From: Helicobacteraceae bacterium
Lineage (GTDB): Bacteria > Campylobacterota > Campylobacteria > Campylobacterales > SZUA-545
Assembly (NCBI GenBank): GCA_031286325.1
Contig: JAITUT010000022.1
Coordinates: forward strand, 1-33,963
Length of the DNA stretch: 33,963 nucleotides
Direction: 5' to 3'
Shown here: in pieces, positions 1 to 33,963 of the stretch
Layout: each line of letters starts with the position of its first letter
How positions within the stretch are numbered: the stretch's first letter is position 1
Translations under genes and position numbers: made by a program
Notes under the pieces: generated by a model
The model's database searches: none
What the model saw: only the letters and a program-made list of their open reading frames with translations
What the model was told of the DNA's origin: nothing

Positions 1-40
1 TACGCCCCCGCCTATCCTCGTAAAACTCTATCTCATACAC
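1..40 (-). CDS. Partial RelE/HigB-like toxin start (runs off window)
   Basis: Only the first 13 codons are visible, reading leftward off the edge. A GTG at 38-40 is preceded by AAAGGA at five-base spacing and opens a frame VYEIEFYEDRRGR. That N-terminus resembles the opening strand of HigB/RelE or Gp49-like toxins, which often begin with a YEIEFYED-type string. The same frame stays open upstream to a TAG at 170-172, so a longer protein is possible. The identification rests on a very short string and is weak; the antitoxin, if any, lies outside the window. Confidence 0.25.
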   Translation of the reverse strand, partial: MYEIEFYEDRRGR

Positions 41-242
41 TAATTTCCTTTGCCACGCTTGCCATTTTAACACAAGCCTATCTATCTCAACCTTAACAAA
101 AGCTAAGATATTGCGAAAATCTCTTAATCCTGCCGATTTTAGCGGTATGAAGAAAACTTCTTCGCTGTGCTATTTTGATATATTTAAGTCCTATATCAAG
201 CCCTGCTTAGGCGACAAAAATATCACCGAAATCAACCGCTAA

Positions 243-431
243 ACGAAATGTTTTCGTAGCCGAAAGTTCGCTTGCGGTTTCGCGCTGAAGCCAAAAAAGC
301 CGATCTACAAAAAACCGTTCTTAAACGACAAGATCGCGACTTTGACGACGCCCCAAAAGCGCGGCAAATACGAAATCCGCCTATACTTAAACAATAAAAT
401 AATCTCAAAAACTTTAATTGAGATAAAATAG
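243..431 (+). pseudogene. Relic of a beta-sandwich protein, C-terminal piece
   Basis: A frame ending in TAG at 429-431 encodes a tail (TTPQKRGKYEIRLYLNN and following) that matches the end of the intact neighbour at 447-1139, where APDSNGEYEVRSYVSS occupies the same place. The frame is closed by TAA at 240-242 and has no start codon or ribosome site, so this is read as the decayed 3' end of a paralogue of the neighbouring gene. The match is by eye on about 30 residues. Bases 41-242 show no convincing gene. Confidence 0.4.
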
Positions 432-446
432 GCAAAAGGATAAAAA

Positions 447-1139
447 ATGAGGAAAATAACAATTGCGGCTTTTGTCTTTTTGGCGGCTTTGGCGGTGAGC
501 CTCGCCGTGTATTTTGAGACGGTTCGTTCGGTTGAAAATCTGAGATTTTCGCTTGAAAAGCGGGAGTTTTTGCCCGCCGAACCTATTAAAATCACGCTTT
601 CAAATACCCCTAAGAGCTCCGATAATACGCGCTTTGTAATAGGGGTTTGGGTGAAGTCGTTAGAGAAAACCCTGCTGGCGGAGGCTAGACGTTTTAAGTA
701 TATGAACCAGCGCGAAATTGTTTTGTCCGCGCCGCGCAAAGCCGGGCATTACGAGCTCCGCGCCGCCGAAAAAAGAACGGGCGAAATGGAGGTTTTTGCG
801 CGCGAGGAACTTTCGGTTGTGAAAGCGGAAAATGCTTTCAAAATGGCGATTGACAAAGAAAATTATTCGCCCGATGATAAAATTAAGTTGAAGATCAGCG
901 GCGTGCCGATCGCGATCATAGATAACGAGCCTTTCGCGGCGATCTACGAAACGGATGCGCTTCTTGAAAATCCCAAGTCCAAAAAAACGCTTTCAACACA
1001 GTGTGTTTCGCAATGCGAGATTGTTTTTGACGCGCCTGATTCTAACGGCGAATACGAAGTTCGCTCCTATGTTTCATCTTTGCTCACGCACCCAGATATG
1101 CAAGTCGCCGCCCTGAAATTCAAAGTAAAAAAACGCTAA
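447..1139 (+). CDS. Secreted or anchored two-domain beta-sandwich protein
   Basis: A 230-residue protein of unknown function. An N-terminal hydrophobic stretch (about residues 4-22, after MRK) looks like a signal peptide or membrane anchor. The rest consists of two related beta-rich domains, about residues 28-125 and 126-230: LEKREFLPAEPIKITLSN in the first matches IDKENYSPDDKIKLKISG in the second, and EIVLSAPRKAGHYELRA matches EIVFDAPDSNGEYEVRS. The pattern resembles Ig-like or MG2-type extracellular domains, but no family is recognised. The second domain has a Cys pair (TQCVSQCE) that could form a disulfide. The ATG follows AGGA by eight bases. The downstream pseudogene starts directly at its stop (TAAATG). 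Confidence 0.75.
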   Translation: MRKITIAAFVFLAALAVSLAVYFETVRSVENLRFSLEKREFLPAEPIKITLSNTPKSSDNTRFVIGVWVKSLEKTLLAEARRFKYMNQREIVLSAPRKAGHYELRAAEKRTGEMEVFAREELSVVKAENAFKMAIDKENYSPDDKIKLKISGVPIAIIDNEPFAAIYETDALLENPKSKKTLSTQCVSQCEIVFDAPDSNGEYEVRSYVSSLLTHPDMQVAALKFKVKKR

Positions 1140-1746
1140 ATGAAAACCTGTGATTTTAATTGTTCTGACGTAATAATAAAAAAATATTTCCAAAAAAGCG
1201 TCTCACAAAAGAATACGATTAAATTAATCCTTATTTCTGAGGCGTTACCACAGGAAATTGGCGATTATTTTGACGGGAAAGGCGAGCCTAATATTTATCA
1301 AAAACACAAACACAATATTCAATTCTTTTGGACATAATTATAAAACTTATGAGGACTATTTGAATAGCGGAATATATTTAACAACGGCAATAAAATGCAT
1401 AAAAAAAGATTATTTAGTAAGCTCGGAAACATTAAAAAATTGTTCAATAATTCTGGAAAAAGAATTAGATGAATTTCCTAATAAAGAGGTCATAATGCTA
1501 ATGGGCGATTTTGCGATAAAAGCAATGAATTATATATGGAAACGGAAATATAATGAAAAAGTAATTACGGCAGGTTCTACATATAAAATACGGAATGGAA
1601 TTTATGAATCTAATGGATTAAGATTTTTTCCTTCATATACGCAAACAGGAGATAGTTTCGGCTTGGAAAAATCAAAAATTAAAATGATAAAAGATGATGT
1701 TGAAAAAGCATTAAAGATAATAAATAAACTATATGATATTATTTGA
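1140..1746 (+). pseudogene. Uracil-DNA glycosylase-like protein, frameshifted
   Basis: Two overlapping frames make one protein. The first (1140-1337) carries ILISEALPQEIGDYFDG; the second (open through 1746) carries LTTAIKC, LMGDFAIKAMNYI and FPSYTQTGDSF. In that order they resemble the UDG-superfamily fold: an N-terminal GE/SEA-type motif, an AVKC-like motif, a helix with LGxxAL, and HPS near the end. A single extra base between about 1306 and 1335 would join them. The segment is AT-rich and contains no GATC, unlike its surroundings, which suggests recent acquisition. Its ATG abuts the stop of the upstream gene. The family assignment is by motif impression only. Confidence 0.5.
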
Positions 1747-2286
1747 GAAAGGAGAAAATTACGGACATTTTTTTGTATGTACCGGACGCGCTTGCGGATT
1801 GGGAAATTGCTTTTCTCATTACCGAAATCAACAGCGGGAGATATTTGAAAAAGGACATTCAACCGTCTAGAATAATAAAAGCTGGTAATGATTTATCCTC
1901 AATAACTACAATGGGCGGTATAAAAATTACCCCAGATGTTGATGTTGATAAAATGAATGTTAAAAATGGGGATTTTATTGTTTTGCCCGGCGCTAATACA
2001 TGGCAAAATGGTAATAATCAAAAAATCCTAGATAAAGTATCAGATATTATCAATAAAGACATTACTGTCGCCGCAATTTGCGGGGCTACTTTCGCATTGG
2101 CTGATAATGGAATATTTGGACAACAGAAAACATACCAGTAATGATAAAGGGTATTTGAAAATGGTTTGTCAGAAATATAAAGGTGAAAATTTATATCAAG
2201 ACAAACCCGCCGTTGTTGATAATAACTTAATAACGGCGTCTGGTATTGCCCCATTAGAATTTACCTACGAAGTATTAAAAAACTAA
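1743..2286 (+). pseudogene. DJ-1/PfpI family protein, frameshifted
   Basis: The first frame (to TAA at 2139-2141) encodes a DJ-1/PfpI-type protein: DWEIAFLITEINSGR near the start, FIVLPGANTW in the middle, and the nucleophile elbow AAICGAT with its Cys. The rest of the family sequence (LDNRKHTSNDKGYLKMVC, then ITASGIAPLEFTYEVLKN) lies in another frame ending at TAA 2284-2286. Deleting one T of the TTT at 2115-2117 restores a continuous protein. The start is also doubtful: AAGGAG at 1749-1754 is followed six bases later by ACG, where ATG would be expected; TTG at 1743 is the alternative. AT-rich and GATC-free, like the preceding gene. Confidence 0.7.
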
Positions 2287-2290
2287 CCTA

Positions 2291-2484
2291 ATGAAAAATA
2301 ATACATTAAAAGCATGGTATAATTTATATAAAACACAAGAAAAAAAATATTTTCTTGAGTTAATGGGAGCATTACAATAAAGTACGGCGCAACTTCTTTT
2401 CTCATTGAGCGCAAAAACACGTCAGTTACAGCCAGAACGTTATGCGACAGTTGCGCGGTATATCGTAAAGCGCGAGATTTTTAA
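2291..2484 (+). pseudogene. Small broken gene, possibly winged-helix regulator
   Basis: ATG at 2291 opens a 29-codon frame (MKNNTLKAWYNLYKTQEKK...) ending at TAA 2378-2380. A second frame continues with IKYGATSFLIERKNTSVTAR and ends at TAA 2482-2484. Together they look like one small protein broken by a single frameshift near 2372-2385. The helical start and the following RKNTSVTAR string give a faint impression of a helix-turn-helix protein, but no family is recognised. It is the third consecutive broken gene in this AT-rich stretch. Confidence 0.3.
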
Positions 2485-2502
2485 GAGGAGTTGCGCGGCT
2501 TT

Positions 2503-2934
2503 TTAGCGAAGTTTTTTGATTTTAGCGCGCGAAAGTTTGTAGATCGCCGACGCGGGCGCGGCAAAGAACCCGCGCGAATCGCGCGTGATCGTATCGGCGA
2601 GATTTTCGGCGATATTAAGGTCAAATTCGCGCCCGCTTAAATTCGCGCTTGTGGAGTAAAACCAACTTTGCCGCGCGAAAAAACTTTTATGATCGCCCGA
2701 AGCGATTCTAACCGCCTCGCCGTTTGGGAAAAGAAATGTGATTTTGCGCGATCGGCGGATTAAATTTTTGTGCGCGGCTGGAACTCTAGCGAGAGTTTTG
2801 AGAGTCCTTAAATCGCGAGCGGCGCGTAGGATTTTTTGGCGCGGATCGCGACCTTTAATTAAATTTAAGCGAGCAGAATCAAGCGAAAGAAAGCCAGCGG
2901 TAGTGTCGGTTTGCGCGAGAAAAATCGCGTTCAT
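2503..2934 (-). CDS. tsaC: Short Sua5/YrdC-family protein, threonylcarbamoyl-AMP synthase-like
   Basis: This 143-residue protein carries the YrdC hallmarks: an N-terminal TDTTAGFLS string, the K/R-rich nucleotide site region (LIKGRDPRQK), and STSANLSGREFD near residue 95-106. The family makes threonylcarbamoyl-AMP from threonine, bicarbonate and ATP, the first step of the tRNA t6A37 modification. It is shorter than E. coli TsaC (190 residues). Whether it is the main enzyme or a YciO-like paralogue cannot be decided here. It is translationally coupled to the upstream transporter by a TAATG overlap. Confidence 0.75.
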   Translation of the reverse strand: MNAIFLAQTDTTAGFLSLDSARLNLIKGRDPRQKILRAARDLRTLKTLARVPAAHKNLIRRSRKITFLFPNGEAVRIASGDHKSFFARQSWFYSTSANLSGREFDLNIAENLADTITRDSRGFFAAPASAIYKLSRAKIKKLR

Positions 2935-4646
2935 TAGCTCTTTGGAACCTCAACTTCGGCGATTTTGGCGCGCTCTATCTTAAAGACCCGATCGCAACGC
3001 GCCAAAGTTGATAATCTGTGCGCGACAATCAGCAAAGTTTTGTCGTCCGCAAAGTCGTAAATTTCGTCCATAATCGCCGCTTCGGTTTTGGAATCTAACG
3101 CGCTTGTCGCCTCGTCCAGCACCATTATTGACGGATCGCCGTATAGCGCGCGCGCGATGCCTACGCGCTGTTTTTGCCCTCCGCTGAGCAAAATGCCGCC
3201 CTCGCCAACGCGCGTGTTTATGCCGTCGTGCGTCGTCAAAAAATCGTAAATGTTCGCTTGTTTTAGCGCGCGGACTATCTTTTCTTCGTCATAATGTTTG
3301 CCGAATGTGATATTTTCGGCTACCGAGCCGTCAAACAAATAAATATCCTGCGGGATTAGCCCGATTTTGCGCCGCCACGCGCGGACGTTTTCAATGGTGA
3401 TTTCTACTCCGTCCGCGTAAACGCCGCCCGAAACGGGTTTATAAACGCCGCTAAGCAGATCAATTAAAGTGCTTTTACCGCCGCCGCTCTCGCCGCAGAA
3501 ACCGATCTTTTCGCCCTTTTTGATCGTGAAATTCGCATTCTTTATCACGGGCTTGTCGGCGCGGAAGTGAAAATTCAGATCGCGCGTTTCAATAGCTTTT
3601 TCAAACGCGATCGGCGCGTCGCCTTCTTCGGGAATTTCGTATGATAATTCGTTGTAGCAATTTTCTACATTTATCAGATTTTTTTGTATAGTGTTGAACG
3701 CGTATAACATGTGTTGCGCGGAGGGCAAAAGCCTATATAAAACAAGCACGAACATTGATACGATCGGCACGATCGCCGCCGCGTCGCGGTATTTCCACAT
3801 AATATAAATTACCAGCGCGATCAAAATACAGAAACCAACCGTCTCCACAAATACGCGCGGGGTGTTGGCGAGTACATTGGTTTTCACGCCGCTCACAGTG
3901 ATTTCGCGCGATTGCAAACGAAAGTTTTCTGTGATTTCGGCGGAGTTACCCAACAGTTTTACGATCTTGAAATTATGCAAAGAGCTTTGCAAGATATGCT
4001 GACGTTTTTCTTGCAACTTTGAAGCCGCGTTGCCAAGCGATCTAATCTTGCGCGAAATTGATTTAAGGACGATTAAAACTTTGATCGCGAGAAATACTGT
4101 CAACACCAAAGTAATTTTCCATTGCACAAACAATATCATCGCATAAAGCATAATAAATATGAAAAATTCGTTAATTATCATATTCATATGGCGGAGCATT
4201 TCGCCCACGGCGTCGGCGTCTTTTGTAACGCGCTTGACGATCGTGGCGGTGTTGCTTTGCGTATGCTCTTGGTAACTACGCCGCAAAGAGCGCGCAAACA
4301 TTTTAGTAGTGATCTCCTCGCTAACGCGCTGGGCGAAAGCAAAGCCTATGAAAATGTTGATCATTTGCGTTAAAGCGCGGAAGATATAAAAGCCTAAAAG
4401 GACAAAACCCAGCGCGATCACAAAATCCGCCGCGTCCGCAAAGCCGAAAAAGTCAAAGACGCGCTTAAAGTGCGGGTTTGTTTGGATTAACGAGGGATTA
4501 GTCGCCACCGCCACAAAGGGCATAATCGCCCCCAAGCCGACAGTCTCGATCGCGCCAATTAGTATGGAATAAGGTATAAGGCACGCCCAAAAAATAATCC
4601 ACTTACGTCCCAAAATAAAAAAAAGCCGCCGCCAAAATTCGCCCAT
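2934..4646 (-). CDS. pglK: PglK-like lipid-linked oligosaccharide flippase (ABC exporter)
   Basis: A 570-residue half-size ABC exporter with a membrane domain followed by an ATPase. Visible motifs are Walker A GESGGGKST (about 385-393), signature LSGGQ (487-491), Walker B IMVLDE (507-512) and the switch His in VAHRLS (543). The membrane half resembles Campylobacter PglK (WlaB), with an IETVGLGAIMPF helix near the start and VLALYRLMPSA-type (here VLVLYRLLPSA) sequence in the last helix; length is close to the 564 of C. jejuni PglK. PglK flips undecaprenyl-linked glycan for protein N-glycosylation; no other pgl gene is in the window, so another lipid-linked substrate is possible. I prefer the ATG at 4644-4646 with GGAG four bases upstream; a TTG at 4688 would add 14 residues. 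Confidence 0.8.
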   Translation of the reverse strand: MGEFWRRLFFILGRKWIIFWACLIPYSILIGAIETVGLGAIMPFVAVATNPSLIQTNPHFKRVFDFFGFADAADFVIALGFVLLGFYIFRALTQMINIFIGFAFAQRVSEEITTKMFARSLRRSYQEHTQSNTATIVKRVTKDADAVGEMLRHMNMIINEFFIFIMLYAMILFVQWKITLVLTVFLAIKVLIVLKSISRKIRSLGNAASKLQEKRQHILQSSLHNFKIVKLLGNSAEITENFRLQSREITVSGVKTNVLANTPRVFVETVGFCILIALVIYIMWKYRDAAAIVPIVSMFVLVLYRLLPSAQHMLYAFNTIQKNLINVENCYNELSYEIPEEGDAPIAFEKAIETRDLNFHFRADKPVIKNANFTIKKGEKIGFCGESGGGKSTLIDLLSGVYKPVSGGVYADGVEITIENVRAWRRKIGLIPQDIYLFDGSVAENITFGKHYDEEKIVRALKQANIYDFLTTHDGINTRVGEGGILLSGGQKQRVGIARALYGDPSIMVLDEATSALDSKTEAAIMDEIYDFADDKTLLIVAHRLSTLARCDRVFKIERAKIAEVEVPKS

Positions 4647-4715
4647 AAGACTCCAAAAATTAAAAATTCCGCAAAAAACGTAGCGCAAAGAAGTGTAAAC
4701 TAATTTTAACTTTGC

Positions 4716-4721
4716 TATGCT
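4716..4721 (+). promoter_or_regulatory. Possible -10 box directly before gspF
   Basis: TATGCT, preceded by TTTGC, lies in the divergent gap between pglK and gspF. With usual -10 to start spacing, transcription would begin at or next to the gspF ATG at 4728, implying a leaderless message; this fits the absence of a ribosome-binding site. No good -35 is seen, which is common in Campylobacterota. Confidence 0.3.
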
Positions 4722-4727
4722 TTAACT

Positions 4728-5975
4728 ATGAAAAAATACTTTGAGGCGACCCTGGTTGCACGGGGCAAAAAAGTAGTGCAAAACTTCACCGCGAACGACC
4801 GCGGGCACGCTATGAATATGGCGCAAGCCGCAGGTATGGTGGTGAATGTGAAAGAGGTGCCGATGCCGCTTAATAAGCAGGTTGAGCTTCTCAAAGACGA
4901 GATTATCCTCCGCTTTTTCAACGGACCGGTGAAGCCGCAGGAGTGGATCGTGGCGATGCGGCAGATGGGCGTGATGCTCGCCGCGGGTATTTCGCTCTCC
5001 GACGCTTTGGCGGAGTCGGCAAACGCTACGCAGGATAAGCGCGGCAAAGATATTTTGTTGAAAGCGCTAGAAGATGTGGAGGCGGGCTTTAGCCTCTCGT
5101 CATCTTTGCAAAAGAGCGCGGCGCAGGTGGGCAACATTACGATGGCGCTTGTAACGCTCGGCGAAAAGACGGGTACTTTGGCGGAGTCTATGCTGAAACT
5201 CGCCGATATGATCGAGGAGTTGCGCGACAACCAAGCGAAAGTTAAAAAAGCCGTGCGCACGCCTATGATTACCCTTGTGGCGATGGCGATCGCATTTGTG
5301 GTGCTGATTATGGTTGTGGTGCCTAAGTTTAAGTCTATGTTCGACAGACTCAAAGCCGATCTGCCTATGCCGACAAAAGCGCTGATCGCCTGCGAATACT
5401 TCTTCACGAACTATTGGATGCTAGGTTTGGCGATAATTTTCGGCGTGAGCTACTCGCATAGGTGGGCTATGGAGAAACGTCCTACTTATAGGCTCAACTT
5501 TGATAGGCAGATAATGAAGGTCTATCTGATCGGCAGTCTTATGACGCTCGGGTTTTTCGGGCGTTTTATGTTGATTTTCAGCCAGCTTATTAAATCTGGC
5601 ATTCCGCTGACTGAAGCGATGGGTACCGCCGCGGGAACGATTGAAAACACGTTTGTGAAAAAGAAACTGGCGGAAGCCGCACACGGAATAGGGCAGGGCA
5701 AACAGCTCTCAGCCGCGCTTGACGAGACGGAGCTCTTTGAGCCTATGGTTTTGCAGATGATTAGATCGGGTGAGTCGAGCGGCGAATTGGATACTATGCT
5801 AGGTAGGATCGCGGACTATTACAGGATGCGCTTTAATAACTTAGTTGATAACTTTTCCGCGCTCTTGGAGCCGATTTTGCTGGCGTTTATCGGCGGTTTG
5901 GTGCTCTTTATCGCGCTTGGAATTATGCTTCCTATGTGGGATATTTCCTCCGCCGCAATGGGCAGGAAGAAATAA
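4728..5975 (+). CDS. gspF: Type II secretion/type IV pilus inner-membrane platform protein (GspF/PilC family)
   Basis: A 415-residue protein of the T2SSF family, the inner-membrane platform of type II secretion, type IV pilus and DNA-uptake machines. It has two repeated cytoplasmic domains, each with the family hallmark: GEKTGTL (145-151) and GESSGEL (348-354). Three membrane spans are visible at about 180-200, 226-243 and 381-402. In Campylobacter the relative CtsF serves natural transformation, so a role in DNA uptake or a pseudopilus is plausible; no ATPase or pilin gene is nearby to decide. No Shine-Dalgarno precedes the ATG; a TATGCT box ends six bases before it. trpS starts nine bases after its stop. 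Confidence 0.9.
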   Translation: MKKYFEATLVARGKKVVQNFTANDRGHAMNMAQAAGMVVNVKEVPMPLNKQVELLKDEIILRFFNGPVKPQEWIVAMRQMGVMLAAGISLSDALAESANATQDKRGKDILLKALEDVEAGFSLSSSLQKSAAQVGNITMALVTLGEKTGTLAESMLKLADMIEELRDNQAKVKKAVRTPMITLVAMAIAFVVLIMVVVPKFKSMFDRLKADLPMPTKALIACEYFFTNYWMLGLAIIFGVSYSHRWAMEKRPTYRLNFDRQIMKVYLIGSLMTLGFFGRFMLIFSQLIKSGIPLTEAMGTAAGTIENTFVKKKLAEAAHGIGQGKQLSAALDETELFEPMVLQMIRSGESSGELDTMLGRIADYYRMRFNNLVDNFSALLEPILLAFIGGLVLFIALGIMLPMWDISSAAMGRKK

Positions 5976-5984
5976 GGCGGCGCG

Positions 5985-6944
5985 TTGCGAATTTTATCGG
6001 GCATACAGCCCTCCGGCGACTTTCATCTGGGCAATTATTTCGGAATGATCGCCCAGATGGTCGCGGCGCAGGAAAAAGGCGAAGTTTTCGCGTTTATCGC
6101 GAATTATCACGCGATGACAAGCGTTTTTGACGGCGCGAAACTCAGATCGCAAACGATCGAGGCGGCGCGCGCGTTTTTGTCGCTTGGTATTGACTGTGAT
6201 CGCTCAATTTTTTGGTTGCAGTCCGCTATTCCCGAGGTCTTGGAGCTATACTGGGTTTTGAGCCAGCAGACTCCAATCGGGCTATTGGAGCGCGCGCACA
6301 GTTTCAAAGACAAAACCGCGCGGGGACTCGCCGCTTCGCACGGGCTTTTTAGCTACCCCGTTTTAATGGCGGCGGACATTCTGCTGTACGACTCTGATGT
6401 CGTGCCGGTCGGCAAAGATCAGATTCAGCACGTTGAGATCGCGCGCGACATCGCCGTGAAATTCAACAACGAATTTGGCGCCGATCTTTTGAAACTCCCG
6501 ACTTTTAGCGTCCCTGAAAGCGTAGCGGTCGTGCCGGGTCTGGACGGTGCTAAGATGAGCAAAAGTTACAAAAACACGATTGAGATTTTTCTTGATCGTA
6601 AAGCGCTTGAAAAGAAAGTCAAGCAGATCGTTACGCAGCCTGTCGCGTTAGAGGAGCCCAAAGAATGGCGCGGCGATTTTGTCTATGATCTATGCGCTTT
6701 GTTTTTGGACGAGGACGGCAAAGCGGCTCTGCAAAAACGTTACGAAAAGGGCGGCGAGGGACACGGACGCTTCAAAGCCTATTTAACGGATTTAATTTGG
6801 GACTTTTTCGCTCCCGCTCGCGCAAAATACGCCGATCTAACGGACGAAAAAGTCCTTGCGATCTTAGAGTTAGGTGCCGCGAAAGCCCGAAAAATTGCCG
6901 CTGAAAAGATGCGCCTAATCCGCTCCAAAGTCGGGATTATTTAA
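5985..6944 (+). CDS. trpS: Tryptophan--tRNA ligase
   Basis: A 319-residue class I aminoacyl-tRNA synthetase that charges tRNA-Trp. The HIGH-type motif is PSGDFHLGNY (9-18) and the KMSKS loop is KMSKS (190-194). Other family landmarks are GLLERAHSFKDK around 99-110 and VPVGKDQIQHVEIARDIA around 140-157. Length is normal for bacterial TrpS. The start is TTG at 5985-5987, since no ATG or GTG lies between the gspF stop and the essential IQPSG string. It is probably co-transcribed with gspF and read partly through coupling. Confidence 0.95.
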   Translation: MRILSGIQPSGDFHLGNYFGMIAQMVAAQEKGEVFAFIANYHAMTSVFDGAKLRSQTIEAARAFLSLGIDCDRSIFWLQSAIPEVLELYWVLSQQTPIGLLERAHSFKDKTARGLAASHGLFSYPVLMAADILLYDSDVVPVGKDQIQHVEIARDIAVKFNNEFGADLLKLPTFSVPESVAVVPGLDGAKMSKSYKNTIEIFLDRKALEKKVKQIVTQPVALEEPKEWRGDFVYDLCALFLDEDGKAALQKRYEKGGEGHGRFKAYLTDLIWDFFAPARAKYADLTDEKVLAILELGAAKARKIAAEKMRLIRSKVGII

Positions 6945-7270
6945 TTTTTTTAGACTTTTTACATCTGCTTCGATCGTGGTGAAATCTTTGTCGATTTCGT
7001 CGCTGATCTCTAGTAGATCGTTTTCGTTTATATCGCGCCCTTGCGCCAGACTTCATCGTCAATAAGAGCGGTGATCTTGCCCGAAGCGTCCGCGAAAGTA
7101 TACTTCTCGTCGCCTAGCACTTTCTCAATTTTGCCGCGCAGAAGCACGGGCGAGTCGTCTCGCAATTTTTTCGCCTCAGCCAGCCACGCTTAGCCGCCTC
7201 CGCGCTCTTACTCGTGAAATCCGCCGTTAAAAAGCCGCAGACAAATAAAAAAAACAGCCAAAATTCTCAT
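6915..7270 (-). pseudogene. YgiW/YdeI (BOF) OB-fold protein, multiply frameshifted
   Basis: Pieces in three frames assemble to a periplasmic OB-fold protein of the YgiW/YdeI (BOF) family: a signal-like start at ATG 7268-7270 (MRILAVFFICL), TADFTSKSAEAAKRGWL in a second frame, then SPVLLRGKIEKVLGDEKYTF and SGKITALIDDEVW in a third, and finally DINENDLLEISDEIDKDF. At least three shifts are needed to read it through. Family members are small envelope stress or tolerance proteins. The last frame stops at 6915-6917, inside the 3' end of the convergent trpS. Positioned just downstream of cpoB, possibly once the last gene of that operon. Confidence 0.75.
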
Positions 7271-7280
7271 ACGATCCATC

Positions 7281-8204
7281 CTAACTTTTAAGTTTATCCA
7301 GACGCTCTTTCGTGCCCTTCGCCACACTATGATCGGGATAGAGCCTGAGGACGCTTTCGTAAAACTCTATCGCCTCTTTCGTTTTTTTCAATCGCTCGTT
7401 GCAGATACCAGAATAGTAGAGTAAGACGGGCATATGGCGCGCTTTGTCGTCCTCAGAGACGCTACGGGCGAATGCTTTGAGGGCGAGTTGATAATCTTTT
7501 TTGAAGTAGTAAAGGACGCCCAAAAGATAGGTCGTCTCGCCGATCTTGTGTTTTTTGCCTATTAAGTAACTTAAGCGATTGTACGCATTGTCTAAATCGC
7601 GCTTTTCTATCATTGCTTTAGCTTCGTTTAAGAGCTCGTCTGGCTTGGCGTTGTCAAAGTTCGCTGGTTTCTCAGATTTCTCAGATTTATCCGATTTCGT
7701 TGAGTTTTTATCGCTTTTTTTGTCGGATTTCTCGGATTTTTCAAGTTTTTCTTTTGATCCGTTATCGTCTTTTTTGGCAATTTTCTCTAATGATTTCGCG
7801 AGTTTTTGTTGATTTTTGGCTTGATCGCCTAAGGCTTTATTAACTTGTTTTTCCAGCGCGTCTTGGCGCGCGCTCAAACCTTGAAGCTCCGCTATCGTCT
7901 CCGAATTTTCTTTTAATGTTTCGTTTTGCCGCTCAATTTCGCGGCGAAGATTTGTGATCGTCTCTGCGTATGTGCGGTTGGATTGGTTTAGGGCGTCTAC
8001 GATGTCGCTCATACGCGAAAGCTGCTGCTCTAACGCGAGAACGCGCCCTTCTAATTTGTTGATCGCTTGTTTGTTGGCGCGGATCGCCTTTTCGCTCTCG
8101 GTGAGCCCGTAGGAATCCGCGCCGCTTATGTTGCCGGCGCGATACGCACTGGGCTCGGCGGCAAAGACCGCCGAAGCCATTAGCAAGATCGCAACGAAGC
8201 GCAT
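7281..8204 (-). CDS. cpoB: Tol-Pal system coordinator CpoB (YbgF)
   Basis: A 307-residue periplasmic protein. It has a signal peptide ending near VFA-AEP (about residue 16), a coiled-coil segment around residues 38-145 with heptad-like leucines and glutamines, a very Lys/Ser/Asp-rich linker (about 145-180, repeats such as SDKSEKSEK), and a C-terminal TPR part (about 185-305) with YLLGVLYYFKKDYQLALKAF and KEAIEFYESVLRLYPDHS. CpoB links Tol-Pal energised outer-membrane constriction with peptidoglycan synthesis at division. The ATG follows the pal stop directly. The low-complexity linker is longer than usual, so that part is probably flexible. Confidence 0.9.
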   Translation of the reverse strand: MRFVAILLMASAVFAAEPSAYRAGNISGADSYGLTESEKAIRANKQAINKLEGRVLALEQQLSRMSDIVDALNQSNRTYAETITNLRREIERQNETLKENSETIAELQGLSARQDALEKQVNKALGDQAKNQQKLAKSLEKIAKKDDNGSKEKLEKSEKSDKKSDKNSTKSDKSEKSEKPANFDNAKPDELLNEAKAMIEKRDLDNAYNRLSYLIGKKHKIGETTYLLGVLYYFKKDYQLALKAFARSVSEDDKARHMPVLLYYSGICNERLKKTKEAIEFYESVLRLYPDHSVAKGTKERLDKLKS

Positions 8205-8720
8205 TTACTGCAGAACGTTTATTTCCGCGCGGCGATTTTGCCGGAAGCAGTCGCTCGTGGATTGAGCGCAAACGGGGTTAGACTCGCCGTAGCTAATGAG
8301 GTTTAAGCGATCTGCGCTTACGCCTATGGATACAAGCGCGTCTTGAACGGCTTTCGCGCGTTTCAAGCCGAGAGCGTAGTTATACTCTTCGGCGCCGCGT
8401 TCGTCGCAATTGCCCTCAATGCGGAAAGAGATAGAGGGATTCGAATTCACCACTTTGGAAACGATATCCTTCACTTTGGAAGCGATCTCATTGACCGTGC
8501 CTTGTTGATCCGCGCGAAGCGTGTAGCTGTCAAAGTCAAAATAAACTACCGCCAACTTTGTGCCTACAGTAGGCGTCGCCGCCGTATCTTTGCGCGTCTG
8601 ATTCTGTTCAACGGTTTGCTCCGGTTGAGCGTTATCGCTCGTAACGGGCTCCGGTTGAGCGCAACCGCCGAGCGCCAAAAGCGCTGCGGCAACTATGCCA
8701 GAGAAAAGGTATTTTCTCAT
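8205..8720 (-). CDS. pal: Peptidoglycan-associated lipoprotein Pal (Omp18)
   Basis: A 171-residue outer-membrane lipoprotein. A lipobox LGGC puts the lipidated Cys at residue 20; an OmpA-like peptidoglycan-binding domain follows, with VVYFDFDSYTLRADQQ, IEGNCDERGAEEYN, ALGLKRAKAVQDAL and a terminal NRRAEI. Pal tethers the outer membrane to peptidoglycan and binds TolB. I start it at ATG 8718-8720, after AGGAGAAG, because this places the signal peptide correctly; the frame is open 21 codons further upstream, into a decayed tolB fragment. In the related genomes pal directly follows tolB; here a cassette separates them. Confidence 0.95.
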   Translation of the reverse strand: MRKYLFSGIVAAALLALGGCAQPEPVTSDNAQPEQTVEQNQTRKDTAATPTVGTKLAVVYFDFDSYTLRADQQGTVNEIASKVKDIVSKVVNSNPSISFRIEGNCDERGAEEYNYALGLKRAKAVQDALVSIGVSADRLNLISYGESNPVCAQSTSDCFRQNRRAEINVLQ

Positions 8721-8780
8721 TTCTTCTCCTTCTCCTTTGTTTGGATAAAACTCGTAATGATACCCAAATTTAACTTTTAT

Positions 8781-8855
8781 CAATCTTATCGCTTGAATGG
8801 AGCCGCTTAATGGAAATAAGAAGCTTTTGTTATAAGAGTAACCCCACGATCGCGA
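8781..8855 (-). pseudogene. Duplicated 3' end of tolB
   Basis: About 73 bases match the last codons of tolB at 9732-9804 at roughly 80 percent identity. Read on the minus strand, YNKSFLFPLSGSIQAI is preserved exactly as in TolB, although bracketed by frameshifts. It lies just before pal, where the tolB end would sit in the ancestral order. It is therefore a second, non-functional copy of the tolB tail left when the YwqK-like cassette entered. Confidence 0.8.
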
Positions 8856-8958
8856 TTTTTCGCGTATCGCCCTCTAAAACGCTAAACGCGACAAACGCGC
8901 TTTAAGCAAATTTCGCTAAATTTCACGCAATTTTTCACCAACGCAAAAAGGAGACAAG

Positions 8959-9258
8959 ATGAAAAGGTTTTTGATCGCTATCTTGCTAACGGCGGCGGCT
9001 TTGCTGGCGACGGCGTGCCAAAACCCAAACGAAGATTATAAGGTTTATGGCGTGGGCGAAACGGCGCGCTTTGACAACGGCAAGTGCTTGGATATGAAAG
9101 GTAATTTGCTCTCAGGTAAAGCAGAGGTGCGAGCGCCAAACATACTCAAAGACGTTACGGTCGTAGCACTCTGTATTGACGGCGAGGTGATAGAGACGCG
9201 CGGCTACGATAAGGAGAGCGGCAAGCTGCTACACACCGCTAAACTAGTAAAGGATTAA
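8959..9258 (+). CDS. Truncated YwqK/MORN-like lipoprotein
   Basis: A 99-codon frame with a lipoprotein signal (KRFLIAILLTAAALLATAC, Cys at residue 20) followed by repeats of the MORN-variant kind found in YwqK-type proteins: CLDMKGNLLSGKAEVR and CIDGEVIETRGYDKESGKL. The reading frame stops early; the rest of the same repeat pattern continues downstream in other frames, so this is the 5' part of a broken gene. AAGGAGA lies seven bases before the ATG. It is transcribed against its neighbours pal and tolB, and sits between two copies of the tolB 3' end. YwqK relatives are sometimes annotated as toxin-antitoxin proteins, but nothing here shows that role. Confidence 0.6.
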   Translation: MKRFLIAILLTAAALLATACQNPNEDYKVYGVGETARFDNGKCLDMKGNLLSGKAEVRAPNILKDVTVVALCIDGEVIETRGYDKESGKLLHTAKLVKD

Positions 9259-9486
9259 GCGTTTCTATGAGAGCGGCAAGTTAAAAGAAGAGTGCGCGTG
9301 GAAAAACGGCGCGCAAGAGGGCGAATCGAAAGTTTACATGGAAAACGGCAAAATTTTCGGCGTATTTACATATAACAATGATAAAGCAATAAGTAGCGTT
9401 TGCCATAAAACAAACGGTGAAAAAAGTCTTTAACCAAAGCCGAATTAGAAAATTGGGATAACGAAATCAAGATAACTTGCGAGTGA
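9259..9486 (+). pseudogene. Remainder of the YwqK/MORN-like gene
   Basis: After the TAA of the preceding frame, a shifted frame carries RFYESGKLKEECAWKNG and YMENGKIFGVFTYNND, the typical MORN-variant repeats, then CHKTNGEKSL to TAA at about 9433. A second shift continues with KAELENWDNEIKITCE to TGA 9484-9486, a plausible natural C-terminus. Two frameshifts, at about 9250-9262 and 9420-9433, therefore break one gene of roughly 175 codons. Confidence 0.7.
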
Positions 9487-9727
9487 GTAGCGCGATCGTT
9501 AATTGCGGCTTGCGATCGGTAATTTCGTTATTGCGCCGAACAATAGATAACACAGGCGAACATAGTTCGCCACTACGGTTCGCCCGATTCTGCGACAGGC
9601 GGCGTTTAAGAATCGCAGAAGCGCGGAGAACCGCAAAGAGAAAAAGAAACCCGCAACCTAAGATCGCTTTTGATCGTCAATAAGATTGCGGGTTAAAGCC
9701 CCACAGCGGGGGAAAAATTCACGCGAG
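9487..9727. other. Hairpin-rich gap between the YwqK relic and tolB
   Basis: No gene is seen. Three inverted repeats stand out: GCGAAC at 9556-9561 with GTTCGC at 9565-9570; TTCTGCGA at 9588-9595 with TCGCAGAA at 9613-9620; and AACCCGCAA at 9648-9656 with TTGCGGGTT at 9686-9694, whose loop holds two GATC sites. A CCCC/GGGG stem at 9699-9711 lies nearest the tolB stop and could end the leftward tolB transcript, but no clear T-run supports a strong terminator. Confidence 0.5.
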
Positions 9728-10990
9728 TTACCAATCTATCGCTTGAATAGAGCCGCTTAACGGAAAAAGAAAACTTTTGTTGTAAGGCAACCTTATGATC
9801 GCGAGCGCGCTCTCTTTGCCGCGTCTGATCTCTTTTGTGTGTAAGATCGTATCGCCCGAAGTGCTGAAACGGGGGAAATTGTTTTTGCCAGTCGTGGTGA
9901 GCTGGCGAATATAATCGCTCTTGGTCGAAACTAGGTAAAGGTTAAAGGTGTTTTCCGCGAACTCGCTGTCGGTGTCGCGGCTGACGAAAACCGCGTAATC
10001 TTTCCAAGTCGCGATGTAGCTGTTGTTGCGCCCTTTGAAGATAAACTGGATCGCGCTATTCGGATCGCCGATCTTCGCGTAGAAAATTTCGGGATAACCA
10101 TGCCGATCGCTCACGAAAACGAAGGCGTTTTCGCCGTCTATATAACGTCCGTTCACATCAATGCCGCGATTGTTGGTAAGTTGCGTTAATTTCCTTGAGC
10201 GCACATCGTATTCGTAAATATCAGGCTGATCGTCAGGAGCCATTGTGAGGAGTAATTTGTTGCCGTCTTTACTCACATCGGAGCAGACGAGCATACCCTC
10301 GCTCTCAATAATTTTTGTCTTTTTGCCAGTGTAACGTTCCACGCGGTATAAAGTTGGCTTGCCCTGATATTGCGTGTAATAATACGCGCTCTGATCGGCG
10401 TTCGCCCACTTCGGGAATACATTAAAGCCGCCCTTGACGACCGCGAGGCGGTATGTGAGCGAGTAGTCGGCGATCATAATCTCCGTAGATTTTTGCCCCA
10501 CTTGGCGCGACAAAAGGACATTACGCGCGATCCACTCCATATTCACGCCCATTTTGTGCGAGAGATCGCGCACTAAATAGTGCGCCAAAAAGACATAACG
10601 ATCCTCGCTGGGGACTTTGTATTTTTGCGACCAAAGCTGCCTTTTGCCTCTGATGTCATAAACTTGCGCGTCAATGCCTACCTCTTTGTTGTCGTTATAG
10701 ACCGAATAGCGCACGAGTTGGTGCAGGTTTGAGTTAACGTAGACCGCGCTTGTGTATGGTTCGCTAGGGCTTGCGCCTTGCGGCGGCTGCACTACATTAT
10801 AGAATCCAGCGACTTTCAAATCCGCCTCGATCATCTTGCCCACTTTTTGATCCAAGTCGCTTCTTACCGCGTCTTTCGACTCTACGGCGATATTTAGGTT
10901 GCTGCCGACCCCTTTAATAATCTCAATAGTCGCGTCTATCGCGAATAGCGGCAAAACCGCGCACATTAAAAAGACCAAAATTTGTTTCAT
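9728..10990 (-). CDS. tolB: Tol-Pal system protein TolB
   Basis: A 420-residue periplasmic protein with a signal peptide (MKQILVFLMCAVLPLFA), an N-terminal domain (about 20-165, with DLKVAGFYNV), and a C-terminal beta-propeller shown by repeats such as YEYDVRSRKLTQLTNNRG and NAFVFVSDRHGYPEIF. TolB links TolA and Pal in the envelope-constriction machine. Length is normal. Its start overlaps the tolA stop by four bases (ATGA), as expected in this operon. Its 3' end is duplicated before pal, about 0.95 kb away. Confidence 0.95.
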   Translation of the reverse strand: MKQILVFLMCAVLPLFAIDATIEIIKGVGSNLNIAVESKDAVRSDLDQKVGKMIEADLKVAGFYNVVQPPQGASPSEPYTSAVYVNSNLHQLVRYSVYNDNKEVGIDAQVYDIRGKRQLWSQKYKVPSEDRYVFLAHYLVRDLSHKMGVNMEWIARNVLLSRQVGQKSTEIMIADYSLTYRLAVVKGGFNVFPKWANADQSAYYYTQYQGKPTLYRVERYTGKKTKIIESEGMLVCSDVSKDGNKLLLTMAPDDQPDIYEYDVRSRKLTQLTNNRGIDVNGRYIDGENAFVFVSDRHGYPEIFYAKIGDPNSAIQFIFKGRNNSYIATWKDYAVFVSRDTDSEFAENTFNLYLVSTKSDYIRQLTTTGKNNFPRFSTSGDTILHTKEIRRGKESALAIIRLPYNKSFLFPLSGSIQAIDW

Positions 10991-11739
10991 TGCGTCTCCT
11001 CTACTTTGAAATTTACCTCTATCTTGAGTTGTTTGCCTTTTGGCGGCGGCGGCAGACCTATTTTCTGCGCTTCAAGCACAGCCGCTTCCACGCGATCTTT
11101 GTATGTCGGATCGCCTGACTCGCTTTTGAATTTGTATTCAAAAGCGCCGTTTGGGGCTATACGCACTTCGACGATCGCGATTTTACCCAAATCGGTTTCA
11201 ATCGGCATAAACGAAGCTCTCAGCCGCTTTCTGACCTCTAGGTAATAGGCGTTAATTTCACCCGAAATTTCGCTTAAAGTCGTATCTCCTTTAGCGTATT
11301 GCACCGTGCTGATTGTCGTAAATTGCGTTAATTCGGGCTGATCGTCCGGTTCTTTGCGCGTTTCGGGCGTATCATTCACTTTCGCGACTTTCTCCTCAAC
11401 CGACGCAGGCAATAGCAGATCCTCTAAGTTTGTAGTGACGTTCGTTTCGCTGAAAAGGTCCTTAATCGTCTTTTTTTCGGAGGGTTGCGGCGGAGCGGCT
11501 TCTTTAGGTTTGTCGGCTTGCGGGGCGATCAGATCAATTGAAACTTGCATAACTTGCTTATATTTGAGTTGCTGCGCGAGCCAGTCGGAATTTACTTCGG
11601 TCTCTTCAAATTCGCCGACTCTGATCACGGGCGCGCGGTAGGTCATATAGGCGATGAGCCCAAAGAAAAATACCGAAGTGAAACAAAGCGAAATTACGCC
11701 GCTGGCATAAAACCAACGATCCGCTCTCTCTCTTCTCAT
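10987..11739 (-). CDS. tolA: TolA/TonB-like energy transducer
   Basis: A 250-residue protein with a single membrane anchor near the N-terminus (about 15-32, SLCFTSVFFFGLIAYMTY), a Pro/Glu/Lys-rich periplasmic stretch (about 70-135), and a TonB/TolA-type C-terminal domain with IAIVEVRIAPNGAFEYKF and AVLEAQKIGLPPPP. Its place between tolR and tolB makes TolA the better name, though Campylobacterota annotations often say TonB. It carries the proton-motive-force signal from TolQ-TolR to TolB-Pal. Four-base overlaps join it to both neighbours. Confidence 0.85.
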   Translation of the reverse strand: MRRERADRWFYASGVISLCFTSVFFFGLIAYMTYRAPVIRVGEFEETEVNSDWLAQQLKYKQVMQVSIDLIAPQADKPKEAAPPQPSEKKTIKDLFSETNVTTNLEDLLLPASVEEKVAKVNDTPETRKEPDDQPELTQFTTISTVQYAKGDTTLSEISGEINAYYLEVRKRLRASFMPIETDLGKIAIVEVRIAPNGAFEYKFKSESGDPTYKDRVEAAVLEAQKIGLPPPPKGKQLKIEVNFKVEETQ

Positions 11740-12119
11740 TCTGTTACGAGCGAAACCTGCGTGAAACGCGCCGCTTTCACGCTTTTGATCACATAGACTA
11801 CATCGTCATAACGCAAACTGCCGTCCGCCGCGAGAAAGATCACGCGCTTGCGATCGGGGAATTGGTTCGCGTAGAGGACAAAACTATCGGGAAACGAGTC
11901 GTATTCGAATTGTTTTTTATTGACGAATATCTCTTTTTTCGCGGTTAAAGTGATCCAAATATCGGCGTTTTCTTTAACTTGCGCTTGTTTGCTACCCTTG
12001 GGCAGAGCGATCCTCTCCTCAAAGAGCAACATCGGCATTGTGAGCATTAAGATCGCGACTAGAACCAGCATCACATCGACAAGCGGCGTGATATTTAACT
12101 CAGGTTTTTCCTCTTCCAT
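11736..12119 (-). CDS. tolR: TolR/ExbD-family biopolymer transport protein
   Basis: A 127-residue protein with the family start EEEKPELNITPLVDVMLVLVA: a short cytoplasmic N-terminus, one membrane helix carrying the conserved Asp (about residue 15) that takes part in proton flow, and a periplasmic domain. The ending AARFTQVSLVTE is typical. With TolQ it forms the proton-driven motor of the Tol system. It overlaps tolA by four bases and lies seven bases after tolQ. Confidence 0.9.
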   Translation of the reverse strand: MEEEKPELNITPLVDVMLVLVAILMLTMPMLLFEERIALPKGSKQAQVKENADIWITLTAKKEIFVNKKQFEYDSFPDSFVLYANQFPDRKRVIFLAADGSLRYDDVVYVIKSVKAARFTQVSLVTE

Positions 12120-12126
12120 AGTCCGC

Positions 12127-12666
12127 CTAAACCCGCGACATCAAAATATCTATTTGGATTTTGATAGCGTTTGTAACTTCGTAAGCTTTGCGGCGCAGCA
12201 AGAGATGCGCCCAATACGCAGGGATCGCGACTACGATTCCCATCGCCGTTACCACGAGAGCTTCGCTGATTGCTGGAGCTACGATCGCTAATGTAACGCC
12301 CTCTTTGAAGCCCGCGAAAGCTTGCAAAATGCTTACGATCGTGCCGAAAAGCCCGACAAACGGCGCGGTGGAGGCGATCGCCGAGAGCGAGGTTAAGAGC
12401 CTAGTCGTGTCTTTCGCGGCGGATTCTTGGCAGGCTTTCATTAGGGTTGGTCCCAGACTTTGGCGCACGCACGGATAGAGCGCGGAGTCAAAGTTAGGGC
12501 GATCCGCGCCGCTTAAAAGCGCCTGTACCGAGCTGTTTTCGCGCCTGAGCCACACGGAGAGCGAGACGAAACGCCATACGAAAACCCACACGACCATTAA
12601 AGCGTATAAAAAGAGCCAAGCGGCGACTACGATCGCGACCGTTCCAGCGGTGTCAAACCAGGTCAT
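12127..12666 (-). CDS. tolQ: TolQ/ExbB-family proton channel
   Basis: A 179-residue MotA/TolQ/ExbB-family protein with three membrane spans: about 8-32, about 94-116 and about 130-152. The signature APFVGLFGTIVSILQAF followed by IVAPAISEALVVTAMGIVVAIPAY is clear. It forms the stator-like channel with TolR. It begins within the stop of the small upstream gene (four-base overlap). Confidence 0.9.
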   Translation of the reverse strand: MTWFDTAGTVAIVVAAWLFLYALMVVWVFVWRFVSLSVWLRRENSSVQALLSGADRPNFDSALYPCVRQSLGPTLMKACQESAAKDTTRLLTSLSAIASTAPFVGLFGTIVSILQAFAGFKEGVTLAIVAPAISEALVVTAMGIVVAIPAYWAHLLLRRKAYEVTNAIKIQIDILMSRV

Positions 12667-12944
12667 TTGAACCCCTCGCGGGAATAATAGGTTTTTATTT
12701 GAGCTTTCAAAGTCTTAAACGCCCCCCATTCGTAAGCGTGATCATAAGGCTTCCCGCTATTTCGGGCTTGACCTTCGATCGCGCGATCTATTGTCATTGC
12801 GGCGAAGATCGCGTTATCTTTTTCTTGAGATTGCGGATCAAGGACTCTCATAGAAACGCAAAGCGTTCCGCGCGGGAAACCCTCGCGTCCGCAACAACGG
12901 GAAACGGCGGCGATCGGCGCGTTAAAAAAAACAGAGGCGGACAT
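12663..12944 (-). CDS. Small hypothetical protein between atpC and tolQ
   Basis: A 93-residue frame that fits exactly between its neighbours: its ATG overlaps the atpC stop (TAATG) and its stop overlaps the tolQ start (ATGA). This coupling supports a real gene, but no family, signal peptide or membrane span is recognised. The second half is the better candidate for a folded part (DNAIFAAMTIDRAIEGQ, KTLKAQIKTYYSREG). The first 30 residues are Arg/Cys-rich and could be spurious; translation might instead begin at the internal Met 32. In H. pylori atpC is followed directly by exbB, so this looks like a lineage-specific insertion. Confidence 0.5.
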   Translation of the reverse strand: MSASVFFNAPIAAVSRCCGREGFPRGTLCVSMRVLDPQSQEKDNAIFAAMTIDRAIEGQARNSGKPYDHAYEWGAFKTLKAQIKTYYSREGFK

Positions 12945-13336
12945 TATAATAACGACCTTGCCGAATTTTCCACACGCGCTTCCGCGGCGGCGAGCAAAAC
13001 GCGCGAATCGTGCGCCTCGCGGAGCAACTTTTTCGCGGCGTCAAGCGCTTTGGCGATCTCGCCCTCGTTGTTGCCCACGATCGCGACCGCGCCGTCTACG
13101 AGGACGATCATTTTGTCGCCCGCGATCTCGGCGTAACCCGAGTCAATCGCGATACTCTCGCGGTTGCCGTCCGTCATATCAACATCAATTATTCCCGCCG
13201 CCAAAAGCGAAACCAGCGAAGCGTGGTGAGGTAAAACGCCAAATTCGCCGTCCGCGCCGGGCAGGGTTACGCTCTTGACATCGCCCGCAAAGACTTTGCC
13301 CAAGGGCGTTATTACTTCCAAATGCAAAGTGTCCAT
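12944..13336 (-). CDS. atpC: ATP synthase epsilon subunit
   Basis: A 130-residue protein with the epsilon start LHLEVITPLGKVFAGDVKSV and the core GADGEFGVLPHHASLVSLL. The N-terminal beta-sandwich binds gamma and the c ring; the C-terminal helices (about 90-130, Ala/Glu/Arg-rich) can regulate ATP hydrolysis. It is the last ATP synthase gene in the cluster. A 142-base gap separates it from atpD, longer than usual; it contains a short stem (GGGGCTTTCGCC region) but no gene. Confidence 0.95.
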   Translation of the reverse strand: MDTLHLEVITPLGKVFAGDVKSVTLPGADGEFGVLPHHASLVSLLAAGIIDVDMTDGNRESIAIDSGYAEIAGDKMIVLVDGAVAIVGNNEGEIAKALDAAKKLLREAHDSRVLLAAAEARVENSARSLL

Positions 13337-13478
13337 CTTTATCCTTTAACTTTTCATGCGGGCGAGTTTCTGTATTTTACCAATGGGGCTTTCGCCTCCT
13401 TGAACCCCCCGCGAAATCGGCAATCGCGCTCCGCAACGGAATGTAGGCATACAAAAAAACGCGAGCGCAAAATCAACA

Positions 13479-14948
<1,470 letters not shown>

Positions 14949-15084
14949 TCAAAGGGCAAACCCTTTGGAAACCCACGAAAACCGCCTCTGTACTCACGCG
15001 CGATTTCTCGCCGCCGCATTGCTTTGCTGCCGCGAACACGGCGGATCGCAAGGCTTTTTGTTGAAACCTCGCGAATTTCTTGGC

Positions 15085-15969
15085 TCACTTCATCGCCTCA
15101 ACGCCCGAAACAATCTCGCTTAGCTCGGTCGTAATCGACTCTTGGCGAGCTTTGTTGTAGGCAAGGGTCAAGAATCTCGCCAACTCTTTAGAGTTTTTAG
15201 TCGCCGCTTCCATCGCTTGCATTCTCGCGCTGTGTTCCGCCGCGAGCGAATCAATTAGCGCGTAGTAGAGGTTAAACTCCACATAACGCTCGACGAGGGT
15301 GTTTAAGATCGTCTCGTCGCCTTTGGGCTCAAACTCAATGAGCGACTTGTCGTCAATGTCGCCCACGCGATCTATATCAACGGGCAAGAGCAGGATTTCG
15401 CGCAACTCTTGCGAAATCATATTCTTAAAGCCGTTATAGACGAGCACTACGCGATCGGTTAAACCTTTCATATAATCGCTCACGGATTTCGCGATGTGCT
15501 CTTTCGCCTGCTCAAAGTTGGGCGAGGAGGAAAGGTGCAGAGTCTCGTCGTATAACTCAATGTGGTTAAACTTGAAATACTCAATACCCTTTTTGCCGAT
15601 CGCGCGGAGGCGGACTTTCGTCTTCGCCTCTTTGTATTCGTCCAACTTGTGATTCACATACTTGATCGTGCGGTAGTTAAAGCCGCCGCACAAACCTTTG
15701 TCCGCCGTGATAAAGATTAGATCGGTCTTCTCAAACTTTTCAGGTTGCGCAAAGAAGCGGCTCTCAATGCCGCCCACGCGGTAGGTCGCGATCTGGCGCG
15801 CGATCGTCGAGAGCATTTCGTTTAACTTCTGCGAATACGCCCTAGACTGAGTCGCGATCTCCTGCGACTTTTTTAACTTGACCGTCGAGACCAGCTTCAT
15901 TGCCGAAGTGGTTTTTTGCGTGTTGTTGACGCTCTTTATTCGGCGTTTAATATCTTTTAGCGCCGCCAT
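15085..15969 (-). CDS. atpG: ATP synthase gamma subunit
   Basis: A 294-residue central-stalk subunit. The N-terminal helix KDIKRRIKSVNNTQKTTSAM, the middle LIFITADKGLCGGFNYR and the C-terminal EHSARMQAMEAATKNSKEL are diagnostic. The two terminal helices form the rotating coiled coil inside the alpha-beta hexamer. It starts nine bases after the atpA stop. Confidence 0.97.
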   Translation of the reverse strand: MAALKDIKRRIKSVNNTQKTTSAMKLVSTVKLKKSQEIATQSRAYSQKLNEMLSTIARQIATYRVGGIESRFFAQPEKFEKTDLIFITADKGLCGGFNYRTIKYVNHKLDEYKEAKTKVRLRAIGKKGIEYFKFNHIELYDETLHLSSSPNFEQAKEHIAKSVSDYMKGLTDRVVLVYNGFKNMISQELREILLLPVDIDRVGDIDDKSLIEFEPKGDETILNTLVERYVEFNLYYALIDSLAAEHSARMQAMEAATKNSKELARFLTLAYNKARQESITTELSEIVSGVEAMK

Positions 15970-15978
15970 TTTCCGCCT

Positions 15979-17490
15979 TTAATTCGCGCTGAAGACGGTT
16001 AAAAAGTCTTCCAACGCTTTTTTGAGATCGGCTTCAATGTCTTTATCTACCTGCTTTTTAGAGCGTATTCCCTCTAAAATTTGCGGGTATTTCGCCTCTA
16101 AAAACGGATAGAGCTCGTTCTCAAATTTGCCTACCGCAGTAACGGGGACTTTGTCCAGATAGCCTTTAGACGCCGCGAAAATTACCGCGACTTGCTTCTC
16201 AACGGCAAGCGGCGAATACGGAGGCTGCTTCAAAACCTCAACCATTTTTTGACCGCGCTCTAACTGCTTGCGGCTGATCTCGTCAAGATCGCTCGCGAAT
16301 TGGCTGAACGCCTGCAACTCTCTAAACTGAGCGAGGTCGCCTTTAAGCGATCCCGCGACTTGTTTCATCGCTTTAATCTGCGCCGCGCCGCCTACGCGCG
16401 AAACCGACAAGCCGACATTGATCGCGGGGCGCACGCCGCTGTTAAATAAGTCGGTCTCAAGGAAGATTTGCCCGTCCGTAATAGAGATCACATTCGTAGG
16501 AATGTAAGCCGAAAGGTCGCCCGCTTGGGTCTCGATCACGGGAAGCGCGGTTAAAGAGCCCGCGCCTTTCGCGTCGCTCATTTTTGCCGCGCGCTCAAGC
16601 AAACGGGAGTGCAGATAAAAGACATCGCCAGGATACGCTTCGCGACCCGGAGGGCGACGGAGGAGCAGCGACATCTCGCGATAAGCGACCGCGTGTTTTG
16701 AAAGGTCGTCGTAAATAATGAGCGCGTGGCGCGAGGAGTCGCGGAAGTATTCGCCCATTGTTACGCCTGTGTAAGGCGCGAGGTATTGCATCGCGGCGGA
16801 TTCGCTCGCGCTCGCGCTAACGACGATCGTGTAGTCCATCGCGCCGTGATCTTCTAGGCGGCGGACAACTTGCGAAACCGTGCTCTGCTTTTGCCCGATC
16901 GCGACATAAATACAAATTACATCTTGACCTTTTTGGTTGATGATCGTATCTATCGCGACAGTCGTTTTACCAGTTTGGCGATCGCCGATAATTAGTTCGC
17001 GTTGACCGCGACCGATCGGCACCAACGCGTCAAGCGCTTTAATGCCCGTTTGCAGAGGCTCGTGGACGGATTTGCGCGCCATAATGCCGGGCGCCTTTTC
17101 TTCCACAAAGCAGATTTTCACCGCTTCAATCGGACCTTTGCCGTCAATCGGCTCGCCCAGAGCGTTTACGATCCTGCCGATCATATTGTCGCCCACTGGC
17201 GCGGAGAGCAATTTGCCCGTGCGTTTTACCGCCGTACCCTCTACGATCGCGCTCGCTTTGCCCAAAACCACGACGCCTACGCTATCTTCGTCAAGGTTTA
17301 GCGCCAAGCCCTTTTCGCCGCCCGCAAACTCCACGATCTCTTCAGCCATGACATTTTTCAGCCCGTATACTTTCGCGATGCCGTCCGCTATTGAGACTAC
17401 CTTGCCAACCTCTTGCACATCAATCTTCAACTCGTAATTTTCAATACGATCGCGAATAATTGTGCTGATCTCTTCGGTTTTAAGAGCCAT
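15979..17490 (-). CDS. atpA: ATP synthase alpha subunit
   Basis: A 503-residue F1 subunit. Walker A GDRQTGKT is at 169-176; [19 protein letters not shown] and [20 protein letters not shown] are the expected strings. The ATG follows AGGAGGTATCA, a strong ribosome site, consistent with the need for three copies per complex. The 145-base gap to atpH has no gene; it includes AT/GATCGC-rich sequence with partial inverted words such as CCGCAATCTC and GTCCGCAATGACG. Confidence 0.98.
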
Positions 17491-17635
17491 TGATACCTCC
17501 TGTTTTTCTTTTTGATAGGTTTAAGCCAGCCTGAAATTTCCGAAAATCGCTACCGCTTTTCCCGTAATCGCGACGAATACCGCAATCTCATAAAAGATCG
17601 CAAATCAAGTCCGCAATGACGAAAAACGCGCGTGA

Positions 17636-18169
17636 TTACAACCCGCGCAGGATATGCCCCAAAATTTGGGACTTAATCCGCGTTTTAGAAAAATCTACCT
17701 CTACGCCCAGATCGTCGATCGCGACCTTCACCCCCTCGTAAGTCTCCGCCGCTTGCGTGAGTTTGACCTCCGCTTTTAAGCGCGCCGTGAGGCTCTTTGC
17801 CAAATCCTCCAACTGACCTTTCGCGAGCGGTTTTTGCGAATAGACAAGCCCGTTATAGGCGGATTGCCTCCCGCTCAAAGCCGAACGTACCTCCTTTGCC
17901 ACCGCGGGCAGAGCCATTAAGCGGTTTTTTTCGGCTAGGAGTTTCACAAGATTTACGATCTTCGGCGGCTTTTCGCTCAAAACCGCGTTGATTAGATCGC
18001 ACTTTTCGCTGTTTGGCACCAGCGGCGATTTGGCGATTTCGGCGAATTTTTTGTTGTTAAAGAGGGCGCTAGCGGCGTCCAAAAGCGCCATAGCGCGAGT
18101 CAACTCTTTATCATCGCAAGCCGCGATGAGCGCCGCGGCGTATCGTTTTGCGGCGAGTTTGTTTTCCAT
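17636..18169 (-). CDS. atpH: ATP synthase delta subunit
   Basis: A 177-residue peripheral-stalk subunit that joins the b/b' dimer to the top of F1. It begins LAAKRYAAALIAACDDKEL, includes FAEIAKSPLVPNSEK and NLVKLLAEKNRLMALPAV, and ends with the DLGVEVDFSKTRIKSQI region that corresponds to the conserved dGSv...L segment. Length is typical. Its ATG follows the atpF stop without a gap. Confidence 0.93.
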   Translation of the reverse strand: MENKLAAKRYAAALIAACDDKELTRAMALLDAASALFNNKKFAEIAKSPLVPNSEKCDLINAVLSEKPPKIVNLVKLLAEKNRLMALPAVAKEVRSALSGRQSAYNGLVYSQKPLAKGQLEDLAKSLTARLKAEVKLTQAAETYEGVKVAIDDLGVEVDFSKTRIKSQILGHILRGL

Positions 18170-18676
18170 TTACGCCACCTGCCTTTTTAGTTTTTCCACG
18201 ATCGCGTCTTGGTTGTTCAAAATGTCCTCCGAAGAGAGAATTTCGCCCAGAGTTTGCGAGACGACCGCGCGCGTCATTTTGTTTTCGGCGACTGTCATCT
18301 GCTCTTCTTTGAGTTTGTGCAAGACTTTGATCTCGTCTTCGGCGCGATCGGCAATACGCGCGGCTAGAGCTTCGCCCTCGCTTTTAGCCGCTTTTATGAT
18401 ACCGTCCGCTTGCGATCTCGCGCCGTCAAAGGCTCCTTTCGCCTTTTCTTTCGCGCTTCTCGCCTCTTTCGCTTTGTCCTGCGCGCGCTCAAACGCCTGC
18501 GCGATCCCTTGCGATCTTTCGCCTAAAAACTTTTTGACGAAGCCAGAAAAGAGCCAATATACAAGAGCCGCGAAGATCAAAAAGTTAATTGATCGCCAAA
18601 ACAGATCGGTTTCGCCGCCGCCCGCGCCAAACGCCGCGATCGGCAACAACAGGGTTAAACCTATTAAAAGTCTCAT
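18170..18676 (-). CDS. atpF: ATP synthase b subunit
   Basis: A 168-residue membrane-anchored stalk subunit. A cleavable-looking hydrophobic start (MRLLIGLTLLLPIAAFG) precedes the true anchor (about 29-45, INFLIFAALVYWLFSGF), then a long charged helix rich in Ala, Lys and Glu. The early second hydrophobic stretch is typical of Campylobacterota b subunits. I use the ATG at 18674-18676 with GGAGG four bases before it; an in-frame TTG lies one codon upstream. Confidence 0.93.
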   Translation of the reverse strand: MRLLIGLTLLLPIAAFGAGGGETDLFWRSINFLIFAALVYWLFSGFVKKFLGERSQGIAQAFERAQDKAKEARSAKEKAKGAFDGARSQADGIIKAAKSEGEALAARIADRAEDEIKVLHKLKEEQMTVAENKMTRAVVSQTLGEILSSEDILNNQDAIVEKLKRQVA

Positions 18677-18684
18677 CAAACCTC

Positions 18685-19107
18685 CTACGCCGCGATAAAT
18701 TTGGTTTTGACGCGCTCTTTAATGAGCGGCGCTTCGCCCAAAAGCGCGTTTTTGAGGTTCGCTTCGCTCTCGGCAAGCGTTTTTTCAAAGGCCGCCAGCT
18801 CTTTTGCGATCTTTTTCTGCTCCGCCGCAATTTTCGCGTCGGCTTTCTCTTTAGCCTCGATCAAAATGGCTTCTTTAATTTTCGTCGCCTCTTTGCGAGC
18901 TTCAAGGATTACCTTTTTAGCCTCCGCGTTCAAACGATCGCGCTCCGCAATATCGCTATCCGCTACGCCCTGATCGCCCTCTAACGCGGCTTTTCGCGCC
19001 TCAATGTGGCTTAAAACCGGCTTAAAAAGTACGGCGTTCAAGAACAAAAGCAACGCGATAAATATCGCGAAAAAGCTGCCCATTAGAACCGGACTTAAAT
19101 CTACCAT
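18685..19107 (-). CDS. atpF': ATP synthase b' subunit
   Basis: A 140-residue second b-type subunit: MVDLSPVLMGSFFAIFIALL gives the anchor, then FKPVLSHIEARKAAL and a long coiled helix. Two different b genes side by side (b' and b) are the rule in Campylobacterota, photosynthetic bacteria and some others. The ATG at 19105-19107 follows a GAGGGGGG ribosome site; the frame is open 13 codons upstream but without a site. Subunits a and c are encoded elsewhere. Confidence 0.92.
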   Translation of the reverse strand: MVDLSPVLMGSFFAIFIALLLFLNAVLFKPVLSHIEARKAALEGDQGVADSDIAERDRLNAEAKKVILEARKEATKIKEAILIEAKEKADAKIAAEQKKIAKELAAFEKTLAESEANLKNALLGEAPLIKERVKTKFIAA

Positions 19108-19206
19108 TCGCCCCCCTCGCTCAAAGTTTGTGAAAATCCTATCCAAAAGAAACTTGCGGAATACGTTTGGCGGTATTCTCTCTAATCTATCCTTAAATAC
19201 GAAGCG

Positions 19207-20439
19207 TCATCGGATAATTTCAGAAGGGCTCTCGTTGCTGGCGTGGTAGATGATTTTGCCGTAACGCCGCGCGTAATGCCGCGCCAAAAGCCGTTGCAAA
19301 GCGGGCTCGATTGAGGGCGCGAACCAGCCGTTGTTGGAGATCGCGATAATGTATGGCGGCGCGTCTTGAAACATCTTCTCAACGCCGATCTCATAGCAGA
19401 TCGCGATCCTGAAATTATGCTCTCCGATCGCGAAGTCTGTGGCTTTGGCGGCGGTCAAATAATCCTCCGCGCCGTTGAAAAAGAGCGAATTTATCCAGCG
19501 CCCCGCCCATTTCGGCAGCGGACTCGCCTCGCCAAACGGCACCAAAAAAACTTTGTCGGCGATCAAAAATTCGCCGTTTTGAAAAATATACGCGCTGTTG
19601 TAGGGTAAGCGTCCTTTAAGGTGTAAGCCGCCCGCTACGATCGTGAGGTACTCGCCGCGCCGCGAAAGCTCCGCTATAACTATTTCGTCTTTGTTAAGAA
19701 ACATCGGGAACGCCGCCTCCGGCAAAATCACCAGATCGTCTCTAGCCTCAATCGCGCGATCTACGATCTCTAGCGATTCGTCAATTTGGCGCGGCAACTC
19801 CTTAGGCAACCACTTAACATCTTGCGTAACCTTAGTGTTGGCGAGCGCGATCGCGATCTCAGGCAATTTAGGCGCGATCGGCGCGGGCAAAATAAACGCC
19901 GCCGTTAAAAATATAATCGCGCAAAAATTCAGCGCGAAAAATATTCGTTTTTTCCGCAAAAATCTCACCGAAAATATCGCTAAAAATAAAGAGAAAATCG
20001 TAAAAGGAAAGGCGAAAAAGTGCGGCGAAAAAAAGCCCGAACTTAGAATTATTTCAGGCTTAAACCAATTAAAACCAAAGGGCTCGACAAAATAAAATAT
20101 CGCCGCGATCAAGATCGCGCGAATCCACAAATTAAAATACGAGATCGCCCAAAAGATCAGGGCGTAAACCGCGCTCACAAAAACGCTTACGATCGGCGCT
20201 AAAAACGGATATTCCGTGTATAAAAAACTTAATCCGATCCACCAAAACCATAAAATTCCCGTAAAAAACCCTAAAAAAACCGAAGCTTTTTTAGGAGCGA
20301 TCAGCCAGATCGCGAGTCCTAAAAGGGCGAAAATCGTGCAAATTACGCGGGTGATAAAATTTTCGCCAAAAAAACGCTCCAAATAAATGAACGCGCTCAA
20401 AAAAACCGCTCCCAGGGCCGCGATCAAAAGCGAAGCCAA
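19207..20439 (-). CDS. lnt: Apolipoprotein N-acyltransferase
   Basis: An inner-membrane enzyme that adds the third acyl chain to lipoproteins such as Pal. An N-terminal multi-span membrane part (several helices, including ILWFWWIGLSFLYTEYPF) is followed by a nitrilase-type domain with the catalytic residues in context: Glu in VILPEAAFP, Lys in IADKVFLVPFGE and Cys in IAICYEI. The start is uncertain. No ATG lies between yajC and the first helix; I use TTG at 20437-20439. An ATG at 20538 or 20577 is in frame but would overlap the divergent yajC start. The C-terminus (NESPSEIIR) is the usual end of the family, slightly short. Confidence 0.9.
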   Translation of the reverse strand: MASLLIAALGAVFLSAFIYLERFFGENFITRVICTIFALLGLAIWLIAPKKASVFLGFFTGILWFWWIGLSFLYTEYPFLAPIVSVFVSAVYALIFWAISYFNLWIRAILIAAIFYFVEPFGFNWFKPEIILSSGFFSPHFFAFPFTIFSLFLAIFSVRFLRKKRIFFALNFCAIIFLTAAFILPAPIAPKLPEIAIALANTKVTQDVKWLPKELPRQIDESLEIVDRAIEARDDLVILPEAAFPMFLNKDEIVIAELSRRGEYLTIVAGGLHLKGRLPYNSAYIFQNGEFLIADKVFLVPFGEASPLPKWAGRWINSLFFNGAEDYLTAAKATDFAIGEHNFRIAICYEIGVEKMFQDAPPYIIAISNNGWFAPSIEPALQRLLARHYARRYGKIIYHASNESPSEIIR

Positions 20440-20497
20440 AACGCCAAGCGCGATTTTGTTAGAATCGCGGCTTTTAATTTCGCGAAAAAGGATTTTT

Positions 20498-20842
20498 ATG
20501 CCACAAGCAACAACGCCCGCAGCGGCGGCGCCCGACATTTTGAGTTCGCTCTTTCCGTTAATCGTTTTGTTAGGCATCTTCTATCTTTTGATAATTTTGC
20601 CGCAACAACGCCAAGCCAAAAAACACAAAGAGATGACAAACGCGCTCAAAAACGGCGACAAAGTCGTAACAAGCGGCGGCGTCTTAGGCGAAGTCGTGAA
20701 AGCGGACGAAAACGACGAGTTTATCAAAGTAGAGATTAACAAGGGCGTTACGATTCGCATTGAGCGATCGGCGATCGCGCGCAAAGTTGACGAGGATAAA
20801 GCCGCAGCGAGCGGCGGCTTCTTCGCGGCGGAGACGAAATGA
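20498..20842 (+). CDS. yajC: Sec translocase accessory subunit YajC
   Basis: A 114-residue single-span protein: a short Ala/Pro-rich start, the helix LFPLIVLLGIFYLLIILP, then the hallmark QQRQAKKHKEM and LKNGDKVVTSGGVLGEVV. It joins SecDF in the holo-translocon. The ATG at 20498-20500 follows AAAAAGGAT. It begins the yajC-secD-secF operon and overlaps secD by four bases. Confidence 0.95.
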   Translation: MPQATTPAAAAPDILSSLFPLIVLLGIFYLLIILPQQRQAKKHKEMTNALKNGDKVVTSGGVLGEVVKADENDEFIKVEINKGVTIRIERSAIARKVDEDKAAASGGFFAAETK

Positions 20843-22413
20843 AAAATTGGCGGCTTTTCATATTCGTCGTTGCGGCGATTTTAGGAGCGGCGGCAAGTTT
20901 GCCCTCCTTTTTGAACGCGCAAAACGCCCCGAAGATCAATCTGGGGCTTGATTTGCAAGGCGGGCTTTATATGCTTTTGGGCGTGAATACGAACGAAGCG
21001 GTCGCCAACAAGATCAAGAGCCTTTCAAGCGGCGTCAATGCTTTCGCGGAGCAGAACAACATTTTGATTGACGGCTTGGCGTTTGATGAAACTTCGCTTA
21101 AATTTGACCTTTTGGATGGCGCGGCGAAAGGCAAATTAGACGGCTATTTTAAGGATATTACGGGCATTACGATCGCGCAAGATAACGAACGTTACGAAAT
21201 CCGCCTTACCGCGGAGGAGGCGGCGCTCGTTAAAAACTCCTCCGTATCGCAAGCTGTGGAGACGATCAGAAACCGCCTCGATCAGTTTGGATTAAGCGAG
21301 CCGACTGTGGCGCAACAAGGCGAGGATAAAATTTTAGTGGAGTTGCCGGGGGTCAAAACGGACGCGGAGGAGCAACGCGCGAGAAGCCTCATAGCGCAAT
21401 CGGCGCACCTGCAAATGATGGCGATTGACGAGCGAAATAACGCGCGAGCTATGGTAATGACCGAGGCGGAGGCGCGCGCGGCGGGCTCGATCGTGCTGCC
21501 CGATGTTTATAACCCGAATGAAAAGTATGTAGTAAAACGCCTGCCGATCTTAGACGGCGAGCGGCTTACGGACGCTAGAGTGGGCTTTGACCCGCAGACG
21601 AATCAGCCGCTTATTCACTTTTCGCTAGACGGCGCGGGGGCGAAAATTTTCGGCGATTTCACCGAGAAAAACAAGGGAAAACGACTCGCGATCGTCCTTG
21701 ACGACAAAGTTTATAGCGCGCCTGTAATCCGCGAAAGAATCGGCGGCGGCAGCGGGCAGATTAGCGGCAGTTTCACAATGCAAACGGCGGCGGATTTGGC
21801 GATCGCGCTTCGCAGCGGCTCGCTCTCGGCGAGCGTGGATATGCAGGAAAAACGCTCTGTGGGTCCCTCGCTCGGCGCGGATAGCATTAAAGCGAGCGCG
21901 ATCGCGCTTATCAGCGGCTTTCTGGCGGTGGCGGCGTTTATGATTCTTTATTACAGGATCGCGGGGCTCATTAGCGTCGCCGCGCTATTTGTGAATTTGT
22001 TTATGATCGTTGCGATTATGGCGCTCTTCGGCGCGACTTTGACGCTGCCTGGAATGGTTGGTATCGTCCTCACGATCGGTATGGCGGTAGACGCGAATGT
22101 GATTATTAACGAGCGCATTAAAGAGTTGCTCTACGAGGGCAAGGGTGTTTTGAAAGCGATTGAGCAGGGTTACGCGAACGCCTTTAGCGCGATTTTGGAC
22201 GCGAATATCACGACTCTGATCGCGGCGATCGCGCTCTACGCGTATGGCACGGGACCTATTAAAGGCTTCGCGGTAACTCTCAGCGTGGGTATTTTGTGCT
22301 CAATGCTGACGGCGATTGTCGGCACGCGCGGGATATTCGAGGCGATTTCGGCTCGCATCGCGCGCGGCAAAATCGAATGCTACTTTCACGTGCCGAAAAA
22401 GGCTAACCAATGA
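20839..22413 (+). CDS. secD: Protein translocase subunit SecD
   Basis: A 524-residue RND-type membrane protein that, with SecF, uses the proton gradient to help pull proteins out of SecYEG. The first helix is followed by LGLDLQGGLYMLLGV (the D-QGG motif), a large periplasmic part with ETIRNRLDQFGLSEPTVAQQG and LVELPGVKTDAEEQ, then five C-terminal helices, including LPGMVGIVLTIGMAVDANV with the conserved Asp. Length is normal for this group. ATGA overlaps couple it to yajC and secF. Confidence 0.97.
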   Translation: MKNWRLFIFVVAAILGAAASLPSFLNAQNAPKINLGLDLQGGLYMLLGVNTNEAVANKIKSLSSGVNAFAEQNNILIDGLAFDETSLKFDLLDGAAKGKLDGYFKDITGITIAQDNERYEIRLTAEEAALVKNSSVSQAVETIRNRLDQFGLSEPTVAQQGEDKILVELPGVKTDAEEQRARSLIAQSAHLQMMAIDERNNARAMVMTEAEARAAGSIVLPDVYNPNEKYVVKRLPILDGERLTDARVGFDPQTNQPLIHFSLDGAGAKIFGDFTEKNKGKRLAIVLDDKVYSAPVIRERIGGGSGQISGSFTMQTAADLAIALRSGSLSASVDMQEKRSVGPSLGADSIKASAIALISGFLAVAAFMILYYRIAGLISVAALFVNLFMIVAIMALFGATLTLPGMVGIVLTIGMAVDANVIINERIKELLYEGKGVLKAIEQGYANAFSAILDANITTLIAAIALYAYGTGPIKGFAVTLSVGILCSMLTAIVGTRGIFEAISARIARGKIECYFHVPKKANQ

Positions 22414-23381
22414 GTTTTTTTGTCTATCACAAAATTTATCAATTTTCTAAAATCCAACAATACGCGCTCGCCTTTTTCGGCGTTCTTTTCGCCGCCTCGA
22501 TCGCGCTGATTTTTATGAAAACGCCCAATTACGGCATTGACTTTTCAGGCGGCACCGTGATTCAGGTGCGTTATTCGGCGGATAAAGCGCCGATCGCGGC
22601 GATCACAGACGCCCTAAACGGCACGCGCTTTGAGGGCGCGGCGGTGCAGGAGTTCGGCGCGGCGAACGAGGTTGTGATCAAAGCGAATGTTACGGGCAGT
22701 ACTTTGGGCGTTGACGTCGGAGACGAAGCGCGCGAAATCCTCGCTAAAACGGGCGATTTTGAAATTCGCAAAGTGGATATGGTGGGCGCTAAAGTAGGCG
22801 GCGAGCTGCGCCGCGCGGGGCTTATGGCGGTTATTTTCTCGCTTGTCGGGATTTTGATCTACATCGCGTTTCGCTTTGAGTTTCGCTTCGCTCTCGCGGC
22901 GGTTTTGTGCACGATCCACGATATTACGCTCACGATGGGCTTTGTAATTTTGTTTGAAGTGCCGATCAATCTTGAAATTTTGGCGGCGATCTTGACGGTT
23001 TTAGGCTACTCGCTGAACGATACGATCGTGGTCTTTGATCGCATTCGCGAAATTATGTCGCGCAAAGACGCGGTAAATCTCAATGACGTTACGAACGAGG
23101 CGCTCTCGCACACGCTTTCGCGCACGATCTTGACCTCGTTTACAACCCTTTTCGTGGTTTTGACGACATATCTCTTCGGCGGCGAAATTTTGAAACCGCT
23201 TTCGCTAGTCTTGATCGCGGGTATTATTATCGGCACTTTGAGCTCAATTTTTGTCGCGGCGAGTTTGCTATCGCCATTGAAAGTCAGCGTGGCGGATTGG
23301 AAATCGCGCGAGGCGAAAAGAGCGCAAATTAAAGCCGAAAAAGAGCGAATGCGCGCCCTTTATGAGCGCGGGGCGGTTTAA
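22410..23381 (+). CDS. secF: Protein translocase subunit SecF
   Basis: A 323-residue partner of SecD with six membrane helices. Visible landmarks are YGIDFSGGTVIQVRY near residue 32, KVDMVGAKVGGELRRAG before helix 2, and VLGYSLNDTIVVFDRIRE with the conserved Asp. A charged tail (SREAKRAQIKAEKERMRAL) ends the protein in the cytoplasm. It is the last gene of the operon and converges with the TPR lipoprotein gene. Confidence 0.97.
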   Translation: MSFFVYHKIYQFSKIQQYALAFFGVLFAASIALIFMKTPNYGIDFSGGTVIQVRYSADKAPIAAITDALNGTRFEGAAVQEFGAANEVVIKANVTGSTLGVDVGDEAREILAKTGDFEIRKVDMVGAKVGGELRRAGLMAVIFSLVGILIYIAFRFEFRFALAAVLCTIHDITLTMGFVILFEVPINLEILAAILTVLGYSLNDTIVVFDRIREIMSRKDAVNLNDVTNEALSHTLSRTILTSFTTLFVVLTTYLFGGEILKPLSLVLIAGIIIGTLSSIFVAASLLSPLKVSVADWKSREAKRAQIKAEKERMRALYERGAV

Positions 23382-23540
23382 TTTTTGAATTGATTTTTGC
23401 TTTTTGGCAATTTCGCGGTCGCGGCGTTTGATCGCAAAGGCGCGTACATTAAAGTACGATAAGTACGCTAAATACGCTAACCTTTGCGCCTCGCGCCGTT
23501 TTGCGACAAAACGCGCGACTATATAAAAACCGCCGGGCGA
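23382..23540. terminator. Convergent gap with hairpins and decamer repeats
   Basis: This gap lies between the ends of secF (plus) and the TPR lipoprotein (minus). A perfect hairpin CGTTTTG-CGA-CAAAACG is at 23497-23513. CGCAAAGG at 23433-23440 pairs with CCTTTGCG at 23481-23488, and the interval between them holds three imperfect tandem decamers (AAAGTACGAT, AAGTACGCTA, AATACGCTAA at 23451-23480). A bidirectional transcription end is the simplest reading, although the T-runs are poor. Confidence 0.4.
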
Positions 23541-25124
23541 TCAATTAGCCTTGCAAAAACGTTTGTCAAGCTCGCAAGCTTTCGCCCGATCTTTCGTCGC
23601 TTTATTGTTATCGCCTAGCTTTTCATAAGCAAGTCCGCGATTATTATAAGTTTCCGCAATATACGGATTAGCCTCAATCCTTTGCGGATAAAGCTCAATC
23701 GCTTTCGTGAAATCCGCGATCGCTTTATTATGATTGCCCAAATTACTGTAAGCTACTCCGCGACTATCATAAGCAAAAGCATTATTTGGGTCAATTTCAA
23801 TTGCTTTTGTGCAATCCGATACCGCTTTATTATTATCGCCCAACTTAGTGTAAGCAAACCCGCGATTATTGTAAGCCATTGAATTCTTTGGATCAATTTC
23901 AATCACTTTTGTGTAATCAGCAATCTCTTTTTTATGATCGCCCAACATACCGTAAGTGCTTCCGCGATCAGCGTAAGCACTCGCAATATACGGATTAGCC
24001 CCAATCGTTTTCGGATGAAGCTCAACCGCTTTTGTGAAATCCACGATCGCTTTATTATAATCGCCTAAACTAGCGTAAGCCTTTCCGCGATTATGGTAAG
24101 CAAACGCATTATTGTTTGGATCAATTTCAATCGCTTTTGTGTAATCCGCGATCGCTTTATTATAATCGCCTAAATTACTGTAAGCGTTTCCACGATTAAA
24201 GTAAGCGCCATCCTTATTCGGATCAATTTCAATCGCTTTTGTGTATTCGCCTACAGCTGTCTGATAATCCCTAGCCGCAAAAGCCTTAAATCCTCTGTCA
24301 AAAGCTTCTCTTGCTTTATCGTCGTTGTTCGCGCTCTGTTGCCAAAAGCATTGGGTTCGCTCCTCGTTTGTGAGGTAGTAATTGGGTCTTGCTTTGTCGC
24401 TCTCTTGTCCAAAAAGATAAACAAAAATTCTAATTGCGCAATTTGGGTTCCAATTCCAGTAATTTATGAGCAGAGAGCTAGACATAGACCAAATAGTCTC
24501 TGGTTTTGTTTTGCCTGTTCGATCTGGCTTTAATATATTCATAGAAATATATTTATCAGTTTCCGAAGAAGTGTAGCTTTGCGTAACGGGAACTTGCGTA
24601 TTGCTCTGCCCGGAATAAAACCTGCCGCCCACAAAACCTGAGTGGTATGTGGTTTGGTTTTGATAGCTTGTGTAGGTGTTGGTGCTCGTATAAGTTTTTT
24701 GATCCAAACCAAAAATAATCGCGTAATCTAAATCATTATCCGCTGGGTTTCCCACATTTAAGCCAAAGAAGCGCATATTATCTTCAAGCATACGCGCGAA
24801 CTTCTTATCTTCAACGGTCGCTTGATCTCTTAAAAAAACGGCTATTTTGCCGCTTCTATTAAACGAGTGAGAGTGGTCTTTCTCCGCGTTTACATTAACT
24901 GTAGGTCTGACCGGGGCGCAACCGCTGAAAAGTAGCGTAGCGATCGCGATTAAAAAAGCGAACTTTTTCGCGGTTAAAGGGAAGCGGCGGCTAGGCTCGG
25001 CTAGAGCTGTGCTGTGCTGTGCTGTGCTGTGCTGTGCTGTGCTGTGCTGTGCTGTGCTGTGCTGTGCTGTGCTGTGCTGTGCTGTGCTGTAAACATTTGA
25101 ACTCCTTTTGTAAGCTAGAATCAT
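23541..25124 (-). CDS. TPR-repeat lipoprotein with frame-switching repeat tract
   Basis: As read here the frame has 527 codons. Residues 12-40 are encoded by the pentanucleotide tract (STAQH repeated). A lipoprotein signal follows (FAFLIAIATLLFSGC, Cys at 69), then a domain of unknown function (about 70-265, rich in Thr/Tyr/Ser; it recalls DUF4136-type lipoprotein domains), then about seven 34-residue TPRs (about 275-520), each with a pattern such as AYNNRGFAYTKLGDNNKA and an IEIDPN end. Nothing can start between the tract and the signal peptide (no ATG, GTG or TTG in frame), so translation must cross the repeats. The upstream ATG at 25122-25124 lacks a ribosome site; the well-placed ATG at 25094-25096 is out of frame at 17 repeats. 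Surface or periplasmic protein-protein interaction is likely; its partner is unknown. Confidence 0.8.
   Translation of the reverse strand: MILAYKRSSNVYSTAQHSTAQHSTAQHSTAQHSTAQHSTALAEPSRRFPLTAKKFAFLIAIATLLFSGCAPVRPTVNVNAEKDHSHSFNRSGKIAVFLRDQATVEDKKFARMLEDNMRFFGLNVGNPADNDLDYAIIFGLDQKTYTSTNTYTSYQNQTTYHSGFVGGRFYSGQSNTQVPVTQSYTSSETDKYISMNILKPDRTGKTKPETIWSMSSSLLINYWNWNPNCAIRIFVYLFGQESDKARPNYYLTNEERTQCFWQQSANNDDKAREAFDRGFKAFAARDYQTAVGEYTKAIEIDPNKDGAYFNRGNAYSNLGDYNKAIADYTKAIEIDPNNNAFAYHNRGKAYASLGDYNKAIVDFTKAVELHPKTIGANPYIASAYADRGSTYGMLGDHKKEIADYTKVIEIDPKNSMAYNNRGFAYTKLGDNNKAVSDCTKAIEIDPNNAFAYDSRGVAYSNLGNHNKAIADFTKAIELYPQRIEANPYIAETYNNRGLAYEKLGDNNKATKDRAKACELDKRFCKAN
25006..25090 (-). repeat. Pentanucleotide microsatellite (ACAGC)17
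   Basis: Seventeen perfect head-to-tail copies, GCTGT on the plus strand and ACAGC on the coding strand, lie inside the 5' coding region of the TPR lipoprotein. Five is not a multiple of three, so gain or loss of a unit by strand slippage shifts the frame. All three frames of the tract encode the same cyclic peptide (S-T-A-Q-H) without stops. The analogous known case is the CTCTT tract in neisserial opa genes. Confidence 0.97.
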
Positions 25125-25131
25125 AGCATAA
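25091..25131 (-). promoter_or_regulatory. Overlapping -10 box, start codons and ribosome site of the TPR lipoprotein
   Basis: Reading leftward: TATGCT (25126-25131) and TATGAT (25120-25125) are -10-like, AAAGGAG (25102-25108) is a strong ribosome site, and ATG at 25094-25096 follows five bases later. The other ATG (25122-25124) is part of TATGAT itself, so it would lie outside the message if that box is the promoter. Confidence 0.5.
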
Positions 25132-25246
25132 ATTTAATAAATAAAAAGGCGGGTAAAACTCAAAAATCAAGTTGCGCTACGGATCGCCGTCTAACGTTTA
25201 AGAGATTGCGATCCAGCTCGCAATGAGAAATTAAAGAGACAACGTC

Positions 25247-25567
25247 TTAATTCTTTTTCGTTTTTCGCTTGGGGATTTCGGTGATTTTTTCGAGAGCGAT
25301 CGCGATCTCGCGCGATTCATCGGCGTTATCAAGGTTCAAAATATAGTGATCTTTCGCCCCTTTGTAAGGCGCGCCGATCTCCAAATCGGGCGCGACTCTC
25401 GCGACTTCGGGCAACTTTTTAACATACGCGGTATTGTTGCAGACAAGCACAATCGGCTTCAAATTAACATAGATCATATACCCGCCGAACATTTTGCGCC
25501 GCGAGATCGCGCCCGCGTTAGCGATCTGCTCGCAGGCAAACTCCACGAACGAGAGATCGCTCGCCAT
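25247..25567 (-). CDS. TfoX/Sxy N-terminal domain protein
   Basis: A 106-residue single-domain protein of the TfoX_N family, shown by SRRKMFGGYMIYVNLKPIVLV and the LPEVARVAP region. In gammaproteobacteria TfoX/Sxy activates competence genes with CRP, but stand-alone N-terminal domains are widespread and mostly uncharacterised, so no role is claimed. It is the last gene of the gltB-to-accD run and starts one base after accD. The 122 bases between its end and the TPR lipoprotein hold a GATTGCGATCC/GCTCGCAATG inverted motif at about 25205-25227. Confidence 0.8.
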   Translation of the reverse strand: MASDLSFVEFACEQIANAGAISRRKMFGGYMIYVNLKPIVLVCNNTAYVKKLPEVARVAPDLEIGAPYKGAKDHYILNLDNADESREIAIALEKITEIPKRKTKKN

Positions 25568-25568
25568 T

Positions 25569-26423
25569 TTAGATTGCGATCGCGACGCGCGGCGCGGTGA
25601 AGCGCAAGAGGTCGGAGAGAGTCTTTTTCAAAACGTCGCGCCCCACGACCATATCAATCAGCCCGTATTCGAGCAAAAATTCCGCGCTTTGGAAGCCTTC
25701 GGGCAAATCCGCGCCTATAGTTTGCTTGATGACGCGCGCGCCCGCGAAGCCTATCATCGCGCCGGGTTCGGCGATAATCACATCTCCCAAAAACGCGAAA
25801 CTCGCCGAGACGCCGCCGAAAGTCGGGTCTGTCAAAATTGAGATAAACGGCAATTTCGCGTCGGATAATTTTTTCAGAGCCGCGCTCGTTTTCGCCATTT
25901 GCATTAGGCTGAAAGTGGATTCTTGCATTCTCGCGCCGCCGCTTGCGGAGAGGATTACCAAACCTTGCCGCTTCGCGATCGCGCGATCTACGGCGCGAAC
26001 GATCTTTTCGCCCTCGACGCTGCCTAGCGAGCCGCCCATAAAGTCAAAGTCAAAGACGACAACCTGCGCGGGAGCGCCGTCAATTAGACATTCGCCCGCG
26101 ATCGCGGCGGAGTGGCGACCTGTCTTTTTGTAGCCCTCTTCCAAACGATCGGCGTAAGATTTTTTGTCGGAAAAACCGAGCGGATCGCACGCTTTCAAAC
26201 CCTCGTCAAATTCGTGGAAAGTCTCTTTATCGGCGAGCATATCTATGCGATCTACGGCGCTGATCCTAAGGTGCAAACCGCACTTCGGGCAAACAAAATT
26301 TTGCGCCGCGACCTCTTTGTAATACATTATCGCTTCGCAATTTTTGCACTTGATCCAGTGCGATTGCGGCGCGGCTTTCGGCGCGTCTTTTTTGATCCGT
26401 TTGAAAAGTTCGCCAAAGTTCAT
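25569..26423 (-). CDS. accD: Acetyl-CoA carboxylase carboxyltransferase subunit beta
   Basis: A 284-residue subunit that, with AccA, transfers the carboxyl group from biotin to acetyl-CoA, starting fatty-acid synthesis. The N-terminal zinc ribbon has Cys at 26, 29, 45 and 48 (KCKNCE and VCPKCGL). Family strings follow: FMGGSLGSVEGEKIVRA, SASGGARMQESTFSLMQM and DPTFGGVSASFA. Length is normal. One base separates it from each neighbour. Confidence 0.97.
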   Translation of the reverse strand: MNFGELFKRIKKDAPKAAPQSHWIKCKNCEAIMYYKEVAAQNFVCPKCGLHLRISAVDRIDMLADKETFHEFDEGLKACDPLGFSDKKSYADRLEEGYKKTGRHSAAIAGECLIDGAPAQVVVFDFDFMGGSLGSVEGEKIVRAVDRAIAKRQGLVILSASGGARMQESTFSLMQMAKTSAALKKLSDAKLPFISILTDPTFGGVSASFAFLGDVIIAEPGAMIGFAGARVIKQTIGADLPEGFQSAEFLLEYGLIDMVVGRDVLKKTLSDLLRFTAPRVAIAI

Positions 26424-26424
26424 T

Positions 26425-27177
26425 TCAACCCTTCACAAACAAATTTTTCACGCGCTCAAACTCGGCGGGATCTGCGCTGATGATGATGAGACCGCCGCTA
26501 ATGTATGAGCGCAAATCGCTATTTAAGTGCAATCCGGCGATTATATCATAGTCGCGGTGTCTGCCCATTGAGAGCATAAATTTAGCGGCGCGGGCGTAAG
26601 CGAGGCTTAAAGCGAGCGCGCCCGGCGATCTGAATTTCAGCCCCTCGCGAATGAGTTTTTTCGTCTCCTCTGGACGTTGGTAGGCTTTTTCAAAAATTCC
26701 TGTCGGCGAGTTCGGCGAGCGCAAGATCGGCAGGCGCGCGCGATTTTTGTCGAAGAGTTTTGACTTAAAAACTCCGCGCGAATCGCGCGCGAAATATTCG
26801 CCGCACGCTAAATTGCAGACGATCGACTCCGTTACAACGCCATTTTGTTTTAACGCGATTGACGATCCGTAATATGGAATTTGCGAGGCTAAATTCGCGC
26901 TGCCGTCTATTGGGTCAATCACGATTTCGTCCGCGCCGCCGCCGACGGGTCCGCACTCTTCGGAGTCAATCCGCCCGAATTTATGGAGTTTGTCAAGGAA
27001 AAATTTTTCGGCGATCAAGTCAATTTTTAAGCTGCGATCGCCGCCGTACCCGATTCCCTTTTCGGTGTGATCGGCGTATTCAAAAATTTCCGCGCTTTTA
27101 TTTTCGGCGAGAAATTTCGCGACTTGCTCGTTCGCCTCGATCGCCGCGCTTAAAAATTCGCTTAAAGCAACTTTCAT
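26425..27177 (-). CDS. Inositol monophosphatase-family phosphatase
   Basis: A 250-residue protein of the IMPase/FBPase/CysQ superfamily. The metal-binding motif IDPIDGSANL (about 87-96) and the preceding SEECGP (EExG-type) are clear; the C-terminal metal motif appears as DYDIIAGLHL. Family members cleave phosphate from inositol phosphate, fructose-1,6-bisphosphate or 3'-phosphoadenosine 5'-phosphate; the substrate cannot be told from sequence. Its start overlaps the gltD stop by four bases. A single such gene near accD is common in Campylobacterota. Confidence 0.85.
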   Translation of the reverse strand: MKVALSEFLSAAIEANEQVAKFLAENKSAEIFEYADHTEKGIGYGGDRSLKIDLIAEKFFLDKLHKFGRIDSEECGPVGGGADEIVIDPIDGSANLASQIPYYGSSIALKQNGVVTESIVCNLACGEYFARDSRGVFKSKLFDKNRARLPILRSPNSPTGIFEKAYQRPEETKKLIREGLKFRSPGALALSLAYARAAKFMLSMGRHRDYDIIAGLHLNSDLRSYISGGLIIISADPAEFERVKNLFVKG

Positions 27178-28544
27178 TTTAATAAACTTTTAATGATCGC
27201 GAACGCCGCTCTTTTACCGTCCAAAGCGGCTTTAACGGCGAGACTCGCGCCGCGCGCCGCGTCGCCGCCCGCGTAAATTTTCGGGTTGCTCGCGCGCTGA
27301 TCTTGATCTACTAAGATCGCGCCGTTTTCCGCGAGTTGGACGCCGTTATTCGCGAGCCAAGATTTTTCTTGATGCGCGAAACCAAGCGCCATAATTACGG
27401 CGTCCGCCGCGATCTCTATAATGTCGCTATCAACGACTTCCATTTGAGAGCGACCCGCGCTTTTTGTCAGCGCGAAAACCGCCGCCGCGACTTTACCGTT
27501 CGTGATCGCGATTTTGGCGGGCGCGCGGTTAAAGATAAACTCCGCTCCCTCTTCTTTGGCGTTTATAAACTCTTTTTTGCTGCCCGGCATATCGGCTTCC
27601 GATCGCCTATAAACGCAAGTCGCTAACTTCGCGCCGAGCCTTAAAGCCGCGCGCACGCAGTCCATCGCGGTATCGCCGCCGCCGATCACAACGATATTTT
27701 TGTCTTTGGCGTCAAAGAGCGCGGCGTCTTTCGCGCCGAACAAAACTTTTTGCGAGGCGGTTAAAAAGTCGATCGCGCTGTAAACGCCTTTCGCGTCTTC
27801 GTTTTCAATTCGCGCCGAAGTCGGTTTTCTCGCGCCGACTCCCACAAAAACCGCGTCAAATTTGGCGAGAATTTCGCCGAAATTTTTCTCATTTACATCG
27901 TGATTTAAGTGAATTTGCGCTCCTGATTTCTTTAACATTTCAAAGCGGCGATCCACTACGGATTTATTTAATTTGAAACCGGGAATTCCATAAGTCAAAA
28001 GCCCGCCCGCGCGATCGGCGGCTTCAAAAATTTCTACCGCGATCCCAGCTCGCGCCAGAAATGTCGCCGCCGAGAGCGACGCGGGACCGCTGCCGATCAC
28101 GGCAACTTTTTTCGCGTTTTTATCAGGCGCGGGGTAATTTATTTCGTAGCCGCTCTCAAAGCCGCGTTCGGCAATCGCGGTCTCAATCGCGCCGATTGAG
28201 ATCGCGCCGAAGTTATCGACGCCCAAAGTGCAAGCGCCCTCGCAGAGTCTTTCTTGCGGGCAAATCCGCCCAAGAATTTCGGGAAAGGGCGAATTTTCGT
28301 TGCTCAAAAGAAAGGCGCGGCGCGGGTTTTTCTCCGCGATTGATTTAAGCCAATGCGGAATGTGGTTGTGGATCGGGCAACCGTTTACAGAGCAATACGG
28401 ATCGCCGCATTGCACGCAGCGTTCGGCTTGCGCCGCCGCTTTAGGCGTATCAAAGAGGCGGTAAATTTCGCCGAAGTGTTTGAGCCGCTCGTTTGCCGCC
28501 TCTTTTTCAGGCGCGGCGCGATCAAGTTTGATAAAGTTTTGCAT
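27174..28544 (-). CDS. gltD: Glutamate synthase small subunit
   Basis: A 456-residue FAD-dependent subunit that passes electrons from NAD(P)H to GltB. N-terminal Cys at 43, 46, 51, 56 (CVQCGDPYC, GCP) and at 95, 101, 105 (ICPQERLCEGAC) bind two iron-sulfur clusters. A FAD site VIGSGPASLSAA and an NAD(P) site VVIGGGDTAMDCVRAAL follow. Together with GltB it makes glutamate from glutamine and 2-oxoglutarate. The start overlaps the gltB stop by one base (TAATG). Confidence 0.97.
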   Translation of the reverse strand: MQNFIKLDRAAPEKEAANERLKHFGEIYRLFDTPKAAAQAERCVQCGDPYCSVNGCPIHNHIPHWLKSIAEKNPRRAFLLSNENSPFPEILGRICPQERLCEGACTLGVDNFGAISIGAIETAIAERGFESGYEINYPAPDKNAKKVAVIGSGPASLSAATFLARAGIAVEIFEAADRAGGLLTYGIPGFKLNKSVVDRRFEMLKKSGAQIHLNHDVNEKNFGEILAKFDAVFVGVGARKPTSARIENEDAKGVYSAIDFLTASQKVLFGAKDAALFDAKDKNIVVIGGGDTAMDCVRAALRLGAKLATCVYRRSEADMPGSKKEFINAKEEGAEFIFNRAPAKIAITNGKVAAAVFALTKSAGRSQMEVVDSDIIEIAADAVIMALGFAHQEKSWLANNGVQLAENGAILVDQDQRASNPKIYAGGDAARGASLAVKAALDGKRAAFAIIKSLLK

Positions 28545-31500
28545 TATGCCGCCTCGTATGGGAATGTAACTTTCATATCTTTGGGCGAAACCATCCAGAA
28601 ATAGACCACCTCTTGGCGGAAATTATCCAGAATAAATTTCGCCCGCTCGCTGCCAGTGTCATTGACAAAATTTTTGATCAGTTTTTTAAGGTAAATTTTG
28701 CCTTCGTCCTCTTCGTATGTGTCAATGCGCGCGGCGCGTACTAATTCTTGATTTAGGCGATCCATAAAGCGCGATTCTTTGTCATATACAAACGCTACGC
28801 CGCCCGTCATACCCGCGCCGAAATTGACGCCGGTTTCGCCTAGGATCGCGACCGCGCCGCCCGTCATATATTCGCAGGCGTGATCGCCCGTACCCTCCAC
28901 GACCGCGACCGCGCCGCTATTGCGCACGCCGAATCTTTCGCCCACGGTGCCCGCTACGAACAATTTGCCGCCGGTCGCGCCGTATAAACAAGTGTTGCCC
29001 GCCGCGCTAAATTGCGTTCCTTGCACCTTCGGCACGATCACGATCTTGCCGCCGTGCATTCCCTTGCCGACATAATCGTTCGCCACGCCGCTGACTTCTA
29101 TATTTAGCCCGCTCGCGAGGAAAGCGCCTAGCGATTGCCCCGCCGCGCCGTTTAATTTAAGGGTGATCGCCCCCTCCGCCATACCTTTGTTGCCGTGTTT
29201 CAAAGAAATTTCGCCGCTGATTAACGCGCCAATGCTGCGGTTGCGGTTGCAGACTTCGGCTTTGACTTCAATTTTTTTCTCTGGGTTTGCGATCGCGTCT
29301 TTCACTTGATCAAGCAATTTTTTCTCGTAGACATTGTCGTCAAAGGGGTCGTTTTTCAAACCGCGCCAAGTGTTTTTGCCATCAACTACGCGCAGGAGTT
29401 TCGACAAGTCAAATTTTGCGGATTTTTCTTCAGTTTTTTGCGCTAAAAGTTCGCGCCGCCCGATGATTTCAGAGAGGCTCTTGTAGCCCATTTCAGCGAG
29501 GATTGCTCGGACGTCTCCGGCGAGGAGGGTCAAATAATTTACCAGACGATCCACATTGCCTTTGTAATGCTCGCGCAAAACTTTTTCTTGCGTGGCTACG
29601 CCGACCGTGCATTTATTTAGGTGGCAGACGCGCAGCATTTTACAGCCGAGCGCGGCTAAAAGCGCGGTGCCGAAGCCGTAACTTTCCGCGCCTAAAAGCG
29701 CGGCTTTCACGATGTCAAGCCCGACTTTCAAGCCGCCGTCCGTCTGCAATTCCACGAAATCGCGCAGGCTGTTTGCCTTGAGAATATCGTGCGCCTCCGC
29801 GAGCCCTAATTCCCAAGGGTTGCCCGCGTATTTAATTGACGCGATCTGCGCCGCGCCCGTGCCGCCGTCCGCGCCGCTGATGATGATCTTGTCGGCGTAT
29901 GCTTTCGCCACGCCCGCCGCGATCGTGCCCACGCCGCCGATTGAAACGAGTTTAACGCTGATAATCGCTTTCGGATTTACCTGTTTTAAGTCAAAAATTA
30001 ACTGCGCCAAATCCTCAATTGAGTAAATATCGTGGTGCGGCGGCGGACTGATAAGCGTTACGCCCGGAATTGTGAAGCGCAGTTTCGCGATAAAGGGCGA
30101 CACTTTATATCCGGGCAATTGCCCGCCTTCGCCCGGTTTCGCGCCTTGCGCGACTTTGATCTGAATCTCTTCGGCGTTGCGCAGATACGCGGGAGTTACG
30201 CCGAAACGACCGCTGGCGATCTGCTTGATTTTGCTCATTTTCGGCGTGTTAAACCGCGCCTCGTCTTCGCCGCCCTCGCCGCTGTTGCTTTTGCCGCCGA
30301 GTTTGTTGAGCGCCTCCGCGATCGCCTCGTGCGCCTCTTGGCTGATTGCGCCGATACTCATCGCCGCGCCGTTGATCCGCGCTACGATTTTCTCCACGCT
30401 CTCAACTTTGCCAATGTCGATCGGCGCGCGATCGCTTTTGATCTCTAAAAAGTCGCGGATATTTCGCAGACCGCGATTTTCAATTAAATTTTTCAGGCGA
30501 TCATAATCCTCTTTTTTGCCGCTGATTGAAAGCGCGTGGATCGCGTCCATTACCGCGGGCGAAAAGTCGTGATATTCGCAATCAACTTGATATTTTAAGA
30601 GCCCGCCGATTTCGAGCGGGAAAATCCGCCGCATAGTTTTGTCAAAAGCTTTTTGTTGCATTTTGCGCAAGCGATCTTCAATATCGGCGTAATTTAACCC
30701 GCTTAAATGCGAGTGCGCGCCCCTAAAACACTCGTTTGCGAGCGCGGTGTTTAGACCGATCACATCAAAGAGCGCGGAGTTGCGGTAACTCGCGATCGTG
30801 GAAATTCCCATTTTTGAGAGGATTTTTAGGAGTCCGGCTTTGAGCGCGTTTTGAATGTTTTTCAAGTCTTTTTTAAGCTCCGCCGCGCTTTTGCCAAGCT
30901 CTTTTGCGTTCTCGGACGCGGTCGCGAACAAGAGATACGGATAGATCGCGCTCGCGCCGAAAGCGAGCAAAACCGCCGCGGAGTGCGCGTCAATTACTTC
31001 GCCCGTGATCGCGATCATTGATACTAAGTGGCGCAAATTTTCGGCGAGAAGACGTTGGTTTAAGTAGCCGATCGCCATTGCCGCTGGGATCGCAAGGCGA
31101 GTTTCATCTACGTAACGATCGTCTAAAACCACGATCCGCGTCCCCGATTTAATCGCCGCGCTCACATCGTCGCCGAGTTTTTTTAGCGACTTTTCAAGAT
31201 CGCTCGTAAAGAGCGTGGAAAATGTTTTGTTTTTGAAATTTTCGTCAAATCGCGCTGATTTTTCATCGCCGAAATCAAGCAAAACCTCTAACTTTTCGAG
31301 CGGCAAGATCGGCGAATCGGATTTAAGGCGGCGCGCGAAACGGGGATTTTCCGCGAGGATATTGCTGGTGGCGCCGAAACCTGTGTTCGTGCTCATCACG
31401 ACTTTTTCTCGCAACGGGTCGATCGGCGGGTTCGTAACTTGCGCGAATCGCTGGCGGAAAAAGTCGCTAAAGGGTCGGTAATAGTCGCTGAAAGCCGCGG

Positions 31501-32971
31501 GCGGCGTGTCGTCTCCCATTGAGCCCGTAGCCTCTTTGCCAGTCTCGATCATCGGGTTTATAACTTGTTCTACGACCTCGTTTGTGATCTGAAAATACCG
31601 CTGGCAGGGCGCGATCGGCGCGGGCAAATCCACGCTCTTTACAAAATAATCGTCAATAAACTCTTGCAAATAATACATTTTGGCGTTCAGCCACTCGCTA
31701 TACGGCTGGCGTTCGCCTAAATATTCGTCGACTTCTTCGTTTTTGAGTACCGCGCCGGACTTCAAATCCACGGCGATCATCTGCCCGCTCTTTAATTTCC
31801 CGCGCTCTTTAACCTGATCGCTTGTCAAATCCAAAACGCCGTATTCGCTGGAAATCAATATGCGATCGTCTTTTGTGATCGTGTATTTCGCGGGGCGCAA
31901 GCCGTTGCGATCCAAAGCGCACGCGATATAACGCCCGTCCGTGAGGCTGATCGCCGCCGGTCCGTCCCACGCCTCCTGATAGACCGAGACGAACTCGTAA
32001 AACGCGCGTAATTTCGCGTCCATATGCGGCGCGTTTTGCCAAGGAGCTGGAATCATTGAACGCACGGCGAGGAAGAAATCCACATTGTTAATCAGCAAAA
32101 ATTCGAGCATATTATCAAGGCTCGCGCTGTCGCTCACGCCTGTTTCTAAGATCGGGAAAATCCGCTTTAACTCATCGTCTGAAAATACCTCGCTTTTCAT
32201 TGCGGCGGATTTCACGAGGACATTAAAGCGGTTTGCTTCAATTGAGTTAATTTCGCCGTTGTGCGCGAGGGCGCGGAACGGCTGCGCGAGTCGCCAGCGC
32301 GGTAATGTGTTCGTTGAAAATCGCTGGTGAAAAAGCGCGAAACTAACTTCAAAATCCGCGTCGCGCAGATCGGGAAAAAATTCTTCGATATGCGTGGGCA
32401 TTACGAGCCCTTTGTAGCAGATCGTTTTGCGGTTTAACGACGGAATGTAGAACTTTTCGCTTTTCTGTAAAGCGTGTTCAATTTCTTTGCGCGCGAGGTA
32501 TAAAAGCGGATCAAAGCGGCGCGCGGCGATCGGGCTGGCGGGCGTTACGAAAATTTGCGAGATGATCGGCAGGCTCTCTTTGGCTTGATCGCCCAGAGCG
32601 TTTGTGTCGATCGGAAGAGGGCGGAAGAGCAAGGCTTTCAGGTCGTTTTTGGCGAGGATTTCGCTGACGATCTGTTTTTGATCTTCGCTTTCGAGGAATA
32701 AATTTCCCGCGCCGTAAACCGCGGGTAAAATCACCCCCGCTTCCGCCGCGACTTTGCGCATAAATTTATCGGGCATTGAAAATAAAAGCCCGCTGCCGTC
32801 CCCGCTTTTGCCGTCCGCGGCGATCGCGCCTCTGTGAATCATTCGGCTTAATGATTTAATAGCGTCTTTCGTGAGCGAATGACTCGGTTCGTTTTTGATA
32901 TTGGCGATCAGCCCAAAGCCGCAATTGTCGCGTTCGGGGAACAAATCGGGGTGTTTTTTGCGCAAATCCAT
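28544..32971 (-). CDS. gltB: Glutamate synthase large subunit
   Basis: A 1475-residue enzyme with all four parts: an N-terminal glutamine amidotransferase whose catalytic Cys (17, in RDNCGFG) is exposed by removal of a 16-residue propeptide; a central domain; an FMN domain with SGADGGTGAAQIASIKYAG and the 3Fe-4S cysteines in CKMLRVCHLNKC; and a C-terminal GXGXG beta-helix (GKMVIVPK-type repeats). I start at ATG 32969-32971 with AAAGGCGG upstream; a TTG at 32998 would add nine residues. It leads the run gltB-gltD-IMPase-accD-tfoX. A possible -10 (TATTAT, minus strand) lies near 33009-33014. Confidence 0.97.
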   Translation of the reverse strand: MDLRKKHPDLFPERDNCGFGLIANIKNEPSHSLTKDAIKSLSRMIHRGAIAADGKSGDGSGLLFSMPDKFMRKVAAEAGVILPAVYGAGNLFLESEDQKQIVSEILAKNDLKALLFRPLPIDTNALGDQAKESLPIISQIFVTPASPIAARRFDPLLYLARKEIEHALQKSEKFYIPSLNRKTICYKGLVMPTHIEEFFPDLRDADFEVSFALFHQRFSTNTLPRWRLAQPFRALAHNGEINSIEANRFNVLVKSAAMKSEVFSDDELKRIFPILETGVSDSASLDNMLEFLLINNVDFFLAVRSMIPAPWQNAPHMDAKLRAFYEFVSVYQEAWDGPAAISLTDGRYIACALDRNGLRPAKYTITKDDRILISSEYGVLDLTSDQVKERGKLKSGQMIAVDLKSGAVLKNEEVDEYLGERQPYSEWLNAKMYYLQEFIDDYFVKSVDLPAPIAPCQRYFQITNEVVEQVINPMIETGKEATGSMGDDTPPAAFSDYYRPFSDFFRQRFAQVTNPPIDPLREKVVMSTNTGFGATSNILAENPRFARRLKSDSPILPLEKLEVLLDFGDEKSARFDENFKNKTFSTLFTSDLEKSLKKLGDDVSAAIKSGTRIVVLDDRYVDETRLAIPAAMAIGYLNQRLLAENLRHLVSMIAITGEVIDAHSAAVLLAFGASAIYPYLLFATASENAKELGKSAAELKKDLKNIQNALKAGLLKILSKMGISTIASYRNSALFDVIGLNTALANECFRGAHSHLSGLNYADIEDRLRKMQQKAFDKTMRRIFPLEIGGLLKYQVDCEYHDFSPAVMDAIHALSISGKKEDYDRLKNLIENRGLRNIRDFLEIKSDRAPIDIGKVESVEKIVARINGAAMSIGAISQEAHEAIAEALNKLGGKSNSGEGGEDEARFNTPKMSKIKQIASGRFGVTPAYLRNAEEIQIKVAQGAKPGEGGQLPGYKVSPFIAKLRFTIPGVTLISPPPHHDIYSIEDLAQLIFDLKQVNPKAIISVKLVSIGGVGTIAAGVAKAYADKIIISGADGGTGAAQIASIKYAGNPWELGLAEAHDILKANSLRDFVELQTDGGLKVGLDIVKAALLGAESYGFGTALLAALGCKMLRVCHLNKCTVGVATQEKVLREHYKGNVDRLVNYLTLLAGDVRAILAEMGYKSLSEIIGRRELLAQKTEEKSAKFDLSKLLRVVDGKNTWRGLKNDPFDDNVYEKKLLDQVKDAIANPEKKIEVKAEVCNRNRSIGALISGEISLKHGNKGMAEGAITLKLNGAAGQSLGAFLASGLNIEVSGVANDYVGKGMHGGKIVIVPKVQGTQFSAAGNTCLYGATGGKLFVAGTVGERFGVRNSGAVAVVEGTGDHACEYMTGGAVAILGETGVNFGAGMTGGVAFVYDKESRFMDRLNQELVRAARIDTYEEDEGKIYLKKLIKNFVNDTGSERAKFILDNFRQEVVYFWMVSPKDMKVTFPYEAA

Positions 32972-33045
32972 AACGCCGCCTTTAAGTTTATAGTTCAATT
33001 AAGGGCGCGTATAATACTAAAAAGTGGCTGATTACAAAAAAACGC

Positions 33046-33933
33046 TTATGATCGCGAGGAGACGATCAAAGCGTACGCGTCGTTGATCGCGTGGAATTTG
33101 CGGGTCATCTCGGCGACCGCGCGCTCGCCGTTAGCGTATGCGCGATCGGGGTGGTGGCGCGAAGCCATTTCGCGGTATGCGCGTTTGAGCGCGGCGTCAT
33201 CGAAGCTCTCGCTCGCGCCGAGCAATTTATAAGCTTCCCGCAACTTATTATCCTCTTCAATAATAATGCGGTAAAACTTCTGTTTTTCGTATGATTTTTC
33301 GCGTTCTTTTTGCGAATTTAAGCTCGCGAATAACGCGGCGATCGACGATTTGTCATAAACATACGAAACGGGCATTGCCAAAATACGATCGCGCGATAAT
33401 AATTCCGTCAAAATTTTTAACGATTCCTGCGAATTTTCTATATAAAATTCCGCCGCGCCGGCTTGGCGCGTAATGTGCGGCTGAAAACGAAAACGAAAGA
33501 AATTTACCGCAAGCGAGCCTTCGGGTTCAACGGATAACGAAAAGATCGCGTGGTTAGACTGCGGGACTTTAATGCGCACAGATATTCCCTGCACGGTTTT
33601 TTGCGCCGAAATAACCTTAACCGTGATCGGGAAAGCGATCGCGCTTTGCAAGGCTTTTAGAAATTTCGGCGTAATATCCGCGCGTTTTTTTTGGTAAGCG
33701 GCGTAAAGCCACTGAATAAAGTATTTTTTTTGCGATAATTCGCGCTCCTCGTGCATAATTATCAGCGCGTCTCGCAACTTTAATACATTAGAAAAATACC
33801 TCGCGATAAAGTTTTTGAGTATTAGGTGGTTTATAGAACCCTCTAACACCAAAACGCGAATTTCGCGCGCGTGCAAAGTAATGGTCATATCAAAATCCCC
33901 ATTCAGCGGCTGACTAACCATTTGCTCAAGCAT
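33046..33933 (-). CDS. C-terminal J-domain protein
   Basis: A 295-residue protein whose last 70 residues form a J domain: AYKLLGASESFDDAALKRAY, then the HPD motif in SRHHPDRAYAN and a final helix. J domains stimulate Hsp70 ATPase. The first 220 residues are of unknown function; they contain no membrane span or zinc-finger cysteines, so this is neither DnaJ nor CbpA. An N-terminal unknown part with a C-terminal J domain recalls DjlA-like or Campylobacterota-specific co-chaperones. The ATG follows AAAAGGAACAA. A 74-base gap separates it from gltB, so it may be transcribed with it. Confidence 0.8.
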   Translation of the reverse strand: MLEQMVSQPLNGDFDMTITLHAREIRVLVLEGSINHLILKNFIARYFSNVLKLRDALIIMHEERELSQKKYFIQWLYAAYQKKRADITPKFLKALQSAIAFPITVKVISAQKTVQGISVRIKVPQSNHAIFSLSVEPEGSLAVNFFRFRFQPHITRQAGAAEFYIENSQESLKILTELLSRDRILAMPVSYVYDKSSIAALFASLNSQKEREKSYEKQKFYRIIIEEDNKLREAYKLLGASESFDDAALKRAYREMASRHHPDRAYANGERAVAEMTRKFHAINDAYALIVSSRS

Positions 33934-33963
33934 TTTTTGTTCCTTTTATTTGACTTTGCAAAC

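Follow-up and report, generated by a model that had tools for sequence, protein, structure and literature searches.

In the stretch of DNA analysed here (the "window", 33,963 nt, corresponding to contig C88 of a draft Helicobacteraceae genome) tolB and pal are ~1.0 kb apart, and between them lies a broken copy of a gene belonging to a lineage-specific MORN_2 family, flanked on either side by a version of the tolB 3′ end. To judge from the location of these two versions and from their counterparts in relatives, the pal-proximal copy is the old end and the intact end at 9728 is the added one. The arrangement was probably generated by a microhomology-mediated template switch that copied a paralog together with REP-like DNA into tolB, recopying the tolB tail.

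The tolB-pal locus and its repeated gene end

The source genome (G000) comprises 2.05 Mb in 96 contigs and is 98% complete; most of the named relatives of its tolB are MAGs assigned to the Helicobacteraceae, and the style of their isolate names suggests that the host may be a termite gut. The features of the locus are listed in Table 1. An Rfam search of the window yielded no match. Elsewhere in the window (23541-25124) there is a TPR-repeat-like ORF with a short tandem repeat (STAQHSTAQH...) at its start.

Table 1. Features of the tolB-pal locus (positions refer to the window)
Feature	Position	Strand	Evidence
pal (peptidoglycan-associated lipoprotein, OmpA domain), intact	8205-8720	-	Pfam OmpA 3e-17; orthologs adjoin tolB in relatives
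Native pal leader with motif TTTGGGTATCATTA, matching TTGGRTATGATA upstream of pal in relatives	8721-8776	-	Comparison with G002, G003, G004, G005 and G006
Relic of the ancestral tolB 3′ end, frameshifted, stop-equivalent at 8777-8779	8777-8855	-	~82% identity to 9728-9804; near-native distance to pal; higher evolutionary rate than the functional end
Left junction, 8-nt microhomology GATCGCGA common to tolB (9797-9804) and the MORN-family leader	8848-8855	+	Read from the sequence; paralog homology
Conserved leader and ribosome-binding site of the MORN-protein family	8856-8958	+	70-90% identity to >20 loci of G000
5′ part of a secreted/lipoprotein MORN_2-family gene, 99 codons followed by a premature stop	8959-9258	+	64% protein identity to residues 1-82 of the intact C13 paralog; stop context common to the C41 fragment
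Decayed 3′ part of the MORN_2-family gene, ending TGC GAG TGA	9259-9486	+	48% identity to the C-terminus of the C13 paralog, 5 in-frame stops; at most 85% DNA identity to other paralogs
Dispersed REP-like repeat with palindrome GGCGAACATAGTTCGCC at 9555-9571	9542-9611	+	Many copies in G000
Hairpin followed by a T-rich tract, probable tolB terminator, within the added DNA	9648-9694	-	Inverted repeat; RNA fold
Functional (duplicated) tolB 3′ end, stop codon 9728-9730	9728-9804	-	Encodes the family-typical end SIQAIDW followed by the stop
tolB, intact	9731-10990	-	Pfam TolB_N 2e-7; full-length orthologs of at most 71% identity in the family

The repeated stretch corresponds to the last 77-79 nt of tolB and has the same orientation in both copies; a self-search aligned the two at 82.3% identity over 79 nt (E 9e-14). 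At this level of similarity (82%, E about 1e-13) a chance origin of the repeat can, on the alignment, be regarded as excluded. Furthermore, only five non-dispersed local direct repeats of similar size occur in ~228 kb of G000, the tolB repeat being among them and the only one of the five that also flanks a MORN-family copy. An earlier note on this DNA had described a recurrence of the tolB 3′ end near pal at ~80% identity and with the same peptide. The recurrence proved real and the peptide YNKSFLFPLSGSIQAI is indeed encoded by both tails, but the relic carries a 1-nt insertion on either side of it, so that a TolB end is no longer encoded there.

The empty site in relatives and the relative age of the two tails

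In the congeners G002, G003, G004 and G005 the tolB stop codon is separated from the pal ATG by 71-73 nt, and the tolB-pal spacer is short also in G011 and G014. The relatives whose junction was read have a single tolB end and lack the insert, and a search for the same insertion in 14 other members of the family found none. In the window the relic tail lies 57 nt from the pal ATG, as against 71-73 nt in the congeners having the empty site; this near-native distance and the equivalence of TTTGGGTATCATTA to the TTGGRTATGATA of the congeners argue that the relic represents the ancestral tail.

The two tails of the window are 81-82% identical to each other, whereas either one is 65-78% identical to the tails of the nearest relatives (G002, G003 and G006); as both are closer to one another than to any relative, the duplication most likely arose within the lineage to which G000 belongs. 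Nine alignment columns are common to the two tails and absent from the same three relatives, three or four of them being located at the edge of the junction. At 10 of the 15 columns at which the two tails differ, the functional one agrees better with G002, G003 and G006, and the relic has most likely evolved without constraint since the event.

Taken with the empty site, these comparisons bear out much of what the earlier note had proposed, namely that DNA was inserted into the 3′ end of tolB, that the diverged copy near pal is the old end, that the functional end may have arrived with the insert and that relatives should possess an empty site with one tolB end. The two patterns which it had named as contrary to its reading, i.e., two copies at the depth of the family or no empty site in any relative, were looked for and neither was found.

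The spacer has also changed in G006 (L023, G006:C26), where tolB and pal are 379 nt apart owing to an unrelated expansion. About 300 nt of single-copy DNA were gained there independently and the tail is not duplicated, which indicates that the tolB-pal spacer tolerates growth.

The insert as a broken member of a MORN_2 family

The DNA lying between the two tails is not a foreign island, since it has matches at about 31 dispersed loci (fragments included) of G000 itself. The oppositely oriented, decayed gene and the hairpin-rich stretch reported by the earlier note are both present, in the form of a 99-codon ORF, five in-frame stops, a palindrome and a strong hairpin. As for the YwqK-like lipoprotein identity that the note had assigned to the gene, the 99-aa ORF by itself has no match in Pfam or NCBIfam and MORN_2 repeats (PF07661) are undetectable in it, but these repeats are present in the intact paralogs located elsewhere in G000, from which the MORN (YwqK-like) identity of the window gene is derived. 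The best intact paralog is a 440-aa ORF on contig C13 that adjoins an rplQ-like gene and contains nine MORN_2 stretches (E 1.8e-64), a feature shared with the secreted proteins carrying PF07661 repeats. In about 20 copies the ORF is intact, with a common signal-peptide start and a cysteine at the C-terminus; examples of family loci are L057:1917-3278, L053:3073-3675 and L061:3327-4231. A distant similarity exists to NCBIfam NF033566 (LIC20035 family adhesin), the score being 89 bits as compared with a cut-off of 250. Compared with the known MORN_2 proteins, the family is lineage-specific, has ~30 copies, a conserved leader and a C-terminal cysteine, and its copy in the window is broken; of six congeners one has distant matches only and the other five have none.

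A fragment on C41 (L067:1894-2141) is 5′-truncated and has the premature-stop context AAAGGATTAAGCG in common with the window copy. Since this fragment shares the premature stop and its homology starts inside the gene, it appears that the copying of damaged pieces of the family took place at the DNA level and that the ends of the pieces were arbitrary.

That duplication of gene ends might be a general trait of the family was considered and rejected: when the flanks of 29 copies were compared, tolB was the sole gene-end case. A 77-nt repeat flanking the C13 copy turned out to belong to the dispersed intergenic repeats, as do the remaining flank matches unless they are short and due to chance. 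The earlier note had suggested looking for other YwqK genes flanked by duplicated gene ends; none was found among the 28 other copies.

The palindrome at 9555-9571 is an imperfect form of a longer one, GGGCGAACNNNGTTCGCCC, of which 65 exact copies exist in G000 and none in 14 relatives. Twenty of the 50 palindromes listed are no more than 300 nt away from a MORN-family locus, compared with the 1.1 expected by length alone (uncorrected for intergenic bias), an enrichment due in part to the fact that the repeat belongs to the 3′ flank of the family. A short palindrome in 65 copies, placed between genes where examined, recalls the REP-type palindromic repeats; the difference from a RAYT/REP system is that, although the palindromes are present, a search of G000 for the Y1 transposase (Y1_Tnp/RAYT, PF01797) gave no match.

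The junctions

At the left junction the homology with six paralogs begins at GATCGCGA, yet at least three of them (on C13, C94 and C55) match further to the left, and the join is therefore situated inside the family leader and not at the boundary of an element. The octamer is frequent in G000, occurring once per ~1.07 kb on either strand, so that finding it at the join is no more than suggestive. At the right junction the added tail starts 0-3 nt from the stop codon, leaving room for a microhomology of at most about 3 nt. The 116 nt preceding it (9612-9727), which include the probable terminator, are unique in G000 save for short repeats on C55, and no donor locus joining a MORN gene to the 9612-9727 flank was found in G000.

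The point at which homology ends on the left differs among the family copies, from 8846 to 8947 and beyond, and the right limits vary too. A transposon or cassette with fixed ends was rejected on the grounds that the ends of the copies are ragged, with start and stop bases differing from copy to copy. Likewise rejected were the terminal inverted repeats AACGATCGCG and CGCGATCGTT as the ends of an element, given that homology runs past the right one and that GATCGC words are very frequent. Such words occur about once per 162 nt, both strands counted (228 kb of G000), and constitute a possible source of microhomology.

Origin of the rearrangement

From the arrangement of the locus we infer a template switch, and one event in place of two. 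Replication or repair would have left tolB at GATCGCGA, ~77 nt before the stop codon, and copying would have resumed on a MORN_2-family paralog bearing the same octamer in its leader; this paralog and the adjacent REP-like and terminator sequences, some 0.9 kb in all, would have been copied, with a subsequent return to tolB at the stop codon and a second copying of the tail. The expected product is an intact tolB with a new terminator, an inverted gene copy, the relic of the old tail, and pal with its promoter-like motif; decay of the relic tail and of the inserted gene would have followed later. Only events leaving a full tolB end could presumably survive. Since an insertion lacking the second tail would truncate tolB, the presence of a complete tail may reflect this survival bias, and the insertion may have been retained by selection because tolB stayed intact.

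Two properties of the locus, namely that the inserted DNA is a copy of sequence present elsewhere in G000 and that microhomology amounts to 8 nt on the left and at most about 3 nt on the right, bear on this proposal. Microhomology was found at all 40 of the amplification junctions sequenced in E. coli, 16 of the 40 being located in REP sequences, and for that organism a template switch onto DNA that had already been replicated has been put forward as a source of duplications (PMC3161906). The likeness to MMBIR as described in E. coli (PMC3161906) consists in the junction microhomology, the nearby duplication, the copied insert and the REP sequences in the vicinity; the difference is that the E. 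coli events are amplifications and rearrangements occurring under stress and mostly measured in kilobases, whereas here there is one old insertion, known from sequence alone, whose second junction shows little microhomology.

Some integrative elements rebuild the 3′ end of the gene into which they insert, e14 in icd being an example. The earlier note had read the locus in these terms, and the topology is indeed the one that a site-specific element of the tyrosine-recombinase type would leave, with an intact tolB end, an insert and, beyond it, the old end in a displaced position (for the att-site logic of ICEs/IMEs, see PMC7563491). Six tyrosine-recombinase-domain matches also exist in G000, but all PF00589 matches are on contigs other than that of the window, so the absence of an integrase noted earlier extends to the whole contig, and the insert itself has no integrase ORF. 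Moreover, what was inserted is a ragged member of a dispersed paralog family and the left junction displays microhomology, none of the 28 other family copies tested has a duplicated gene end, and no related insert occupies the tolB-pal site in relatives, so that neither the site nor gene ends in general are reused. The longest identical run in the 82% repeat is ~13 nt, which provides no clear att core, albeit a core may have decayed. An element targeting and restoring gene ends is thus very improbable here. Homologous recombination between the chromosomal tail and a DNA circle that combined the cassette with a tolB tail (Campbell-type integration) would yield exactly the topology of a single crossover, but it is quite unlikely, insofar as it requires a pre-existing circle in which tolB tail and cassette were already joined, the tail is short for RecA recombination and a second cassette of this kind was not found in G000.

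If the tolB tail suffered a staggered double-strand break whose two sides were filled in during capture of a stray paralog fragment, a target duplication of 77-79 nt would result, with the same outcome as the template switch but no need for one; this would accord with the duplication being one short stretch bounded by the stop codon and the microhomology. We consider such a capture unlikely, given that a 77-nt stagger is long, that capture of a double-stranded fragment requires an end-joining system and that no such duplication exists at any other family copy tested. Finally, since G000 is a fragmented draft rich in repeats, an assembly artefact joining two strains might be envisaged, but with repeats differing by 18%, a frameshifted relic and unique sequence on both flanks within a 34-kb contig, this is scarcely credible.

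Biological significance

Under the template-switch reading, the tolB junction looks like an unusual instance of ordinary rearrangement, i.e., a copying accident and not the work of a dedicated mobile element. It illustrates that an important envelope operon can absorb stray DNA of about 0.9 kb and yet keep tolB, which was preserved because the gene end was copied twice and because pal kept its promoter-like motif.

A larger question than the junction itself is posed by the multiplication, within one species, of one family of secreted repeat proteins together with a palindromic repeat. That the ~31 MORN-gene copies and the clustered REP-like palindromes have been spread by an undescribed, species-specific copying system is highly doubtful; were it true, the tolB event would be a visible footprint of that system, in which a gene and a palindrome were inserted and the target tail was duplicated. 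The mode by which gene family and palindrome have spread may be tested in sister strains.

What the first reader, a model, noticed from the sequence alone, without database searches (positions are those of the whole stretch)
25006..25090. Phase-variable switch: (ACAGC)17 inside a TPR lipoprotein gene
Seventeen perfect 5-base units lie before the signal peptide, and no in-frame start exists between the tract and the signal peptide. Every unit gained or lost shifts the frame. All frames of the tract itself are stop-free and encode the same five-residue cycle, so the tract is tolerated whatever its length. This is the classic architecture of slipped-strand phase variation, here on a TPR lipoprotein, for which I know no described example in Campylobacterota.
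Basis: partly seen in the sequence, partly recalled or inferred. Interest (0 to 1): 0.75.

Follow-up and report, generated by a model that had tools for sequence, protein, structure and literature searches.

The report
Pentanucleotide on/off switch of a lipoprotein
A run of seventeen ACAGC units next to the start codon of a surface lipoprotein gene looks like a genuine random on/off switch, drawn in its OFF setting in this genome, and it is one of at least 21 such five-base runs placed at or before surface-protein genes of the same bacterium.

Summary
The repeat is real: (ACAGC)17, perfect, 25090 to 25006 on the minus strand. ATG 25124, which makes the tract in frame, lies inside an extended -10 promoter box (TGCTATGAT) and has no ribosome-binding site. 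The real start is almost certainly ATG 25096 (AAGGAG, five bases, ATG), six bases before the tract. Read from there, 17 units give a 31-residue dead end; 16 or 19 open a 516- or 521-residue lipoprotein. The assembled gene is therefore OFF.

The tract is not alone. The same genome has 15 ACAGC arrays plus arrays of CGACA, CAACG and CAGTT, at least 21 loci. Four sit inside the 5' end of TPR genes; the rest (where complete) sit in short leaders before beta-barrel or lipoprotein genes, followed by a near-invariant hairpin. Six congeners have no (ACAGC)5. Composite arrays and near-identical flanks with 15 versus 7 units show that tract length changes. MutL was not found.

The kind is known: ACAGC tracts switch a methyltransferase in Bibersteinia, and Helicobacter bizzozeronii hopZ carries the same unit. 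The hairpin leaders resemble the Streptococcus gallolyticus Pil1 switch, but no intrinsic terminator was found. Read-level variation could not be tested.

The parts
25006..25090 (-). (ACAGC)17 pentanucleotide tract
   Evidence: 17 perfect units; other own-genome arrays
25120..25128 (-).
   Evidence: same element in C92b, TACGAT in C92a (ATG lost); class B leaders have TGGTATAAT at the equivalent place. By inspection; the strict sigma-70 scan did not call it
25102..25107 (-). Shine-Dalgarno AAGGAG, five bases before ATG 25096
   Evidence: aligned with paralogues
25094..25096 (-). Most likely start codon (ATG TTT then the tract)
   Evidence: the array-less paralogue at C33:4587 is in frame from the same SD-ATG
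25001..25003 (-). TAG that ends the 31-residue OFF product at 17 units
24921..25004 (-). Signal peptide module LAEPSRRFPLTAKKFAFLIAIATLLFSG, followed by the lipobox Cys codon at 24918-24920; 79-86% DNA identity to the modules behind the arrays of C92a and C57
24336..24920 (-). Mature N-terminal domain of the lipoprotein, no confident Pfam family; 40% identical homologue without array in a congener (G002)
23565..24284 (-). TPR repeat region
   Evidence: TPR_1 E=9.5e-61
23541..25096 (-). Whole switchable gene, from the SD-ATG to the stop codon

Best explanation
The tract is a translational phase-variation switch. Transcription starts just after the extended -10 at 25120-25128. Ribosomes load at AAGGAG and start at ATG 25096, two codons before the tract. 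Replication slippage changes the number of ACAGC units, and each unit shifts the frame of everything downstream. With n = 1 modulo 3 (16, 19, 22) the ribosome reads through the (TAQHS) cycle into the signal peptide and the TPR lipoprotein is made and exported. With 17 or 18 units it stops soon after the tract. The assembled sequence, n = 17, is OFF. The same genome uses the same device on at least three more TPR genes, and a related one (array inside a short leader ORF, then a conserved hairpin, then an outer-membrane gene) on about 14 further loci, so the window gene is one member of a phase-variable surface repertoire. Shown by sequence: tract, start-site context, frames, paralogue and genome comparisons. 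Inferred: transcription start, slippage rate, expression, export.
For: Frame table by copy number. The four arrays inside genes (C88 window, C1, C57, C92a) all lie 4-6 bases after an SD-ATG, and each has an otherwise intact long ORF in exactly one of three phases. An array-less paralogue (C33:4587) starts in frame at the same SD-ATG, and a congener homologue starts at its SD-ATG straight into the signal peptide. ATG 25124 is not conserved. Tract-length mutability: C24 and C40 flanks are 58/60 and 82/82 identical but carry 15 and 7 units; composite arrays (ACAGC)7(ACGGC)10 and (ACAGC)8(ACGGC)3 mean a mutated unit was later multiplied. MutL (TIGR00585) gives no match in this 98% complete genome, against 14 of 14 controls. 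Same unit, same peptide, same place in unrelated phase-variable gene types, with a published ON/OFF correlation in B. trehalosi.
Against: No population or strain data: only one genome of the species is held, so no copy-number variation at this exact locus was seen. Nothing shows the gene is transcribed. The genome is a 96-contig draft, and the copy number of an 85-base tract rests on an assembly I cannot inspect, though the tract is inside a contig with unique flanks. The -10 box was recognised by eye, not by the strict scan.
Confidence: 0.82

Rival explanations
1. One reading: a phase switch, but started at ATG 25124, so that 17 units is ON and 16 or 18 is OFF.
For: The 527-residue frame is open from ATG 25124 through the whole gene.
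Against: No Shine-Dalgarno before it; it lies in the promoter's -10 box, so it should not be in the mRNA; in C92a the same position reads ACG; in C92b an extra base alters its frame; a strong SD-ATG lies 28 bases further on in another frame.
Confidence: 0.08
2. The tract is real but does not switch this gene: slippage is too rare, or expression comes from an internal or reinitiating start, and the array is a drifting microsatellite or a recombination joint between promoter and gene modules.
For: Arrays do sit at module joints: C88 and C92b share 94% of the upstream 48 bases but only 50% downstream, while C88 and C57 share 86% downstream but 57% upstream.
Against: No start codon between tract and signal peptide; arrays are placed repeatedly just after start codons of surface genes with intact ORFs behind them; composite arrays and length differences show that units are gained.
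Confidence: 0.07
3. Assembly artefact: the unit number or the array itself is an assembly error.
For: Several contigs of this draft break inside or next to such arrays (C24, C35, C40, C48, C84, C94).
Against: The window array is inside a contig with unique sequence on both sides; 21 or more arrays of four different units share the same placement, and the same unit at start codons occurs in many unrelated genomes.
Confidence: 0.03

Closest known systems
ACAGC-switched Type I methyltransferase M.Btr188III of Bibersteinia trehalosi (PMC4996451); CACAG repeat of Pasteurella haemolytica (Ryan and Lo 1999, seen only as a reference in PMC6321876)
   Same: Same unit (or a rotation of it), same N-terminal peptide (STAQH)n right after the start, frame-dependent ORF; in B. 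trehalosi 27 units in frame and active, 17 out of frame and inactive
   Different: Methyltransferase rather than an exported TPR lipoprotein; different phylum
Helicobacter bizzozeronii hopZ with 5' (CAGCA)14 (PMC3234257, Table 4); (ACAGC)10 OMP-like gene in strain CCUG 35545 (L047)
   Same: Campylobacterota, same unit, 5' end of a surface-protein gene; in L047 OFF at 10 units, ON at 11
   Different: Outer membrane protein, not a TPR lipoprotein; two pentamer arrays reported in that genome against 21 or more here
Streptococcus gallolyticus Pil1 leader-peptide phase variation and attenuation (PMC3894217), for the hairpin-leader loci of this genome, not for the window gene
   Same: Promoter, start codon, pentamer array in a short leader ORF, long-phase leader ending within or just at a stem-loop, surface-structure gene behind; most arrays in the short-leader phase
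   Different: Hairpin here has no T run (in Pil1 removal of the T run abolishes termination); many loci instead of two; different phylum and unit
Haemophilus and Neisseria contingency genes (tetra- and pentanucleotide repeats in the 5' coding region, such as opa CTCTT; from general knowledge)
   Same: Repeat in the 5' coding region, frame-shift ON/OFF switching of surface proteins
   Different: Unit and product

Membership tests
SSR-driven translational phase-variable (contingency) gene | Perfect tandem repeat with unit length not a multiple of 3 in the 5' coding region | tested here: met
SSR-driven translational phase-variable (contingency) gene | Downstream ORF intact, open in one of three phases only | tested here: met
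   516/521 residues at 16/19 units, at most 36 residues at 15, 17 and 18
SSR-driven translational phase-variable (contingency) gene | Start codon upstream of the tract, no usable start behind it | tested here: met
SSR-driven translational phase-variable (contingency) gene | Tract length varies between cells or strains at this locus | not testable with these tools
   One genome per species, no reads; indirect support from paralogous arrays
SSR-driven translational phase-variable (contingency) gene | Expression follows the tract length | not testable with these tools
   Needs a reporter or proteomics
Pil1-type leader-peptide phase variation with attenuation (for the hairpin-leader loci) | Array inside a leader ORF with its own promoter and start codon | tested here: met
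   TGnTATAAT-like box, AGG, ATG, array in the complete copies (by inspection)
Pil1-type leader-peptide phase variation with attenuation (for the hairpin-leader loci) | Long-phase leader ends in or at the stem-loop, short-phase well before it | tested here: inconclusive
   true for the open phases of all nine complete leaders, but the number of open frames is what shuffles give (12 against 11.6, P=0.51)
Pil1-type leader-peptide phase variation with attenuation (for the hairpin-leader loci) | Stem-loop is an intrinsic terminator with a T run | tested here: not met
   stem-loop of about -15 kcal/mol, arms 98% conserved, no T run directly after it; no terminator called in the two leaders scanned

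The most novel reading that the evidence does not exclude
This uncultured Campylobacterota species runs a genome-wide combinatorial surface switch of at least 21 pentanucleotide arrays in two layers: translational switches inside TPR lipoprotein genes such as the window gene, and about 14 leader-peptide switches before beta-barrel and lipoprotein genes that act through a conserved hairpin without being intrinsic terminators. That would be a second origin of leader-peptide phase variation, with arrays that also serve as joints for shuffling promoters and genes.
Probability: 0.3. Interest if true: 0.72.

Novelty: new member of a known kind. Interest (0 to 1): 0.5.

Why it matters
It corrects the phase of the gene and turns one curious tract into an entry point to a large, species-specific phase-variable surface repertoire. 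Four pentamer units share one kind of place, which offers natural replicates for measuring how unit and length set switching rates where MutL seems absent. The hairpin leaders are a testable second case of a regulatory design so far known to me only from S. gallolyticus.

Tried and rejected
Tested whether the hairpin-leader ORFs are open beyond chance: they are not, so coding selection on the leaders is not claimed. Tested the hairpin as an intrinsic terminator: no T run directly after it, no terminator call in the two leaders scanned. Searched 59 relatives, six of them congeners, for (ACAGC)5: none, so copy number cannot be compared across species. A pattern for variant units found nothing new. 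No confident Pfam family for the N-terminal domain (MetallophosC E=0.0018 is below its cut-off and ignored). A paper search for a phase-variable TPR lipoprotein found none. Structure prediction was not run: a very shallow alignment would not have given a reliable model of the N-terminal domain.

Full report
Observation. The tract is exactly as stated: 17 perfect ACAGC units on the minus strand, 25090 to 25006. It is stop-free in all frames and always encodes the TAQHS cycle. No start codon lies between it and the signal peptide. Behind it come a lipoprotein signal peptide (LLFSGC) and TPR repeats.

Start codon. That ATG is inside CTATGATTC, which with the preceding TG reads TGC-TATGAT, an extended -10 box; no ribosome-binding site precedes it. 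Twenty-eight bases further on stands AAGGAG-TTCAA-ATG (25096), two codons before the tract, in a different frame. Aligned class A upstream regions show the ATG of the -10 box changed to ACG in C92a, while an ATG behind a purine-rich SD is kept in all five. An array-less paralogue at C33:4587 reads AAGGAGATCATAATG CACAGC ACGCCTAGCCGCCG and runs in frame from the same SD-ATG into the same signal peptide. A congener homologue (40% identical) also starts at its SD-ATG directly before the signal peptide, with no array. From 25096 the gene is closed at 17 units (31 residues, stop TAG 25003-25001) and open at 16 (516 residues) and 19 (521). I conclude that the assembled state is OFF.

Genome context. 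The genome (G000, 2.05 Mb, 96 contigs, 98% complete) holds 15 ACAGC arrays of 4 to 19 units, a (CGACA)16 array, CAACG arrays on C65, C71 and C79 and CAGTT arrays on C35, C38, C58 and C94. C35 and C94 are probably the downstream halves of C38 and C58, so I count at least 21 loci. None of 59 relatives, six of the same genus, has (ACAGC)5. AccD is 65% identical to that of H. bizzozeronii against 52% or less in the other taxa tested, which agrees with Campylobacterota.

Two classes. Class A: the array is in the 5' end of the gene. C88 (window, n=17, ON at 16/19), C1 (n=19, ON at 17/20), C57 (n=6, ON at 5/8), C92a (n=6, ON at 4/7); all encode TPR proteins and all are OFF as assembled. Class B: the array is in a short leader with a TGGTATAAT-like box, AGG and ATG, followed by CTCATATAAGGGGGCTTATATGAGATAA, and roughly 90 to 380 bases later by a gene with its own SD. 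Fifteen such hairpins were found: ten before beta-barrel proteins (OMP-like; Pfam matches only below cut-off; ten close paralogues plus one distant), three before lipoproteins of another family, one before a TPR lipoprotein, and one (C60) with no array. The hairpin arms are 98% conserved against 74% upstream and 61% downstream. It carries a stop in each frame within or directly behind it. In the array-less C60 the leader is open through the hairpin (34 residues). These class B loci lie outside the finding and their mechanism is inferred only.

Mutability. C24 and C40 have flanks identical at 58 of 60 and 82 of 82 bases and 15 against 7 units. C84 is (ACAGC)7(ACGGC)10 and C26b (ACAGC)8(ACGGC)3: a changed unit that was then multiplied. 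MutL was not found here or in five congeners, while all 14 control genomes gave a signal. Taking the phase of 13 complete arrays, one is in the reading phase where 5.3 are expected (P=0.008); this test was chosen after seeing the data and mixes both classes, so it is only a hint that these genes are mostly OFF.

Modules. C88 and C92b share upstream sequence (94%) but not downstream (50%); C88 and C57 share downstream (86%) but not upstream (57%); C57 and C1 share upstream (82%) but not downstream (53%). Promoters and genes have been recombined at or near the arrays.

Known kind. A scan of genome contigs stopped at its limit with 116 stretches having (ACAGC)5 in many phyla. In a good part of them it lies 3 to 11 bases after an SD-ATG and a long ORF is open in one phase only; products include what look like Type III methyltransferases, an HsdM, GT25-like glycosyltransferases and an H. 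bizzozeronii outer membrane protein (identities by inspection). In B. trehalosi 27 units are in frame and active, 17 out of frame and inactive, N-terminus MPN(STAQH)n. H. bizzozeronii CIII-1 hopZ has (CAGCA)14. So the window gene is a new member of a known kind. The class B leaders recall the Pil1 switch of S. gallolyticus, but the terminator feature is not met.

Limits. No reads, one genome per species, draft assembly, promoter and start inferred from sequence, function of the lipoprotein unknown beyond predicted export and TPR repeats, which usually mediate protein binding.

Noticed in passing
L011, L012, L013, L014, L017, L020, L022, L165, L166, L171, L172, L174, L175, L202, L212 (contigs C26, C31, C33, C55, C85, C92, C1, C2, C35, C45, C71, C79, C60, C94): Fifteen leaders with a near-invariant hairpin (CTCATATAAGGGGGCTTATATGAGATAA), fourteen with a pentamer array or a contig break there, before beta-barrel and lipoprotein genes; resembles the S. 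gallolyticus Pil1 leader-peptide switch.
   Followed up: partly
L172 (C45), L174 (C71), L175 (C79), L196 (C65), L171 (C35), L199 (C58), L204 (C38), L212 (C94): Other pentamer units (CGACA, CAACG, CAGTT) occupy the same place as ACAGC in homologous leaders: the unit changes while the period of five stays.
   Followed up: partly
L019 (C84) 6-91 and L012 (C26): Composite arrays (ACAGC)7(ACGGC)10 and (ACAGC)8(ACGGC)3: a point mutation in a unit was amplified.
   Followed up: yes
L022 (C92) and window 25006-25128: Promoter and gene modules are shuffled at the arrays: C92b has the window gene's promoter and start but a class B leader and another lipoprotein behind the array.
   Followed up: partly
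L047: Helicobacter bizzozeronii CCUG 35545: (ACAGC)10 eleven bases after an SD-ATG, OFF as assembled, 314 residues open at 11 units.
   Followed up: yes
L018 61-91 (C57): Run of about 30 G near the contig end in G-rich sequence; may be a sequencing or assembly artefact.
   Followed up: no
L162, L163: Congener homologues of the lipoprotein domain look frame-shifted or truncated in their assemblies (G003 near 1510; G002 near the contig end), without a long repeat at the site.
   Followed up: no
L013, L014, L020 between hairpin and gene: Long spacers made of recurring palindromes such as GCGAAAGCAAGCGTTCGC and GGGCGAAC..GTTCGCCC, like a dispersed REP family.
   Followed up: no
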